64,000 nucleotides of DNA from Anaerovorax sp. IOR16 (GTDB lineage: Bacteria; Bacillota; Clostridia; Peptostreptococcales; Anaerovoracaceae), in assembly GCF_017168145.1 (NCBI RefSeq), contig NZ_JADQTL010000002.1:62001-126000 (forward strand), given 5' to 3'. Positions 1 to 64,000 of the stretch are shown here, piece by piece. Every line of letters starts with the position of its first letter. Within the stretch, counting starts at the first letter, position 1. A program made the position numbers and the translations under genes. The notes under the pieces were generated by a model. The model ran no database searches and had not been told where the DNA came from. It saw only the letters and a program-made list of their open reading frames with translations.

Positions 1-37
1 TTTATTTGTATGTTATTATCTCTAGATGGAGGTTAAA

Positions 38-781
38 ATGAATCATACTTATAGAACGGCTGAAGTTGCAAAGATAATTGGAATACATCCAAATACAGTT
101 CGTCTTTATGAAGAGTTAGGACTTATTCCCAAACCAAAACGTCAAGACAACGGATATCGTATTTTTACTGATTTTCATATTGAACAATTCAAACTTGCCC
201 GCATTGCTTTTCAAATAGAAATTCTGCAAAACGGTTTGCGAAAAAAAATTATTAAAATGATAAAAACATCTGCATCTCATGATTTTGACCAGGCACTTAA
301 ACTTGCAGAAGATTATTTATCCCAAGTACAGAAAGAGCAGCATAATGCAGAAGAAGCAATAGAAATCGTAAAGCAGCTTTTATACGGAGAAACGGAAAAA
401 GATATTTTGTCATTGAAAAGAAAAGAAGTATCGGAATATCTGAAAGTCTCTATGGATTCGCTCAGAAATTGGGAGATGAATGGTTTATTATCAGTAAAAC
501 GTAAAGAAAATGGATATCGCATCTATACGAATGAAGATATGAAACGACTGAAAATTATTCGTTCACTTCGATGTGCAAATTATTCCCTTGAAGCAATTTT
601 ACGTATGCTCAATGAATTATCTTCGAATCCGAAAACCAATATAAAAAAAGCACTTAACACCCCCAAAAATAGTGATGATATTATATCCGTATGTGATAAG
701 TTAATTTACTCACTGAAAGAGGCAGAAAGCAATGCAAAAATAATAATTGATAAACTGCAATTTATGAAAACTAAATTTTAA
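38..781 (+). CDS. Double-MerR transcriptional regulator
   Basis: 247-residue regulator with two MerR-type winged-helix domains. The first is near residues 4-60 (TAEVAKIIGIHPNTVRLYEELG), the second near 133-195 (EVSEYLKVSMDSLRNWE). Each ends in the wing signature NGYRI-(F/Y)-T. An in-frame ATG lies at 26, but GGAGG at 28-32 overlaps it and sits five bases before the ATG at 38, so 38 is chosen. The gene is followed by its own terminator and then an ABC efflux pump on the same strand. A drug-responsive regulator of that pump is the natural inference. The ligand cannot be read from sequence. Confidence 0.85.
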   Translation: MNHTYRTAEVAKIIGIHPNTVRLYEELGLIPKPKRQDNGYRIFTDFHIEQFKLARIAFQIEILQNGLRKKIIKMIKTSASHDFDQALKLAEDYLSQVQKEQHNAEEAIEIVKQLLYGETEKDILSLKRKEVSEYLKVSMDSLRNWEMNGLLSVKRKENGYRIYTNEDMKRLKIIRSLRCANYSLEAILRMLNELSSNPKTNIKKALNTPKNSDDIISVCDKLIYSLKEAESNAKIIIDKLQFMKTKF

Positions 782-795
782 CAACCCTACATTTT

Positions 796-826
796 AACAC
801 CAGCCTTTTGGCTGGTGTTATTCTTT
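796..826 (+). terminator. Rho-independent terminator after the MerR gene
   Basis: Perfect 10-bp stem (AACACCAGCC / GGCTGGTGTT) with a TTTT loop, followed by a T-rich tract. It separates the regulator from the ABC genes, which therefore probably have their own promoter. Confidence 0.85.
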
Positions 827-865
827 TTCATGTAAAAATGATATGTATTAAAGGAGGATTATAGT

Positions 866-1612
866 TTGGAAGAAGTAATTAAAGTAAATGAGCTATCTAA
901 GTCTTACAATGGGCAGTGTGCAATAAAAAATATAAGCCTATCCGTAAAACGAGGTATGGTATTCGGCTTGCTCGGTGCAAACGGTGCAGGGAAAAGTACA
1001 ACAATTGAATGCATCTTAGGCACCAAAAAATCCGATTATGGAACCGTATCTATTTTAGGAATGAATCCGCAGACGGAAAGAAAAAAAATATTTGAAAAAG
1101 TAGGTGTCCAGTTTCAAGAAGCTAATTATCAAGAAAAAATAACTGTAGGAGAACTATGCGAGGTTACGCAATCTCTTTATAAGTCGGCTGCAAATTATCA
1201 TGATTTATTAAAGCAATTCGGAATTTACGATAAACTTAAAAGCTTTGTTTGTGAGCTTTCTGGAGGTCAACGACAACGATTGTTTATAATTCTTGCACTC
1301 ATCCCAAATCCTGAAGTCGTTTTTTTAGATGAATTGACAACAGGACTTGACGCAAAAGCGAGACGTGATGTTTGGAAGTGCCTTTCCGATCTAAAAATAA
1401 AAGGTCTTACAATCTTTTTAACGTCACATTTTATGGACGAGGTTGAAGCCTTATGTGACAATATTTGTATATTAAAAAAGGGTCAAATCATTTTTTACGG
1501 AACCATACAGGAAGCAATTGCATCAAGCCCTTTTGAAAAATTTGAGGATGCTTATCTTTGGTATACAGACGAGGAGGAAGAAAATAATGAAAACATTTCG
1601 AACAATGCTTAA
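866..1612 (+). CDS. ABC transporter ATP-binding protein (efflux type)
   Basis: 248-residue ATPase of the ABC-2 drug/lipid export class. It shows Walker A GANGAGKST near residues 38-46, signature LSGGQRQR, Walker B VVFLDEL followed by a D-loop TTGLD, and an H-loop in TSHFMDE. Walker B reads LDEL where most relatives have LDEP, a mild oddity. Translation starts at a TTG eight bases after AGGAGG. The gene overlaps the following permease by 26 bp, so the two form one pump. Substrate unknown; the upstream MerR regulator suggests a toxic compound. Confidence 0.9.
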   Translation: MEEVIKVNELSKSYNGQCAIKNISLSVKRGMVFGLLGANGAGKSTTIECILGTKKSDYGTVSILGMNPQTERKKIFEKVGVQFQEANYQEKITVGELCEVTQSLYKSAANYHDLLKQFGIYDKLKSFVCELSGGQRQRLFIILALIPNPEVVFLDELTTGLDAKARRDVWKCLSDLKIKGLTIFLTSHFMDEVEALCDNICILKKGQIIFYGTIQEAIASSPFEKFEDAYLWYTDEEEENNENISNNA

Positions 1613-2330
1613 AACAGAAATAATGATATCATTAAGAGGAATGGATATGTTTATTTTTGCAATCTGTATGCCTCTTGTGGTGTTAATCATACTCGGTATT
1701 ATTTATGGAAACAAACCCGCTTTTGATGGTGCAGAATATACTTTTTTACAGCAATCTTTCGGTGCACTTGTAACAATTTCAATATGTGCTGGGGGAGTAA
1801 TGGGTCTTCCTTTAGTCATATCAGACTACCGGAGTAAAAAAATATTAAAACGATTTCAGGTAACCCCAATCAGCCCTGTAATCATTTTAACGGTTCAAGT
1901 GGTTATCTATACAATCTATGCCCTTTTATCTCTCTTGCTTATTTATATTACAGCAACGAATTTCTTTCATTATCAGTTAGAGGGTTCTTGGCTTCATTTT
2001 TTATTCGGCTACTTTTTAGTTATGCTGTCCATGTTTAGTATTGGAATGATGGTAGGTGGAATTGCACCTAATATTAAAATGGCAAGTATCATTGCAAGCA
2101 TACTGTATTTCCCTATGCTGATTTTTTCAGGTGCAACATTGCCATACGAAGTTATGCCTCCCGCACTTCAAAAAATAGCGGATATTCTACCGCTAACGCA
2201 CGGAATTAAGCTACTCAAAGGGGCATCGCTAGGGTTGCCGATAGACCATGTCTTAATGCCGATCATCATCATGATTGTGCTGGCTGTAATCTGCATTGGT
2301 ATTTCAATCAGGTTTTTTAAATGGGAGTAA
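1587..2330 (+). CDS. ABC-2 type permease
   Basis: 247-residue membrane protein starting at the ATG at 1587 behind GAGGAGG (1571-1577), inside the end of the ATPase gene. It has about six hydrophobic segments with the ABC-2 pattern: a membrane entry near residue 20, a long central set, and a segment ending PLTHGIKLLKGASLG before the last helix. It is the membrane partner of the preceding ATPase. It ends at the bidirectional terminator shared with the convergent FtsW-like gene. Confidence 0.88.
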   Translation: MKTFRTMLKTEIMISLRGMDMFIFAICMPLVVLIILGIIYGNKPAFDGAEYTFLQQSFGALVTISICAGGVMGLPLVISDYRSKKILKRFQVTPISPVIILTVQVVIYTIYALLSLLLIYITATNFFHYQLEGSWLHFLFGYFLVMLSMFSIGMMVGGIAPNIKMASIIASILYFPMLIFSGATLPYEVMPPALQKIADILPLTHGIKLLKGASLGLPIDHVLMPIIIMIVLAVICIGISIRFFKWE

Positions 2331-2333
2331 TTT

Positions 2334-2405
2334 TGCCCTTTCGGGTTCGAATCCCACAAACTTTATTAAATAAAAAACTCACTCAAATGAGTGAGTTTTT
2401 TATTT
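2334..2405. repeat. Intergenic repeat, copy A, with bidirectional terminator (empty IS1182 target)
   Basis: Contains a tRNA T-arm-like stretch (GGGTTCGAATCCC), an A/T spacer, and a 10-bp stem (AAACTCACTC / GAGTGAGTTT) with an AAAT loop at 2375-2398, flanked by A and T runs. It can terminate both the ABC operon and the convergent FtsW-like gene. The same unit recurs at 4214-4293 and 6987-7067, where an IS1182-family element is inserted in the hairpin. This copy is the uninterrupted version. Confidence 0.8.
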
Positions 2406-2415
2406 GCGAGGTATC

Positions 2416-3813
2416 TCAAGAATGGATTACATTCAGATTAATAATTAGCTTGCCATCCTCATAAGAAAACATGGATTGATTGCCTTTGCCATGATTTGTT
2501 TTAGTCCCAAAAGAATAATCTCTAAAGATTTCTCCTGTGCGGAATACGGAAAGCATAAAGCCAATTAACGCAGCATTGATGAACAAGGCTGTATTTCCGT
2601 AAGAAATAAATGGCAACGACAGCGAAGAAACCAAACCATAGCCAAGATTATCGATAATATAAAAAACTGCTTGCAAAATAAAGGTTACTATAATTGTTAA
2701 CGCAATAAGTGAGCCTAAAACACTCTTTTCTTTTAAAGACTTATGGATTCCTATCATAGCAAATATTACTATCAGTAGTGTGATGCAAAATAAAATCACA
2801 TAACCAAACTGATGAATTAAATAAACAAGAGAGTAATCAGTGCTGATGTTGGGCAATGCTGTTATATCTCCAATATTTTGAGGAATAGCACCCTTGCCAT
2901 AGAAAACGGCTTCAGATAAAAGATCTCTGATTACGCAATATAGATATCCTGTCCCTAACCTATCTTGCTCTGGGTTTAGAAAAACACTGAATCTATGCGA
3001 TGTACGGCTTATTATGAAAATATACAATATAGAAAACATTACTACAGCAGGAATCAAAACCAGCATCAATCCTTGCTTTTTATTAACACCAAACCATCCA
3101 CGGGAAATTGCAAAGCAGAGAACTGTTAAAGCTGTAATGGTATATAAAATCAAGCCTGATAGTGTCGGAATTACTGACAAAAAAACAGCAAGTGGCAAAT
3201 AAGCAATACCACTCATCAAAATACCAACGATTCCTTTATTCCTCATGCTATAAACAAATAGTGCAAAAGCAATGGGAAAAATCAAAGAAAGGTACGACAA
3301 TGATACAGAAAATCCCCCTATAAGCCATATCAATCTACCATTCACTCCTGTTCCTAACATAATTTCAATTATGGAAATAATCAAAATAAGACCATATATT
3401 TTATTTGCATGTTTTCCAAGCAAAGTAAAGTCAATGTAGTAGCAGCATATAAAAAGTCCGAATGCAAGAGCATATGGTAAAATACTAAATCTCCTGAGTG
3501 AAGCTGAAGCATCTATAAAATAATGAATAGACAATCCTGTTAGGATGAGAATTCCAGTTAGCACTATCATTAACCACTGGGATTTAGGCTTATGTGTTTT
3601 ATCAAGTTCTTGACCTACAAACACAGCATCTCCCATCTGTGCAATGGCTTTTTGTGTGGCTAAATTTTCATCATCTCCACCTGACATATATGCATCTCTC
3701 TGGTCACACAGATGATGTTCAATTTCGGTAGAGATTATCGGCTTGGCTTTTTTCCAGCGAATTTGCTCGCTGACTTTGTTACAATATTCTTTTATTTGCT
3801 CAAATGGTTGCAT
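2416..3813 (-). CDS. FtsW/RodA/SpoVE-family membrane protein with HAAS-type prefix domain
   Basis: 465-residue protein. Residues 1-80 form a soluble permease-prefix (HAAS-like) domain (KAKPIISTEIEHHLCDQRDAY, AIAQMGDA). About ten membrane segments follow, with the SEDS-type polytopic pattern and a late LSLPFISYG motif typical of FtsW/RodA. A PadR regulator gene overlaps its start by 14 bp, the usual pairing for HAAS-prefixed membrane proteins. A role as a conditionally expressed SEDS-like glycan polymerase or lipid II-handling protein is inferred. It is not the housekeeping cell-division gene, because no cell-wall cluster surrounds it. Confidence 0.8.
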   Translation of the reverse strand: MQPFEQIKEYCNKVSEQIRWKKAKPIISTEIEHHLCDQRDAYMSGGDDENLATQKAIAQMGDAVFVGQELDKTHKPKSQWLMIVLTGILILTGLSIHYFIDASASLRRFSILPYALAFGLFICCYYIDFTLLGKHANKIYGLILIISIIEIMLGTGVNGRLIWLIGGFSVSLSYLSLIFPIAFALFVYSMRNKGIVGILMSGIAYLPLAVFLSVIPTLSGLILYTITALTVLCFAISRGWFGVNKKQGLMLVLIPAVVMFSILYIFIISRTSHRFSVFLNPEQDRLGTGYLYCVIRDLLSEAVFYGKGAIPQNIGDITALPNISTDYSLVYLIHQFGYVILFCITLLIVIFAMIGIHKSLKEKSVLGSLIALTIIVTFILQAVFYIIDNLGYGLVSSLSLPFISYGNTALFINAALIGFMLSVFRTGEIFRDYSFGTKTNHGKGNQSMFSYEDGKLIINLNVIHS

Positions 3814-4147
3814 AGTTTAAACCTCCATTCAAAACCTTATTTACAGCGTTTGAATAGTCAATCCATTCTTGATGCTTCTCTTTTAACAAGCTTTTGCCTT
3901 TTGTGGTTAAGTGATAATATTTTCGAGTTCGTTCGTTATCTGCTTTTTCCTCGTAGGATTCCACAAGCTCTTTTTTTTCAAGGTTGTGCAAAATCGGATA
4001 AAGTGTACCAGCTTTTAAATCAAAAGTGTGGTCAGACTTGTTTGAAAGTGTTTCAATCATCTCATAACCATACATATCTTTTTCTTCCAGTAGCTTTAAA
4101 ATTAGTGTTGTTGTACTTCCAGTTAATAAACTCTTGTCAATAGACAT
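3800..4147 (-). CDS. PadR-family transcriptional regulator
   Basis: 115-residue winged-helix repressor with the PadR pattern: LLEEKDMYGYEMIE in the first helices, LYPILHNLEKKELVES around the recognition helix, and TRKYYHLTTKGKSLL in the wing. The start at 4147 has GGAGG seven bases upstream. It is first in a two-gene operon with the FtsW-like gene, and overlaps it. Probably autoregulatory through the AT-rich dyads around its promoter. Confidence 0.9.
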   Translation of the reverse strand: MSIDKSLLTGSTTTLILKLLEEKDMYGYEMIETLSNKSDHTFDLKAGTLYPILHNLEKKELVESYEEKADNERTRKYYHLTTKGKSLLKEKHQEWIDYSNAVNKVLNGGLNYATI

Positions 4148-4181
4148 ATATTGGCCTCCTTTATATATCGATTATCTATAT

Positions 4182-4210
4182 ATAATATATCGGAAGTCTA
4201 TATATGTCAA
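4182..4210 (-). promoter_or_regulatory. padR promoter
   Basis: On the minus strand, TTGACA (4205-4210), a 17-bp spacer and TATTAT (4182-4187). Alternating ATATCG/CGATAT dyads between the -10 and the gene are plausible PadR operator sites. Confidence 0.7.
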
Positions 4211-4213
4211 GCA

Positions 4214-4293
4214 TTTTTCACTCTCGCTGCCCTTTCGGCTTCGAATCCCACAAGCTTTACCATACAAAAAAACTCACTCAAATGAGTGAGTTT
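4214..4293. repeat. Intergenic repeat, copy B (interrupted by IS1182)
   Basis: Same T-arm-like unit and AAACTCACTC hairpin as copy A, with a C for G in GGCTTCGAATCCC. The hairpin (4270-4293) is duplicated on the far side of the insertion at 5882-5905. Confidence 0.75.
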
Positions 4294-5881
4294 CAGACTG
4301 TAGACAAGGATATCTCTATCTTTGCCTACAGTTTTTTTTACATAATGTAATACATTTTATTGTATTTATGGTAAAATATATGTATAAATACATGGAGGTA
4401 TTTGCTTTATGATGGGTAAGAAAGATTTATTAGGTCGTGATCAATTTCAAATGGTAACCTTGAATTCTCTTGTTCCACAAGATCATATTATTCATAAGAT
4501 AGATACTGCGATTAATCTCTCTTTCATTTATGACCTTGTAAAAGATTTGTATTCTGATGTGGGAAAAGAAAGCATCGATCCTGTTGTCTTAATTAAAATT
4601 ACCCTCATTCAATATACCTTTGGTATTCGATCCATGAGACAGACCATTAAAGAAATTCAAACGAATGTAGCTTATCGATGGTATCTTGGTTATAGTTTAG
4701 AGGAAGAAATTCCTCACTTTTCTACCTTTGGTAAAAACTACTCTCGTCGGTTTCAAAATACTGACTTATTCGAACAAATCTTTCAAAGAGTCATTGCTGA
4801 AATCATGGAATATGAATTCATTAATTCAGAAAGCATTTTCATTGACGGTACACATATTAAAGCAAGTGCAAATAACCATAACAGTGAAAAAGAAACCGTT
4901 TTGGAATCCGTTAAATACTATGAAAAAGAACTAATGAAAGAAATTAACGAAGATCGCATTGAACGAGGAAAACAAGCTTGTAAAAAAAAACGGAAGCCAA
5001 AGAAAAGACAAAAGTAATCAAGAAAAGTACCGTAGATCCGGATTGCGGCGTATTTCATAAAGGAAAGCATAAGGTAGTATTTGCTTATGCTGCAAATGTA
5101 GCTTGCGATCGAAACAATTACATACTTGCTTTTCATACAAATCCAGGAAATGTACATGACTCAGTTGCATTCCCAAAGATTTATGAAAAAGTAAAAAGAT
5201 ATAAAGGTGTAAAAAATATTGTAATGGATTCCGGATATAAAACACCTGCAATTGCTAGAGAAATACTCAAAGATAAACGAATTCCTATCCTACCATACAA
5301 ACGACCTATGACAAAAAATGGTTATTTTAAAAAACACGAATATGCTTATGATGAATACTATGATTGCTTTGTATGCCCAGAAAACCAAGTGTTAAACTAT
5401 ACTACAACAAATAGAGAAGGGTATCGGGAATATAAGAGTAAAGGAGAAATTTGCAAGAGTTGCCCTTCCTTATCAGAATGCACAGCAAGTAAAGACCATG
5501 TAAAAGTAGTCACACGTCATATATGGGAAAACTACATAGAGCAATGTGAGGACATTCGTCATACTCCAAAGTATCGAGATCTTTACAAACTACGGAGTCA
5601 AACCATTGAGCGAGTCTTTGCCGATGCAAAAGAAAAACATAATATGCGTTATACACAATATCGAGGGATTCAGAAGATAGAAATGGAACTGAATCTTCTT
5701 TTTGCGTCCATGAATCTAAAAAAACTAGCAACATGGATTCATAAATCTGAAAGAAGGAATCAAATGGCATAGAGATATCCTTTTATTTTTTCTTTTTTTA
5801 AAAGCTTTATAGAAAAAATAGAAAATACCTTGCAGAAATTATAAGAATATAAATTTAGCAAGGTATTTTGTCTACAGTCTG
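4294..5881 (+). mobile_element. IS1182-family insertion sequence, copy 1
   Basis: 1588 bp bounded by inverted repeats starting CAGACTGTAGACAA. The 24 bp at 4270-4293 recur exactly at 5882-5905 as the target duplication. That duplicated sequence is a complete terminator stem-loop. The element encodes one transposase split by a frame change. A second copy of identical length lies at 7068-8655 and differs by scattered substitutions. Confidence 0.92.
4409..5772 (+). CDS. IS1182-family DDE transposase (needs -1 frameshift), copy 1
   Basis: The first frame runs 4409-5017 (DUF772-type N-terminal part, first catalytic Asp in IDGTHIKASAN). The second frame continues to 5772 with the second Asp in MDSGYKTPAIAR and the Glu in QTIERVFADAKEKH. 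Both frames meet at nine consecutive A residues (4982-4990). A -1 slip there reads CKKK-TEAKEK and gives a 454-residue protein, a normal length for the family. The start follows TGGAGG. Either programmed frameshifting or a shared disabling mutation could explain the split; both copies carry it. Confidence 0.85.
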
Positions 5882-5945
5882 AAACTCACTCAAATGAGTG
5901 AGTTTTTTATTTGTGATATCTTGCATATAGGATATCACTAATTTT
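5882..5945. terminator. Duplicated terminator hairpin plus second hairpin
   Basis: 5882-5905 is the IS1182 target-duplication stem-loop followed by T residues. A second stem GTGATATC / GATATCAC (5913-5920, 5931-5938) is followed by a T run on the plus strand. They lie at the 3' side of the minus-strand MBL gene. Confidence 0.6.
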
Positions 5946-5992
5946 TTATCCAGACTTGAACTATCGTTTGGTGTTATGCCCATTTTGTTCAA

Positions 5993-6787
5993 TTAAACTT
6001 CTATCTCTTGTCCACATGATAAGTAGAACATGTTAGGTATTTGTTGTGATAAGTATTGAAATGCTTCTATGCCTGTGCAGTGGCAGGTATAAAACCGAGT
6101 TTGAGTATAGATTTGCAATTCTTGAACAATAGCGTTTAATAAAGTGGTTGAAACAGTTTTCTTGGTTATTGGATTAATCAAGTGATAACCACCCACACAG
6201 ATTAGCGGTTGATATATATTTGCTTTATTCATAATATTTACTATCCCTGCATGACCGCAACCCATAATAAGAGCTGTTTGATTTTCTGTGATAATCAAGC
6301 TTTGTTCGTGCGAAAATTTGTCTTTTCCGTCCCTATCATATAGAGTATCATTTACAGTGGAATAGCATTTATCTGTTTGACTTACGGTAAACAGATTTAA
6401 TTCCTCATCAATTTGGTAATCTCCATTAATCAAAATTATTTGTGGATGTGTTTCAAGTTTGCTATCAATGCCAACATTAATCTTCATAAAAAATATTTTA
6501 CTATAATGAGGTTCAAACGCTTTTCTTTGCACGAATATTTTTGCTGTTGAATTGATTTGTAAAAAACGATTTATGGCTCCACCGTGATCTATATGACCGT
6601 GTGAGACAATAACCGTATCAACCTTAGAAAGGTCGATACCTCGTATTTTTGCATTCTCAAATAGAGTATCATCCGAACCTAAATCAAACAGAATTTTATG
6701 CTTTTTAGTTTCTATATAGAGCGATAAGCCGTGTTTGGCTTTCAACTCACATTTAGTATGATTTTCTACTAAAACAGTAATCTTCAT
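5993..6787 (-). CDS. MBL-fold metallo-hydrolase
   Basis: 264-residue metallo-beta-lactamase-fold protein. The metal-binding HxHxDH motif is in VSHGHIDHGG near residues 61-70, with further ligands in MGCGHAGIVN and a late VGGYHL. The overall pattern matches the archaeal/bacterial group annotated as dihydropterin ribofuranosylaminobenzene phosphate synthase-like hydrolases (COG1237 type). The actual substrate is unknown. The gene stands alone, with AGGAG just upstream of its ATG. Confidence 0.82.
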   Translation of the reverse strand: MKITVLVENHTKCELKAKHGLSLYIETKKHKILFDLGSDDTLFENAKIRGIDLSKVDTVIVSHGHIDHGGAINRFLQINSTAKIFVQRKAFEPHYSKIFFMKINVGIDSKLETHPQIILINGDYQIDEELNLFTVSQTDKCYSTVNDTLYDRDGKDKFSHEQSLIITENQTALIMGCGHAGIVNIMNKANIYQPLICVGGYHLINPITKKTVSTTLLNAIVQELQIYTQTRFYTCHCTGIEAFQYLSQQIPNMFYLSCGQEIEV

Positions 6788-6889
6788 TTATTCCTCCAGA
6801 CTGAGAAAGTAATATAAACAACCTTTATCTAACTAATTATAACATGGACAAGATAAAAAAAAGCACCCTAAAAGGATACTTTTTTGTTT

Positions 6890-6908
6890 TGGCGGAGAGT
6901 CAGGGATT
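6890..6908 (-). repeat. Partial duplicate of the tRNA-Ser 3' end
   Basis: 19 bases (TGGCGGAGAGTCAGGGATT) identical to the 3' end of the tRNA-Ser gene at 8686-8773, CCA included, but not continuing into a tRNA. A perfect 10-bp hairpin (GTCTTCATCC / GGATGAAGAC) follows at 6932-6958. Such tRNA-3'-end duplicates are typical scars of integration at tRNA genes. The rest of 6788-7067 holds only AT hairpins and repeat copy C. Confidence 0.6.
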
Positions 6909-6986
6909 TACACAGCTGCTCCGCACCTGCCGTCTTCATCCAAACACAGGATGAAGACCAGCTCGTTAAAAAGTATCCACGATACT

Positions 6987-7067
6987 TTTTTTCACTCTCG
7001 CTGCCCTTTCGGGTTCGAATCCCACAAACTTTATTAAACAAAAAAACTCACTCAAATGAGTGAGTTT
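6987..7067. repeat. Intergenic repeat, copy C (interrupted by IS1182)
   Basis: Third copy of the T-arm-like unit with the AAACTCACTC terminator hairpin (7044-7067). The second IS1182 copy interrupts it at the same point as copy B, and the hairpin is duplicated at 8656-8679. Confidence 0.75.
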
Positions 7068-8655
7068 CAGACTGTAGACAAGGATATCTCTATCTTTGCC
7101 TACAGTTTTTTTTACATAATGTAATACATTTTATTGTATTTATGGTAAAATATATGTATAAATACATGGAGGTATTTGCTTTATGATGGGTAAGAAAGAT
7201 TTATTAGGTCGTGATCAATTTCAAATGGTAACCTTGAATTCTCTTGTTCCACAAGATCATATTATTCGTAAGATAGATACTGCGATTAATCTCTCTTTCA
7301 TTTATGACCTTGTAAAAGATTTGTATTCTGATGTGGGAAAAGAAAGCATCGACCCTGTCGTCTTAATTAAAATTACCCTCATTCAATATACCTTTGGTAT
7401 TCGATCCATGAGGCAGACCATTAAAGAAATTCAAACGAATGTAGCTTATCGATGGTATCTTGGTTATAGTTTAGAGGAAGAAATTCCTCACTTTTCTACC
7501 TTTGGTAAAAACTACTCTCGTCGGTTTCAAAATACTGACTTATTCGAACAAATCTTTCAAAGAGTCATTGCTGAAATTATGGAATATGAATTCATTAATT
7601 CAGAAAGCATTTTCATTGACGGTACACATATTAAAGCAAGTGCAAATAACCATAACAGTGAAAAAGAAACCGTTTTGGAATCCGTTAAATACTATGAAAA
7701 AGAACTAATGAAAGAAATTAACGAAGATCGCATTGAACGAGGAAAACAAGCTTGTAAAAAAAAACGGAAGCCAAAGAAAAGACAAAAGTAATCAAGAAAA
7801 GTACCGTAGATCCGGATTGCGGTGTATTTCATAAAGGAAAGCATAAGGTAGTATTTGCTTATGCTGCAAATGTAGCTTGCGATCGAAACAATTACATACT
7901 TGCTTTTCATACAAATCCAGGAAATGTACATGACTCAGTTGCATTCCCAAAGATTTATGAAAAAGTAAAAAGATATAAAGGTGTAAAAAATATTGTAATG
8001 GATTCCGGATATAAAACACCTGCAATTGCTAGAGAAATACTCAAAGATAAACGAATTCCTATCCTACCATACAAACGACCTATGACAAAAAATGGTTATT
8101 TTAAAAAACACGAATATGCTTATGATGAATACTATGATTGCTTTGTATGCCCAGAAAACCAAGTGTTAAACTATACTACAACAAATAGAGAAGGGTATCG
8201 GGAATATAAGAGTAAAGGAGAAATTTGCAAGAGTTGCCCTTCCTTATCAGAATGCACAGCAAGTAAAGACCATGTAAAAGTAGTCACACGTCATATATGG
8301 GAAAACTACATAGAGCAATGTGAGGACATTCGTCATACTCCAAAGTATCGAGATCTTTACAAACTACGGAGTCAAACCATTGAGCGAGTCTTTGCCGATG
8401 CAAAAGAAAAACATAATATGCGTTATACACAATATCGAGGGATTCAGAAGATAGAAATGGAACTGAATCTTCTTTTTGCGTCCATGAATCTAAAAAAACT
8501 AGCAACATGGATTCATAAATCTGAAAGAAGGAATCAAATGGCATAGAGATATCCTTTTATTTTTTCTTTTTTTAAAAGCTTTATAGAAAAAATAGAAAAT
8601 ACCTTGCAGAAATTATAAGAATATAAATTTAGCAAGGTATTTTGTCTACAGTCTG
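7068..8655 (+). mobile_element. IS1182-family insertion sequence, copy 2
   Basis: 1588 bp with the same CAGACTGTAGACAA terminal repeats as copy 1. A 24-bp target duplication at 7044-7067 and 8656-8679 is again the whole terminator stem-loop. It differs from copy 1 by several substitutions, including one that changes His to Arg early in the transposase. Confidence 0.92.
7183..8546 (+). CDS. IS1182-family DDE transposase (needs -1 frameshift), copy 2
   Basis: Same two-frame organisation as copy 1: frame one 7183-7791, then a -1 shift in nine A residues (7756-7764) into the frame ending at 8546. The DDE residues lie in IDGTHIK, MDSGYK and QTIERVF. The slippery run is intact although the two copies have diverged elsewhere, which favours a functional frameshift signal over independent decay. 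Confidence 0.85.
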
Positions 8656-8685
8656 AAACTCACTCAAATGAGTGAGTTTTTTATT

Positions 8686-8773
8686 TGGCGGAGAGTCAGG
8701 GATTCGAACCCTGGGTCCGGTTAAGGACACGGCATTTCGAGTGCCGCACGATCGACCACTCTGACAACTCTCC
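8686..8773 (-). tRNA. tRNA-Ser (anticodon CGA)
   Basis: Complete class II cloverleaf on the minus strand. It has a 7-bp acceptor GGAGAGT / ACTCTCC, anticodon stem CGGCA / TGCCG closing loop CTCGAAA (anticodon CGA), a long variable arm with GTCC / GGAC, T-arm CAGGG-TTCGAAT-CCCTG, and encoded CCA. It reads UCG codons. Confidence 0.95.
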
Positions 8774-8829
8774 ACAGAATGATAAAAATTCAGAAAAAAT
8801 GAGACGCATAAAATCGTCACATCTTAGAA

Positions 8830-8858
8830 ATTATAGCATAGGGAGCATTTAATTGCAA
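8830..8858 (-). promoter_or_regulatory. tRNA-Ser promoter
   Basis: Minus strand TTGCAA (8853-8858), 17-bp spacer, TATAAT (8830-8835), about 57 bases before the tRNA 5' end. Confidence 0.7.
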
Positions 8859-8947
8859 GATACTTCTATTAATTCCAATCAGCATTTTAACAATATAAAG
8901 GATAACGTTTTTAGTATAAAACCCTTTTGATTTTCCAATAATTTGGG

Positions 8948-8999
8948 TATAATAAACGTTATAGACTTATAAATTTTCCAAGATATATATTATTTGGAA
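8948..8999 (+). promoter_or_regulatory. Promoter -10 and leader hairpin of the M29 peptidase gene
   Basis: TGGGTATAAT gives an extended -10 at 8948-8953. A leader hairpin TTTCCAA / TTGGAAA follows at about 8976-8999, then a GTGAGG ribosome site before the ATG at 9030. Confidence 0.5.
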
Positions 9000-9029
9000 A
9001 CAATGAAATAGATAAAGTGAGGTAAAAAA

Positions 9030-10139
9030 ATGGATCAACGTATTAAAACATTAGCAAAGAATTTGGTCAATTATTCTTGCTCTGTACAAAAAGGAGAAAG
9101 AGTATTGATTTCTTACGAAGGAGCAAGTGTAAAGCCTTTGGCAAGACAACTCATCAAAGAAGTCTATGCTTCCGGAGGATATCCATACTTGGAAATCCGT
9201 GATTCTTCTGTGAATCGAGAAATATTGCTTCACTGCAAAGAAGAGCAAGTTGAATTTATGAAAGAATATCAATTAGCGCAAATGAAAGGCATGGATGCAT
9301 TTATTGCCATTCGCGGAGCAGACAATACCTCTGAATATTCGGACATACCAAGCGATAAAATGAATCTCTACAGCAAAGTATTAAGACCAGTACAGGATTA
9401 TCGTGTCAACCAAACAAAATGGGTGGTTCTCCGTTATCCAAACAATGCGATGGCACAATTAGCACATAGCAGCTTAGAGGCATTCGAAGATTTTTACTTT
9501 GACGTATGCAATCTGGATTATCAGAAAATGTCTGATGCAATGAATCCTTTGGTAGAATTAATGAACAAAACGGATAAAGTTCGTTTGGTAGGTCCTGGAA
9601 CAGACTTAACGTTTTCCATCAAGGGTATAGGAGCAATTAAGTGTGACGGAGAAAGAAACATTCCTGACGGTGAAGTCTACACTGCCCCAGTCAAGGATTC
9701 CATGAATGGTAAAATTTCTTATAACACGCCTTCCGAAGAACAAGGTTTCACTTATCAAAACATTGTTTTTGAAGTAAAAGACGGAAAAATTATTAACGCT
9801 ACGTCGAATAATACGGACCGCATCAATGAATTATTAGATACAGATGAAGGCGCACGTTATTTTGGAGAATTTGCAATTGGTGTAAACCCACATATTCTCC
9901 ATCCGATGATGGATACCTTATTTGATGAAAAAATTGCTGGTAGCTTCCATCTAACACCAGGTTGTTCATATGAGGATGCTTTCAACGGCAATAAATCAGC
10001 TGTTCACTGGGATTTGGTTATGATCCAAAGAGCAGAGTATGGCGGTGGTGAAATCTATTTTGATGATGTACTCATTCGAAAAGACGGACTCTTTGTTCTA
10101 CCAGAACTAAAAGGTTTAAATCCGGAGAATTTAAAATAA
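9030..10139 (+). CDS. M29-family aminopeptidase
   Basis: 369-residue cytosolic metalloaminopeptidase of the thermophilic-aminopeptidase (AmpS/PepS) family. Recognisable blocks are the N-terminal QKGERVLISYEG, the central LVGPGTDLTFSIKG, then NIPDGEVYTAPV, GVNPHILHPMMDTL, GSFHLTPGCSYED and SAVHWDLVM. The conserved Glu/His/Asp metal ligands of the family lie in the last blocks. Length is close to the family norm (around 370-410). Single gene with its own promoter and terminator. Probable role in peptide turnover feeding amino-acid fermentation. Confidence 0.88.
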   Translation: MDQRIKTLAKNLVNYSCSVQKGERVLISYEGASVKPLARQLIKEVYASGGYPYLEIRDSSVNREILLHCKEEQVEFMKEYQLAQMKGMDAFIAIRGADNTSEYSDIPSDKMNLYSKVLRPVQDYRVNQTKWVVLRYPNNAMAQLAHSSLEAFEDFYFDVCNLDYQKMSDAMNPLVELMNKTDKVRLVGPGTDLTFSIKGIGAIKCDGERNIPDGEVYTAPVKDSMNGKISYNTPSEEQGFTYQNIVFEVKDGKIINATSNNTDRINELLDTDEGARYFGEFAIGVNPHILHPMMDTLFDEKIAGSFHLTPGCSYEDAFNGNKSAVHWDLVMIQRAEYGGGEIYFDDVLIRKDGLFVLPELKGLNPENLK

Positions 10140-10164
10140 AATTTTATAATATAACAACAATTAT

Positions 10165-10196
10165 GGGCAGAAACGAATTTCGTTTCTGCCCTTTTT
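10165..10196 (+). terminator. Terminator after the M29 peptidase gene
   Basis: Perfect 11-bp stem GGGCAGAAACG / CGTTTCTGCCC with loop AATTT and a T5 tail. Confidence 0.9.
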
Positions 10197-10254
10197 AATC
10201 CTTCATATATTTAACAACAAAGCTTGCATCTTATACCAATTTATACATAATTCA

Positions 10255-11679
10255 TCAATCAAAATTAAGCTTATTGTTCTTATTACATATATCATATTTT
10301 TTCATCTTCTTATATAAAGCACTTTTATGTATACCTAGTTCAAAAGAAGATAGTTCACAATTACCGCCATTCTTTTTTAAAGTGTCAATGATAATCTCCC
10401 TCTCGTATTCACCGACTAAATCAGGTAATTTTTTATTGACAGAAATGCATTCTTCTACCTTATGTCTTGAAACCATTTTTGATGGTAAATCACAAAGTTC
10501 AATAAAAAAACCGTCACAAATTGCATATGCCGCTTTAATTACGTTATCTAACTCACGAATGTTTCCTGGCCAAGCATATCCGGTAAAGCACCTTTTTACA
10601 TCCTTAGACAAAGCAATGGTCTTATTATATTCTTTATTCAGTTCTTTCAGAAAATAATTAGCAAGCTCTAAAATATCTGTCTTTCGAGTTCTAAGTGGCT
10701 GCATATCAATGTTTATTACATTTATTCTGTAATATAAATCTTCACGAAATTCACCATTTTCTATCATTTCATTTAGATTCTTTCTTGTAGCTGAAATGAC
10801 TCTTACATCTACAGGAATCGGTCCTAAACCACCGACAGGTTCGATTTCTTTCTCTTGAAGTACTCTTAAAATTTTCGCTTGCATATTTAAAGGCATATCC
10901 CCTATTTCATCAAGAAAAACGGTACCGCCATTTGCCATTAAAAACTTACCTTTCTTACCACCTTTCTTGGCTCCCGTAAATGCTCCTTCTTCATATCCAA
11001 AAAGTTCTGATTCCAAAAGATTAGCCGGAATAGCCGCACAATTAATACTTACCATTGGCTTATTCGCACGTGAACTGGCATTATGAATGGCTTGTGCAAA
11101 AATTTCTTTTCCTGTACCAGTTTCTCCTGTAAGTAAAATGGCAAAATCTGTTTTCGCTGCTTTTATAGCTGCTTTTTTCTTTTCTACGAATTCTGGACTG
11201 CTTCCAATTATATTATTAAAACAAAATTTCTTATGAGAAGTATTTTGCTGATAAGCCTCTTTATAAAATTCAAGTTCAGCATATTCATTCATAAGCCTTT
11301 TCGCAGAATCTAATGTCTGCAGACGGAATTTTACTTGTGCAACACCTGCAGCAATTTCATTATTCTCATCATAAACACAAGATCGGCTTACTAAAAGAAA
11401 GCTATCATCGCTTTCCTTTGTTTCCCCGCTTTCAAATTTATGAAGAGCAAGCTCTTCCCTATAACTTTTTTGGATGATATCCAACATTTTTGAATTGGAA
11501 ATATTTTTCTTTATATTATACCCTATAATTTCTTCTTTTTTCTTTCCCAAAAAGTTACAGTACTGTTCATTGATATCCGTAACGATTCCATTTTGATCCA
11601 CGACGATAAAACCATCATCTGTCATTCTTAAAATTTCATCAAAAATATACTTATATCTTGCAAAATCCTTGTCAGACAT
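10255..11679 (-). CDS. PAS-domain sigma-54-dependent activator
   Basis: 474-residue bacterial enhancer-binding protein. A PAS sensor lies near residues 12-115 (DDGFIVVDQNGIVTDINEQY). The AAA+ domain has Walker A GETGTGKE, the sigma-54-contacting loop GAFTGA, Walker B VFLDEIGDMP and arginine-finger region REDLYYRINV. A Fis-type HTH closes the protein (SSFELGIHKSALYKKMKKYD). It starts at the ATG behind AGGAGGGG. It lies directly downstream of the EtfA gene on the same strand, and a sigma-54 promoter precedes that operon, so it is the likely activator. The PAS ligand is unknown. Confidence 0.9.
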   Translation of the reverse strand: MSDKDFARYKYIFDEILRMTDDGFIVVDQNGIVTDINEQYCNFLGKKKEEIIGYNIKKNISNSKMLDIIQKSYREELALHKFESGETKESDDSFLLVSRSCVYDENNEIAAGVAQVKFRLQTLDSAKRLMNEYAELEFYKEAYQQNTSHKKFCFNNIIGSSPEFVEKKKAAIKAAKTDFAILLTGETGTGKEIFAQAIHNASSRANKPMVSINCAAIPANLLESELFGYEEGAFTGAKKGGKKGKFLMANGGTVFLDEIGDMPLNMQAKILRVLQEKEIEPVGGLGPIPVDVRVISATRKNLNEMIENGEFREDLYYRINVINIDMQPLRTRKTDILELANYFLKELNKEYNKTIALSKDVKRCFTGYAWPGNIRELDNVIKAAYAICDGFFIELCDLPSKMVSRHKVEECISVNKKLPDLVGEYEREIIIDTLKKNGGNCELSSFELGIHKSALYKKMKKYDICNKNNKLNFD

Positions 11680-11798
11680 GATTTCCCCTCCTAAACTTTA
11701 ATCATAGCTTATCTTTTGTTATATCTATGATATAAGAAAAAAAATATATCGACAAGCTTTTTTAAAATTCTTACATTTTTAATCAATATGAATATTAT

Positions 11799-11825
11799 GG
11801 GCCGATTTGTTCTCACAATCGGCCC
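11799..11825 (-). terminator. Hairpin after etfA
   Basis: 9-bp stem GGGCCGATT / AATCGGCCC with a 9-base loop between etfA and the activator gene. The T tract on the minus strand is weak, so it may only attenuate or stabilise the mRNA end. Confidence 0.5.
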
Positions 11826-11839
11826 TTACCTTAAAGCAA

Positions 11840-12880
11840 TTAAAAATCAAATTCTATTTTTTTATCAATGGCTTCAATCATTGCCGGAATAACTTCATAA
11901 AGATCACCGACGATTCCATAATTACATATTTTAAAAATCGGTGCATTTGGATCCTTATTAATTGCAATGATATATTTTGACTCACTCATTCCCGCAAGAT
12001 GTTGAATTGCCCCGGAAATACCACATGCAATATATACTTCCGGTCTGACGGTTGTTCCGGTTTGTCCAACCTGATGCACATGGTCAATCCATCCAGAATC
12101 AACTGCAGCTCTAGAAGCACCGACTTCAGCACCAAGCTTATCTGCTAATTTACGTACCGTTTCAAAACCGACAGCTCCTTTTAATCCACGGCCTCCAGAT
12201 ACAATTATTTTTGCATCAATCAAATTCACAGCCTTTTTATCCGCTACAATCTTATCAATTAATTTTACACGAATATCCTTTTCTTCAAGATTTGGTTCAA
12301 AGATCTCTATCTCTCCTTTCGGATTTTCAATGTAAGATGCTTTTTGCATTACCCCTGGTCGAACGGTGGACATCTGCGGACGGTTTTTCGGGCAAATAAT
12401 GGTAGCCATAAGATTGCCTCCAAAAGCAGGACGTGTCTGCAAGATTTTCCCATCCTCTGGATCAATGTCAAGAGACGTGCAATCAGCAACCAGTCCGGTT
12501 CCTATTTGTGCAGCAATTCTCGGTCCTACATCTCTTCCAATGGAAGTTGCCCCAACCAGAACAATTTCCGGCTTTCTTTCAAGAATCAGCTGAGAAGTTG
12601 CAATGGCATAACCATCTGTTGAAAACTCTTTCAGTAAAGGATGTTGAATGTAAATTATTTTATCAACACCATAATGAAGTAATTTTTTAACCTCTTCCTC
12701 TATATCATATCCTGCAACAACAGCAATTACCTTTTTTCCGATTTTATCTGCTAATTTTCTTCCTTCTCCAATTAACTCTACAGTTACAGGATGAATTTTC
12801 CCCTCTCTCTGCTCTCCAATAATCCATACATCATGATATTCTGCTAAATTAACATTTTGATTTACCTTTGCTCGTTTCAT
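11840..12880 (-). CDS. etfA: Electron transfer flavoprotein alpha subunit
   Basis: 346 residues. It carries the EtfA FAD-binding block IIVSGGRGLKG and the C-terminal signature YIACGISGAIQHLAGM. With EtfB it forms the cytosolic flavoprotein that exchanges electrons with the acyl-CoA dehydrogenase. It is last in the operon, 14 bp after etfB. In anaerobes such Etf/dehydrogenase sets often bifurcate electrons between ferredoxin and an enoyl-CoA. Whether this one bifurcates is not provable here. Confidence 0.93.
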   Translation of the reverse strand: MKRAKVNQNVNLAEYHDVWIIGEQREGKIHPVTVELIGEGRKLADKIGKKVIAVVAGYDIEEEVKKLLHYGVDKIIYIQHPLLKEFSTDGYAIATSQLILERKPEIVLVGATSIGRDVGPRIAAQIGTGLVADCTSLDIDPEDGKILQTRPAFGGNLMATIICPKNRPQMSTVRPGVMQKASYIENPKGEIEIFEPNLEEKDIRVKLIDKIVADKKAVNLIDAKIIVSGGRGLKGAVGFETVRKLADKLGAEVGASRAAVDSGWIDHVHQVGQTGTTVRPEVYIACGISGAIQHLAGMSESKYIIAINKDPNAPIFKICNYGIVGDLYEVIPAMIEAIDKKIEFDF

Positions 12881-12894
12881 TATGTAACCTCCTT

Positions 12895-13686
12895 TTATAT
12901 GAGTTTCAAATCACATAGCTTGTCTACAAGAGTTGCCGCTTTTTCTTTGTTATTAAAACCTTCGATTATCTCACTATTTTTTGATCTCACTGGAACAAAT
13001 GACTTATATACATTTGTCGGAGAACCTTTTAGCCCTATTTGGGTTACATCCACATCCAAATCTTCTAACGTATATACTTTAATCTGATCCGGTCCGTCGT
13101 ACACTTCAAAAATACCTCTGGCAGAAGGATATCTTGGCTTATTCAGCTCCTTAATTGCAGTAAAAACTACAGGAGGTTTTACTTCCAAGATATAATCACC
13201 GGTTTCCGTAAAACGGTTTACAATAATTTTTTCTCCGTCAACTTTTATTTCTTTGCAATATGTAACTTGCGGAAGATCAAGGAACTCAGCCATTTCCGGT
13301 CCTACTTGTGCAGTATCTCCATCAATAGCTTGTCTCCCGCAAAATACTAAATCATACCCTCCAACTTTTTCAACAGCTGCTGCTAAAATTGTCGCAGTTG
13401 CCCAAGTATCTGAACCTCCAAACGCTCGATCCGTTACCAGAACCGCTTCATCGGCTCCCATAGCCAAAGCTTCCTTTAGTGCTTCTTTTGCCTGCGGTGG
13501 ACCCATACTGATTACAGAAACTTTTCCACCGTGTTCATCTTTCAATGCTAGCGCCTCTTCCAGAGCATTTCTGTCATCTGGATTTATAATACTCGGAACT
13601 CCATCTCGAATTAAAGTACCGGTCTCTTGATTGATTCTTACTTCATTTGTATTTGGAACTTGCTTTACGCATACAATTATATTCAT
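12895..13686 (-). CDS. etfB: Electron transfer flavoprotein beta subunit
   Basis: 263 residues from the ATG at 13686, which is preceded by AGGAGG. A longer frame to 13704 would begin upstream of that ribosome site and is rejected. Typical EtfB blocks are MNIIVCVKQVPNT at the N-terminus, ALAMGADEAVLV and FCGRQAIDGDTAQVGPEMA around the nucleotide-binding loop. The sequence resembles EtfB from strict anaerobes with butyryl-CoA or similar dehydrogenases. Start is 10 bp after the acyl-CoA dehydrogenase stop. Confidence 0.93.
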   Translation of the reverse strand: MNIIVCVKQVPNTNEVRINQETGTLIRDGVPSIINPDDRNALEEALALKDEHGGKVSVISMGPPQAKEALKEALAMGADEAVLVTDRAFGGSDTWATATILAAAVEKVGGYDLVFCGRQAIDGDTAQVGPEMAEFLDLPQVTYCKEIKVDGEKIIVNRFTETGDYILEVKPPVVFTAIKELNKPRYPSARGIFEVYDGPDQIKVYTLEDLDVDVTQIGLKGSPTNVYKSFVPVRSKNSEIIEGFNNKEKAATLVDKLCDLKLI

Positions 13687-13696
13687 ACTTTTCCTC

Positions 13697-14839
13697 CTAT
13701 CCAATCACCGCTCTGGAAATAACAACCTTGTGAATTTCTGATGTACCCTCATAAATTTCGGTTATTTTTGCATCTCGATACATTCTTTCTAAAGGATAAT
13801 CTTTCATATAACCGTAACCGCCATGAATCTGCAGTGCGAGGTTTGTTACAAATCTTGCATTTTCAGAAGCATTCAATTTTGCCATTGCCGCTTCTTTTGT
13901 ATATGGAAGACCTTCCTTCTTCAAATAAGCAGCTCGATACATCATCCACTTAGCACACTCGGTCTTTGTTGCCATATCCGCTATATACCATTGAATACCC
14001 TGAAGCTGCCCAATTGGTTTTCCAAATTGAACCCTTTCATGTACATATTTAATTGTTTCCTCCAAAGCTCCCTCCGCAATGCCAAGTGCCTGCGCGGCAA
14101 CACCGACTCTTGCTCCATCAAGAGCTGACATTGCTATCTTAAATCCTTTTCCTTCCACACCAATCAGATTTTCTTTCGGTACACGACAATTATCAAAGAT
14201 AAGTTCCGCTGTTTCGGATCCATGGATTCCCATTTTCTCTTCAATTTTTCCAATCGAGAATCCCGGTGTTCCTTTTTCTACAAGGATACAGGACATACCC
14301 TTTAATCCCTTTGACGGATCCGTTAGTGCAAAAATAGCAAGATATTGTGCTTGACCTCCTCCGGAAATAAAACATTTTGTTCCATTTAATACATATTCAC
14401 CGCTGTCTTCATCAAGAATTGCAGTCGTTTTTGCACTCGCTGCATCACTTCCCGCATTTGGTTCAGTAAGGGCAAATGCGCCTAAGCAACCACCACTTGT
14501 TACTTTTGGAAGATATTTTTGTTTCTGCTCTTCGTTTCCAAATTTCTCTACGACTGCTGCAAAAATTGTATGTATGGATAAAATTGCTGCTGTTGCGGCA
14601 CATTTTTTAGCAATTTCAGTTACCACGATAGCCTTATCGATATCATTACCGCCGCTTCCTCCAAATTCAACTGGAGTACCAATGCCAGTAAATCCTATTT
14701 TGGCCATTTTTTCAAAACTTTCTTTTGGAAAATACCCTAATTTATCCACCTCTGCTGCAATGGGGGCAATTTCTGTTTCCGCAAATTCCTTTGCAACTTT
14801 CTGCAGCATGATTTGTGCATCTGTAAATTTAAAATCCAT
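13697..14839 (-). CDS. Acyl-CoA dehydrogenase (enoyl-CoA reductase direction likely)
   Basis: 380-residue FAD-dependent short-chain acyl-CoA dehydrogenase family protein of normal length. FAD-binding block FALTEPNAGSDAAS, substrate-binding region GVAAQALGIAEGALE, and the catalytic Glu in TEIYEGTSEIHK near the C-terminus. With EtfAB, a CoA-transferase and a crotonase in one operon, it most likely reduces the 2-enoyl-CoA formed by the crotonase. The exact acyl chain is unknown. Confidence 0.92.
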   Translation of the reverse strand: MDFKFTDAQIMLQKVAKEFAETEIAPIAAEVDKLGYFPKESFEKMAKIGFTGIGTPVEFGGSGGNDIDKAIVVTEIAKKCAATAAILSIHTIFAAVVEKFGNEEQKQKYLPKVTSGGCLGAFALTEPNAGSDAASAKTTAILDEDSGEYVLNGTKCFISGGGQAQYLAIFALTDPSKGLKGMSCILVEKGTPGFSIGKIEEKMGIHGSETAELIFDNCRVPKENLIGVEGKGFKIAMSALDGARVGVAAQALGIAEGALEETIKYVHERVQFGKPIGQLQGIQWYIADMATKTECAKWMMYRAAYLKKEGLPYTKEAAMAKLNASENARFVTNLALQIHGGYGYMKDYPLERMYRDAKITEIYEGTSEIHKVVISRAVIG

Positions 14840-14862
14840 AAATCTTCCTCCTTACATTTTGC

Positions 14863-16077
14863 TTATTTACTTACGGCTATAACTCCCTCTTGTATGAAAT
14901 CTCCAATTTCATTCTCGGAATATCCAATTTCCTTTAATATTTCTTCTGAATGCTCACCGATTAATGGAGAAGTTCGGCTTAGATTTGCCTCTATATTTCC
15001 AAATTTAATCGGAGTCATTGCATAGATTGTTTTTGAACCATCACGGTTTGTATCTTCAACGACATATTTATTTTCCAATGCCTGAGGATCAGAGATAACA
15101 TCCGAAAAATGCTGAATTCTTTCATGCGCAATGTCTGCAGAAGTCAATATTTGAATCATTTCCTCTTGGGTATGCTTCGCAAACTCTTTGTCAATTTCTG
15201 CGATCAATGCAGGAGCGTTCTTTTTTCCGGAAACAGCCGTAGCAAACCGTTCGTCATTGATCAGATCTTCTCTTCCTAAAACTCCACAAAGTGTTGGAAA
15301 ATAGCGATCGTATTCAAGAATGCTTAAGAAAATCCATTTCCCGTCACTGCATTTATAAGAATTTATAACCGGAGAAACTGCATCTTTCCTTGTCTTTGGA
15401 TATTCGTCTCCATATTGTGTGGATGCAATCAATGAGCTTGCATTCCAAATAGCCTGACCAAAAAGAGACACCATTACTTTTTGACCTTTCCCTGTTTTTG
15501 CCTGATGATATAAAGCTGCGCAAATTCCCCCTGCCAAACTGCAAGATGTAGTTGCATCTCCAAATCCAATAGGAGGATTAATCGGAGAAGTATCTTTTTC
15601 TGCGATATCAAGCATTGTTCCGCTTCGTGCCCAGAAAGCAACGGTATCAAAACCAGGATTGTCTTTTGCAGGACCGTAATCACCAAATCCGTTTACCTGT
15701 GCCCAAATAAGATGCGGATGACGTTCTGCTAAAGTTTCAAAATCAAGGCCCAATCTTTTCAAAGCTCCTGTTCGATAGCTTGAAACGAATACATTTGCTT
15801 GTGAAAGAAGCTTATCCATGATTTCAAGGCCGTGCTCACATTTAAGATTCACTGAAAATCCACGCTTATTGGCATTATAAGTCGTATAGAACGGATTAGC
15901 ATCCTCTTCAATCGGCATCATCATCGTCGCTCCAGTTTTTCTTCCCGGATCACCGAAACTTGGTTCTACTTTAATTACATCTGCGCCCCAGTCCGCTAAG
16001 ATTTTAGCGGTTCCAGGTCCTGCTACAAAATAAGTTAAATCGATTACTTTTACTCCTTCTAAAGGTTTATGCAACAT
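14863..16077 (-). CDS. Class III (CaiB/BaiF-type) CoA-transferase
   Basis: 404-residue formyl-CoA transferase-fold protein. N-terminal block GVKVIDLTYFVAGPGTAKIL, the ADWGADVIKVEP motif, NANKRGFSVNL, and the catalytic Asp in IGFGDATTSCSLAGG near residue 175. It moves CoA from an acyl-CoA donor to a carboxylic acid, here presumably the imported substrate. Relatives include CaiB and the 2-hydroxyacid CoA-transferases of Stickland-type clostridial pathways. Start has a strong AGGAGG site. Confidence 0.9.
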   Translation of the reverse strand: MLHKPLEGVKVIDLTYFVAGPGTAKILADWGADVIKVEPSFGDPGRKTGATMMMPIEEDANPFYTTYNANKRGFSVNLKCEHGLEIMDKLLSQANVFVSSYRTGALKRLGLDFETLAERHPHLIWAQVNGFGDYGPAKDNPGFDTVAFWARSGTMLDIAEKDTSPINPPIGFGDATTSCSLAGGICAALYHQAKTGKGQKVMVSLFGQAIWNASSLIASTQYGDEYPKTRKDAVSPVINSYKCSDGKWIFLSILEYDRYFPTLCGVLGREDLINDERFATAVSGKKNAPALIAEIDKEFAKHTQEEMIQILTSADIAHERIQHFSDVISDPQALENKYVVEDTNRDGSKTIYAMTPIKFGNIEANLSRTSPLIGEHSEEILKEIGYSENEIGDFIQEGVIAVSK

Positions 16078-17346
16078 AAGTTATTACCTCCTAAATCTTT
16101 TCTTTTATCATTTTTTATTCCTTTTATTTTTTTCTTATGGCCATGTCGGAAACAGCGTAAATAAAATTACACAAACGACTGAACCAACAATCGGCGTAAA
16201 TACAGTAAGCCAAAAGATCGGTCTGTATGCATCTTTATGTGTTTCGTTGCAGAGTCCGTTTGTAACGGTAACAATATATCCGTTATGTGGAAGAGAATCC
16301 AATGCAGCTGAAGAGATGGACATTGTTCTCGAAATAGCTTCTGCTGCAACGCCTTTTGCGATATAAATCGGTCCCAATAACGGTGCGGCAATTCCCAATG
16401 CACCGGAGGCTGACCCGCATACGCCGGCAATAACGGTCGTTCCAACAGCAACACCAACAAGCTCAGGTCCCGGAATATCAATCATAGCATCAATGACAAC
16501 CTGAAATGCCAATGCACTCTTTACAACGGAACCAAATGCAACGACTGCACAAGTATTACTGATTGATACAATTGCTGTTTTACAACCTTCCCCAACATGA
16601 AAAAGAAGCTCTTTATTTTGTTGGTATTTATTAAGAAGCAGCCATACCAAAACGGCACCAATGAATACACCGGTTTCCAACTGAACCAAAGGCTTGCCAT
16701 CTTTTAAAGGTGCATTGATTAAAATAATTGTAACAATCAATGGGATTAACGCAATGAATGGATTTGGAAGTTTCGCTTCTTCATGGAAGGTATCCACGTC
16801 TTTAGCAACAAAGTGTTCTCCTTCTGCTTTTGCTTTCTTCACAAAACGAAACAGTAAAATAGAACCCATTAAAAACATAAATCCGCAGGAAATAAAACCA
16901 ACTGTTGCACCTGCCATATAGGTAACTCCTAAGGCAGTTGAAGGAATGGCATTATGTATCTGTGGAGCACCCGGAGCTACCATTGCAAACGTAGAGCATC
17001 CAAATGTAAGCGCCGCAGGGATAAAACGCCTCGGCAAATCAGCTTCTCGAAATACTTCAAGTGCAATCGGAAAAACTGCAAAAGAACAAACAAAAACGCT
17101 GACACCTCCATATGCGAGAATCGCACAGGACAAGGGAATGGATATGAGTGCTTTCTCTTTACCCAAAGCTTTTACAATCAGCTTTGCAATTGCTTTTGCA
17201 CCGTTTGTTACTTCCATCATTTTTCCCATGAGTACGCCAGTTAAAAAAATCAAATAATTGGCTTGGAAAAAACCAACAAACCCTCCAACAAAATCAGTTT
17301 TCATTGCATCATACATTGGAATTCCGCCTGTAATTGCAACAATAGC

Positions 17347-18828
17347 GGGACAGTTTCAAGTTTTGTGTAAACTCAAAAATCTGATATAAGATATGTGAAT
17401 AGTTACTTAAGGGCAGAGTCAATTTTGGGATTCTACCCTTGTTTGCATTATACAATGATTTTTTTGCATGTCAATAAAACTTGCCGAACAAGTTGTTTTT
17501 TAGAAGTTGAGATTTTTTAGTCTTTCCTCAAAATAAATCTCTAACTGGGAATATATCCGTCCCCAGTCCCTACGATATCCTGTCCACTTTTTTGTGATAT
17601 CTATCGTTGCCAGATATAGCATTTTTAAAAGGCTATCGTCAGAAGGAAAAATTGTCTTGCTTTTTGTTACTTTACGAAGTTGACGATTAAATCCCTCAAT
17701 GGCATTTGTGGTATAAATAAGCCGCCTAACAGCTTCAGGATATTTAAAATAGGTTGCTAAAGTTGACCAATTATCATGCCAAGATTTATAGATTTTCGGA
17801 TATTTTACATCCCATTTTTCTTGAAACAACTCCAATTCATTTAGGGCTAATTCTTCTGTTGGGGCAGTATAGACTCGCTTCAAATCAGCCATCAGAGCTT
17901 TCAAATCTTTGTAGGATACAAATTTAGTGGAGTTACGGATTTGATGAATAATGCACTGCTGTATCTCTGTTTCAGGATAGACTGCTTCAATTGCTTGTGG
18001 AAATCCACTTAGTCCATCAATACATGTTATTAAGATATCTTTTACACCACGATTTTTTAGCCCATTCAGTATAGAAAGCCAGAATTTAGCATTTTCATTT
18101 TCACCAACATACATACCTAAAACGTCCTTTCTACCATTCATATCAATTCCCAAAGCAATATACACAGCCTTTTTTCGTATTCTTCCTTCACTACGAACGT
18201 GGAAATGAATTGCATCCATAAAAACAACCGCATATACTTCTTCCAAAGGACGTTCCTGCCATTCCTTTACAATCGGTATAATTTTATCAGTAACTCGGCT
18301 AATCGTACTGTCAGAAATATCAATGTCATATAACTCACGCATATGGGATTCAATATCATTTGTAGTCATACCTTTTGCATACATGGAAAGTATCCTTTCT
18401 TCCATATCTTGCGTAACGGTATTTTGATATTTCTTGATAAGCTGGGGTTCATATTCTCCATTACGGTCACGAGGAATAGCAACATTCATATCTCCATAGT
18501 TTGTATGCATGATTTTAGAAGAATATCCATTCCGACTATTGTCGGTTTCCTTATTCCGATAGTCATATTTTGAGTATCCCAGTTCGTCTTCTAATTCTCC
18601 TTCCAGAGAACCCTCCAGTAATACAGACATCATATCACGCATAACAGAATTGACATCTGTACCATTTTTGATAGGAATATCATTCTCTTTTAAGTATTCC
18701 TGCATCATTTTTCTGATTGCTTGTTTTTGGGGTGATTCTTTTCTTCTTTTGGGCATAAATAAAACCTCCAAACTGATATATTTATCTTACATCAGTTTAG
18801 AGGTTTACACAAACTTTAGGATACTCCC
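17347..18828 (-). mobile_element. IS256-family insertion sequence
   Basis: 1482 bp. The ends begin GGGA-C/G-AGT and share an imperfect inverted repeat including TTTGTGTAAAC and GATGTAAGATA/GATATAAGATA. The 8-bp target duplication ACAATAGC is exact at 17339-17346 and 18829-18836. It carries one intact transposase gene. The clean duplication and intact frame imply a recent insertion. Confidence 0.95.
17500..18756 (-). CDS. IS256-family (mutator-type) transposase
   Basis: 418 residues from the ATG at 18756 behind TTTGGAGG. A DDE enzyme with Asp in VVFMDAIHFHVR, Asp in ITCIDGLSGFPQAIE and Glu in TTNAIEGFNRQLRK. The C-X(2)-H motif is in QQCIIHQIRNS. Full length for the family with no disruption, so probably active. 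Confidence 0.95.
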   Translation of the reverse strand: MPKRRKESPQKQAIRKMMQEYLKENDIPIKNGTDVNSVMRDMMSVLLEGSLEGELEDELGYSKYDYRNKETDNSRNGYSSKIMHTNYGDMNVAIPRDRNGEYEPQLIKKYQNTVTQDMEERILSMYAKGMTTNDIESHMRELYDIDISDSTISRVTDKIIPIVKEWQERPLEEVYAVVFMDAIHFHVRSEGRIRKKAVYIALGIDMNGRKDVLGMYVGENENAKFWLSILNGLKNRGVKDILITCIDGLSGFPQAIEAVYPETEIQQCIIHQIRNSTKFVSYKDLKALMADLKRVYTAPTEELALNELELFQEKWDVKYPKIYKSWHDNWSTLATYFKYPEAVRRLIYTTNAIEGFNRQLRKVTKSKTIFPSDDSLLKMLYLATIDITKKWTGYRRDWGRIYSQLEIYFEERLKNLNF

Positions 18829-18995
18829 ACAATAGCGGCACTTATGAATGCTATGACGAATATATTTATACCGCGCATAATGAGGTACATTAGGACTCCC
18901 AATGCTACAAGAATACCAATCAAACTAACCAGTTCATTTATTGACATATACTTTCCTCCTTTATATTTTGCTAATTATTCCTATTGTCTAAAAGT

Positions 18996-19802
18996 CTATC
19001 TATTTTTAAATACTGGTTTTCTCTTTTCTATAAAAGCGTCCATGCCTTCCTGCTTGTCCTCAGTTGCAAAGGTAAGCCCTGCCGCGTCTTTTTCAAGCTC
19101 AAGGGCATTTAGGAGATCAAGATCAGTACCTTTATTAATAACAACTTTTGCATATTTTATTGCAATTGGCGCATTCTCTATAATCATTTTCATACACGCT
19201 TTTGCCTCGTCAATCAAAGCTTCCTCCGTAACAACTCGATTAACAAGACCCATAGAAAATGCTTCATCCGGCTTTATCTGTCTTGCAGTATAAATTAAAT
19301 CTTTTGCCCTACCTGCACCAACCAATCTTGTAAGTCTCTGTGTTCCTCCAAAACAAGGAATAACGCCAAGTTTTACCTCCGGTTGTCCAAAAACGGCTTT
19401 TTCTGATGCAATTCTTAAATCACAGCACATTGCAAGTTCACAACCGCCTCCTAATGCATATCCATTTACTGCAGCGATTACTGGTTTTTCAAATGATTCA
19501 ATTTTGTTAAATACATTCTGTGCATACCCTGCATAATCTCTGCCTTCTTCACTCTTGTAAGCCTGCATCTGAAGAATATCTGCGCCCGCTACAAATGCCT
19601 TTCCCGTACCGGTTATGATGATACCTTTTATTTCTTTGCTCTCATCAAATACCTCAAATATTTTTTCCAGTTCATCTAACGTCTTATCATTTAGTGCATT
19701 CAATGCTTTGGGGCGATTCATAATAACCAATGCAATGCCATCATCATATTCAACTTTGATGTTTTCCAGCATTTCCATCAATCTTACTAAACCATTGTTC
19801 AT
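18996..19802 (-). CDS. Crotonase-type enoyl-CoA hydratase
   Basis: 268-residue crotonase-fold enzyme. Oxyanion-hole blocks are GKAFVAGADILQMQ and NGYALGGGCELAMCCDL. Both catalytic glutamates of classical enoyl-CoA hydratase are present, in GGGCELAMCC and FGQPEVKLG. It should interconvert 3-hydroxyacyl-CoA and 2-enoyl-CoA. First gene of the operon, with GAGGAGG six bases before the ATG at 19802 and a sigma-54 promoter upstream. Internal Mets at 19775 and 19769 lack ribosome sites. Confidence 0.92.
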   Translation of the reverse strand: MNNGLVRLMEMLENIKVEYDDGIALVIMNRPKALNALNDKTLDELEKIFEVFDESKEIKGIIITGTGKAFVAGADILQMQAYKSEEGRDYAGYAQNVFNKIESFEKPVIAAVNGYALGGGCELAMCCDLRIASEKAVFGQPEVKLGVIPCFGGTQRLTRLVGAGRAKDLIYTARQIKPDEAFSMGLVNRVVTEEALIDEAKACMKMIIENAPIAIKYAKVVINKGTDLDLLNALELEKDAAGLTFATEDKQEGMDAFIEKRKPVFKNR

Positions 19803-19909
19803 AAATTACCTCCTCTATTCTATGAAAGCTCTCAAGTTCCAGCTTGTGCGGCCGCATCACTAAAACTTATGTTTCTCCGGTTGAATTTTCCGGTTCACTT
19901 TATACTGAT

Positions 19910-19925
19910 AGCAATTGCCATGCCA
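19910..19925 (-). promoter_or_regulatory. Sigma-54 (-24/-12) promoter of the acyl-CoA operon
   Basis: Minus strand reads TGGCATGGCAATTGCT. This matches the sigma-54 consensus TGGCAC-G-N4-TTGCW with the invariant GG and GC at correct spacing. The expected start lies near 19899, about 100 bases before the crotonase gene. Confidence 0.85.
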
Positions 19926-20095
19926 AATATTCATTATCATCTGAATTGTTAAAAAAATAATTTATAAATTGCGATATTTTTTACCATTTTTGTAATAAAA
20001 CAATAAAATTTCTATTAATAATACGTTTAAGATGATATCTTGTTAATGTAATTCATAGATATATGTGTATTTTTCATAAAAAATCAGCTCTTTTT

Positions 20096-20129
20096 TCTCC
20101 ATTTGGATATTTTAGTCTCCATTTGGAGA
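20096..20129 (-). promoter_or_regulatory. Putative activator-binding sites (UAS) for the sigma-54 promoter
   Basis: Two copies of TCTCCATTTGGA at 20096-20107 and 20116-20129, the second a full palindrome TCTCC-ATTT-GGAGA. A weaker TCTACGAATGGAGA lies at 20207-20220. They lie about 170-300 bp upstream of the -24 element, the usual position for enhancer-binding proteins. The rest of 19803-20340 appears non-coding. Confidence 0.6.
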
Positions 20130-20224
20130 AAGCAAGTGACAGCGCTTCTGTTTTCAATGAAGTTATCAAACTATTTTTTTAACAATTTTATTTGTCAACT
20201 TATTTTTCTACGAATGGAGAATAT

Positions 20225-20264
20225 AAAAAATGTGCAACAAAGCACAAAAGCTTCATTGCACATT
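20225..20264 (-). terminator. Terminator after the DUF3343 gene
   Basis: Minus-strand stem AAATGTGCAA / TTGCACATTT with a 20-base middle and a T6 tail. Confidence 0.75.
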
Positions 20265-20340
20265 TACGTTTCCTATTAAATTTTACAGCTCCATTCTAAT
20301 ACATGTTGATTCCTGGTATTAGTTTGGAAATCCCTATGCA

Positions 20341-20598
20341 TTAAGATACACGTATATAATCGATTTGATTGTTTTGTTCTTGGATTTCGTACACTCCACT
20401 ATCATTAATATTACTTTTCTGCAAAATATCAATAACCTGCTGTATCTGATTGGTTCGAACATAAAGTGCATATCCACAACTTTTTAACAGTTTAGGGGGT
20501 GTTTTTTTTAAGCTAGAACGAACCCGTTGATCTTGTAATTTCTCTTGTGCATAAGCAGCCTTGTAAAAGGACGAAAATGCAATGACATAATCTTTCAT
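20341..20598 (-). CDS. DUF3343-family small protein
   Basis: 85 residues from the ATG at 20598 (AGAGGGA upstream). A longer frame to 20637 lacks a ribosome site. It has the DUF3343 pattern with TPPKLLKSCGYALYV around a conserved Cys. The family has been described as Se/S-carrier-like, but its role is unproven. It follows the carboxypeptidase gene on the same strand. Confidence 0.65.
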   Translation of the reverse strand: MKDYVIAFSSFYKAAYAQEKLQDQRVRSSLKKTPPKLLKSCGYALYVRTNQIQQVIDILQKSNINDSGVYEIQEQNNQIDYIRVS

Positions 20599-20642
20599 GA
20601 AATCCCTCTTTTCTGTCGTTGAATTTCGTTCCTCCACCTATA

Positions 20643-21455
20643 CTATTGTATGGTTTTTAGCATTCGTATGTACATTTCCAAAAATCCTGCACGTTCCACA
20701 TCCTCTTCAGCAAGCAGTGGATAAGATTTTATCTGTTTTTTATCTTTATATACCAAAAGAGTTCCGATTTCATCACCTTTCTTCACCGGCGCGGTAATCG
20801 ATTTATTTAATTTAACTTCCGTAGTAATTCCTTCTTTTTGGCCTTTTTTGACAAGGAAACTTACCATTTCAGGACAAATGGCATTTACAACTTCAGTGCT
20901 TCCTTTTTGAACTGGAGCACTGCCCATTACTTCATTTTTTTCTGCAAGCTTAGCACTGTCATAAGTTGCAAAACCATAATCAAGCAAACGACTTGCCTCA
21001 GCAAAACGAATTTTGGAAGTTGTACATCCCATTACAACCGAGATTAAAGTAAGTTCTCCTTTCGTTGCTGATCCAGATAGACAATATCCCGCTTCTTGTG
21101 TAAACCCAGTTTTAATTCCGTTTGCACCAGGATATTGTTTAATCAAACGGTTTGTATTTGTAAGTCCTAATTCTGTTTGCTTTTTATCAGCTAATCCAAC
21201 CGTTATTTTCGTTTGCCACGTATTAAACCACTCTTTTGTCTGTGGGTACTTTAAAAGTTCCTTTGACATTAGTCCTATATCATATGCACTTGTGTAATGA
21301 TTGGCTACCGGTAAACCATTTGTGTTTACAAAGTTTGTATCTTTCATACCAAGTTCTTTTGCACGTTTATTCATATTTTCCACAAAAATTTCTTCTGTTC
21401 CGCCAACATATTCTGCCATTGCAACGCACGCATCGTTAGAAGCTTGTAATAAACC
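20643..21455 (-). pseudogene. dacF: D-Ala-D-Ala carboxypeptidase (S11), 3' part only
   Basis: The frame contains the C-terminal two thirds of a peptidase S11 protein: an SxN-like block ASNDACVAMAEYVGG, the KTG motif in NGIKTGFTQEAGYC, and a C-terminal beta domain. The N-terminal SxxK active-site block is absent, because sequence upstream of about 21455 belongs to an element carrying a large serine recombinase. The SxN block reads A-S-N where S-A/G-N is usual, placing the junction close to it. The gene symbol reflects family resemblance only. The product cannot be catalytically active as it stands. Confidence 0.85.
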
Positions 21456-21482
21456 AATTTCATTTTTTACCTATAAAAATAC

Positions 21483-23066
21483 TTAAAGATTCCATTGAAT
21501 TATGATTTCTTTTTCTCCTCTCACCTTTGTGTTTTTTACGTAGATTACATCCACAAACTCTTCTATTATCTCCCGATTTAGTTGCGTCATATTCATGTAC
21601 TTCTTAATGGCCTTTTTCTTCTCTTGAGCAAGGTCAATTTTCAGATTGTAGCTTTCAATCTCTTTTTCTAAGGTTTTTATCTGTTTTTTACACTTCACTT
21701 CCCGATCTGACAAACCATGATTTAAAGAGATAAACTGTTTTTCTGTAATCACTCCTTTTACTTTATCCATATATAAGTTTTCTAAAGCTAGTTGGGCATC
21801 TGTTAATTGCACCTGAACTGCTTGAAGCGTTGCCCTGGATTTTTCCATCTGTGCTGAAATTGTGGTTTCTCCCTGTATTAAGGTTTCCAAGTCTTGTTCT
21901 GAGCTATATTGGTGAATTAGCTTTTTTAATTCTGTAAATACGGTTTCTTCGATTAACTTATAAGAAACTGACACCCCAATCTGACAGACATCATATTTTT
22001 TCATGGGACAGATGAAATATCGCTTATTTCCATACCCATGGTGTTTAATTAATGCCGACTGACATGTAGCGCATTTAAGCTTGCCGACAAAAATATGACG
22101 CTTTCCAGTCTGTTCCGGTCTCGTTCTTGTTTTAGCTAACTCCTGCACCAATTCAAAGGTCTGACGGTCAACAATCGGCTCATGCGTATTTTCTACAATA
22201 ACCCACTCTGATTTTGATTTTCTGATTTTTGCACTATTTTTATAACTAATTGTACCGCTTTTCCCCTGCACCATGTCACCAATATAGTCACGGTTTTTTA
22301 ATATGACATTAACGGAGCTGCTACGCCATATTCGTCCCTGCTTTCCTCTCTGACGTGGAATGTAATTCAGCCCCTGCTGACGTTTATACTCCGCAGGGCA
22401 GGGATAGCCTAAGTCATTTAGTTTTTGGGCGATTCGAGTTAAACCGTAACCTTCTAGATATAGTTTAAATATCAAGCGGACTACCTTTGCCGCCGGTTCG
22501 TCGATAATAAAATGGTTTTTGTCTTTTGGATCCTTCAGGTATCCATAGGGGGCGAACGCACCTACAAACTTGCCCTGCTTCTTTTTTACTTCGAAGACAG
22601 CTTTTATATTTTCGGATAAATCTTCTACATACCATTCATTCACCAGACCGTTAATCTGGCGACTTTTTTTATTACCCTTAACATCTGTATCTGCACTGTC
22701 CACAATCGATACAAAACGTATCCCCCAAAGAGGAAATTTTTTATGAAGTATATTCTCTACGTACTCCATATCCCTTGTAAAACGAGACTGTGACTTCGCT
22801 AATACGATATTAACCTTACCCGCTTCTGCATCCTTCATTAATCTAGAAAACTCCGGACGTTCAATAGCTTCATCGGCTCCGGAAAAATCGTCATCTGAGT
22901 AAATATCATATATTTCCCATCCATTCTTTAAAGAATGGTTTATCAACATCGTTTTCTGATTTTGTATACTTTCAGAGTCATCTTCTTTGTTCTTCTTTTT
23001 TAAATCCTCATCTGACAGGCGACAATAAATTGCTACAATATTTCGTGGTACATGGTCCTGTTTCAT
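21483..23066 (-). CDS. Large serine recombinase (element integrase)
   Basis: 527-residue site-specific recombinase. The catalytic Ser is in AIYCRLSDED near residue 18. Resolvase fold to about residue 160, recombinase domain around residues 170-290, zinc ribbon CATCQ...FICPMKKYDVC near 345-375, and a coiled-coil before the C-terminus. It lies directly beside the broken dacF gene, as expected for an integrase at the end of an integrated element. ATG at 23066 has GAGGAAATC upstream, within the end of a small upstream ORF. Confidence 0.95.
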   Translation of the reverse strand: MKQDHVPRNIVAIYCRLSDEDLKKKNKEDDSESIQNQKTMLINHSLKNGWEIYDIYSDDDFSGADEAIERPEFSRLMKDAEAGKVNIVLAKSQSRFTRDMEYVENILHKKFPLWGIRFVSIVDSADTDVKGNKKSRQINGLVNEWYVEDLSENIKAVFEVKKKQGKFVGAFAPYGYLKDPKDKNHFIIDEPAAKVVRLIFKLYLEGYGLTRIAQKLNDLGYPCPAEYKRQQGLNYIPRQRGKQGRIWRSSSVNVILKNRDYIGDMVQGKSGTISYKNSAKIRKSKSEWVIVENTHEPIVDRQTFELVQELAKTRTRPEQTGKRHIFVGKLKCATCQSALIKHHGYGNKRYFICPMKKYDVCQIGVSVSYKLIEETVFTELKKLIHQYSSEQDLETLIQGETTISAQMEKSRATLQAVQVQLTDAQLALENLYMDKVKGVITEKQFISLNHGLSDREVKCKKQIKTLEKEIESYNLKIDLAQEKKKAIKKYMNMTQLNREIIEEFVDVIYVKNTKVRGEKEIIIQWNL

Positions 23067-23076
23067 GCTGATTTCC

Positions 23077-23241
23077 TCATTTCGTTCTTATGTATTTGAT
23101 TATAGGAGTACTTTCCGTCCTGCAAATGACGTTGGCCAGCCCCGCTTGTACGCTCTGTTTACGTTCCTCCTCTTTTGACTTAAACAGATTCACTACATTA
23201 CAACTATTTTTCGTTCTAATTGGTTGAGTTACATTTAACAT
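23077..23241 (-). CDS. Small ORF coupled to the recombinase gene
   Basis: 54 codons beginning MLNVTQPIRTKNSC behind AGGAGGAGA. It is Lys/Glu-rich in the middle (KSKEEERKQS) and stops 10 bp before the recombinase start. Strong ribosome site and tight spacing support translation. It could be an accessory or directionality factor, but no family is recognised. Confidence 0.5.
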   Translation of the reverse strand: MLNVTQPIRTKNSCNVVNLFKSKEEERKQSVQAGLANVICRTESTPIIKYIRTK

Positions 23242-23277
23242 AGTTATCTCCTCCTATTCTTATTAATTCATTACATC

Positions 23278-23772
23278 TTATGCCATACTTGTTCTCTCTA
23301 TCCCTTTTTTATAATCAAGTGCTTCTTGCGAAACACAATGTAAACTTGCAATAAGAGGAGCTATATCTAGCCCATGATCTTCATAGCCCCTTTGAATAAT
23401 TCCATAATACCGTCCTCCTGGTGTCGCCGGTCTTTCGTATTCTTTGCTCATCACGTAAGCCATCGCTTCAACAATGCCATACTGTGTTTTAACTTTTATT
23501 ATTTGCTTTTTATATAGTCGTGGATACCCTTCATAAATATCCAAAACTTTCTCACAGCGTGATGTGATTATCCATAACACAATTGGTACCGTACTGCCAT
23601 TTTCCCGCTGAATATTTGCGACACCCGACCCGGATCTATTCCCACAGAAAGTCAATCGGTAATCCTTTAGAGTACCAATACAAAGAACCTCAGCATAAGG
23701 GCAACGCATCGACATTTGTTCTAAATTCATATTGCTGCCATATGCAGCGTACAATATTGTATTATTAATCAT
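23278..23772 (-). CDS. Gamma-glutamylcyclotransferase-like (AIG2 fold) protein
   Basis: 164 residues. N-terminal YAAYGSNMNLEQM is the substrate-loop signature of the GGCT/AIG2 fold. A Glu in DIYEGYPRLYKK fits the catalytic acid, followed by AMAYVM. Cytosolic. The substrate (gamma-glutamyl amine or peptide) is unknown. Its ATG overlaps the stop region of a small membrane peptide ORF. Such proteins often occur as cargo on clostridial elements. Confidence 0.8.
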   Translation of the reverse strand: MINNTILYAAYGSNMNLEQMSMRCPYAEVLCIGTLKDYRLTFCGNRSGSGVANIQRENGSTVPIVLWIITSRCEKVLDIYEGYPRLYKKQIIKVKTQYGIVEAMAYVMSKEYERPATPGGRYYGIIQRGYEDHGLDIAPLIASLHCVSQEALDYKKGIERTSMA

Positions 23773-23899
23773 TTGTACTCACGGCTCCTTCCCTTAAAGT
23801 CTCGTTTACAGATTCCTGATCTAACGAATCTAGTAAGCATGTAAGCCCTAATAAAAGTGGACAAAAGATAAATGTAAAAAAAATTCCCCATAAATTCAT
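23765..23899 (-). CDS. Small single-pass membrane peptide
   Basis: 44 codons (MNLWGIFFTFIFCPLLLG...) behind AGGAGGC, overlapping the GGCT-like gene by 8 bp. One hydrophobic helix near residues 4-25, then an acidic tail. Overlap and ribosome site support a real, coupled ORF. Function unknown. Confidence 0.5.
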   Translation of the reverse strand: MNLWGIFFTFIFCPLLLGLTCLLDSLDQESVNETLREGAVSTND

Positions 23900-23961
23900 A
23901 GCAAAGCCTCCTTTTTAATTTTTCACTTGTAATATAAAAACAGCTTTGCTATAATGAACAA

Positions 23962-24050
23962 AAGCTGCTCTATAATTTAAGTAATTTAGAGTAGGAATTA
24001 TGCGTAAAGGCTCACATCAACCCGCAAAGTTATCTGTGAGTCTTTTTTTA
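23962..24050 (+). ncRNA. Candidate small RNA ending in a terminator
   Basis: TTGTAA (23928) and TATAAT (23950-23955) precede a stretch without ORFs. It ends in a hairpin GGCTCACA / TGTGAGTC (24009-24042) and a T7 tail. No plus-strand gene follows for almost 1 kb, so a short independent transcript is plausible. Confidence 0.35.
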
Positions 24051-24060
24051 TGCTATTAAA

Positions 24061-24115
24061 TTAACAGCACATCGATACGGCGAAATTTCTTTCGCCGCAT
24101 ATAATCTGCTGTTAA
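24061..24115. other. Nested inverted repeats
   Basis: Outer arms TTAACAGCA / TGCTGTTAA (24061-24069, 24107-24115) enclose a perfect hairpin CGGCGAAA / TTTCGCCG (24078-24085, 24090-24097). From here to 24660 no ORF is seen. The tract holds a perfect palindrome TGGCTGATCAGCCA (24163-24176) and a CAGAGC / GCTCTG hairpin (24544-24564), and no function is assigned. Confidence 0.45.
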
Positions 24116-24674
24116 GCAGTTTATATTTTTCTCTTATTCTCCTATTTGCCCCGCCCCCGGATTGGCTGATCAGCCAGGTACATCTTGATCCATCTCAGAA
24201 CCTAATCGTTATTTTAATCTAAGCGTTTCATTTTAAATTATCATCGCAATAGGCAAAACCGTTATCATGCAGTGTTTATCGCTCTCCAACCTTAATTTTC
24301 TTACATATATAATAAGAAATCGATCACATTGACTTGCAGGTTGATCTTCGCGCCACTCATTTTTTACACCCTACAAGCAAGATATAAATTATTTGTCGCT
24401 CCAATTTCAAAACTTCACCTTTCAAGATGCAGCATATTTAATTGTCAAGGTTCAGCCTACCTGAGTTGAACGACCCAATTTTCCAACTGTATCTATTCAG
24501 AGCTTCTGATTGCCATATGTATTCCTACATATATCTTCAATCACAGAGCCGATTGCACAGCTCTGCGGTTCAGGATATATATTCACAACTCAAAGGGGAC
24601 TTTGTCGTTATTTTTTTATGACATTTTTTTAATGCTGTGGTAAAATCAACATGACCAACATATTAAAAAAATCT

Positions 24675-24881
24675 TTATTTAGGAACAATGACAGGAAACA
24701 ATTCTTCAACTGAACAATTTAATACCTTAGCTAAATTTAAAGCTGTATGAACATTTGGTATCCTTTCACCCGCCTCATAATTTTGATAGGTACGAACAGC
24801 AATATTCGCTTTATACGCAACTTCCACTTGCGTTAAACCTTTTTTATCTCTAATTTGTTTTAGACTTGTTAGCACTGTCAT
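24675..24881 (-). CDS. XRE-family repressor (minus)
   Basis: 68 residues from the ATG at 24881 (GGGAGGA upstream). It is a compact HTH_3 protein with KGLTQVEVAYKANIAVRTYQNYEAGER in the helix-turn-helix and NCSVEELFPV at the end. Divergent from another XRE gene at 24986, with paired operator-like repeats between them. Likely a phage-type switch of the element. Confidence 0.85.
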   Translation of the reverse strand: MTVLTSLKQIRDKKGLTQVEVAYKANIAVRTYQNYEAGERIPNVHTALNLAKVLNCSVEELFPVIVPK

Positions 24882-24901
24882 CATTCCTCCCAGGTATAAA
24901 C

Positions 24902-24957
24902 ACACTCATATGTGCGTGTTTCGTTTCTATAGTAGCATACTCATTTGTGCGTGTCAA
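24902..24957. promoter_or_regulatory. Divergent operator/promoter with two ACTCAT-N-TGTGCGTGT sites
   Basis: 18-bp sites at 24902-24919 and 24937-24954 are near identical. The minus-strand promoter TTGACA (24952-24957), 17-bp spacer, TACTAT (24929-24934) overlaps the second site. Binding would therefore block transcription of the minus XRE gene. Confidence 0.75.
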
Positions 24958-24985
24958 TACCCCCTATTAAATTTTGGAGGTACAC

Positions 24986-25207
24986 ATGTTTAATTTTGGC
25001 GAACATTTAAAAGCACTTCGTAAAGCTCAAAATATTACACAAAAGCAACTTGCTCAAGACATTAATGCCAGTGAGCGTGGTATTCAAAATTATGAATTAA
25101 ATCTAAGAAAACCAACCTATGATATTCTAATTGCATTGGCTGACTATTTTGATGTATCCATAGACTATCTTGTCGGTCGGACGGATAATCCGGAAATTAA
25201 TAAATAA
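24986..25207 (+). CDS. XRE-family regulator (plus)
   Basis: 73 residues from the ATG at 24986, with GGAGG at 24976-24980. An upstream in-frame TTG overlaps the ribosome site and is rejected. HTH block NITQKQLAQDINASERGIQNYE, then the common PTYDILIALADYFDVSIDYLVG tail. A partner in the divergent switch with the minus-strand XRE gene. Terminator follows. Confidence 0.85.
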   Translation: MFNFGEHLKALRKAQNITQKQLAQDINASERGIQNYELNLRKPTYDILIALADYFDVSIDYLVGRTDNPEINK

Positions 25208-25211
25208 AAAA

Positions 25212-25244
25212 GCAGTGTGTTGTACTTTAAATACTTCACACTGC
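25212..25244 (+). terminator. Terminator after the XRE gene
   Basis: Stem GCAGTGTG / CACACTGC with a 17-base loop, followed by a short T-rich stretch. Confidence 0.6.
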
Positions 25245-25297
25245 AATTTGGTTGTATTTTTTTAATGATTATGATATTATAATCATATAATAAGTGC

Positions 25298-25370
25298 TAC
25301 CGATAAGCGGTTAGCCTAGAATACGTTTAAAAAATAACCGTTTCCTTGGGCAGGGCGGTTATTTTTTATT
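25298..25370 (+). ncRNA. Candidate antitoxin RNA of par/fst-like locus 1
   Basis: Plus-strand -10 TATAAT at 25286-25291. The RNA would begin near GTGCTACC...GGTTAGCC (25293-25316) and end at a terminator stem AAAATAACCG / CGGTTATTTT (25331-25365). The toxin mRNA reads convergently through the same terminator. Its 5' end carries the same GTGCTACC and GGTTAGCC blocks, as direct repeats do in the pAD1 par system. Confidence 0.6.
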
Positions 25371-25445
25371 ACGTTCCAAACTTATAATTGACACAATTAA
25401 CGTTGCCACAGCAACAATAATCATGAATTCTTCATATGTACTAAT
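25359..25445 (-). CDS. Holin-like type I toxin peptide, locus 1
   Basis: 28-residue hydrophobic peptide read as (M)STYEEFMIIVAVATLIVS followed by a basic tail ending ERNKK. The only in-frame ATG (25424) is about 30 bases from the ribosome site, whereas an ATT at 25445 lies nine bases after GGAGG and opens the conserved STYE start of holin-like toxins. Initiation at ATT is therefore inferred. A promoter TTCACA-N17-TATAAT lies at 25546-25574. The shared terminator with the antisense RNA supports a toxin-antitoxin pair. Confidence 0.6.
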   Translation of the reverse strand: MSTYEEFMIIVAVATLIVSIISLERNKK

Positions 25446-25609
25446 AATTTACCACCTCCCTATTCTGCGATTGACATTTCTCAGCCTTTTGCAGTAATAA
25501 CGGATTGTGGCTAACCGCCTACCGTGTCTCTGGTAGCACAGTGCTATTATACCAAAATCTACTAACAGTGTGAAGTATTTACTTTTCAATGTTCATATAT
25601 AGCTGTTAC

Positions 25610-25846
25610 TTACTCGTAGTTGTCAAATAAATCGTCGTTGTAGTAATTTAATACTTTCTTTATTCGTTTACTGAGAAGATAGGAAGGGTTTCGGTGCCCA
25701 CGTTCTATTTGATTATAAGAATTTCGTTTTATTCCACATAGTTCTGCAAGTACACTCTGCGAATATCCACAACGAATCCTTTGATCTTTTAAAACTTTTT
25801 TCATTTGCATCCCATCTAACCTTTCTTCCGTCTCAATAAAGGACAT
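25610..25846 (-). CDS. XRE-family regulator
   Basis: 78 residues as drawn. HTH in QRIRCGYSQSVLAELCGIKRNSYNQIERGHRN. The ATG at 25846 lacks a clear ribosome site. Internal Mets near residues 13 and 15 (MQMKKVLK) are alternative starts. Divergent from the XRE gene at 25978, with a long operator dyad between. Resembles short phage-type Cro/antirepressor proteins. Confidence 0.75.
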   Translation of the reverse strand: MSFIETEERLDGMQMKKVLKDQRIRCGYSQSVLAELCGIKRNSYNQIERGHRNPSYLLSKRIKKVLNYYNDDLFDNYE

Positions 25847-25859
25847 CTTAGCTTTTATT

Positions 25860-25919
25860 ATAGTCTCATTTTAGGACACGTCAAGATATTTCTTGAAAAT
25901 AGTCCTTTTTTGAGACTAT
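25860..25919. promoter_or_regulatory. Divergent operator dyad
   Basis: Arms ATAGTCTCATTTTAGGAC (25860-25877) and, inverted, ATAGTCTCAAAAAAGGAC (25902-25919), 24 bp apart. The left arm overlaps a minus-strand TATAAT, the right arm a plus-strand TTGAGA. Both divergent XRE promoters could thus be controlled together. Confidence 0.7.
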
Positions 25920-25977
25920 TTATTGTTAATGTAAAATATTTCTATATAATCAAATTATCTATATATGGAGGTGTTTT

Positions 25978-26361
25978 ATGAATTTTAGTGATAGATTAAT
26001 AGAACTGAGAAGTGAACGTGGACTGACTCAACAAAAATTTGGAGATCTTTTAAATATCACTCGTTCAACAATTGCCAGCTATGAGAAAGAAAACAGAGAG
26101 CCCAAATATGATATACTAATTACTATCGCTAAATTCTTTAACGTTTCAATTGATTACCTTCTCGGCTATACTAACATTCGAAGCTATAATAACCCTACAC
26201 CTTTTACCTCGACTTTATCTGAGAAACAAGACAAGCTTCTTGATCTATTTGATTCTTTGAACGAATCCAATCAAGGTGCGCTGATCGAACGAGCCACCAT
26301 GCTTTTAGAAGACCAAGAAAAACAAGATATAGATTCGGGGATATATAAAAAGAACGCATAA
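25978..26361 (+). CDS. XRE-family regulator with C-terminal extension
   Basis: 127 residues. HTH in RGLTQQKFGDLLNITRSTIASYEKENREP, then PKYDILITIAKFFNVSIDYLLG. A helical C-terminal part (LSEKQDKLLDLFDSLNESNQ) fits dimerisation. TGGAGG precedes the ATG. It is upstream of the helicase-nuclease gene with a terminator between, and could regulate it or the element. Confidence 0.85.
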   Translation: MNFSDRLIELRSERGLTQQKFGDLLNITRSTIASYEKENREPKYDILITIAKFFNVSIDYLLGYTNIRSYNNPTPFTSTLSEKQDKLLDLFDSLNESNQGALIERATMLLEDQEKQDIDSGIYKKNA

Positions 26362-26381
26362 AAGATGAAAATTTCGGAAAA

Positions 26382-26416
26382 GTAATTCCTTTAAAATATT
26401 TTTAAAGGAATTTTTT
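26382..26416 (+). terminator. Terminator before the helicase-nuclease gene
   Basis: Stem AATTCCTTTA / TAAAGGAATT with a T-rich tail. Confidence 0.75.
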
Positions 26417-26477
26417 ATCGGCAATTACAAGCAACAACTATTGTGCTAATAATTACATTAAGTGAAAGGGTATTTTT

Positions 26478-29312
26478 ATGTCTCGTAAGTTTCAACTAGG
26501 CAATGTTTTCATTCGAATTAGTTTAATTCTCAGTGGACTTGTATGGTTCACCTTTGGATTTACCATTTTGGGAAGCCATATTATTTATCTAGATACACTA
26601 ACTCCTCAAGAAAAGTTATTTGTTTTTCTCTTAACTCTAATCGGTATGCTTCTTACCTTCTTTACAATAAAAAAGAAGAAACCTTTTTATTATCAGTTTT
26701 TCAGAACCATATTTCTTTCAATTATTATAGGATTTTTTCTTTGCAAAATATTATTCTCAGGAGATTTAATCCTAAATAATCTTTCGGATGTTATTTCGGT
26801 TATCAGTTCTTGTTACCTTTTTTTATTTTTACCTTGCTATTTCTTGGCTATTTTGAAACGAAAATGGAAATCAGTAAAGAAAAACCTCTTTTCTCCAAAA
26901 AAATCGTTTTCTAAGGAAGCCAATTTATTAGACTATCTAAAAGTAATAGCAAAAAAGGTTGGGGTAAAAAATGAAAAAGAAATAAGTTTACTATCCATAC
27001 AATATGACTCCATAAAAAATGTAGATCAAAGCAGTACTTTATCTTGTTATCTTAATAAAATACTTCTATTCAACAATACTGATGAACCAAAAAGACAACC
27101 TTACTTTCCTTTTGGCTTTAATGCAAGTCAAAAATCAGCTACAAAAAAAGCTTTACATAATCAGATCAGTGTTATTGAAGGCCCTCCGGGTACTGGTAAA
27201 ACACAGACAATCTTAAATATTATTGCAAATGCTATCTTTTTAAATAAAACAGTAGCAGTTGTATCCAATAATAACTCTGCGACTGATAACGTATTGGAAA
27301 AGTTGGATAAGCAAGATTTATCTTTTATAGCTGCACCTTTAGGAAATGCCGAAAACCGCGAAAAATTTTTTGCAAATCAAAATCATAGATATCCAAATAT
27401 GAATAATTGGCATCTAAGCTCTTTTCATATAAAAATTATTAAGTTTTATCTTACAGTATCCGGCATCTTCTTAGATGCTATGCTTTTAATCCAAAACAAG
27501 CTTGCTCATGCAGAGCAAACTCTCTCTAATCTATTAATTGAAAAACAATATTACAAGCAATATTATCAAACGCAGAAAACCGATTTTTCACCATTTTCTC
27601 CGCCCTTTTTCATTCCTTCAAATCGAATTCTTAAATTATGGGTGGCTTATCAATTTCAAATTGACAATGGAAAACCAATTCACAAGAATTTCTTAATGAA
27701 ATTACTATTTTTGTGTGCTACATATTCAAAAGATTTTTTTTATGAAAAACCTAATTTAGTAATTACTCATTTACAGCATTTATATTATGTTCGTAAGGAA
27801 AAAGAATTGTCATTCTACACCAAATTATATAAACTAATTTTAAAAAATTTTTCATTCCTTAAATCTGCACAAGCTCACGAAAAAAGAGCAATGAAATTGC
27901 TTAAGGCAGGCCTCCGTGTGCGATGTTTAAAAATGCAACGTCCTGTCTTTTTTAAGGATACCTTTAAAAATGATTTTTCTAAATTTATTAAAGAATACCC
28001 TGTAATACTAAGTTCAACACATTCTTTGAAGAACTGCATTCCTAATAATTTCTTATTTGACTATGTAATTGTGGATGAAGCATCTCAAGTAGATTTAGTA
28101 ACCGGTGCATTGGTGCTTTCTTGTGCAAAAAATATTATAATTGTAGGTGATACAAAACAATTGCCTAAGGTTCTTTCCTCTGATCTCTCGGATGAAATAA
28201 ATGATATCTCTGAAGTATTTGATGTAAAAAATACAGCTTATGATTACGTAAAGCACAATTTGCTCTCTTCCATGACAGAACTTTTCCCAAAGATACCTAA
28301 AACGCTTCTAAGAGAGCACTATCGCTGCCATCCAAAAATCATAGAATTTTGTAACCAGAGATTCTATAATAATAATCTCATTATACTATCTAAAAGCAAT
28401 GCAGAAAATCCAATTTCTTTATATATTACAACGGCCGGGCATCATGCCAGAGGACATAAAAACCAACGACAAATAGATGTTATATTAAATGAAATCATAC
28501 CCACTTTACAAGCCACAACAAATAAAGAAACGCTTGGGGTTATTACACCCTACCGAGAACAAGCAGATACTCTTGAAACATTTTCTCATTACAATAATCT
28601 TGAAATAGCAACTGTACATAAATTTCAAGGTCGTGAAAAGGATATTATTATCCTATCAACTGTATCAAATCAGGTTAATGAATTTATCAGTAAGCCGGAT
28701 TTATTAAATGTTGCCATTTCAAGAGCCATTAATAAGCTAATAGTTGTTATTGCTAAAGATAATAGCTTCTTTGAAGGTGATTCCATATTATCCGACTTGG
28801 TACGGTACATTAAATACAATAATTTTGAAATTATCGAAAGTGAACTCTATTCTGTTTTTGATTTGTTATACACCGAATACTCTATTAAGCTACGCCCATT
28901 ACTTAAACGGTTGAAAAATGTTTCTAAATTTAAGTCTGAGAATATTATAAATACCGTAATAGAAGATGTCCTTTTATTAGATAAATTCTGCCACTTACGT
29001 CATGTGCTGCATGTTCCACTTAGGATTCTAATTCGAAATACATCATTATTAGGTTCAGCGGAGTTAGACTTTGTTTTACATCCGCAATCACATGTTGATT
29101 TCATCATTTTTTCTAAAATTGATAAACACCCAGTTTTAGCAATTGAAGTAGATGGATACGCTTTTCATGAATCTAATCCAGAGCAGTTACTCCGAGATAA
29201 CAAAAAGGACGCTATATTGAAAAAATATGGCATCCCTATCATTCGCTTTTCAACGATCGAAAGTAATGAAAAAGAAAGGTTAATTGAAAAGTTAAAAGAA
29301 GTATGCTCTTAA
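26478..29312 (+). CDS. Membrane-anchored SF1 helicase with C-terminal PD-(D/E)XK-type nuclease
   Basis: 944 residues. Four hydrophobic segments lie in residues 8-125. The UPF1-like superfamily 1 helicase core follows: Walker A GPPGTGKTQT near 235, motif II VIVDEASQVD near 531, GDTKQLPKV, LREHYRCHPK, TVHKFQGREKD and NVAISRAINK. The C-terminus has a nuclease-like block HVDFIIF...LAIEVDGYAFHES (Asp and ExD), resembling DUF2726. Membrane attachment plus helicase plus nuclease suggests nucleic-acid surveillance or defence, but no named system fits exactly. Start follows AAAGGG. Single gene on the element. Confidence 0.8.
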   Translation: MSRKFQLGNVFIRISLILSGLVWFTFGFTILGSHIIYLDTLTPQEKLFVFLLTLIGMLLTFFTIKKKKPFYYQFFRTIFLSIIIGFFLCKILFSGDLILNNLSDVISVISSCYLFLFLPCYFLAILKRKWKSVKKNLFSPKKSFSKEANLLDYLKVIAKKVGVKNEKEISLLSIQYDSIKNVDQSSTLSCYLNKILLFNNTDEPKRQPYFPFGFNASQKSATKKALHNQISVIEGPPGTGKTQTILNIIANAIFLNKTVAVVSNNNSATDNVLEKLDKQDLSFIAAPLGNAENREKFFANQNHRYPNMNNWHLSSFHIKIIKFYLTVSGIFLDAMLLIQNKLAHAEQTLSNLLIEKQYYKQYYQTQKTDFSPFSPPFFIPSNRILKLWVAYQFQIDNGKPIHKNFLMKLLFLCATYSKDFFYEKPNLVITHLQHLYYVRKEKELSFYTKLYKLILKNFSFLKSAQAHEKRAMKLLKAGLRVRCLKMQRPVFFKDTFKNDFSKFIKEYPVILSSTHSLKNCIPNNFLFDYVIVDEASQVDLVTGALVLSCAKNIIIVGDTKQLPKVLSSDLSDEINDISEVFDVKNTAYDYVKHNLLSSMTELFPKIPKTLLREHYRCHPKIIEFCNQRFYNNNLIILSKSNAENPISLYITTAGHHARGHKNQRQIDVILNEIIPTLQATTNKETLGVITPYREQADTLETFSHYNNLEIATVHKFQGREKDIIILSTVSNQVNEFISKPDLLNVAISRAINKLIVVIAKDNSFFEGDSILSDLVRYIKYNNFEIIESELYSVFDLLYTEYSIKLRPLLKRLKNVSKFKSENIINTVIEDVLLLDKFCHLRHVLHVPLRILIRNTSLLGSAELDFVLHPQSHVDFIIFSKIDKHPVLAIEVDGYAFHESNPEQLLRDNKKDAILKKYGIPIIRFSTIESNEKERLIEKLKEVCS

Positions 29313-29364
29313 GACTACCAAATAGTATACTTCTAATAATTCTAGTTTTTATCCTTAAAATATT

Positions 29365-29685
29365 TTAATTTGAAGATGATAATTTTAGTCCAATAATTCC
29401 TAATATTATAAAGCCAATAAAAATCACCTTGCTTATGTTCATTGTTTCTTTAAATAGGAATATCCCTAAAATAATTGTACCAACTGTACCAATTCCAGTC
29501 CAAATTGCATACGCAGTTCCCAATGGAAGGTATTTCAATGCTAATGATAGAAAATAGAAACTTGCTATCATCCCTAGAATTGTAAATATGCTTGGCACTA
29601 ATCGTGTTAAGCCAAAAGAATATTTTAACCCTATAGCCCAAAGTACTTCAAAGCAACCAGCAACCAATAAAAAAAACCATTTCAT
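29365..29685 (-). CDS. gdx: SMR-family guanidinium exporter (Gdx/SugE type)
   Basis: 106 residues, four membrane helices, with the SMR active-site Glu in GCFEVLWAIGLKYS. The WAIGLKYS stretch is typical of the SugE/Gdx subgroup and not of the polyspecific EmrE group. AIWTGIGTVGTIILGI is the usual third-helix block. The ATG at 29685 has GGAGGATC upstream; the longer frame to 29703 overlaps that site. A guanidine-I riboswitch in its leader fixes the likely substrate as guanidinium. Confidence 0.9.
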   Translation of the reverse strand: MKWFFLLVAGCFEVLWAIGLKYSFGLTRLVPSIFTILGMIASFYFLSLALKYLPLGTAYAIWTGIGTVGTIILGIFLFKETMNISKVIFIGFIILGIIGLKLSSSN

Positions 29686-29739
29686 AATATTGATCCTCCT
29701 CAAGTTAAATTTTTTTAATTCTACCTTTTGATAGGAATA

Positions 29740-29857
29740 AAAAAAGCCATGGTTGATATTTAAATATCTCCCAGGCTTTTTCCCTTCCGTGTATACAGCT
29801 AAACTGTACGCTTTATCTCGGACCAGACCAGTTTTATTAAACAGCGGAACCCTATAA
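29740..29857 (-). promoter_or_regulatory. Guanidine-I (ykkC) riboswitch with terminator
   Basis: Minus strand shows the conserved aptamer blocks ATAGGGTTCCG (29855-29845), GGTCTGGTCCGAGAT and ACGGAAGGGAAAAAGCC. They overlap a terminator made of AAAGCCTGG / CCATGGCTTT and a T7 run. Ligand binding should prevent termination and switch on gdx. Confidence 0.92.
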
Positions 29858-29880
29858 AGCTTAATATTATATTTAAATTT

Positions 29881-29909
29881 ATAATATCAACATTTCATAA
29901 AAAAGTCAA
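29881..29909 (-). promoter_or_regulatory. Promoter of the riboswitch-gdx unit
   Basis: Minus strand TTGACT (29904-29909), 17-bp spacer, TATTAT (29881-29886), about 25 bases upstream of the aptamer. Confidence 0.7.
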
Positions 29910-29994
29910 ATTAATATTCTAACGTTTAGTGAGCTTATATATAGTCATAATGCTTAAAAATCAGCAATTTATTTTCATTAATAATTTACTAAAG

Positions 29995-32070
29995 TTAAAT
30001 ATCATACTTCTGTTTTTTCCGCATTAGTTTAGGTTGAGAAATATGAAGAAATTCTGCTGCCTTTCTTGTAGTACCAAATTTTTTTAAAGCATATTGTATC
30101 AGTTGTACTTCCTGTTGCTCTATAATTTTCTCAAAATCCAAGGAAGGTAAAGATTTCATATTACGCTTTAAATTTATTATTAAATCATCATATGTTTTTT
30201 CATTTAAAACTCCTTCAATATCATCTTCCGTAATTACATGACTTTTTACGCTAATTACAACTCGATGTATTAAATTTTCTAACTCTCTAACATTGCCAGG
30301 CCAATCATAATCAGTAAGTTTTATTAAAGCATTAGGAGCAAACTCCTTATCGATTTTATAGTGATTACAATATCTTCCAAGAAATGATACAGCCAAAGAT
30401 ACAATATCATCACGGCGATCCCGGAGTGGCGGAACAGTAATTATATAGATATTTAACCTGTAGTACAAATCCTCTCTAAATTTACCCTGCTCCACAAGCT
30501 GCCGTAAAGGTATATTATTTGCACAGATAACACGTACATTAATATTAATAGGTGACGTACCACCCACCTTATAAAACTGACTTTCCTGAAGAGCTCTTAG
30601 GAGTTTTGATTGAAGATTCAAGGAGAGAGCACCCACTTCATCTAAAAATAATATCCCCCCATTGGCAAGCTCGAAATACCCTTTCTTCCCTGTTGCTTGT
30701 GCTCCGGTAAAAGAACCTGCTACATATCCAAAAAATTCACTCTCAGCAAGATTTTCTTGGATAGTTGCGCAATTAATCTTGATACATGGTTTGCCCTTTC
30801 GAATACTATTTTTGTGTATCAAATCAAGAATTTTCTCTTTGCCAACACCAGTTTCTCCCTGAATGATAATATTACAATCATATTGGGCTACATTTAAAAC
30901 TTCATCTACCAATGCTTTTGTTGAAGAACTGCTGAAAATGAAGTCAGCTATTTTTCCTTTTTTTTCTATTAAAGTGGCAATTTCTTTTTTTGTGGCCTGA
31001 TGAAAAGCGATTGCCTGCGATTCATATAGTTTATTTATCCTGTCCAAATCTTTTGAAATCGATATTAGTAAATTAAATGTAAACTTCTCATATCCGATAA
31101 TGAATTGGCCTAACACATACGTTTCAAGCTCTTTACTCATACTTTCTGCAATTAAGATGGATTGAGTATAACTATTTTTCAGACTTGTGAAATATAGTTT
31201 CCCTTTATGACGTGTAAGAATAACACTTAAAACTTCAGAACCCAAAAGATCTTCACAGTTAATTGTCATATCATATTCTTTTTCTTCTTTCAAAATCACT
31301 TTTAATGAGTTGACTGGTTGAGCAATATTAAGGATATAGGACGAATTAACCCAATGTGTCAGCTCATTTTCAACTTGCTTCGGAGTAAGCGTTCCTATTC
31401 CACCTTCGTCAAGAATTACTGTGATGTAGCAATCATCACCTACCGCTTTTTTGATCGAGCAAACATAAGTTATACTTGAAACTAAATCTTTCCCAATAAT
31501 AAGATAGCGTTGGCCTTTGCGAGACACATTATGGATATTATATAAACTTGCAGCCTCATCAAAGGTAGCCATCGTATAATTTAACTGTAAAGTAGGAGGG
31601 ATTATTGTTAATGGCGATCCGATGAAAACAATACCATAACCCATTACAGTGAGTTCTCCGTAATTGTAGTCAATCTTATGAATTTTATCAATATAAATTG
31701 GGTGCGCCGTCATCGTTGTCAGACAAAAAACATTATCCCCTATTTTATATCGTGAACTCTTTTTAAATTCACTTCCCATCTCCTCGATAGCACCATAAAA
31801 TTGTCCGGCAGTATCCGTAAAAGGATTATGAAGTTTTCCTCGTCTATTTATTAAATCTAAAATCTTAGCAATAATTTTAGCTTCATCGAAGCTACATTCG
31901 CTGCACAATTGTTGAAAACAATCTCTTTCTAAGTGAATCAATTCTAAAGATATTCTGCACTCTAAAGGTGATATTTCCCTAGCATTATCCACCTTCCATG
32001 CAGTAACTGGAACAGCATCCTTTGGTTCTATTACACGGCTAAGTCCAAATGTATCATATATTAAATCCAT
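29995..32070 (-). CDS. Sigma-54 activator with 3,5-diaminohexanoate-dehydrogenase-like sensor
   Basis: 691 residues. Residues 1-345 resemble L-erythro-3,5-diaminohexanoate dehydrogenase of lysine fermentation (SRVIEPKDAVPVTAWKVDN, RRGKLHNPFTDTAGQFYG). The Rossmann glycine motif is degraded (YLIIGKDLVSS), so a sensor is likelier than an enzyme. The AAA+ domain has GETGVGKEKI, GSFTGA instead of GAFTGA, and ILFLDEVGAL. A Fis-type HTH ends the protein (TTRKAAEFLHISQPKLMRKK). Divergent from a sigma-54-promoted transporter operon that it probably activates. The start follows AAGGAGG. Confidence 0.82.
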   Translation of the reverse strand: MDLIYDTFGLSRVIEPKDAVPVTAWKVDNAREISPLECRISLELIHLERDCFQQLCSECSFDEAKIIAKILDLINRRGKLHNPFTDTAGQFYGAIEEMGSEFKKSSRYKIGDNVFCLTTMTAHPIYIDKIHKIDYNYGELTVMGYGIVFIGSPLTIIPPTLQLNYTMATFDEAASLYNIHNVSRKGQRYLIIGKDLVSSITYVCSIKKAVGDDCYITVILDEGGIGTLTPKQVENELTHWVNSSYILNIAQPVNSLKVILKEEKEYDMTINCEDLLGSEVLSVILTRHKGKLYFTSLKNSYTQSILIAESMSKELETYVLGQFIIGYEKFTFNLLISISKDLDRINKLYESQAIAFHQATKKEIATLIEKKGKIADFIFSSSSTKALVDEVLNVAQYDCNIIIQGETGVGKEKILDLIHKNSIRKGKPCIKINCATIQENLAESEFFGYVAGSFTGAQATGKKGYFELANGGILFLDEVGALSLNLQSKLLRALQESQFYKVGGTSPININVRVICANNIPLRQLVEQGKFREDLYYRLNIYIITVPPLRDRRDDIVSLAVSFLGRYCNHYKIDKEFAPNALIKLTDYDWPGNVRELENLIHRVVISVKSHVITEDDIEGVLNEKTYDDLIINLKRNMKSLPSLDFEKIIEQQEVQLIQYALKKFGTTRKAAEFLHISQPKLMRKKQKYDI

Positions 32071-32120
32071 TTTACTTCCTCCTTAACACATTATATATTC
32101 AATTTAAATAGATGTCTATC

Positions 32121-32171
32121 TTGAATCGATATTGAATCATTTGAACTAATGATGATTTAATATCAATTCAA
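32121..32171 (+). promoter_or_regulatory. Upstream activator dyad for the eamA operon
   Basis: Inverted repeat TTGAATCGATATTGAATCA (32121-32139) / TGATTTAATATCAATTCAA (32153-32171), 17 of 19 positions matching. It lies about 70 bp upstream of the -24 element and beside the divergent activator gene. Confidence 0.7.
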
Positions 32172-32242
32172 ATATTATTTGTCTAATTTATTTTATACGC
32201 TTTAGAAGCTTATATTTACACATTATAATTTACTATAACAAT

Positions 32243-32258
32243 TGGCATAGAAATTGCT
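32243..32258 (+). promoter_or_regulatory. Sigma-54 (-24/-12) promoter of the eamA operon
   Basis: TGGCATAGAAATTGCT has GG and GC at sigma-54 spacing. Expected start is near 32270, about 28 bases before the ATG. Confidence 0.85.
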
Positions 32259-32297
32259 ATTTGTATTAATGTCTAATTAATATAAGGAGAAAATATT

Positions 32298-33260
32298 ATG
32301 CAAAAAAAAGTACGCGGTGAATTTATGTTAATTATAACGGCTTTGATATGGGGATCAGCCTTTGTAGCCCAAAGAGCTGGAATGGAATACATTGGTCCTT
32401 TCACTTTGAACGGAATAAGATGTTTAATTGGATCTCTTTCTCTGCTACCTGTTATAATTATAATGGATCACCAAAAGAAAAAAATACAATCAAATACGAA
32501 TCAAAACGAAATAGAAACTATGAAAATTAAACTAAGAGATGAAAAAAAAAGTTTGATTATGGGGGGATTGTCTTGCGGTATTATTTTTTTCATATCCAGC
32601 TCATTGCAACAGTTTGGAATGATTTATACTACTGCCGGAAAAGCTGGATTTATCACAGCATTATACATTGTTATCGTACCCGTTTTAGGAATTTTTCTAA
32701 AACAAAAAATTCGTCCAATTCTATGGTTGTGTATATTATTAGCAACAGCGGGTTTATACTTGCTTTGTATTCAAGAAGGTTTTTCAATAAACAAAGGAGA
32801 CTTCCTGATACTGATTTGTGCATTTGGATTTTCAATACACATTTTAATAATAGATTATTTTTCTCCAAAAACAGACAGTGTAAAGTTATCTTGCCTTCAA
32901 TTCCTTGTTTGTGGGATTCTTTCAATGCCTTGTATGATTATTTTTGAAACCATTAACTGGACCGATATCATTAATTGCTGGCTACCAATTTTATATGCCG
33001 GTATTATGTCTTGTGGTGTTGCATATACCCTACAAGTTATTGCACAAAAATACACTGAGCCTACACTTACATCGCTCATTCTAAGCTTAGAGTCTGTGTT
33101 TGCTGTAATTGCAGGAATTATCATTTTAAAAGAACAAATTTCCATACGTGAATCTTTTGGATGCATTATAATGTTTACTGCAATACTTCTAGCACAGATT
33201 CCATCTAAAAGAAAAATAGCAGATAAATCAATGAAAAAAATTAAGACATTTGAAACATGA
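32298..33260 (+). CDS. DMT-superfamily (EamA) transporter
   Basis: 320 residues, ten predicted helices in two EamA repeats. The first begins FMLIITALIWGSAFVAQRAG, the second GDFLILICAFGFSIHI with a late LESVFAVIAGIIILKEQIS. A plasma-membrane metabolite exporter or importer. First gene of a three-gene sigma-54-controlled operon opposite the Kdd-like activator. An amino acid or diamino acid related to lysine is a reasonable substrate guess, not a demonstrated one. AAGGAGA precedes the ATG. Confidence 0.85.
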   Translation: MQKKVRGEFMLIITALIWGSAFVAQRAGMEYIGPFTLNGIRCLIGSLSLLPVIIIMDHQKKKIQSNTNQNEIETMKIKLRDEKKSLIMGGLSCGIIFFISSSLQQFGMIYTTAGKAGFITALYIVIVPVLGIFLKQKIRPILWLCILLATAGLYLLCIQEGFSINKGDFLILICAFGFSIHILIIDYFSPKTDSVKLSCLQFLVCGILSMPCMIIFETINWTDIINCWLPILYAGIMSCGVAYTLQVIAQKYTEPTLTSLILSLESVFAVIAGIIILKEQISIRESFGCIIMFTAILLAQIPSKRKIADKSMKKIKTFET

Positions 33261-33326
33261 TAAATAAGTTGAAAATTAAGTTAAAATATGAGCTTAATTT
33301 AAATAAAAACAAAGGAGAAGAAAAAA

Positions 33327-34043
33327 ATGGGCAAATTTATAATTACTGATGATTTCTGGGACCTATTTCCCAAAGCAGAAATTGCTGTAGTGACAGCAAA
33401 GAAAATCACAAATACAGAACAATCTGTATCAGATGTAAGATCTGAAATTAATGAACTATTAAAACAGAGCAGTAAAGAGGCAACCAAATTTATAACGCAA
33501 GGAGTATTCAGCCAAAATGAAGTTATTTCTGTTTGGCGAGAAGCTTATAAACAATTTAAGACAAAAAAAGGAGTTCGATGTTCGATAGAAGCCTTATTAA
33601 AACGAATAGAAAAAGGTACCGGTATTTCACCGATAAATCCTTTGGTAGACATCTATAATGCAGTATCTCTAACCTACGGTCTTCCTTGCGGTGGTGAGGA
33701 TATCGATACTTTTAAAGGAAATTTGTTTTTAACAAAGGCATCTGGCGGAGAACTTTTCCTTGCACTTGGTGATGAAGAATATGACAATGCCTTACCTGGG
33801 GAAATAGTATATAAAGACGACGATGGAGCCGTGTGCCGATGTTGGAATTGGCGCGACGGGCAAAGAACGATGCTAACGGAAAATACTAAAAATGCATTCC
33901 TAATTATTGAGTCCGTAGACCCGAACAGAAGTGATGACTTAAAAGCTGCTGCATTATTATTAGCGGAGCTTACTAAGAAATATCTTGGTGGTACTGTACA
34001 AATTACTCATATGAGTATTGCTGAACGTGAAATGAATTTGTAA
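33327..34043 (+). CDS. B3/B4 tRNA-binding-domain protein
   Basis: 238 residues with the B3/4 editing-type fold found in phenylalanyl-tRNA synthetase beta and free-standing homologues (COG3382). Typical blocks are RCSIEALLKRIEKG, SPINPLVDIYNAVSLTYGLPCGGED and ALPGEIVYKDD. Homologues may bind or hydrolyse mischarged or free amino-acid adducts; the role here is unproven. AAAGGAG upstream. Sits between a transporter and a flavoprotein in a sigma-54 operon. Confidence 0.82.
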   Translation: MGKFIITDDFWDLFPKAEIAVVTAKKITNTEQSVSDVRSEINELLKQSSKEATKFITQGVFSQNEVISVWREAYKQFKTKKGVRCSIEALLKRIEKGTGISPINPLVDIYNAVSLTYGLPCGGEDIDTFKGNLFLTKASGGELFLALGDEEYDNALPGEIVYKDDDGAVCRCWNWRDGQRTMLTENTKNAFLIIESVDPNRSDDLKAAALLLAELTKKYLGGTVQITHMSIAEREMNL

Positions 34044-34067
34044 CTTGTTATGAAGGAGGTTATAGGG

Positions 34068-34532
34068 ATGGATATGCGTAGATCAGATCGGCTTATGAGC
34101 AAAGAAGACACTTTGACGGTCTTAAAAGAAGGAGAATATGGAATCCTTGCATCAGTAGATGAGAAATTACAGCCTTATGGAGTGCCCTTAAATTATGTCT
34201 ATGTGAATAACTCCATCTATTTTCATAGCACTAGTGCCGGCGGTAGCAAATATAACAACATAAAATATAACAATAAAGTCTGCTTTACAGTTATAGGAAA
34301 AACAAAAGTTTTACCTGATAAATTTGGAACTTTATATGAAAGTTCTATTGTCTACGGAGAAGCTAGCCTAGTTACTAATGAAGAGGAACGATTAATGATC
34401 TTCAGAGAATTCCTAAAAAAATATTGTACCCAATATATAACTGCTGGAGAAAATTATATTAAGGCTGCCGGACCGAAAGCAATGGTAATTAAAATCACAA
34501 TAAAAAATCTTACTGGAAAACACCGCGTATAA
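34068..34532 (+). CDS. Pyridoxamine 5'-phosphate oxidase-like (NimA-type) flavoprotein
   Basis: 154 residues from the ATG at 34068. An upstream in-frame ATG at 34050 overlaps AAGGAGG and is rejected. Split-barrel FMN fold: YGILASVDEKLQPYGVPLNYVY, IYFHSTSAGGSKYNN, YESSIVYGEASLV. Related proteins include 5-nitroimidazole reductases and many uncharacterised flavin or PLP binders. Last gene of the operon. Confidence 0.82.
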   Translation: MDMRRSDRLMSKEDTLTVLKEGEYGILASVDEKLQPYGVPLNYVYVNNSIYFHSTSAGGSKYNNIKYNNKVCFTVIGKTKVLPDKFGTLYESSIVYGEASLVTNEEERLMIFREFLKKYCTQYITAGENYIKAAGPKAMVIKITIKNLTGKHRV

Positions 34533-34737
34533 AATAAACTCTGTAGCATTGTATGGTAAATTCGATTTAAAAAAGGTGCATTTTTCAAGCACCCGATTAC
34601 GAAACCAAGATATTAAATTAATCCAGGCATTCAAGGGCACCTTTGAAAAAGGATGTCCTTCTTTCCCTATAGGACAAAGTCTAAAGGAGTACCTTGCCCT
34701 CAGATTGCAAATTCGCCGTAAATTTTATCCCAACCCC

Positions 34738-35320
34738 TTATCGGAATCCCCATTTTTTTGTAGCCTGGAGTGTAGAAAGATATAGTGCTTTCAACAAAGC
34801 CTTATCGCTTGGAAACACGCTTCTCTGGCGGTTAAGTTTTTTATAGGTGTTATTAAGGCTTTCGATCGCATTCGTGATATAGATAACTTTTCTGGTATTA
34901 CTCGAAAATTTAATATCGAAGAAAGAAGATCCCAGTTCTGTTCCCAGCTCTTCATTACATGCTGATACTGCTCGTTCCACTTCTCTACAGTTAGCTGCAT
35001 ATTGCCGTATCCTTGCTGCTCATTAGGGGCCAAATAGATGGTTTTGAGATCTGCAGCAAATTTCTTTATGTATTTATATGAAACATATCTGAGTGTATTT
35101 CTAAGCTGATGGACAAAGCAGCGCTGGGAATACTTGTTAGAAAAAGTTACTCAAATAGCTTCTTTCATCCCGATGAGTCCGTTTGCACAAATGAGTATAA
35201 TCTCCTTTACCCTGCGGGTTCAGATTGTTCAGGGTTCCAAGGTTTCATTTTCTCCAATCTAAAGGTTAATGACTTCCTTCTTACCGGACAACGTAATCGG
35301 GCAAGACTTGATTCGAAGTA
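34738..35320 (-). pseudogene. IS256-family transposase remnant
   Basis: Frame-broken pieces of a mutator-type transposase in order on the minus strand: EIILICANGLIGMKEAI, then CFVHQLRNTLRYVSYKYIKK with KWNEQYQHVMKSWEQNWD, then VIYITNAIESLNNTYKKLNR (catalytic Glu region) to ATKKWGF. It differs from the intact IS256 element at 17.3 kb. N-terminal part and ends are lost. It shows that this stretch was hit by an IS before. Confidence 0.85.
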
Positions 35321-35335
35321 GCCTATATACAAAAA

Positions 35336-35368
35336 ATCAATGTACCGTTAAGGAATCGGTACATTGAT
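35336..35368. terminator. Hairpin downstream of the IS remnant
   Basis: Perfect 12-bp stem ATCAATGTACCG / CGGTACATTGAT. It may be an IS end relic or terminator; flanking TAGCCTAT / TAGGCTA extends the dyad. Confidence 0.5.
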
Positions 35369-35441
35369 AGTTTAGGCTATAGACTAAAATTAAATATCTT
35401 CCAAAACCTCAAGTAGAAGCTTCTATATTGAAAATATTGCC

Positions 35442-36152
35442 TTATAGTTCCTTATTTTTATTTAATTCACACATATATCCTGCTGTAATGATACCCGTTG
35501 GTAAAGCAACGATTGCAATACCCATAAAAGAAGATATCATCCCAAATACTTTTCCAGTAACACTGACTGGATAAATATCGCCATAACCTACAGTTGTCAA
35601 AGTTACTACGGCCCAATAAATTGCATCAAAAAAGGTATTAAAACTGTCTGGTTCTACTGAGAACATTATTAATGCAGATAAGAGTATGTATCCTCCTGCC
35701 AAGTAACATACTGCTAATAATGCTTGTTTCTCTTTTCTTATTACTGTAATGATTAAATTAAAACTCTTAGAATACCTTAAAATCTTTAATACTTTAATAG
35801 CTTTGTTCAACCTTAGTAACCTGAATAATTTAAAGCCCATATTCAAAGCAGTTAAAGAAGGTAAGATTGATAAAAAATCTATAATTGCAAATGCAGTGAA
35901 AGGATAGATGGCAAATGCCTTTTTGCCCCACTTTTGATATTTCAAATCCGCCGTTCCCCAGCGAAGTATGTAATCTATAATAAAAACAGTAACAGTTACC
36001 CTATCTATCCACAAAAATAATGTGGTTACTGTTTTAAAACATAGAGGGACAACACTTACAACTATCATAAATAGCATTACATAATCGTACATAGCACTCG
36101 TTTTATCCTTTTTAGTTGCTACTTCGATAATGTCATAGATTCTCTTTCTCAT
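35442..36152 (-). CDS. Voltage-gated-type potassium channel
   Basis: 236 residues with six membrane helices. An S4-like basic helix FRLLRLNKAIKVLKILR and the potassium selectivity filter TLTTVGYGDIYP precede the last helix. Length fits prokaryotic Kv-type channels without a large cytosolic domain. Stands alone between an IS remnant and the resolvase. Physiological role unknown. Confidence 0.9.
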   Translation of the reverse strand: MRKRIYDIIEVATKKDKTSAMYDYVMLFMIVVSVVPLCFKTVTTLFLWIDRVTVTVFIIDYILRWGTADLKYQKWGKKAFAIYPFTAFAIIDFLSILPSLTALNMGFKLFRLLRLNKAIKVLKILRYSKSFNLIITVIRKEKQALLAVCYLAGGYILLSALIMFSVEPDSFNTFFDAIYWAVVTLTTVGYGDIYPVSVTGKVFGMISSFMGIAIVALPTGIITAGYMCELNKNKEL

Positions 36153-36282
36153 AACTTCAAATCCTTTAAAATAAATTTAGAAATTGGCTATAATATTATA
36201 ATTGTAATCATAACAGTTTCTAATCACAATAGTCAAATCTTCATTCTTTTAAGGTATTAATTGAAAAAATCATAAGATATCG

Positions 36283-36396
36283 TCACAAAAAGTATACCTT
36301 TTGTGCTTCTATCCATTTACATCACAAAAATATACTTTTTATATTTTGTGATAGCACATAAATACAAATGGTGTTTTTGTGACACAAATGTTACTA
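36283..36396 (+). promoter_or_regulatory. Putative res site of the serine resolvase
   Basis: Three dyads in tandem: TCACAAAAAGTATACC...TTTTGTG (36283-36306), TCACAAAAATATAC...ATTTTGTGA (36322-36351), and a weaker TTTTGTGACACAAA region (36375-36388). This looks like the three-subsite res organisation, with TA at the centre of the first dyad. It lies directly upstream of the resolvase gene. Confidence 0.7.
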
Positions 36397-36430
36397 TTTA
36401 TATTAAATACTAAAGAATTGGAGGGGTTTT

Positions 36431-36997
36431 ATGTCAAAGATAGGTTATATCAGGGTATCTACGATTGAACAAAATACAGACCGTCAAGAAGTAACTCTAG
36501 GCGATATTGGAATGGATAAGATTTTTATAGAAAAAGCATCAGGTAAAAATACTAAAAGACCTGAATTAAAGAAAATGCTTGAATATATTAGAGAAGGCGA
36601 TATTTTATATATCGAAAGTATTTCTAGGCTGGCCCGTAGTACAAAAGATTTACTTGCAATTGTACAGCAGCTTCAAGAAAAAAATGTTGAATTAATATCA
36701 TCAAAAGAAAACATAGATACAACTACACCTCAAGGACGATTTATTTTGACTGTCTTTGCTGCACTATCAGAGCTGGAAAGAGAGAATACACTACAAAGAC
36801 AAAAAGAAGGCATTGCTGCTGCACGAATCAAAGGTAAAAGATTTGGTCGGCCGAAAATTGAAAAACCGAAAAAATGGGATGAAGTTATTTCTCTATGGAC
36901 AAACAATAGAATTACCGCTGTCGAAGCCATGCGTAGATTAAAAATGAATAGAGGGACCTTCTATCGAAGGGCTAAAGAATATAAAAAAATACAATAA
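36431..36997 (+). CDS. Small serine recombinase (resolvase/invertase family)
   Basis: 188 residues. Catalytic Ser in GYIRVSTIEQN (residue 10), the conserved SISRLARSTKDLL and FAALSELERE blocks, then a C-terminal HTH (EAMRRLKMNRGTFYRRAKEY). Size and layout match Tn3/Tn552-type resolvases. Upstream res-like dyads support resolvase function, perhaps dimer resolution of the element or a relic of a nested transposon. Confidence 0.9.
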   Translation: MSKIGYIRVSTIEQNTDRQEVTLGDIGMDKIFIEKASGKNTKRPELKKMLEYIREGDILYIESISRLARSTKDLLAIVQQLQEKNVELISSKENIDTTTPQGRFILTVFAALSELERENTLQRQKEGIAAARIKGKRFGRPKIEKPKKWDEVISLWTNNRITAVEAMRRLKMNRGTFYRRAKEYKKIQ

Positions 36998-37000
36998 AAA

Positions 37001-37026
37001 AACAGCATATCCGTATCAATGCTGTT
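37001..37026 (+). terminator. Terminator-like hairpin after the resolvase gene
   Basis: Stem AACAGCAT / ATGCTGTT with a 10-base loop; only a weak T tract follows. Confidence 0.5.
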
Positions 37027-37040
37027 AAATTCTATAAAAA

Positions 37041-37127
37041 GTAGAATTATTGGATGGGCGGTGTATCCATCATCCCAGGTACTCTTTCAAGTGTGTCGGG
37101 AACCATTTCCGACCTCAACAATTCTAC
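37041..37127. other. Structured three-way-junction-like element
   Basis: A 12-bp outer stem GTAGAATTATTG / CAACAATTCTAC (one mismatch) encloses two hairpins, GATGG / CCATC (37053-37071) and GTCGG / CCGAC (37095-37113). Could be a small RNA, a 3'-UTR structure or a recombination site. No known RNA family was recognised. Confidence 0.4.
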
Positions 37128-37146
37128 TAAATTTAGTATCTTTATT

Positions 37147-37899
37147 TTAAAAGCTTATTTCTAATAACTTAGAATTTGTACACATAATACTATAATAATT
37201 ATCTTTCTTATGCATTTCTCCAAACATTGCAATACGATAAGTGCCTTTATCTAAGTTCTTAATATTTGATGATAAATAGGAATAAACCATTTCACTAAAC
37301 CAAATATCACAAACAAAAGCATCTTTTTCTGTATAAATTCGTAAATAATGTTTATTAGTCTTATCACTATACTTCCACTCTAAAAAATTCTTTCCATAAA
37401 ATAATTTCCATATTTCTAAATCATTTTCTCGAATGTTCCGATTAAACCTTTTACGTGGTATTGCATATGTACTTCCTTTCCAGGCTAATTTCATTCCATT
37501 TTTAACTTCGTCTACATGTGAATTGCTATTATTATCGAGGTTATTTTTTTTAGTACCCTCAATCAACTGATTAATACAACGTTTTAATTTTAAATTAAGA
37601 TTATCAATATTTCTACTGTCTTCAATATACTTTTTAAAACTACTACGAGGTATGTAATCACTTTTAGAGCTACAATCATTATCATGATTTCTTCCTGGCA
37701 TTACCTTTAGGTGAGGATTCTTAAATCGATGAGATAAATGCAATGGTGGAACCTTACACTCTGGACAAAACAAAGCTTCTTTTATTCTTGCATACTCTTC
37801 AGGATCATTCATTGATAAGTACTCTATTTGGTCAACCGACAAGCAATCATCATATACCGTACAAAATGCTTCTTCAAATTTAGGATCTTTTTTTTTCAT
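37147..37899 (-). CDS. Unknown protein with Cys/His cluster
   Basis: 250 residues, no family recognised. An N-terminal metal-binding-like block reads FCPECKVPPLHLSHR with later His and Cys (PGRNHDNDC), somewhat like the CoiA/zinc-ribbon start of some nucleic-acid proteins. The C-terminal half is a mixed alpha/beta segment with LEWKYSDKTNKHYLRIYT. Lies next to the RloAB defence pair on the same strand, with a 200-bp gap. A role in defence is only a neighbourhood inference. Confidence 0.6.
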   Translation of the reverse strand: MKKKDPKFEEAFCTVYDDCLSVDQIEYLSMNDPEEYARIKEALFCPECKVPPLHLSHRFKNPHLKVMPGRNHDNDCSSKSDYIPRSSFKKYIEDSRNIDNLNLKLKRCINQLIEGTKKNNLDNNSNSHVDEVKNGMKLAWKGSTYAIPRKRFNRNIRENDLEIWKLFYGKNFLEWKYSDKTNKHYLRIYTEKDAFVCDIWFSEMVYSYLSSNIKNLDKGTYRIAMFGEMHKKDNYYSIMCTNSKLLEISF

Positions 37900-38101
37900 T
37901 TTATCACCATCCTTGATTACAAACCCAACATATTATGAAGTTTATATAAACTACTTTTAATCCCTCAATTTCCTATGACTCTCATCCATTTTTCAGCAAT
38001 AATTAGCTAAAGTTTTTAGTTAAGATAATATCTAAATATATTACAGTTAAAACTCGTAGTCATATTAAAAAGCATGTATATAATTCCTCCATGCCAAATA
38101 C

Positions 38102-38773
38102 TTACTCATCTAAATAACTTTTTAATAATTCTACAAGGAGATGAACCGTTGTGCCTGGATCGAACTCTGACGGTTTATCTCCCATTCTGAAATCGGACCT
38201 TCTTCGTTTTGCATTTTTGATTGCAGTATTTACCCCATCAAAAGAATCCAACATTAAATAGATATCTTCATAATTTTTCTGATATTTACCGCTGCCTAAT
38301 TGATATTTCTTAAATAAATCATCTAACTTTGCATTCCAGTCATCACGATGTAATGCAGAATCACTATAATTAAAATGCAGATAAATCCAATATTCAAAAG
38401 ACTGATTACTCCATGCTATCTTGTATCCTCTTTCTTCTCCATCTTCTATCGCTTTATCAAAATCTTTAAAATCGTCTTTATCAAATAACACCCAGACATT
38501 CTGATAAATAAACTTAGATTTACTTACAATTTCATCTGTCATTTCTATTAATTTACCCGTAGAACAACCTTGCCCATGAATATCAATCTCAACAACATCT
38601 ACCCTGCCACCTATTTTATCTTGAATAAGTTTTTTAATTCCTTGAAAATAAAGCGGCTCAGTACGTTCACCTTCAGTAACTATAAGAAATGAATTTGTTT
38701 TTGGTTGTTTATATCCATATTTTCTTTGTTTTCTTTCTTCTCGTCGTTTCTTAAATAAATCATCCGTTCCCAC
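38102..38773 (-). CDS. RloB-family TOPRIM-like protein (AbiLii-like)
   Basis: 223 residues beginning at a GTG directly after the RloA stop, with AGAGGG upstream. TOPRIM-type residues are Glu in IVTEGERTEPLYFQG and DxD in VWVLFDKDDF. The RloB block SNQSFEYWIYLHFNY follows. With an OLD-like ATPase it forms a two-gene anti-phage module of the AbiL/RloAB type; the nuclease activity is inferred. Confidence 0.85.
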   Translation of the reverse strand: MGTDDLFKKRREERKQRKYGYKQPKTNSFLIVTEGERTEPLYFQGIKKLIQDKIGGRVDVVEIDIHGQGCSTGKLIEMTDEIVSKSKFIYQNVWVLFDKDDFKDFDKAIEDGEERGYKIAWSNQSFEYWIYLHFNYSDSALHRDDWNAKLDDLFKKYQLGSGKYQKNYEDIYLMLDSFDGVNTAIKNAKRRRSDFRMGDKPSEFDPGTTVHLLVELLKSYLDE

Positions 38774-39967
38774 TTATACACCCTCTTTCATATCAAAGTC
38801 CTTAATAAGTGGAATACCTCCATAAACACCAGCAAGATAGTCTTTTTCAAATGATGCATCAGACCTAACCTTGAAATCAGATAACGCGGATAATTCTGAA
38901 TATCCATACTCATCTTTCTGAACAAACCAAATTTGATCCCTTCTAAAAAACCTCTTATCCATTAGTGTTGTGTCATGCGTAGTATAAATCAATTGTGCAG
39001 TTGAATTTTCTTTGTAAAATAAGTCTATAATAAATTTTAATAATAATGGATGCAATTTAATATTCAATTCATCTACAAAAATGGATCTATTATTAACGAT
39101 TGCCGTTTTAGCATAAATAAAAATCATAATACTTTTTATCGTTCCCTCAGATTCACATTCCAAATTTAATGAATATTCTTTGCCATCTCTACCTAAATGA
39201 GTTGTATAAAAATTAATATCCTCTTTACTAACCTCAAAATAAATATCTTTAATACCTGTATCAATTGCATTTAGGAATTTAATCAAATTTTCTTTATCAA
39301 CGTTAATAATTTTCGGCAAAAAAGTCTCTAGTACTCTTGTATCTTCACAAAAATCAGCTGGAACTACTAACGTATCAAAAATCTCTGAATATACATCAGT
39401 AAAAACTTTTGTTTTCATTTTAAGTTTATTAAAGAAAGACAAAGCCAATGTTTCTGCTGGAATTTGTTCCTTGTAGACTTCACATTCTTTTCTCACAGAC
39501 GATCCAAATTTTACTGAATTAAATGTTCTTTCAAGGATAGTAGAAGTTCTATTTGTATTAATATTCTTCTTATAAAACCATTCACTCACAATACAATTTG
39601 CATTATATTCAAAGCCATATCTATATTCATTATTTTCATGACTCACTATAATTTGAAATTCAGAATTATCATTATTCCTTTCAAATGAAAATGGAACATA
39701 GTATTTATCAATCGCTGTTGGTTCATCACTTTTAACATTGTTTAGCGATTCCATAATAATCTGCTGAAAATAAGTCATTGCCAAATTTAAATTAGACTTA
39801 CCACTTGCATTTGCACCATAAATTGCGGCTACCCTTAAAAATTTCTCTTTAGTTCCAATATCAATTAAGTTATATTCATGTTCCTTATATGCATTAATTG
39901 CTGTCATATCCAATGTTGTTTCATCCCTGAAAGATAAAACATTTTTCACCATAAATTGTATCAACAT
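38774..39967 (-). CDS. RloA-like AAA ATPase (AbiLi-like)
   Basis: 397 residues from the ATG at 39967 behind AGGAGG; the frame to 40018 is rejected. SMC/ABC-like ATPase: FMVKNVLSFRDETTLDMTA at the N-terminus, Walker A YGANASGKSN near residue 50, a late IFVDELNIKLHP Walker B region, and H-loop IYTTHDTTLMD. It is the sensor/ATPase partner of RloB. The genes touch (TAA-GTG), so they are translationally coupled. Confidence 0.87.
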   Translation of the reverse strand: MLIQFMVKNVLSFRDETTLDMTAINAYKEHEYNLIDIGTKEKFLRVAAIYGANASGKSNLNLAMTYFQQIIMESLNNVKSDEPTAIDKYYVPFSFERNNDNSEFQIIVSHENNEYRYGFEYNANCIVSEWFYKKNINTNRTSTILERTFNSVKFGSSVRKECEVYKEQIPAETLALSFFNKLKMKTKVFTDVYSEIFDTLVVPADFCEDTRVLETFLPKIINVDKENLIKFLNAIDTGIKDIYFEVSKEDINFYTTHLGRDGKEYSLNLECESEGTIKSIMIFIYAKTAIVNNRSIFVDELNIKLHPLLLKFIIDLFYKENSTAQLIYTTHDTTLMDKRFFRRDQIWFVQKDEYGYSELSALSDFKVRSDASFEKDYLAGVYGGIPLIKDFDMKEGV

Positions 39968-40130
39968 ATAACACACCTCCTTAATATATAATATACTCAT
40001 TTTAGGAATTTTAGTCAATGTTTTTGTGAATTTTTCGTATTTATGTTGACTTAATTTTATAATAGCGATATTATAAGTTAAAGGAAGATAGCACTCAATT
40101 TTTTTAAGTGCTATTTAAAGATAAAAAAAA

Positions 40131-40215
40131 GATGGTCCAAAAGACCACCCTTTCAAGATGAAAATGCTTGACGCAAATTCAAAGTCGCATTTGAATAATA
40201 TCATAAGCCGTCAAG
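40131..40215 (+). promoter_or_regulatory. Structured leader before a small-protein operon
   Basis: A short GGTC-CAAAA-GACC hairpin (about 40133-40147), then CTTGACG / CGTCAAG (40167-40173, 40209-40215) enclosing ATTCAAA / TTTGAAT (40177-40196). It could be a leader RNA structure or attenuator. No riboswitch family recognised. Confidence 0.4.
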
Positions 40216-40278
40216 GATTTCAATCCCTTTGAAAGGTTTTATCTCTATTCCTAATAATAAAGGAAGGAGGAAACTCAT

Positions 40279-40536
40279 ATGAAATTCGATGGAGCTTTAA
40301 TTAAAGAACAAGGTGTTACTTTTGCTATTGTAGTTGTAAAGCCGTATGTCCTACAGAGTTCATCCAAAGAATCAATCCGTGCAAGTTTTGTTCCCTTTTT
40401 AGGAAATGTCCCAATTATCTTAATGGCACAAAATTCTCGCGGTATTCCTACTTACGATGGAAGACGCGATATTGTACGTTTTCTTGCACACATAAACCCA
40501 GCAAGAATTCCTTGGAAACATTACACAGCTTCTTAA
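40279..40536 (+). CDS. Small conserved-looking protein of unknown function
   Basis: 85 residues behind AAGGAGGAAA. Compact beta-rich pattern (GALIKEQGVTFAIVVVKPYVL, GNVPIILMAQNSRGIPTYDG) ending WKHYTAS. No family recognised. Co-directional with a DUF2188 protein 19 bp further on, so probably one operon. Confidence 0.65.
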   Translation: MKFDGALIKEQGVTFAIVVVKPYVLQSSSKESIRASFVPFLGNVPIILMAQNSRGIPTYDGRRDIVRFLAHINPARIPWKHYTAS

Positions 40537-40555
40537 GCTGAGAAAGGACTTAATT

Positions 40556-40783
40556 ATGCCAAATCAACATGTAGTTCCAAACAATGGAAAATGGCAGGTT
40601 AAACGCGAAAATTCAGACAGAGCAACCAAAAATTTTAACACTCAAAAAGAGGCTATCTCTTATGGTCGTAATATTGCAATTAACCAACAAAGTGAATTAA
40701 TAATTCATAAGCGTAACGGAAAAATTCGTGATAAAGATAGTTATGGAAATGATCCTTGTCCTCCACGGGATACAAAGTATTAA
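40556..40783 (+). CDS. DUF2188-family protein
   Basis: 75 residues. Typical DUF2188 layout: WQVKRENSDRATKNFNTQKE, then SELIIHKRNGKIRDKDSYGNDP. Cytosolic small protein of unknown function, frequent in mobile and accessory regions. A strong terminator follows. Confidence 0.8.
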   Translation: MPNQHVVPNNGKWQVKRENSDRATKNFNTQKEAISYGRNIAINQQSELIIHKRNGKIRDKDSYGNDPCPPRDTKY

Positions 40784-40790
40784 TGAAACG

Positions 40791-40826
40791 AGCAGTGACT
40801 TATTTTTTTAGTCACTGCTTTTTCTA
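40791..40826 (+). terminator. Terminator after the DUF2188 gene
   Basis: Perfect 10-bp stem AGCAGTGACT / AGTCACTGCT with a T-rich loop and T5 tail. Confidence 0.88.
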
Positions 40827-40859
40827 TTTTAATGATTTAATAAATAAATTAAGCTAATC

Positions 40860-41435
40860 CTATTCCCCCAGCTTCTTATGCAGTGGAACTCTTCCCTGCT
40901 TTTCAGCAGCTTCTTTAAATGAAACCAGTTCTTTTTCAATCAGTGCATCCAAGTCCTTTGTCTGTAAAAATCTCTGATATTCCCCATCTACCTTTTCCCA
41001 TGCAGCAATCAAGCGATTCTTTTCCAGGGAATAGATAAAAGTTTCATCGCATTCTACACGGATCAGCTGCGGATCTCCATGAATATCATAATCCACTACC
41101 GGATCCGTATAGCTATAAGGAATTTTACCGATTCGCTCATCATAAATGATAATGCTCTCCTCAAACCCAGCATTTTCATCTTCCTCCGTATCAAGTAAAC
41201 CATTTTCTATTTCTTCCGCGGTCATCACCCAAAGTCCAATATTTTTAGCAGCATTAATACGCAGATGCATCTCAGTTTCCGCAGAATCACAATCTAAATA
41301 TTCTTTCCCACAAATTACGGCAGCCATTTCCTTAAAAGAATCTGTCTCATACATATTCTTATCTAAAGTTGCTATAAGAAATTTCCCTTCTTTTTCTTTT
41401 ATTTCTTTCTGTCCATCATACACTAAGTTTATCAT
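40860..41435 (-). CDS. Unknown element-associated protein
   Basis: 191 residues from the ATG at 41435 (AGGAGGG upstream). The longer frame to 41471 overlaps the preceding HTH gene and is rejected. An acidic cytosolic protein with MTAEEIENGLLDTEEDEN in the middle and a late DLDALIEKELVSFKEAAEKQG. No family recognised. Second gene after a small HTH protein, with a shared promoter. Confidence 0.65.
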   Translation of the reverse strand: MINLVYDGQKEIKEKEGKFLIATLDKNMYETDSFKEMAAVICGKEYLDCDSAETEMHLRINAAKNIGLWVMTAEEIENGLLDTEEDENAGFEESIIIYDERIGKIPYSYTDPVVDYDIHGDPQLIRVECDETFIYSLEKNRLIAAWEKVDGEYQRFLQTKDLDALIEKELVSFKEAAEKQGRVPLHKKLGE

Positions 41436-41445
41436 TATATCCCTC

Positions 41446-41649
41446 CTAAATTCGCTCACCATCTTTAACAAAATTAATTTCTAATTTTGCACCTAATATT
41501 TCAGCAATTTCCCGAAGTTCTTGCTCTGAGAAATTATCTCTTTTAAATTTATTGTATAAATTTTGCGGCGTTGTAGATTGAGCTTTTGCTAAATCTGCAA
41601 CCGATAACTTATTTTTTATAAGCAATATTTTGATTTTTTCTGCCATCAT
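41446..41649 (-). CDS. Small HTH (XRE-like) protein
   Basis: 67 residues. HTH in LIKNKLSVADLAKAQSTTPQNLYNKFK, followed by EQELREIAEILGAKLEINFV. Such minimal LLM-type HTH proteins are common in clostridial conjugative elements. AGAGGTG precedes the ATG. Has its own promoter and heads the two-gene unit. Confidence 0.8.
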   Translation of the reverse strand: MMAEKIKILLIKNKLSVADLAKAQSTTPQNLYNKFKRDNFSEQELREIAEILGAKLEINFVKDGERI

Positions 41650-41674
41650 CTATAATCACCTCTTCTAACGTAGA

Positions 41675-41703
41675 ATATAACACGATTTAATTTTATTTGT
41701 CAA
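41675..41703 (-). promoter_or_regulatory. Promoter of the HTH two-gene unit
   Basis: Minus strand TTGACA (41698-41703), 17-bp spacer, TTATAT (41675-41680). Confidence 0.75.
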
Positions 41704-41732
41704 CTATTTAGTTACATTTATCAATTTTATAG

Positions 41733-43142
41733 TTATCTATTAAACCATTCGTTTCTAACAAGTACCGATAATAGATGCTCTTTATCCTGTTTCCTAGAAC
41801 AAACCGTATCCAATACATTCATAATCGCCTGATCAGATTGCCCGCTGTTTTGCTCATATTGATTAATAATCTCTCCACGTTTTCGATCTTCAGCTGTTAC
41901 TTCAAAATTTTCACTTAAATGTATTCTTGAACGTTCCGCGGAGTTGATGAGTCCAGCAGCATACTTAATATTTGCTTGAATGATACCAGGGTTTAAAGTA
42001 CCATTAAAGGCTCGAAATTCAATTGTTTTTTTAGCTCTAAAAGGGCGAATGTTAACACTCTGATATCTTCCCCTAGAAATCTGTTCCATAACATTTTGAA
42101 ATATATGTGTTTCCCCTCCTTGTGGCATTCGTGTAGTTATTCCGTCTCGGTTCTGCTCTCTGGAAGAAGGTGCATAGCCGCCTCCACGAAATCTTCCCTG
42201 CTCGCCTCCGGAAAGTTTGAAATACACTTCTTCAAATCCAGCTGCCATTTTAAAAAAGCGTCTCCAACGCTGTCTTTTTCCATCTAATGTATGTTCTGCA
42301 CCTATATGAACATGTCCTCCGGTTTTATAATTAACCTGTGCACCGTGTCGTTTTGCAACCTCACAAATTGTTTCAATCTGTCTCCATGTTTCCGGTGTGT
42401 CTTGCAATATTGGGGATATGATTTCTCCACCAAATCTTCCACTCGTAACGGAACCATCTCTTTCCACTTTCCACTTTCCGGGAATACTTTGAGAATGATA
42501 TCGCTGCATTCGACGGCTGCTGCAAATTCCAAGCTGATATAACTCTGCTGCAATTGCATTACTATCACCATTTATAAATTCCAATTCCACACCAAAAGTA
42601 ACGTCAGATCCATTTAACACATTTTCTCTATAATACGGAATTGGCTCTCTTGCCAAACGTTCCATATCCTGTCGAAATTGCTCCGGATTATCATTGTAAA
42701 AGAAAGCATCGTCTTGATGCTGTTGTTGGCGAATATTTATTTCTGATTGCTGTTCATGAGCCATATATTCCCCAATAACTTGATTGGGTGAAATAGCTTC
42801 ATTTTGAAGATTTCCTGTCACTATGCCCTGGCTTACTTGCCCCTGCGCAATTTCTACAGCTTCTATGTGTCGGCATCTTGTATGGCGATGCTGATGATCC
42901 GGACAAGTGCAGCTACCGCTATCTATATCAACATGATAAGTATTTCCGCTTCCGGATCTGACGTTCGCACCGGAACCAAGGAAGGATACGTGTACGTTTT
43001 CTAATCCACGAGTTCGACTTTCCATGGTTACATCAACTTCCAAACCATCCAATCGGTTTTCCATTCGATCTCCCATTTCTTGCTCTTCATAAGTCGTAGT
43101 TTCTGAACGATTTCCAATGCTGTTATTTCTCGACTTTGGCAT
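41733..43142 (-). CDS. SWIM-zinc-finger amidoligase-family protein
   Basis: 469 residues. A SWIM-type zinc finger at about residues 70-95 (CTCPDHQHRHTRCRHIEA), then an amidoligase-type (COOH-NH2 ligase, glutamine-synthetase-like fold) domain from about 180. Blocks are VTFGVELEFINGD, GGEIISPILQDTPETW, TGGHVHIGAEHT and TIEFRAFNGTLNP. The Glu/His pattern fits nucleotide-metal binding. Amidoligases form amide bonds in peptide tagging or small-molecule synthesis. The substrate here is unknown. Overlaps the Cys-rich gene by 20 bp. Confidence 0.8.
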   Translation of the reverse strand: MPKSRNNSIGNRSETTTYEEQEMGDRMENRLDGLEVDVTMESRTRGLENVHVSFLGSGANVRSGSGNTYHVDIDSGSCTCPDHQHRHTRCRHIEAVEIAQGQVSQGIVTGNLQNEAISPNQVIGEYMAHEQQSEINIRQQQHQDDAFFYNDNPEQFRQDMERLAREPIPYYRENVLNGSDVTFGVELEFINGDSNAIAAELYQLGICSSRRMQRYHSQSIPGKWKVERDGSVTSGRFGGEIISPILQDTPETWRQIETICEVAKRHGAQVNYKTGGHVHIGAEHTLDGKRQRWRRFFKMAAGFEEVYFKLSGGEQGRFRGGGYAPSSREQNRDGITTRMPQGGETHIFQNVMEQISRGRYQSVNIRPFRAKKTIEFRAFNGTLNPGIIQANIKYAAGLINSAERSRIHLSENFEVTAEDRKRGEIINQYEQNSGQSDQAIMNVLDTVCSRKQDKEHLLSVLVRNEWFNR

Positions 43143-44148
43143 AATTAGATCCTCCTAAATTCATTGTTTCATACTCTTGTGTGTAAAAATCTATATTTCG
43201 TATCAATATTTGATTCTTTGTTAATTCTCCGGCACTTTCAGTCGGTTTTTCCGATAAAATTCCGCGTCGGCTTTGAATATAAGCTGTTTGATTTAATACT
43301 GAGATCCTATTTTTTCCGTTTCCCGCAGTTCGCAGCATCTGAAGCCGGCCCGGAGAAACCAAGCCAGCGATAATGACCTCTACGTCATCATCCAATTGAC
43401 TGACTAAATAGGCAAATCCCATTAAATAATGTCTCCATGTATTTGAAGCTTTTGATTGTGTGCTGACTGTTTGAAAACTAAAAGCAATGGTTTTGATATG
43501 ATTCCTTCGAATCTCTCGAATCCATTGATCCAAATCAATGCGGTTGTACCAAGAAATATCAGGAACGGCCGGAAGTCCTGCTTCCAGCATTTCATTATAA
43601 ACAATGCTGCTTCGTTTGATATTGTACAAGTGGTCCATTCTAGGAGCATCTTCATAAACAGAAAAATTGGGCGCAATCACTGCAACCCAAGAAAACTCCA
43701 ATAACTGTTTATATAATTCTTTTCGATTATCCCATAAGCCTTCTATCGTTCGATCCTTAACATAAAATTGCAACACCGATTTTGGATCGTTACTAAGATT
43801 TAAGGCCTCTTTTATGCCTTTTCTTCGGTAAACTCTTGCAACGTTTTCCCCGTTACTGGTAAGAAAATTACCTCCATGAATCCCAATTATTTCGCCCAAA
43901 TTCATTGGCTCAGTCAAATGATCTGGAAGTATAGGAATATTGAAAGGCAAACACTTTGAATTATTTCCCGCTAGAGATAGTTCACCGCCTTTTATGCTTT
44001 GCAGCAAAGCGAAAGTAGCTCTTCTTTTCGGGCATAATGAAAAACATCGGTGACAATACTTACGGCAAAAAATTATTTCACATAAGGAGCAGCCTTGGCA
44101 ATGTAATTGCCAAACGCATCGACTGCAATCTCGTTCACATAGACTCAT
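43123..44148 (-). CDS. Cys-rich, DUF4417-like protein
   Basis: 341 residues. The first 45 carry ten cysteines in CxxC and CxxxC spacing (CERDCSRCVW, CQGCSLCEIIFC, CHRCFSLC), suggesting metal or Fe-S binding. The remainder, with VIAPNFSVYEDAPRMDHLYN, GLPAVPDISWYNRIDLDQW and FSFQTVS, resembles DUF4417-type proteins. Precedes and overlaps the amidoligase gene, so the two probably act together. No enzyme activity can be assigned. Confidence 0.65.
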   Translation of the reverse strand: MSLCERDCSRCVWQLHCQGCSLCEIIFCRKYCHRCFSLCPKRRATFALLQSIKGGELSLAGNNSKCLPFNIPILPDHLTEPMNLGEIIGIHGGNFLTSNGENVARVYRRKGIKEALNLSNDPKSVLQFYVKDRTIEGLWDNRKELYKQLLEFSWVAVIAPNFSVYEDAPRMDHLYNIKRSSIVYNEMLEAGLPAVPDISWYNRIDLDQWIREIRRNHIKTIAFSFQTVSTQSKASNTWRHYLMGFAYLVSQLDDDVEVIIAGLVSPGRLQMLRTAGNGKNRISVLNQTAYIQSRRGILSEKPTESAGELTKNQILIRNIDFYTQEYETMNLGGSNYAKVEK

Positions 44149-44166
44149 AATTTACTTACTCCTTTT

Positions 44167-44361
44167 CTAAATCTTATAAATATTAAATTCCTTTTCCAAA
44201 TTGCTTATAATTTCATTTACTTGCTTTCGATGCAACGAGGATAAGGGCATCCCACGCATGATTTTTAATTGCCGTTGTAAAATTCGAGCATTTCTTGTTA
44301 ATTCTAATAATGCAATCTGTTCTATACTTTTTTCTTCTTTCATTTCTGCACTTCGACTCAT
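44167..44361 (-). CDS. Small helical protein
   Basis: 64 residues, mostly charged helix (LELTRNARILQRQLKIMRG) with coiled-coil character. Directly upstream of the Cys-rich gene on the same strand. No family recognised. Confidence 0.6.
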   Translation of the reverse strand: MSRSAEMKEEKSIEQIALLELTRNARILQRQLKIMRGMPLSSLHRKQVNEIISNLEKEFNIYKI

Positions 44362-44376
44362 ACTACAAATACCTTT

Positions 44377-44490
44377 CTAGCCTTCTATTCTTGCTTGTGA
44401 CGTTTGTTTTTTGTTTTTATGTAATTTCCTATTGCTTCTAAAAAACAAACTCTTAAAACGAATTTTAAATAATTCCAATAAAAAAATCAT
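44377..44490 (-). CDS. Possible 37-residue basic peptide
   Basis: MIFLLELFKIRFKSLFFRSN... with a Lys/Arg-rich tail. GGAGG lies only two bases before the ATG, so translation is uncertain. Position at the head of the amidoligase operon is the main support. Confidence 0.3.
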   Translation of the reverse strand: MIFLLELFKIRFKSLFFRSNRKLHKNKKQTSQARIEG

Positions 44491-44626
44491 TCCCTCCTTC
44501 CGTCCATCAGTTCTCTATAGACTGAATGATGAATGACTATTATTAAAGTATCTTAGTATAATAACGTAATACTTAAGATATATATACTGTTTCTATTAAG
44601 ACTGTTTCTATTAGTGTATTCATTTT

Positions 44627-44651
44627 CGATGTCTCGAAAACGAAGACATCG
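44627..44651 (-). terminator. Hairpin between the replication gene and the amidoligase operon
   Basis: Perfect 8-bp stem CGATGTCT / AGACATCG with a 9-base loop. No clear T tract on the minus strand. Flanked by short GTTTCTATTA repeats. The stretch 44491-44663 holds nothing else clear. Confidence 0.4.
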
Positions 44652-44663
44652 GGCAAATACACA

Positions 44664-45689
44664 CTATATGCATCCTTCTAATCCATTGCTCTTAACAAAA
44701 AGTTCTCTTTTTGTCTTTAATTCGGAACGCTCTATCATTAATTTTTTGTGAGTGAGTTCATTTCCGGATAAAACAGCTTTTGACATTTCTTTAGAAAGTG
44801 AAATCAATTGATTATCCATTTCTTTTAAATCCGGATATGTATTATATAATTCCTGAATTTGTTTCTTATGTTTAGCAGCTGCTTCTTTTTCCCTTTCTTC
44901 CTCTTGTCTTTTCTTCTCAATTAAATTCTCAGCTTCTTGTTTTTTATTATTGATATCAAAAATACTATTCGCAATGCACGTTTGCAAGTACGCTTTTTTG
45001 TTTATAAAGCCTTTTTTATTGGCAGCGGCATTATGTGCCACTAATCGAATATGATCCGGTGTGAGACGATTTAAAAGCTCCTGAATGGCATCCTTTTTCT
45101 TGATTGCACCAGCAATGGTAATTTGTTCGCTGCTGTCCATATCTTCTATTGCCATAAATATTTCTTCAATCAGATCGGAATGTTCTGTTTCAGATTCTTT
45201 TAAACGATCAATCTCCAAACGTTCTCGCAATTCCTGAACACTTGATTTCTTTTTTACTTTTAAACGAGGAATTTTACTATGAGATCTATGTCCCGCTGAT
45301 ACTTCAGGATCTTTCGATGGCAACGCATCCAGTTTTTCTTTCTCTTGACACTCTTTCGCATCAGGAAGTGATACAATTGTATAAATATTTTTACTGTAAA
45401 TATTGCAGCCAGCTTCCTTAGTGCGTTCTATACGAATATAGTCCAATTGAACTAATTGCTTAAAGTGTCTATAATAACGATTTGCCGATATCCCTAATTC
45501 TTCAAGAATTAAATTTCTATTCGGGAAAGCTTGATTCCCTCCACCAGCAAAAGAAGCCAAATAACTATAAATACATTTTGCTTCCGGAGTTAATCGTTTA
45601 TCTCTCATTACAATTTTAGGGTTTATACCATATCCCTGGGCCATAATTCCTTCTACCCGCAGAATATTTACGATCTCATTTTCTTTCAT
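44664..45689 (-). CDS. Replication-initiator-like winged-helix protein
   Basis: 341 residues from the ATG at 45689 (AAAGGAG upstream). The N-terminal winged helix has MRDKRLTPEAKCIYSYLASFAGG and ELGISANRYYRHFKQLVQLDYI, like RepA_N/DnaD-type initiators of mobile elements. A long Lys/Glu-rich coiled-coil follows near residues 235-280. A role in element replication or regulation is inferred. Confidence 0.7.
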   Translation of the reverse strand: MKENEIVNILRVEGIMAQGYGINPKIVMRDKRLTPEAKCIYSYLASFAGGGNQAFPNRNLILEELGISANRYYRHFKQLVQLDYIRIERTKEAGCNIYSKNIYTIVSLPDAKECQEKEKLDALPSKDPEVSAGHRSHSKIPRLKVKKKSSVQELRERLEIDRLKESETEHSDLIEEIFMAIEDMDSSEQITIAGAIKKKDAIQELLNRLTPDHIRLVAHNAAANKKGFINKKAYLQTCIANSIFDINNKKQEAENLIEKKRQEEEREKEAAAKHKKQIQELYNTYPDLKEMDNQLISLSKEMSKAVLSGNELTHKKLMIERSELKTKRELFVKSNGLEGCI

Positions 45690-45713
45690 TATAGAAACTC
45701 CTTTCAAAAAATA

Positions 45714-45747
45714 GAAAAGACTGAAGATGATTTTTCTTCAGCCTTTT
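45714..45747 (-). terminator. Terminator-like hairpin in the element backbone
   Basis: Minus strand AAAAGGCTGAAGA / TCTTCAGTCTTTT with a short A-rich loop and T-rich tail. Confidence 0.7.
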
Positions 45748-45766
45748 CAAAGCTATGTAATATTCT

Positions 45767-45850
45767 TTAATTAAAAAATCTGTAAGCTAAATTAAAAATT
45801 AACGCCATCAATATACATATAGCCATTACAGAAAATTGATTTCCACCCAT
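45767..45850 (-). CDS. 27-residue membrane peptide
   Basis: MGGNQFSVMAICILMALIFNLAYRFFN, one hydrophobic helix. A GGAAGGA ribosome-like site lies about 12 bases upstream. Located between the giant surface-protein gene and the initiator gene. Moderately supported. Confidence 0.4.
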   Translation of the reverse strand: MGGNQFSVMAICILMALIFNLAYRFFN

Positions 45851-45873
45851 TATAAATTTCACATCCTTCCTCA

Positions 45874-48800
45874 TTAAAAAGCACGGTGCAGCTGCCAGTA
45901 ATCTTGCTTACTGTCTACGATCACTTTTACCGTATGTGTTTTCGTTATACCTCCACTATAAGTAGCTGTGAAGATAAAGGTCAGCTCCTTTGGTTTTTTT
46001 CTGCCCCATTTGTTAATCATGGTTTTATCCCATATCACACCACTGTATATGGTTTCATTCTGAGCATTCTTCTTTCCAGTGCTTTTCATGGCCGTTGCGT
46101 AAGATGAATATCCTTCAATTCTACAAGTAACCTTTGTCGGACTTCCGGCAACATCTGCATGCAGCATAAATTTTTCACCGGACCAAAAGACATTGGTTCC
46201 TCGTTTTCTAGTTTCCTTTAATTTTAGATAATCAGAGTAAGGAATCACCCGATTTACTTCATCTTTAAATCGTTTTAAATTATATTTCTTTCGGTTTTCA
46301 TCCCAATTTTCCGTATGATACACCATGCCGGTGATTTTTCCATCGGAAACTACAGTAAAACGGTACGTTCCGATTCCGGCTCCGGTCTGATCTCTGACCG
46401 TGCATACGACTTCGTATCTTCCAGATTGTGCTTCTTTTTGAACGGTGTCAGTAGTGGTAAGTGGATAGATACCATTTGTTGCTGTTAAACCTGTTTTTCG
46501 ATGGGTATAAATGAGCTTTTTATCTTTATATACTTCGGTTGTTAATCGCAATTCATCTTTTTCCATATCGTCCACACCAACTTGAATTTGAAAGGCTTGT
46601 CCTTCTTTGACTTTCGTCGGTACGGTCTTAATAGATGTAATCCAGGGTGCGGTTGCTCCCCCCTGAATGTAGAAGGTTAGACTTTCTATGTTTGATGCTT
46701 TATCATACAATGGATAACCGCCATTCTTACTACTTCTTGATGTGTCGTCTTCCTGCCAATGCTCTACGGTATATTTTCCATCCACATAAAAGCGTTGTAT
46801 CGGTTGATTTAACACCTTATTTAAGTCTTGAGATGCTACATTTCCCTCCTCGTCTAAAACAGTAGCTGCGTCCGGATGCGCACCGTCATTGAATGGGGTA
46901 TGAGTATAACGCCAGTATTGTTTCTTCGACGGATCACCTTCGTAATCGTAATAACTGATTCCATAAGCAACCAATTCGCCTTTTTTATAAACAAGCTTAT
47001 CTTCCTCTTCTTTTTCTTTCGTTCCCTTTACTATACTTGCTTCAACTTCGTCTTTTTTCCAACTCTGAATACTGGATTCTGATTCAAATTCATTATTTAG
47101 TGCATATACCTTTTTTCCATTCTCATAGCTATATACCTTAAAATTCTTTAAATAATACGTTCCTTTTGGTAACGTTAATCCAATGGTCGCTTTTCCATTA
47201 TAAATAGAGGTTTCTCCCAGTATTGTATTTTCATCTACCATTATCATTCGTTTATTTTTCACTATTTCATTTTCCTGATTGGATCGAATAAAGAATAGTT
47301 CAGAAAAGCTTCCATAGCGATTGTTTAAGAAATCATAATACGAAGAACCTGTTGGGATATAATTTTGCCTTGTTCCAATATGAGTACGAATTCTATTTCG
47401 AGGTCGATAACCACTATGACTATATAATCGAGCAGTTAAATATTTTAATTCTCTTAATGTCCCATTTATTTTATATTCACAGTAAAATTCCCCTCGATCT
47501 GTAGAACACCCATTTGAAGTTGCTCCAATAAAAGCAATTTTTTTATCATCTGATTGAAAACGATAGGTTGATCTATCACCGGATTGACTTATTACTTTAG
47601 CATAATCTAAAATGTTACCGTTTCCTCCATCGGCATCCGCTAACTTAATGTAATTGTTTGCTTTATAACTTGGCTGAAATTCATTCATGACACTTAAATA
47701 TTCATTCGTATTTTTACGAATCGTTGTATTTCCCTTATTTAAAATAGGTTTTTCTTTGCTTATCACATCGACACGCAAATCATCAATCACAGTAAGGCAA
47801 TCATAAGGTCTACCGTTACCAAGTACACTTAATGTAATTGTATGCTCTCCCTCATTTAATAAAATAGGATGCAGATAATTTCCACCATATCCTTCACAAT
47901 TCATTACATCGGCATATATAAATTTACCGTCAATTTTAATCTGGGATTCTTGACTTTCAACATATTGTCCTCCAATTTGACCTGTCCAATCAAATGAAAC
48001 CACACCTTTCTTACCATCAGGAATGGTGAATTTTATGGTTTCGGAATTGGTATACAATGTATTATCTTTGTTGCCGGAATAACCAAATAATTTACAAGCA
48101 TAAACTGTACGATTAACCCATTTACTCCTTACATCATCTAAATCATCGCCTATGACATAATTCGATGTGCTTAATTTGAAAAATGGATCTATTTTATCTG
48201 CATGATTAAAGGTTTCATAATGGGAATCTACCACATACCAATTTTCCTTATCATAAGAAGCTCCTAACATACCCGTTTTATAGTCTTTTATTAAATAGTC
48301 GTCTGCTTTAGCTTCTGTTCCATCTTCTGCTTTTAATTCGTACTCACAGTAATATGTTTTATATGATTCTAAATTTAAATCTTGTGTAAAGCTTGCACCA
48401 TCTTTTTTCGCAATTAATTTCAGCTCACCCGCAGCATCAGTACTTTTTATTAGTTCTTCTGCTATCTTAGAGAGCGCATCTTTAGAAGCGATACACAATC
48501 CATTCATAGCATCTTTAATTTGTGTACCATAGGAATCAACTTTATCCGTAATTTGTACAAACTGATAACCAAAGGATTTTAGCTTCTTAATTGTTGCTTC
48601 AAAGGCATCGTCCTTTACTTTGTTTTCCTCATCCAACAATGCAACTAACTTTATGTCACCTTTTTTCGATAGTTCGCTTTTTAAATTGCTTGAAATTAAT
48701 GTATCCAAAGTTAAATATGGTTTCGAAATATAACTCTCATGATTTCTTCGCATGACTACATAACGATTGGACTGCTTACTATATCTTGAACCTGCATCTA

Positions 48801-51800
48801 AATTAAGTTCTGAAAGGGATGCATTATCTGCACTACTATTTTTAAAATCGAATTTTGCCATTCTTGTAATTTCTGTGTAACCACCCCCACCACCAATTGG
48901 GTAAGGAGTTGCAGGAGTTACAACATAGACAACATCATCATTTGTTTCAAATCCATACATTGCAATGTCCTCTGTGGCGTAACTGTTTCTTCGTTCATGG
49001 TCATATCCCAATGACTTCCCGTCGGAAACTCGGATACAATAAACATATATATGGTACCATTTACTGCCATGATTTCTTGTTACATAACTTACATAATTGC
49101 AAACCCCTTCTTGATTTACAATTGGCAATACATTTACATTTAATTTACGCAATTCCTCATAGGTTTTTAGTGTGCGTTTACTTAAAAATTGATTTTGACC
49201 GGAAAACATATGCAAATCCAAATTATATTCACCTACGTACTCAGCGTGACTATATATCGCTTTTGCAAATATCTTTCCTTCTGCATCTAAATATACTCCT
49301 TCATAGTTGTACTTCGTACCGTCCTCTCTATCGTCCGGTTCTTTTTCCAAATATTCGTACCTTGCTAGTTCGCTTTTCGGGTTGAAAATACCTCTCTTTG
49401 CCTTACCATTTTCAACGCTAAAAAAATGAATCTCTGACTCTATCTTACAAATGGCATCACCTGTTGAGTGTGTTTGGATTACTTTTTTAGTATCTCCGGT
49501 CTTTCGATTGATTCGATAAATACCATCATCTTTAAATGTATAAATATTGTCTCCTTCAATAAAGTTTTTTTTGCCTAGTGCAAAATTTAAGGTAGTAAGA
49601 TAAGCTCCCGTTTCTCGATCTAAAAGTAATGTCTTTCCATTTCTAACAGCGTATACGTATTGATTTTCGGAATCAAACTGTAGAATCTCTTCTGTATTAC
49701 CATTCCAGCTAAAGTTAATAGGAAATGTATCGTTGTCAAAGGTATATGACCACACATTTGCTTCCGTTTCCAAATCAATTGCTTTTAAAGTGTATGGCGG
49801 TAGAAATGTACATCTGCCATATTGATTTACAGTTAATCCACATTCAATCAAATAAAGATACTCTTCATCAACAGCGTAACCAACAATCTCAGCATCGGTA
49901 TTTCCAATCGCACCACCCATACTTTCTTGATAAATATGTTTGTAATGAGATAAACCATCTTTATAAAATGGCTTTCCAAGCTTTCTTACGGTAATGTTTG
50001 CATCAATTGCATTTCCTAAAAAGTAGCTCTGCATGGTGTTAATACCATTTTTTAGCTTGTAATACTCTTCGGTATTCCCTGCAAGCAACAAGATGTCTGC
50101 TGTTCTTGGAGTCAGTGGCTTTAAACTAACTACAGGTGCAATATTATCCACCTTTGTGATTGCTGTGGTATCTGCTGTCAAATAGTCTGTATCGGTGATG
50201 TACTCCGGTAACGTTTCTTCTGTCCATACATCCTTTACATGAAGGCGCAGCCTTACCTTTCCAACTCCTATTTTATTTACGGAAATAATCTTCTTTGTTC
50301 CAAAAGAGTTGTCGATAAACCCTGCTTTCTTTTCTGCTTTTACTTCCGTTTCGCCCATGAAGCTTTCATCAACATTACTATCTTCTGTGATGTACCAGCT
50401 CCGTTCCAACTGATCGCCGTCGCTGCTGCTTACATCTTCCATTTCAATTCTTGCTGTATTGGTTCCCTTTTCACGAAAGAACGCATCCTGAACGGAAATC
50501 TTAGCATCCGGCGGTAAATCCGGCTGTACGGTAAATTCCTTTTCTACTTCATCCCATAACCCTCGACTGTCTTGAGCATAAACCTTATATCTGAATTTCT
50601 CCGGCTTCGTATTTTTCGTCAAAAATAGAAGCTGACAGTTTGTCCAGTATTGGTCAGACTCCAACTTTTCAATTGGTCTAGTTTTAATACCATCGGTATT
50701 ATCTAGTTCATTTTCTTTTTCGTCTATGTTGTGATCCAAATGAACGGTTTCACCTGTCTCTAAATTTGTGACTTCTGCCCATACTCTCTTTAAAGGACTT
50801 TGTGGGTTCGTTGCCACTTGAATATTAAGTACCTGCTTTCGATTTTGTTTTTGTGTTCCTCCTAACCTTGCAAGAACGGTTGGTGTTTTTAACACTTCAA
50901 TCGGTTTTACATCGTAAAGGCTTCCGCTGTTTTTCGGACTGATTTTTAATTGCACGTTATAATATCCCTTGTTTGGAAAAGTTGCTGTTGCATAAATCGG
51001 TGTGCTATTTTTTCGGATGCTGCCGGCTCCACTTTCTACGATAGAAAAACGGTTGCTTGCTTTTCCTTCTGCATAGGCTCTTGAAGCAGAGTAATCTTCC
51101 CCATCCACAACGTAAGTAGATTCATCTTCTGCTATAACCGGATGCCCTTCATAAGTGGTTTCTGGAAGAGATAAAATGGCAGTGGCGTCTACTACTGTTC
51201 CATCAATGATATTGATCGTTTTTATATCCGTATCCGATTCTCCACTTTCTAGGGTAACTGTAAGGCAATATTGTATCGAACCCTCTTGGGAAGATGAATC
51301 TGATACAGTGGAACCTAACTTACTTCCATTCCATCCCGGTACTGGCACCCATCCGCTGCCGTCGTTTCTTTCTAATGTGCTATTTTTAAATTTAGCACCG
51401 TCCGGCAAAACCGTTATATCTGATACTTGATAATTCTCACCTACTACGGCTTGTGTAGGTAGCTTTAATTTTGCATCAAGTTCCAATGGAGCTTCTACTT
51501 CTTCCTCTGTGTCGTATTGGATGACATAAGGCACAAAGTACAATTGCCCTTTAATCTTTTCACCAGGATCCGTTTCAAGAGCTTTTAAAAACGGTTCTAG
51601 TGCCGGCGAATCTCCGCATAAGTCACGAATCTTTTGTTCTTGGCCATTAATTAAGACCTCTTTTACATCATAAGTTTGTTGTGAATGTAATATTGCTTCC
51701 CAAGTGTAATTGATTCTTCCCGACGTTACTTTATATCCACTTTCTTTCGATATGGATACAGAAGCCGCATATGGCATGTAATTTATTCTATAGTCCTCGG

Positions 51801-52128
51801 CACTACTATAGTAATTCCCTTCAATGCTTTTATCGTTTAAATCAATGGTATACCTTCCATTTTTATAATATGGATAAACCTTTACATTGGTTGCATCTTT
51901 ATCGATGGTGGCACTGGTTGACTTTGGATATTTTTCTCCTTCCGCAGCCGGTGACCAGTCTTTACCATCAAACCAAATAAAAACCACTGCTGTGATGAAT
52001 TTAAAGTGTGTCACGGTTTGTTTCGTCGTTGCTGCATATCCCGGTAGTGGATAACAAAAAAGCCCTGTAAAAAACAGAGCGATAATAAGCAATGTAGATA
52101 CGCTGCTTCGTAATATTTTATTGTGCAT
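45874..52128 (-). CDS. Giant secreted surface protein (2084 residues)
   Basis: N-terminal signal peptide (LLIIALFFTGLFCYPLPGYAA). Ig/PKD-like segments at about 200-650 (TFPNKGYYNVQLKISPKN) are followed by a beta-propeller-like region near 770-930 (YVYAVRNGKTLLLDRETG, GIYRINRKTGDTKK). A jelly-roll-like block lies near 1400-1480 (LNEGEHTITLSVLGNG) and further Ig-like domains near 1790-2084. No sortase or SLH anchor is visible. Position beside the Tad/conjugation cluster suggests an adhesin or mating-contact protein. The family was not recognised with certainty. Confidence 0.75.
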   Translation of the reverse strand: MHNKILRSSVSTLLIIALFFTGLFCYPLPGYAATTKQTVTHFKFITAVVFIWFDGKDWSPAAEGEKYPKSTSATIDKDATNVKVYPYYKNGRYTIDLNDKSIEGNYYSSAEDYRINYMPYAASVSISKESGYKVTSGRINYTWEAILHSQQTYDVKEVLINGQEQKIRDLCGDSPALEPFLKALETDPGEKIKGQLYFVPYVIQYDTEEEVEAPLELDAKLKLPTQAVVGENYQVSDITVLPDGAKFKNSTLERNDGSGWVPVPGWNGSKLGSTVSDSSSQEGSIQYCLTVTLESGESDTDIKTINIIDGTVVDATAILSLPETTYEGHPVIAEDESTYVVDGEDYSASRAYAEGKASNRFSIVESGAGSIRKNSTPIYATATFPNKGYYNVQLKISPKNSGSLYDVKPIEVLKTPTVLARLGGTQKQNRKQVLNIQVATNPQSPLKRVWAEVTNLETGETVHLDHNIDEKENELDNTDGIKTRPIEKLESDQYWTNCQLLFLTKNTKPEKFRYKVYAQDSRGLWDEVEKEFTVQPDLPPDAKISVQDAFFREKGTNTARIEMEDVSSSDGDQLERSWYITEDSNVDESFMGETEVKAEKKAGFIDNSFGTKKIISVNKIGVGKVRLRLHVKDVWTEETLPEYITDTDYLTADTTAITKVDNIAPVVSLKPLTPRTADILLLAGNTEEYYKLKNGINTMQSYFLGNAIDANITVRKLGKPFYKDGLSHYKHIYQESMGGAIGNTDAEIVGYAVDEEYLYLIECGLTVNQYGRCTFLPPYTLKAIDLETEANVWSYTFDNDTFPINFSWNGNTEEILQFDSENQYVYAVRNGKTLLLDRETGAYLTTLNFALGKKNFIEGDNIYTFKDDGIYRINRKTGDTKKVIQTHSTGDAICKIESEIHFFSVENGKAKRGIFNPKSELARYEYLEKEPDDREDGTKYNYEGVYLDAEGKIFAKAIYSHAEYVGEYNLDLHMFSGQNQFLSKRTLKTYEELRKLNVNVLPIVNQEGVCNYVSYVTRNHGSKWYHIYVYCIRVSDGKSLGYDHERRNSYATEDIAMYGFETNDDVVYVVTPATPYPIGGGGGYTEITRMAKFDFKNSSADNASLSELNLDAGSRYSKQSNRYVVMRRNHESYISKPYLTLDTLISSNLKSELSKKGDIKLVALLDEENKVKDDAFEATIKKLKSFGYQFVQITDKVDSYGTQIKDAMNGLCIASKDALSKIAEELIKSTDAAGELKLIAKKDGASFTQDLNLESYKTYYCEYELKAEDGTEAKADDYLIKDYKTGMLGASYDKENWYVVDSHYETFNHADKIDPFFKLSTSNYVIGDDLDDVRSKWVNRTVYACKLFGYSGNKDNTLYTNSETIKFTIPDGKKGVVSFDWTGQIGGQYVESQESQIKIDGKFIYADVMNCEGYGGNYLHPILLNEGEHTITLSVLGNGRPYDCLTVIDDLRVDVISKEKPILNKGNTTIRKNTNEYLSVMNEFQPSYKANNYIKLADADGGNGNILDYAKVISQSGDRSTYRFQSDDKKIAFIGATSNGCSTDRGEFYCEYKINGTLRELKYLTARLYSHSGYRPRNRIRTHIGTRQNYIPTGSSYYDFLNNRYGSFSELFFIRSNQENEIVKNKRMIMVDENTILGETSIYNGKATIGLTLPKGTYYLKNFKVYSYENGKKVYALNNEFESESSIQSWKKDEVEASIVKGTKEKEEEDKLVYKKGELVAYGISYYDYEGDPSKKQYWRYTHTPFNDGAHPDAATVLDEEGNVASQDLNKVLNQPIQRFYVDGKYTVEHWQEDDTSRSSKNGGYPLYDKASNIESLTFYIQGGATAPWITSIKTVPTKVKEGQAFQIQVGVDDMEKDELRLTTEVYKDKKLIYTHRKTGLTATNGIYPLTTTDTVQKEAQSGRYEVVCTVRDQTGAGIGTYRFTVVSDGKITGMVYHTENWDENRKKYNLKRFKDEVNRVIPYSDYLKLKETRKRGTNVFWSGEKFMLHADVAGSPTKVTCRIEGYSSYATAMKSTGKKNAQNETIYSGVIWDKTMINKWGRKKPKELTFIFTATYSGGITKTHTVKVIVDSKQDYWQLHRAF

Positions 52129-52208
52129 TGTTCTTCCTTTCTGCTATACTTTATGGTAAGGATTACCGTTTGGCGGTTAGTTACTCTCTGTAAAAGGGGG
52201 TGATTGTT

Positions 52209-52289
52209 ATGATTACATATTCGGAGCTGTTTCAGCTTGGATTATTGATTGTAGCCATTGTTTCTTTGTGCTTGAACAGCAAGAAATAG
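52209..52289 (+). CDS. Holin-like type I toxin peptide, locus 2
   Basis: 26 residues (MITYSELFQLGLLIVAIVSL...NSKK) with the TYxEL start, one membrane helix and a short basic end of holin-like toxins. GGGGG-TGATTGTT precedes the ATG; -10 TATACT at 52145-52150. The only plus-strand gene in this part of the backbone. Confidence 0.7.
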   Translation: MITYSELFQLGLLIVAIVSLCLNSKK

Positions 52290-52293
52290 TTGA

Positions 52294-52390
52294 AAACCGC
52301 CTAATCCTTTTGGTTTAGACGGTTTCGTTCACATTTATTATGGACTGACCGCCCTACCACAGGCGGTGATCCTTTTCTTAACTAATATAT
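52294..52390 (-). ncRNA. Candidate antitoxin RNA of par/fst-like locus 2
   Basis: Convergent to the toxin. It would share the terminator stem AAACCGCCTAA / TTTAGACGGTTT (52294-52325). The 5' blocks GGATCACC and GCGGTCAGT (minus strand, 52372 to 52344) mirror GGATTACC and GCGGTTAGT of the toxin leader (52160-52181). Same layout as locus 1. Confidence 0.55.
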
Positions 52391-52422
52391 ATCATAGTTT
52401 CCTTACTTATGCAACGTTCTTT

Positions 52423-53454
52423 TTACTTAAATGGATTTTCTACTAAAGTGATAATTCCACCATTAAACGGTACAATTAAAATGTAATCGACGGTAGAAAT
52501 ATCACCTTTATAATTTATTACATCAACATTGTCATAAAAACGTACATTTTTAAATACCGAAGATACTTTTCCGTCAGTAATTAAAGCAACATTATTTACA
52601 TTTCCTAAAAGATCATCTACTTTTACCATTTCGATCCAATAGTAACCCATCTTATTTTTTAACTTCATCTGAAATGGAGATACATCTGTTACAATCTGAT
52701 ATCCATCATATTTAGGTGGTTCCATGTATACAATATCAAACATTTCTTTAAGGGTACTTGCATCAACCACTTCTGAAATATCTTTTCCGGCCTTAACAAC
52801 ATTTAATTTTACCTTTGTAGTATCTTCATCAGTGTTTTCTGTCACCGGTGTTCTCTTTTCCGGTTCAATGAAGCGGTAAATAACAAGTGACGATTCCGCA
52901 CGGTTTAGCGTTCCATCCGGCTTAAAAGTCTGATCGGTATATCCGGAAAGAATACCCGTAGCATAGGATTTGATGATATGGTAATCATACTTTGTCTTAC
53001 TATCAACGTCTTTTACGGTTTTCTCAATCTCTGAATAGTTTTCGATATCTAATTTTCCAAGTCCGTTACTTATGATAAGAGCCATATACTTTCTTGAAAT
53101 TGGTTGGTTGAGCATACTCTTATCAATATCTGCTTCTTCGAATAGCTTTAATTCTAATGCTTTTTGATAATAGTTATATGCCCAGTGATGCGGTTTGTCT
53201 GCTACTGTCAGCTCTTCGCCCGTTACTGCTACGACCATCATTTTTATAAATTCGCCATAGGTTACTGTATTTTGGGGCCGGAAGCTTTTATCCGGATACC
53301 CTTTTATAATATCCTTGTCAGACATTGCCTTTACGGATTCATATGCCCAATTTGTTGTCTTTAAGTCTTTATATGTTTGCTGATCCGCAGCGTAAATTGC
53401 TGTGGATGCAAAAATCATGATTCCGGCTAACGTAATTGCGATTGTTTTTTTCAT
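52423..53454 (-). CDS. SLH-domain surface protein
   Basis: 343 residues with signal peptide (TIAITLAGIMIFASTAIYAA). Three S-layer-homology repeats cover residues 25-200 (NWAYESVKAMSDKDIIKGYP, ISRKYMALIISNGLG, ILSGYTDQTFKPDGTLNRAE). The 140-residue C-terminal domain is unknown. Binds secondary wall polymer and could anchor the adjacent giant protein or pilus. AAGGAGGA precedes the ATG. Confidence 0.88.
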   Translation of the reverse strand: MKKTIAITLAGIMIFASTAIYAADQQTYKDLKTTNWAYESVKAMSDKDIIKGYPDKSFRPQNTVTYGEFIKMMVVAVTGEELTVADKPHHWAYNYYQKALELKLFEEADIDKSMLNQPISRKYMALIISNGLGKLDIENYSEIEKTVKDVDSKTKYDYHIIKSYATGILSGYTDQTFKPDGTLNRAESSLVIYRFIEPEKRTPVTENTDEDTTKVKLNVVKAGKDISEVVDASTLKEMFDIVYMEPPKYDGYQIVTDVSPFQMKLKNKMGYYWIEMVKVDDLLGNVNNVALITDGKVSSVFKNVRFYDNVDVINYKGDISTVDYILIVPFNGGIITLVENPFK

Positions 53455-53466
53455 TTGGATTCCTCC

Positions 53467-53598
53467 TTACTTTATATGTGCTTTTATAATCAAACTATCT
53501 TCTAATTTGATTATCTCATCTATCCTATAAATCTCTGTACTTAATATTTGCTCTTTTAATGCTTGCATTCTTTTTTTCTTTTTAATCCGTTGATTCAT
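53467..53598 (-). CDS. Small basic helical protein
   Basis: 43 residues (MNQRIKKKKRMQALKEQIL...) with GAGGA upstream. The stop lies beside the SLH gene ribosome site, suggesting coupling. Function unknown. Confidence 0.5.
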   Translation of the reverse strand: MNQRIKKKKRMQALKEQILSTEIYRIDEIIKLEDSLIIKAHIK

Positions 53599-53689
53599 AC
53601 AATAATCCTCTTATAATTAAACTCTGCTGATTTATTAATATTATCCTACGCTGCATGTTGTTCCATTTCAAGGATAATTTTTATAATTT

Positions 53690-53932
53690 TTATAATTTTG
53701 TTAATTTATTATAAGAATTTTTTAATTCTTTCTTTTTCTTTTCGATCCATTTATCCTGGCAAGATGATAATTCCAACCAAATAGCACTTTCTGCAATGTG
53801 TAAACGTTGCAGCTCATCCAAATAATATACTATCTCATCTCCAATCAACTTTCGGTACAGGCAATTATTTTCCACTTTATATTCAGGCTCCGGCATATAT
53901 TCAACCGAAGCAGTTATATTTAACTGAATCAT
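53690..53932 (-). CDS. Unknown small protein in the Tad-like cluster
   Basis: 80 residues without signal or membrane helix (MIQLNITASVEYMPEPEYKV...). Ends in a Lys-rich helix (KKKKELKNSYNKLTKL). Between pilin-like genes and the SLH gene. No family recognised. Confidence 0.55.
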   Translation of the reverse strand: MIQLNITASVEYMPEPEYKVENNCLYRKLIGDEIVYYLDELQRLHIAESAIWLELSSCQDKWIEKKKKELKNSYNKLTKL

Positions 53933-53953
53933 TATGAGTCACCTCACTTAATC

Positions 53954-54448
53954 TTAACTTCCTACATATTCATAGCCGGATGTACGAATCAACCTTGCAT
54001 CCCGCAGAAAGACTAATCTATAATCAAATAATTTATAATCAATCGTAACAATGGTCTTTGGCTCATAAACCATTTCTTTAAATCCGGTCAACGACTCTTC
54101 AAATAAATAAGGGTACTCTACTTTTTGACGCTTTACCAAATCCTTTCCCTTATATTCCGTCACATGACCGTCTCCATCAAAGTAATAAACATAATATTGC
54201 AATGGATCTTCCTTTAGATTCTGTTTTATCAGATAGGAAACGGCTGAGTTTCCATGGTCTTTATCAAAGATGCGGATTCCATCACCATAAGAATCACTTG
54301 TATAATAAAGAGAAGCTGCTGCGGCACAATCATCCGCAACATGCTTCAGCTTTTCTTGTTGCAGTAAAAAAGAATCATTATCTACTTGAAAGATAGAAAA
54401 GGAAGATAGTAAAAGTACAAGGGCGAAGGTGCAGATAAGTGATCTCAA
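53954..54448 (-). CDS. Pilin-like/TadE-like membrane-anchored protein
   Basis: 164 residues: N-terminal hydrophobic helix (LICTFALVLLLSSFSIF), then helical KLKHVADDCAAAASLYY and a beta-rich extracellular part. The layout resembles minor pseudopilins of Tad systems. Placed just after a DUF4320-like gene and downstream of TadB/TadC. Assignment rests on shape and context. Confidence 0.55.
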   Translation of the reverse strand: MRSLICTFALVLLLSSFSIFQVDNDSFLLQQEKLKHVADDCAAAASLYYTSDSYGDGIRIFDKDHGNSAVSYLIKQNLKEDPLQYYVYYFDGDGHVTEYKGKDLVKRQKVEYPYLFEESLTGFKEMVYEPKTIVTIDYKLFDYRLVFLRDARLIRTSGYEYVGS

Positions 54449-54460
54449 TGTTTCTTCCTC

Positions 54461-54883
54461 CTAATCCGATTCTACATATGGCAGCTTCTCTGAAGTGACT
54501 GCCCCTCTGGTGTAATACGTTCCTTTGTTTTCCTCATCCGAAATCCCAAACAATTGATTTGCCGCTATTTTCTTTTCAATGGGTACTCCAACCTCATATT
54601 CAATCAATTCACGGCTGTCAAAGGTTTCTGTACGATATTTCGGTACCTTCGTCACATTTACAATAACCTCATCTTCAGTAAATCCCAATTCCACGATTTC
54701 ATCCACCATATGTGTAATGTTTTCATCTGTAAAATATCCCGCTTGGCGTGCTTCTTCCTTCGCGGAATTTACAATAGTATCGACCCGATCCATATTTCGG
54801 TTATTTTTCATTTGCAAAGAATATTGCGGTACAAAAGACAATAAAAGTGGAATACATATTAAAAATGCAATTAATTCATGCAT
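54461..54883 (-). CDS. Minor pilin-like (DUF4320-like) protein
   Basis: 140 residues from the ATG at 54883; AAGGAAGGGAG lies between it and an upstream in-frame ATG at 54907. Hydrophobic N-terminus (ELIAFLICIPLLLSFVP), then NAKEEARQAGYF-like helix and a beta region VIVNVTKVPKYRTE, as in TadE-type pseudopilins. Member of the Tad-like cluster. Confidence 0.6.
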   Translation of the reverse strand: MHELIAFLICIPLLLSFVPQYSLQMKNNRNMDRVDTIVNSAKEEARQAGYFTDENITHMVDEIVELGFTEDEVIVNVTKVPKYRTETFDSRELIEYEVGVPIEKKIAANQLFGISDEENKGTYYTRGAVTSEKLPYVESD

Positions 54884-54950
54884 GGCCGCTCCCTTCCTTA
54901 ATTCCATTCTAAATCATTCTATTTATATTTAAGGGGGCATTTGCCCCCCA

Positions 54951-55085
54951 TCATGGTACAATACTGCCGGCAGAAGATGTACTTTGCATTGCTTCAATAC
55001 CTGCCGAAAATAAATCTCCTGTCATTGCTAAATATAATAGCGCAATTATGCCCATAGATAAAAATAAAACAAGCAATCCTTTCAT
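54951..55085 (-). CDS. Short pilin-like peptide A
   Basis: 44 residues, MKGLLVLFLSMGIIALLYLA then a polar tail. ATG overlaps the preceding stop by one base (TAATG). Size and single N-terminal helix resemble Flp-type small subunits. A GGGGGC / GCCCCC hairpin follows at 54933-54949. Confidence 0.6.
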   Translation of the reverse strand: MKGLLVLFLSMGIIALLYLAMTGDLFSAGIEAMQSTSSAGSIVP

Positions 55086-55234
55086 TATTCTGTCAGCTCT
55101 GTAATCGTCTTTGTTGTAGACTTCCCAAGGGTTTCCATATTACTTTTTATTGAATCATTTTTTCCAATTAAAAATATGGTTACTAACCCGACAATAACGA
55201 CAATTGCAATAAAATCATAAAGCATGTCTTTCAT
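55085..55234 (-). CDS. Short pilin-like peptide B
   Basis: 49 residues, MKDMLYDFIAIVVIVGLVTI then polar (NDSIKSNMETLGKSTTK). AGGAGGA precedes the ATG. Candidate major subunit of the Tad/Flp-like filament together with peptide A. Confidence 0.6.
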   Translation of the reverse strand: MKDMLYDFIAIVVIVGLVTIFLIGKNDSIKSNMETLGKSTTKTITELTE

Positions 55235-55235
55235 T

Positions 55236-56138
55236 TTAAATTCCTCCTAAAAAACTCATTGCATCCAATGTATCAATGAGTACCAAATACACAAAATTAC
55301 CCATAATTAAAATTGCCTCGCAAAAAGCCAACATAAGTTTTATATGCTGTATGTGAACCAGTTTCTTCTCTTCTCTGGTTCTATGCTCTTCCAAGGCATT
55401 GTTTTGAACAATAGTGAGCTGTTTTAAAAATTCTTCTGGTGGCAATTCATCAAGCTTTACCATCACTCGTGCAAAGCTCTTACCGAGCGATGTAGGAAAG
55501 CGTTCTTCAAAGGCTTCCCCTGCGTCACTAACTCGTCCTTGGCGAACGAAATATAGTGCAGTTTGAAAGGCTGCCTTAGAGAAGTTTGTAAACGGTATCA
55601 ATTTCGTTAATATGTAATCCGCAGAAGTACCATTTTTTTTCGATAGAATAATATTTTTCATTTGCATAATAATACCCGTTAATTCTTCATCCATTGCGCA
55701 GCCACGTCGTTTGGAAAAGGCATCACAAAACCTTGCAAATACTGTTTTTCTTCTACCAAACTTTTCTTTTGAAGATAACAAATAATATAAACCTATACCG
55801 AAAAGAATCAGTCTTATGGAAAAGTCTATATCACCTTTCATCACGTACATAATTGCAAGCAATCCAATTACAATAAGCAAAAGCTTTCGAATGGCGTTGT
55901 ATCTTCTTAACGAAAGCTTTAATCCAATCTGACGAAACATCAAATCTTCGCTTTTATCTCTTATTTCCTCTAGGAGTTTTTCCATTTGATAGCTAACTCC
56001 TCGTCTTGAAGATATGTGTTCGACTCCTGCCTTTAAATGTAACCCTAATAAACACCACATACCCATTAAAAATAAAGCTGTTATACCAACGCAATAAATA
56101 GCTTTGATATCTACAATCAAATCAACCACCTCTTTCAA
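55236..56138 (-). CDS. TadC-like inner-membrane platform protein
   Basis: Up to 300 residues with T2SS-F-like topology: one N-terminal helix, a pair near residues 85-120, a cytosolic domain (FARVMVKLDELPPEEFLKQL) and C-terminal helices. The drawn start is a TTG at 56138 overlapping the TadB stop. A TTG near 56120 behind AGAGGTGG is an alternative. Works with TadB and the CpaF ATPase in pilus assembly. Confidence 0.7.
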   Translation of the reverse strand: MKEVVDLIVDIKAIYCVGITALFLMGMWCLLGLHLKAGVEHISSRRGVSYQMEKLLEEIRDKSEDLMFRQIGLKLSLRRYNAIRKLLLIVIGLLAIMYVMKGDIDFSIRLILFGIGLYYLLSSKEKFGRRKTVFARFCDAFSKRRGCAMDEELTGIIMQMKNIILSKKNGTSADYILTKLIPFTNFSKAAFQTALYFVRQGRVSDAGEAFEERFPTSLGKSFARVMVKLDELPPEEFLKQLTIVQNNALEEHRTREEKKLVHIQHIKLMLAFCEAILIMGNFVYLVLIDTLDAMSFLGGI

Positions 56139-57061
56139 AAATCATATTTTCTTTTTCCAAGAACAGGGAATATGATTACATTAAATCCCGACAATAAAAC
56201 AATCATGCTAAATATCATCAATCCCTTTTTTTCAACAAACTCATATTGCAGCATAGTTTGCCAGCTATAACTAACCATAGACTTTGCCATCCAAATCAGG
56301 ATACAAAAAAAGAGAGGACAAAGTACTTTAACCACGACATCTGAAACCAATCCCTCTCTTTTATCCTTTTCAATTTTTTTGCTGATTCCTTTACACTCAT
56401 CCAATATGTTTTCTAATCCATGTAATACATCAACTTGCTCCCACACCGCATTGTAAATATTATCTGCAATCATTCTTGCCCAAATGGTGTTCCAATTTGC
56501 AATGAAGTCTTTCAGTGCTTCCCGCAGTTCTCCCTCCTTTTCAAACGTTTTAATCCTTATTGCTAGCTGAAGTGTTGCTCGCTTTGAAAGGGTATCGGGT
56601 TTCAATTCCTTTACACAGGCATCCAATGCCGCATAAATATTATGATCGCAAATCTTATACTGGTTTAATAACTCATCAATTAACATTTCTCCTTCAAACG
56701 ATGCATTTACTTGTATTACATAAAGCTTTGTCCTTATGTAACCATACGGTATCGCTGCTATCAAACCTGCTATAATAATTCCATTTATACCAAAGCCTCG
56801 AATGAATAAATAGCTCATTAAGACAAATATTGTGAGCACACCCCATATAAATGCAGTTACTTTTTCATTTACATGTTTACCATTCGTAATCACTTGAAAG
56901 ATTCTTATCAAATGCGACCGAACCACGTTATGTGTTCCGCTAAATTTCGCTTGGATTGGCCATATAATAAGGCGTAAATTATATAAGATACTGCTTTGGT
57001 AGATTAAGAAAATGCCAATAAGAATAATGAGACAAAATACTCGGTTTACCCAAATAATCAT
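56135..57061 (-). CDS. TadB-like inner-membrane platform protein
   Basis: 308 residues with an N-terminal helix, a central helix pair (FVLMSYLFIRGFGINGIIIAG), a cytosolic helical domain (RIKTFEKEGELREALKDFI) and C-terminal helices. Overlaps the TadC-like gene and sits 4 bp after the CpaF gene, the standard tad order. Membrane base of the filament. Confidence 0.7.
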   Translation of the reverse strand: MIIWVNRVFCLIILIGIFLIYQSSILYNLRLIIWPIQAKFSGTHNVVRSHLIRIFQVITNGKHVNEKVTAFIWGVLTIFVLMSYLFIRGFGINGIIIAGLIAAIPYGYIRTKLYVIQVNASFEGEMLIDELLNQYKICDHNIYAALDACVKELKPDTLSKRATLQLAIRIKTFEKEGELREALKDFIANWNTIWARMIADNIYNAVWEQVDVLHGLENILDECKGISKKIEKDKREGLVSDVVVKVLCPLFFCILIWMAKSMVSYSWQTMLQYEFVEKKGLMIFSMIVLLSGFNVIIFPVLGKRKYDF

Positions 57062-57065
57062 AAAA

Positions 57066-58559
57066 TCACCTACCTAATAACGCTTTTAAATAAGGGGGTT
57101 CAAATACGGTCTTTCCGGTGTTCGGAAACTCCTTTGCCAGCTTTTTTAAACATTCTTCAAGTTCTTTAAATGCCTTTGCATTTTCTTCGATTCCGATTTC
57201 CTTGACCTTTTCTCCTATGTCATAGGACCATACCCAATCATCATGTTCAACGCGGTATTTGCATATTTGATGCATGGTTATTTTCATGGATTCACTGTCA
57301 TATCGCATTTCCCAAAGTCCTTTAAGACGTTTTTGGCCATAATCACTCGGCAAGCTCATCATATTCACGATGTACTGAAAGCTTTTCGCTACTTTAATCA
57401 TGCAGCAAGCCAAGTCACCTCCACATTCTTTTGTCACTTTATCCGCTACATCATAGGCAAAATCCACGGTTTCACTGGTATGCATATTTGTTTTGCAGTG
57501 TCTTGTACCCATGTTTGCAGCCTCCAATGACAAATTCATCATTCTTCCTTGGCGAGCTTCTCCAATGATGATGTATTGTGCATCGGATCGCTTTGCGGTT
57601 GCAATAACCTCATCCATGTATTCTTCCGCTGGAACCAATTGCATAATCGGTGCCGTCGGCATCATCAAATGCAAAGGAATTTCCGGATCATTTTCGATAC
57701 AAAGGCCTTCTAATTTTGGATCTTCATGCGATTGCCAAATACTCATCATCGTTGTTTTTGCAGATTTAACAGGGCCGGTAAAAGCTACGTTAAACCCACA
57801 CTGAACCATAAGTTGAAATAAAATAATCGCTTCTTTCGGTATTGTATGTCGTTTCACTTGATCTTCAAATGTTGAAGTATTTGCAAGGTACTTTCGAAAG
57901 ACAATGGAATCCTGACCTTTTTTCGTCATGCCATAATCGGAATAGATAGTGACACGGCTGCCATCTGCTAAATATACTTCCTGATACGCTTTAGCCCGAT
58001 CTTTTGTTGGATCCGGCAAAAGCAGCATATCCCGCAGTTTTGCTCTTCTTTCCTTCGATATCGTTTGTTTTTGTAATTCTAATACACCATTGATATCATA
58101 ATAAATACGCTCTCCAATAATCTTACAAGAGGGACTAAATTTTAATGTTCCTACACTTTGTATCCAATTTGAAATACTGCTAAATCCATACGCTTCTTGA
58201 AAAACAGCATCTTCTAAGCTTTGAAACCATGACGGATACACTGTCGCAGACAACTGCTTTTCTTCTAATATTTGTTTTATTTTATTTCTATAGTAAGCGA
58301 CCTCTAGCTCCTGTCCAATGAGTGCTTTATATTGTCGATCCAGTGCAGTATTTTCTTCAAGCTCTTTCCCATCCATTGCATCAATGATGGTGCGCATGTG
58401 AGCACATACAGTATAAAATTCTTTTGAATCGCCTCTTTCTTCAAACTCGTTTCCTTCATGTCCAGGTTTTGTATTTCTTGATTCTATGTAGCTTGCAATG
58501 TCAAATTCCCTTTCTTGAACATCATGCTTCTTTGAAGTTTCTTTTCTTTCCATCTCCAT
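57066..58559 (-). CDS. CpaF/TadA-type secretion ATPase
   Basis: 497 residues, hexameric type II/IV secretion ATPase family. N-terminal domain to about 230, then Walker A FTGPVKSAKTTMM near 260, where Ala replaces the second Gly of GxxxxGK(S/T). Glu-rich block GLCIENDPEIPLHL, Walker B-like YIIIGEARQGR, and a His box in GTRHCKTNMHTSE. Energises the Tad-like filament and possibly conjugation. GTG/ATG starts are adjacent; the ATG is used. Confidence 0.85.
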   Translation of the reverse strand: MEMERKETSKKHDVQEREFDIASYIESRNTKPGHEGNEFEERGDSKEFYTVCAHMRTIIDAMDGKELEENTALDRQYKALIGQELEVAYYRNKIKQILEEKQLSATVYPSWFQSLEDAVFQEAYGFSSISNWIQSVGTLKFSPSCKIIGERIYYDINGVLELQKQTISKERRAKLRDMLLLPDPTKDRAKAYQEVYLADGSRVTIYSDYGMTKKGQDSIVFRKYLANTSTFEDQVKRHTIPKEAIILFQLMVQCGFNVAFTGPVKSAKTTMMSIWQSHEDPKLEGLCIENDPEIPLHLMMPTAPIMQLVPAEEYMDEVIATAKRSDAQYIIIGEARQGRMMNLSLEAANMGTRHCKTNMHTSETVDFAYDVADKVTKECGGDLACCMIKVAKSFQYIVNMMSLPSDYGQKRLKGLWEMRYDSESMKITMHQICKYRVEHDDWVWSYDIGEKVKEIGIEENAKAFKELEECLKKLAKEFPNTGKTVFEPPYLKALLGR

Positions 58560-58572
58560 CACTAATACCTTT

Positions 58573-59349
58573 TTATCCCTTTCTCCAAAATCTCATTATT
58601 CCTTTTCTTTTTTTCTTTCTTTTTTTATCATCCGGACTCGCAAATAGTTCCTTTGACAAGCGTTCCACATCCTGACTATACTGTTTATCCATTTTCACCA
58701 AAGTTCTTCCTTCATTTTCTGCTTGTAAGCTGTAGCTTGAATAATCTACCACGGTAGAATGTTCTATTTGATACTGCTTTGCAAGTTCTTGTTCATTTGG
58801 AAGAAAATGTGCAATATAAAACCGATTAATAATTAATTTTGAAAATGAAATTTGAAGCTGCTTTAGCACTTGACTATTTTTTTGCAGGTATTCCCGCAGA
58901 TTGCCTTTATTTTGGGACGTAATCAATACATTCCGATCTGCATATAAAAGTGCTCCAATGTTCAAAGCGAAATCAACCGATGAACCACCATCCACTAAAA
59001 CATAATCAAAGGTTGTTCTTGCCAATTCAAACAATGTTTTGACATCTTCAGGCTGATACTTTCGTCGTTCTATTAAACTTTGCGTTCCTTGCAGCGTATA
59101 CAAATTATTTGAAACTGCACAAGCTCCAATCAACTCATCAACGGATAAAACCTTACTGGAAAGCTTTATCCTCAAATCATCCAAATGATAGGAAAAAGTT
59201 GTGCTGCTATACTGTGTTCCGCAACTTCCGCTTAAATTGAGCAATAATATCTTCTTTTCTGTGTGTTCTTCTGCCAAGCATTCTGCAAGTGACTGGCATA
59301 GCATCGTAACACCACACTTCGAACCGGCACCATAAAAAGTCATTATCAT
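58573..59349 (-). CDS. CpaE/MinD-like ATPase, degenerate P-loop
   Basis: 258 residues. N-terminal GAGSKCGVTMLCQSLAECL replaces the KGGVGKT motif of ParA/MinD; switch II-like FDYVLVDGGSSVDF follows. The C-terminus is Lys-rich. Found immediately upstream of the CpaF gene. A localisation factor of TadZ type is the likely role, with ATP turnover doubtful. Start follows AGAGGTG. Confidence 0.7.
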   Translation of the reverse strand: MIMTFYGAGSKCGVTMLCQSLAECLAEEHTEKKILLLNLSGSCGTQYSSTTFSYHLDDLRIKLSSKVLSVDELIGACAVSNNLYTLQGTQSLIERRKYQPEDVKTLFELARTTFDYVLVDGGSSVDFALNIGALLYADRNVLITSQNKGNLREYLQKNSQVLKQLQISFSKLIINRFYIAHFLPNEQELAKQYQIEHSTVVDYSSYSLQAENEGRTLVKMDKQYSQDVERLSKELFASPDDKKRKKKRKGIMRFWRKG

Positions 59350-59362
59350 GAATGCATCACCT

Positions 59363-60058
59363 CTATTCGTACATTAAAATAAATACTTGATTTTTTTCCG
59401 CTGCTGTCTTTAATTTCTGATATTTCTCTTCCGATATTACAAGCTCAATTTGGGATACCGCAGCAGATCCATCGATGCGATCCGGTGTTACATCAATGAC
59501 TTCGCGGTTGGAAGAATCTTTTACATAAGCAATCTTTGCAGTCATCAATTGATTTCCAAAACTTTTAGTATCGATGCCTTCGATTGTATCCATATCGTTT
59601 AAACTAGCCATATCCTCTACTTGTTGCGCCAGCTCCTTATCTATGCTGTAAAAGCTCACGGAATCACCTCGACGTAAGGTTTGAGGATAAGCATAAACCC
59701 AGTCCATCGGCATGCTAAAGACATAATTCCCATCTCCGGTAACAAGCTCAGGATCACTGAAAAACTCGCTGCATAGCTGCAAATGTCCGGGGATATAAGT
59801 ATTTGTTCTCTGCCCGATGATCTTGTCCGGATCTATAATCGGCTGATCAATTAATTTTGCTTTCTCCATCATCATTAGTCCCAACATCTGCTTTTCAACA
59901 ATCGTACCCTTTTGCACTTCTTCCTTAAAAACAATCACAGGTTGATAGGTCATTGCTTCTCTGCCGTAATTCTCCCATCCTATAAATCCTGCTACGGCAA
60001 AAAATATTAAAAGGATTCCAACGAATCCCCTTAGTCTTTCTTTTTGTGCTTTTCGCAT
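59363..60058 (-). CDS. SAF-domain (CpaB/RcpC-like) protein
   Basis: 231 residues from the ATG at 60058 (AGAAGGA upstream). One N-terminal membrane helix (FVGILLIFFAVAGFIGW), then an SAF/CpaB domain (VVFK-like VIVFKEEVQKGTIVEKQML, YIPGHLQL, LRRGDSVSFYSI). CpaB proteins act outside the membrane in Tad pilus assembly. Lies between the two CpaE-like genes. Confidence 0.8.
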   Translation of the reverse strand: MRKAQKERLRGFVGILLIFFAVAGFIGWENYGREAMTYQPVIVFKEEVQKGTIVEKQMLGLMMMEKAKLIDQPIIDPDKIIGQRTNTYIPGHLQLCSEFFSDPELVTGDGNYVFSMPMDWVYAYPQTLRRGDSVSFYSIDKELAQQVEDMASLNDMDTIEGIDTKSFGNQLMTAKIAYVKDSSNREVIDVTPDRIDGSAAVSQIELVISEEKYQKLKTAAEKNQVFILMYE

Positions 60059-60083
60059 AATATTCCTTCTTTCTACTGTCATG

Positions 60084-61103
60084 CTATTTTCGTTTCCAAA
60101 AAGGTTGTTTCTTTCTCACCTTTTTGATTCCAATTCCAATGTTCTGAAAAAAATCTTGCGTAAACTCTTCGAAGTCGTCTCGAAGCCAAATAGGAAGTTC
60201 ATGATAATCCTTTAAAGCTCCCTCTTCATCCTCACCGGAAATGAGTAACATTAGCTGATTTCTCGACAAATCCTCTTTGAAAAAATCATTTTTCAAAAAG
60301 AGTGCAAGCTGATCCGTATTCCAAATGGATGCAAAACAAAGTCCTATCTTATAGTTACATCGAAGAAAATCTCCAATGCAGCTTTGTCTAGCGGATTCAA
60401 TACAAGTATCTGAATTTACATCAAACATTCGTCCAAAATCTATGACAATGAACGGAAACTCATTGCTTCCATACGCAAGCTGTAAGATAGCATCCTTTTC
60501 ATTTCCTGCTGCACTGATGTACTCCACATTTCGCTGCTTTTTTCTTATTTTCTTAAAGTTGGCAGATGTAATTTCCACACATAGCACCCGATGCCCGCAG
60601 TTTGCAATTTCCTCCGCAATCTTGATTGCAGCAGTTGTCGCGCCCGCTCCCGACTGCAATCCAAACACGCCGATGGATACCGTGCCAGTTACCGCTGTAT
60701 GCATGGTTTTTAAGGTTTTATCGCTTTCAGCTAGTAAAGATAAATCAAAAGATGCAGGATAATCCCTTATATAACGCTCGATGAGCGGTATCCGATCAAA
60801 CGGCACAAATGCTGTAACTTCCATTCCTACCATCTGTGCAATGAATTTTTTATCTATCAAATCCTTAATCAAAACAATGATTTTAGGCTTGTCTATTGAA
60901 TCCAAATCATGAATCTCGCTTACTGCTTTTACTGCTTTTCGCTCAGAAAGCAAGGAATTTAAGATAACAAAATCATAAGTTTCATACGTTAAAATATCCG
61001 AAATGATATCTATATTTGAATTGCTTTCTGTTTGTACATCAGGAATCTCTGAAATGATGGATTCCAATTCTTCATTTCCAATTGCCATAAGTATTTTTGT
61101 CAA
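60084..61103 (-). CDS. CpaE/TadZ-like protein
   Basis: 339 residues. Receiver-like N-terminal domain (ETYDFVILNSLLSERKAVK) followed by an atypical MinD-like ATPase with GLQSGAGATTAAIKIAEE, lacking the usual P-loop Lys as in TadZ/CpaE proteins, and FPFIVIDFGRMFDV. Expected to position the Tad-like machine at the membrane or pole. Confidence 0.78.
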   Translation of the reverse strand: MTKILMAIGNEELESIISEIPDVQTESNSNIDIISDILTYETYDFVILNSLLSERKAVKAVSEIHDLDSIDKPKIIVLIKDLIDKKFIAQMVGMEVTAFVPFDRIPLIERYIRDYPASFDLSLLAESDKTLKTMHTAVTGTVSIGVFGLQSGAGATTAAIKIAEEIANCGHRVLCVEITSANFKKIRKKQRNVEYISAAGNEKDAILQLAYGSNEFPFIVIDFGRMFDVNSDTCIESARQSCIGDFLRCNYKIGLCFASIWNTDQLALFLKNDFFKEDLSRNQLMLLISGEDEEGALKDYHELPIWLRDDFEEFTQDFFQNIGIGIKKVRKKQPFWKRK

Positions 61104-61118
61104 ATTCCTCCCCCCTTT

Positions 61119-62189
61119 CTATTCTCGAATTAATGGTAGCGGATCAATTAACACACCGTTATAGGTAAGCTCAATATGTAAATGTGGTCCGGTTCCGATT
61201 CCCGTATTTCCCACACCACCGATTACGGTTCCACGTTTTACTTCATCACCTACGTCTACCTTTACCGCAGATAAATGCTGGTACCGGGAGATCCAAATGT
61301 CATCGCCAATCTTATGCTGCACTTTTATATTAATTCCACGTTCGCCTCCGGATAGATTCACATAAATAACCGTTCCGTCTTCAATTGCAATCACCGGCGA
61401 TCCCATAGCATTACTTCCACTAATGTCCACGCCGTTGTGCGCCCGTTTAATGCCAAGAACGGGATGAATTCTTACCGATGCAAATTTAGATGTCACGCTA
61501 TGAAGCTCCGGTGTCGGCCATGCAAAATAGCCTCCTTCGGTTGTGTCAATGTAATCCGGCAAATCATAAAGATCACCAAACATCTCATCTAAGATTCCGG
61601 CTGTCATTAAAGTGTCAACCCATTCAATCTGATCTGTATCAAATTCCTTTTTAATAATCAGTTCTTCCAAATCTTTATTTGAAAACTGAATGACCCACTT
61701 TACATCGCTGCTGCCACTCTCAGATACTCGTTTTCCCGCATCCAGGATAGCCTGAATATCACTCTCAGTTGGAATGGTCAGCCAAGAACAAATCGAAGAA
61801 GGTGTTGCTAAATCACCACTTTGTACTTCCTGCCAATAACCGCCTTCGTCCGTTTCAACCCAAATCCATTTTTCGTAATGCAGCTTAAGGAAATCGACCG
61901 CAGATAAGAATGGATCTACATCCTCTAAGTCATTGTCAAATCGAACAGTATCATAAACAAGAAGCTCCTGCCAAGTGCAGCCTGCAAGCTCTGCTGCCGC
62001 TTTATAATCATCCACCACACTATCCGCAACGGAAGGCATAACGCTTGCCATTGAAATAAATAGCATTGTTAGAATAAGGAAAATCATGATAAAAGGCATT
62101 GCAATCGCAAGCAATGCCCTCTTTAGCTTTCTCTTTTTTCTTTTTTTTGACTGTTTCTTATACTCTTGGTAGCCCTTTCTTTCATTCAT
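61119..62189 (-). CDS. Membrane-anchored M23 peptidase (conjugal cell-wall hydrolase)
   Basis: 356 residues. Basic N-terminus, one membrane helix (ALLAIAMPFIMIFLILTMLFI), a linker domain, and an M23 LytM domain near 245-350. Zn ligands are in RAHNGVDISG and TGPHLHIELTYNG. Such proteins open peptidoglycan for conjugation machines. Its start overlaps the VirB6-like gene by 8 bp. Confidence 0.88.
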   Translation of the reverse strand: MNERKGYQEYKKQSKKRKKRKLKRALLAIAMPFIMIFLILTMLFISMASVMPSVADSVVDDYKAAAELAGCTWQELLVYDTVRFDNDLEDVDPFLSAVDFLKLHYEKWIWVETDEGGYWQEVQSGDLATPSSICSWLTIPTESDIQAILDAGKRVSESGSSDVKWVIQFSNKDLEELIIKKEFDTDQIEWVDTLMTAGILDEMFGDLYDLPDYIDTTEGGYFAWPTPELHSVTSKFASVRIHPVLGIKRAHNGVDISGSNAMGSPVIAIEDGTVIYVNLSGGERGINIKVQHKIGDDIWISRYQHLSAVKVDVGDEVKRGTVIGGVGNTGIGTGPHLHIELTYNGVLIDPLPLIRE

Positions 62190-63969
62190 TGTTTACCTCA
62201 TTTTTACGCATATTTTGCGCAGATGAACGATTGACTGCTTTTACAGTACGTTTACTTTTTTCTTTTTCAAGCTCTTTTAATACTGCTGCATAACTTGCTT
62301 TTCTTTTCTTATCCCTTTTTCCTTCCGATGTAAAGTTAGAAAAATCATATTCGTCAACTAACTTTTTACCATATTTCTTTGTTGCAGCTTCATAGCAATC
62401 TTCACCCATCTCATCCCCAAAATTTGCTTTGAAAAATGAGATTCCCATTTGCTCCTTTGCTCTTTCATTCCTAATTATATTCGCAGATGAAGATTTTATT
62501 TGCTCTTTCATTGCTCCCAGATTAGTTGGCCGCTTAACTTCTTTTTTCTTATCCCAGTAAATTGCCTGGCCATCTGTTACCACATTTTTAATATCTCCAC
62601 CCTGCATTTCTGTACTGCGTAAGATATGAGCAACCGCAGAAACATCTCGCTGATCAAAATGATTGCCACCTGATTTTCGTATTGAATCAGTGCGTTTTAC
62701 AAAATTACTGTATTCTACGTCATCCTGTTTTTTGTCAGCACCATCTTCAGTTTTTTCTTTGGATATTTCGTATTGCTTTTGAAGCAATTCCTCCGCTTGT
62801 CTAAAATATCTTCCCATGTCGTTAACTGCCGTCGTCATGTTTTCGGATGAATCTCTTATACTGTCACTGATTCGATTGATATTCGGTGTTTCAATTCCAC
62901 CAAACCGGCCGCCCGCAGTTTCGGTCCCCATTTTTCCAGTTGATCCCGGGATTCGTGTCTCAGACTGTTCATCATTATTCTGATTACGCATTTTCCGCCA
63001 CATCTGTCTTGAACTATCCACTGCGTTAAAATCCTGATCCAAAGCTTTATGCATACTTTGAGGCATCTGTACACTGTTATTCGATTGAAAACTAGAAAAC
63101 AGATTAAGCAATCGAAACCGTTCAAACCAGATGGAGGCAATAATTACTAGAATTAGAAATATACTTGTAATCAAGCCATATTCATCGCTAAACTTGTAAA
63201 TTACCTCCATAAAAACAAGCGTTACACTCAGAAAAAATACAATCAAAATACGAACGAAAGAAATACTTATAATACGACCGCCCCATCGTCTCACGAGTGG
63301 CAATCCAAAATTGGGAAGCAAAGCCACAAGAAATACGAAAATACCAAGGAGTAAATAAACCAACACTAGAAACTGATACCCAATAATTAAAACAGAAAAT
63401 ACAATTAAGATAATCATAAGAAGAAGAGTGAACATCAACAAAATAATGGCTGTAACCAACCTTGATACTTGATAGGCAAACAATTTTGAAAAGAGCTGAT
63501 TGGATTTTGCTAATGTTTCTACGGCATCCTTTCTTTGTTCTGTATCCGGTGTCAATTTTAATATTTCTGCTTCATGGCGTTCTGCCATCCTTACACTACC
63601 AAACTCCAATATCTGCCATGGCTGATGAACAAGCAGATTCCAGCAAAGCCCTGCCGCTTTTCCTTTTGCATCGCCACCCTTTCCTCCTACTGTTTCTTTA
63701 TATGGTCCTTCCATTACGGTTTCACAAACACCGCCAGTTACGGTGTCAACACCCTCAATTAACTTAATTGGATATGCATAAAATGCAAATGCCAGCATTA
63801 TGACAAACACTAAAGCAACCATACTTGAAAAAGCCTGTGCCGTTCGATTTTGCATCATTTTTAAAAGCAATAAGAAAGCGGCAAAGCCAATCCCGATTGC
63901 CGCAAACGTATCCCACATTGAGCCACGCATCGCTATGATAAATGGCTCTAAAAATCCTCCAAGCATCAC
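62182..63969 (-). CDS. TrbL/VirB6-like conjugation membrane protein (5' end probably beyond the window)
   Basis: At least 595 residues. Six to eight membrane helices in the first 290 residues (MWDTFAAIGIGFAAFLLLLKM, LIIGYQFLVLVYLLLGIFVF), then a long hydrophilic helical C-terminal region with a repeated NFVKRTDSIRK-type charged character. The topology fits the TrbL/VirB6 channel component of Gram-positive type IV secretion. The frame stays open from the GTG at 63969 to the window edge (reads SFSLSSNIAV), so the true start may be further right. Confidence 0.78.
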   Translation of the reverse strand: MMLGGFLEPFIIAMRGSMWDTFAAIGIGFAAFLLLLKMMQNRTAQAFSSMVALVFVIMLAFAFYAYPIKLIEGVDTVTGGVCETVMEGPYKETVGGKGGDAKGKAAGLCWNLLVHQPWQILEFGSVRMAERHEAEILKLTPDTEQRKDAVETLAKSNQLFSKLFAYQVSRLVTAIILLMFTLLLMIILIVFSVLIIGYQFLVLVYLLLGIFVFLVALLPNFGLPLVRRWGGRIISISFVRILIVFFLSVTLVFMEVIYKFSDEYGLITSIFLILVIIASIWFERFRLLNLFSSFQSNNSVQMPQSMHKALDQDFNAVDSSRQMWRKMRNQNNDEQSETRIPGSTGKMGTETAGGRFGGIETPNINRISDSIRDSSENMTTAVNDMGRYFRQAEELLQKQYEISKEKTEDGADKKQDDVEYSNFVKRTDSIRKSGGNHFDQRDVSAVAHILRSTEMQGGDIKNVVTDGQAIYWDKKKEVKRPTNLGAMKEQIKSSSANIIRNERAKEQMGISFFKANFGDEMGEDCYEAATKKYGKKLVDEYDFSNFTSEGKRDKKRKASYAAVLKELEKEKSKRTVKAVNRSSAQNMRKNEVNNE

Positions 63970-64000
63970 CGCTATGTTACTGGATAACGAGAATGAAAAT

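Follow-up and report, generated by a model that had tools for sequence, protein, structure and literature searches.

The window analysed here, a 64,000-nucleotide stretch of the Anaerovorax sp. IOR16 genome, carries on its minus strand an open reading frame for a protein of 691 amino acids. A reading of the sequence alone had proposed that this frame joins a domain resembling 3,5-diaminohexanoate dehydrogenase (KDD) to a sigma-54 AAA+ domain, and both its coordinates and its domains were confirmed. The protein and its parts are the following:

29995–32070, minus strand: open reading frame of the KDD-sensor sigma-54 activator, 691 aa (Pfam, NCBIfam, phmmer against PDB)
31036–32070, minus strand: predicted sensor domain, residues 1–345, KDD (medium-chain dehydrogenase) fold (profile, sequence and structure matches)
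30196–30939, minus strand: AAA+ domain and lid, residues 378–625 (Pfam)
30700–30717, minus strand: GSFTGA sigma-54 contact loop, residues 452–457 (sequence reading)
29998–30129, minus strand: C-terminal helix-turn-helix (HTH), residues 648–691 (weak Pfam match, below cut-off)

The Sigma54_activat domain (PF00158) spans residues 378–544 (E = 5e-61) and is followed by the AAA lid at residues 550–625 (E = 2e-20); Walker A (GETGVGKE, 405–412) and Walker B (GILFLDEV, 472–479) are both present. As to the proposed fusion with an AAA+ domain and an HTH, the AAA+ part is therefore firm, whereas the HTH part is weak, with Pfam scores of 24.3 bits for HTH_50 (cut-off 27) and 14.4 bits for HTH_8 (cut-off 22). 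The NCBIfam PrdR model reaches residue 690.

Related loci were compared using the best 80 of 220 found, which include Clostridium aminobutyricum, Sinanaerobacter, Acidaminobacter, Emergencia and Aminicella; in 79 of these 80 the frame exceeds 500 aa and aligns through the AAA+ domain. The sigma-54 loop does read GSFTGA, as the sequence-only reading stated, but the suggestion that this is an unusual loop with altered sigma-54 contact found no support: 21 of the 79 fusions carry it, several of them accompanied by consensus sigma-54 promoters, and GSFTGA is given among the loop variants still permitting activation (PMC6615313).

The sensor domain and its relation to the enzyme

Residues 9–173 match the NCBIfam KDD model NF052381 (E = 5.8e-31) with 107.8 bits, which falls short of the curated cut-off of 200 bits for this equivalog. 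Searching PDB sequences with phmmer matched residues 8–323 to 3,5-diaminohexanoate dehydrogenase (PDB 7dl3, E = 6.5e-22); up to E = 10, the only match beyond variants of the same enzyme came at E = 0.92. An AlphaFold2 model of residues 1–349 was built from an alignment of 51 sequences, namely that of the window together with 47 sensor domains and 3 free kdd proteins from the named loci, and reached a pLDDT of 93.5 and a pTM of 0.90. With this model, KDD chains occupy the top seven Foldseek rows (E = 4.5e-28 to 2.2e-26), ahead of a next row at 6.7e-12, and VIA-align gives Z values of 30.4–35.7 for four KDD entries, the next entry standing at 17.8. Foldseek, VIA-align, phmmer and NCBIfam thus agree that residues 1–345 are KDD-like, and the structural comparison, carried out on the predicted model, confirms a KDD fold, the crystal structures of this enzyme matching far better than any other fold. 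The lack of kinship with KDD that would have refuted the sequence-only reading was thus not observed. The likeness to KDD (PDB 7dl0, 7dl1, 7dl3, 7dl7; NF052381) covers the whole fold (residues 3–349, 20–21% identity) and includes a G-K-x-x-N-P-x-T motif and a glutamate at position 309 of the sensor and 310 of the enzyme. On the other hand, the sensor differs from KDD in being fused to AAA+ and HTH domains, in its score below the equivalog cut-off, and in lacking the cofactor loop and several invariant residues. The positions concerned are:

31474–31494, minus strand: position of the cofactor loop, residues 193–199, GKDLVSS here against GGGGKSG in the enzymes
31801–31842, minus strand: RGKLHNP-x-T motif, residues 77–90, retained
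31144–31146, minus strand: Glu309, retained, equivalent to Glu310 in the crystallised enzyme

Residues were compared with a reference of 33 free KDD rows, identical rows being merged. In the clade of the window's activator, 0, 0 and 1 of the 13 distinct rows retain the cofactor loop's invariant G, K and G, and none of the 58 rows of the clade associated with the lysine-fermentation (kam) cluster does; together with the invariant His14, these residues are lost in all three derived fusion groups. Gln25, likewise invariant in KDD, is also lost in the sensor. The Rossmann glycine motif is therefore broken, as proposed. G78, K79, N82 and P83 are kept in every row of the three groups and T85 in nearly all, with few exceptions. 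Glu309 is found in 13/13 rows of the window's clade, 58/58 of the kam clade and a fraction of 0.87 of the third group. A fusion-wide change from V to E (Glu172), after an invariant aspartate, is present in 13/13 and 58/58 rows of the two clades. The pocket motif reads NP-x-T-N/D-T-A-G-Q in the window's clade and NP-x-T-D-T-G-G in the kam clade.

The KDD fold and the loss of the cofactor loop support the earlier idea that an enzyme fold has been reused as a sensor. A clean division into a kept pocket and a lost cofactor half was borne out in part only: the window's clade keeps 42% of the KDD-invariant positions in the N-terminal part, 46% in residues 61–163, 36% in the Rossmann part and just 25% in the C-terminal part, indicating that drift in the C-terminal catalytic part exceeds even that in the Rossmann part.

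The divergent putative operon and its promoter

Upstream of the activator gene lie the following features:

32121–32171, no strand assigned: candidate enhancer (UAS), an inverted repeat of two 20-base arms, 18/20 complementary, 11 bases apart
32242–32258, plus strand: sigma-54 -24/-12 promoter facing the EamA gene, identical to the published consensus
32298–33260, plus strand: EamA-family transporter, inferred target, divergent in 10/10 loci
33327–34043, plus strand: stand-alone B3/4 domain protein, CtdA relative, after EamA in 6/10 loci
34050–34532, plus strand: pyridoxamine-oxidase/Nim-like protein, possible last operon gene, in the same order in L056

This arrangement was examined in ten loci with flanking sequence (the window, L050–L057 and L059; L058, which has no upstream flank, was excluded). 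The EamA gene is divergent to the activator in all ten, and the B3/4 gene follows it in six (the window, L050, L051, L052, L055 and L056). A TGGCAY-N5-TTGC promoter points toward EamA in 10/10 loci and occurs on the other strand in none, with 0.000 expected from shuffles. The copy at 32242–32258 exactly fits the sigma-54 consensus printed in PMC6615313. There are two exact copies of this 17-base consensus in the window and 13 in the whole genome of 3.38 Mb, where the reversed control gives 0; four of the 13 sites adjoin KDD fusions or kdd genes. The second site in the window (19910–19926, minus strand) is located just upstream of a crotonase-like gene (18996–19802, minus strand).

Between the EamA promoter and the activator gene there is a conserved block. 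Its inverted repeat scores above each of 20 shuffles in six of the ten loci, ties with them in L051 and L059 and falls below them in L055 and L056; in nine loci it ends 71–96 bases before the -24 element, and the best repeat of L059 sits at a different position. Genome-wide, the half-site pattern (up to 2 mismatches) has four matches, two of them at this locus; since the reversed control also matches once, the other two are not above chance, and no further operon under the same enhancer emerged in this genome.

Overall, the conserved arrangement makes it very likely that the activator turns on the divergent EamA exporter gene and, in its own genome, the B3/4 gene, putatively one for tRNA proofreading. 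Against this assignment stand the repeat, better than shuffles in only six of ten loci, the HTH scoring below its cut-offs, and the missing B3/4 gene in four of ten loci. Lysine export is known for a member of the EamA family (PMC9048822). In L053, L054 and L057, which lack B3/4, EamA stands tail to tail with leuA, leuC, leuD and leuB look-alikes identified by eye. Serine recombinase look-alikes, also recognised by eye (21483–23066 and 36431–36997), flank this part of the window.

The B3/4 protein consists of the stand-alone domain (PF03483, E = 3.7e-33) and matches CtdA structures 9f7e (E = 3.3e-28) and 9mkl (E = 3.1e-30). CtdA deacylates canavanyl-tRNA(Arg), as does a distant Clostridium perfringens B3/4 protein, and is often under guanidine riboswitches (PMC10018355). 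The neighbour at 33327–34043 shares with CtdA the stand-alone B3/4 domain. The genome holds a second stand-alone B3/4 gene beside a cyclase-like gene (G000:C8:320323-320715; L195 1375-2088).

On the other side of the activator, a guanidine-I riboswitch (RF00442, 89.6 bits) precedes a SugE/Gdx exporter gene (29365–29866, minus strand, the gene itself being 29365–29703), downstream of the activator and on the same strand. No guanidine riboswitch was found in the ten related loci L050–L059, some of which have short flanks, so it was rejected as a conserved partner. SugE/Gdx was discarded as a target of the activator because the riboswitch occupies the gap; in addition, the gene is downstream on the same strand and the gap shows no sigma-54 match.

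Distribution of the fusions and the kam clade

Seven places in the genome are KDD-like, of which four are fusions and three encode free enzymes. One fusion is found inside the lysine-fermentation cluster, between kal and kdd-kamA plus aminomutase genes; another adjoins an NhaC-type antiporter gene, and a further one lies next to genes resembling kdd and kce and a TRAP transporter gene (apart from kdd, NhaC, EamA, B3/4, SugE and Nim, genes were named by reading their sequences). The fusion had been thought rare, which holds at the scale of the phylum, where 64 of 299 genomes match the KDD model and frames of fusion length are confined to this genome and one other (G407). It does not hold within the order: a KDD match was obtained in 182 of 297 genomes, and at least 63, including at least 59 from the family of the window's organism, contain an open frame no shorter than 570 aa, a length used as a proxy for the fusion in a count made by hand.

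In a tree of 144 rows, for which the program warns of long branches, the window's activator falls into a clade of 16 rows (support 100) that is separate from the kam-cluster clade (70 rows, support 99); L057 (contig end), L034 (338 aa) and L020 (a copy of the genome's own gene) were left out of this first tree. A more careful tree of 72 rows separates 32 free enzymes (100/100) from 36 fusions without the cofactor loop (100/100), with four fusions falling between them: L018 (9832–11916), L160 (5776–7842) and L162, which keep GxxGKxG, and L164, which reads GASSKIG. L018 is a long branch whose placement is unsure. A single fusion event followed by loss of the cofactor loop would be the simplest reading of this unrooted tree, and the four fusions may represent an intermediate stage or NADPH-binding sensors.

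Among 47 loci of the kam clade, kal is present in 42 and free kdd in 44, several of the remaining ones running out of flank. The sigma-54 promoter pattern faces kal in 30/42 gaps and kdd in 30/42, while the opposite strand of the same gaps has it in 0/42 and 0/42. Promoter and contact loop go together: fusions with GxFTG have the promoter in 30/31 (kal) and 30/33 (kdd) cases, and those without GxFTG lack it in 11/11 and 9/9, although these counts come from related, not independent, loci, so that the Fisher value calculated from them is too strong. The fusions without GxFTG and without a promoter at kal (L089, L090, L093, L094, L101, L102, L107, L114, L119, L123 and L128) suggest a conversion to sigma-54-independent regulators, apparently in several tree groups, as rows lacking the loop are spread over several separate groups of the 144-row tree. 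Loss of sigma-54 itself was rejected as the cause, since rpoN is present in this genome (G000) and in 29/29 genomes tested, six of them with kam-type fusions lacking the loop. Paralogues that adjoin sigma-54 promoters and the genes kal, kdd and kamA tie the fusion family to lysine fermentation. For the present copy, whose conserved neighbour is an EamA transporter gene and not a fermentation gene, this link to the pathway intermediates of the earlier claim is indirect.

The candidate ligand and comparison with known regulators

Probably, the protein is a one-component activator in which a dead enzyme senses a basic or beta-amino acid and switches on export. The architecture, the fold, the lost cofactor loop, the conserved EamA partner and the -24/-12 promoter were established computationally; as to the ligand, we infer a basic or beta-amino acid that is either toxic or present in excess, because such a compound fits the ancestry of the sensor, the exporter and the deacylase together. 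It would bind in the former substrate pocket without cofactor, and this would release the AAA+ ring, which could then form on the inverted repeat some 70 bases ahead of the promoter. Contact with sigma-54 would be made by the GSFTGA loop, and ATP hydrolysis would open the promoter of EamA (with B3/4 and the Nim-like gene where present). The cell would export the compound via EamA and, where the B3/4 gene is present, the B3/4 protein would strip tRNA mischarged with it. The uneven retention across the sensor speaks against this reading, and Glu309 could speak for a dinucleotide.

A more specific proposal, plausible but somewhat short of probable, is that the sensor binds an intermediate of lysine fermentation (L-beta-lysine, 3,5-diaminohexanoate or 3-keto-5-aminohexanoate) and that the circuit vents overflow from the pathway. 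The KDD ancestry of the sensor, the retained G-K-x-x-N-P-x-T motif and the paralogous fusion in the genome's own kam/kdd/kal cluster are in its favour; however, the target genes lie outside the pathway, and the differences from the kam clade at pocket-motif positions suggest that the window's clade may have a different ligand. It is doubtful that the operon is instead a resistance module responding to an external arginine or lysine antimetabolite such as canavanine. The kinship of the B3/4 protein with CtdA, often riboswitch-controlled (PMC10018355), and the adjoining guanidine-I riboswitch and SugE/Gdx gene would agree with this, but neither the riboswitch (absent from L050–L059, some with short flanks) nor the B3/4 gene (missing in 4/10 loci) is constant, and the specificity of the B3/4 protein is not revealed by its sequence.

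Sensing of NAD(P)(H) or redox state is improbable. A dehydrogenase fold would suit it, and so would the retained Glu309, whose counterpart Glu310 is reported to hydrogen-bond the NADPH amide in the enzyme (PMC9902596). A dinucleotide-binding stage is indeed plausible for the four fusions near the enzymes, since L018, L160, L162 and, in part, L164 keep the cofactor loop fully or nearly. The loss of G-K-G throughout the window's clade nevertheless disfavours the NAD(H) ligand of the sequence-only reading. A bifunctional protein, with a still-active dehydrogenase fused to the regulator, is hardly tenable: the fold is intact in the AlphaFold2 model, but the lost cofactor loop, His14 and Gln25, the score under the KDD cut-off and the separate kdd genes of the same genome all disfavour live catalysis by this domain.

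Returning to the export circuit driven by a basic or beta-amino acid, one elaboration, which we regard as unlikely, is self-protection of a lysine fermenter: the dead dehydrogenase would recognise a self-made non-protein diamino acid, and the sigma-54 response would export it and proofread mischarged tRNA. If so, the family would record the steps from enzyme to sensor, namely fusion with an intact loop (L018, L160, L162 and partly L164), loop loss, and spread to new targets. More generally, sigma-54 activators would gain a sensor domain that originated as a pathway enzyme, and because living relatives carry intact, intermediate and dead forms, the way in which an enzyme turned into a sensor is open to experiment. 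The kam clade provides a candidate for the regulator of butyrate-forming lysine fermentation among gut and anaerobic bacteria, the sensor may offer a ready-made scaffold on which to build biosensors for beta- and diamino acids, and the proposed circuit would link amino-acid sensing, export and tRNA proofreading.

Catalytic folds that read a metabolite occur in other regulators, such as MocR/GabR (aminotransferase fold), NmrA, BirA and ROK, which differ from the KDD sensor in their folds and output domains. A KDD-sensor activator was not found among the open-access papers searched, which included PMC6615313, PMC4428206, PMC4697335 and PMC12316311. KamR of Bacillus thuringiensis is likewise a sigma-54 activator of a lysine aminomutase locus, but is described as having a PAS-domain sensor, which sets it apart (PMC4428206). 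A close parallel is offered by the one-component enhancer-binding proteins (EBPs) of Clostridia (PrdR, OrdR and others), which share an N-terminal regulatory domain, an AAA+ domain with GxFTGA, a probable local target, a -24/-12 promoter and an upstream inverted repeat, and which have a C-terminal HTH, for which the match in the present protein is weak; in the domain list of a survey of 490 EBPs, the domains named are PAS, GAF, ACT, PrpR_N, Fe_hyd_lg_C and others, with no KDD domain among them (PMC6615313). The present protein would thus add a one-component sigma-54 activator with a KDD-derived sensor to this known class.
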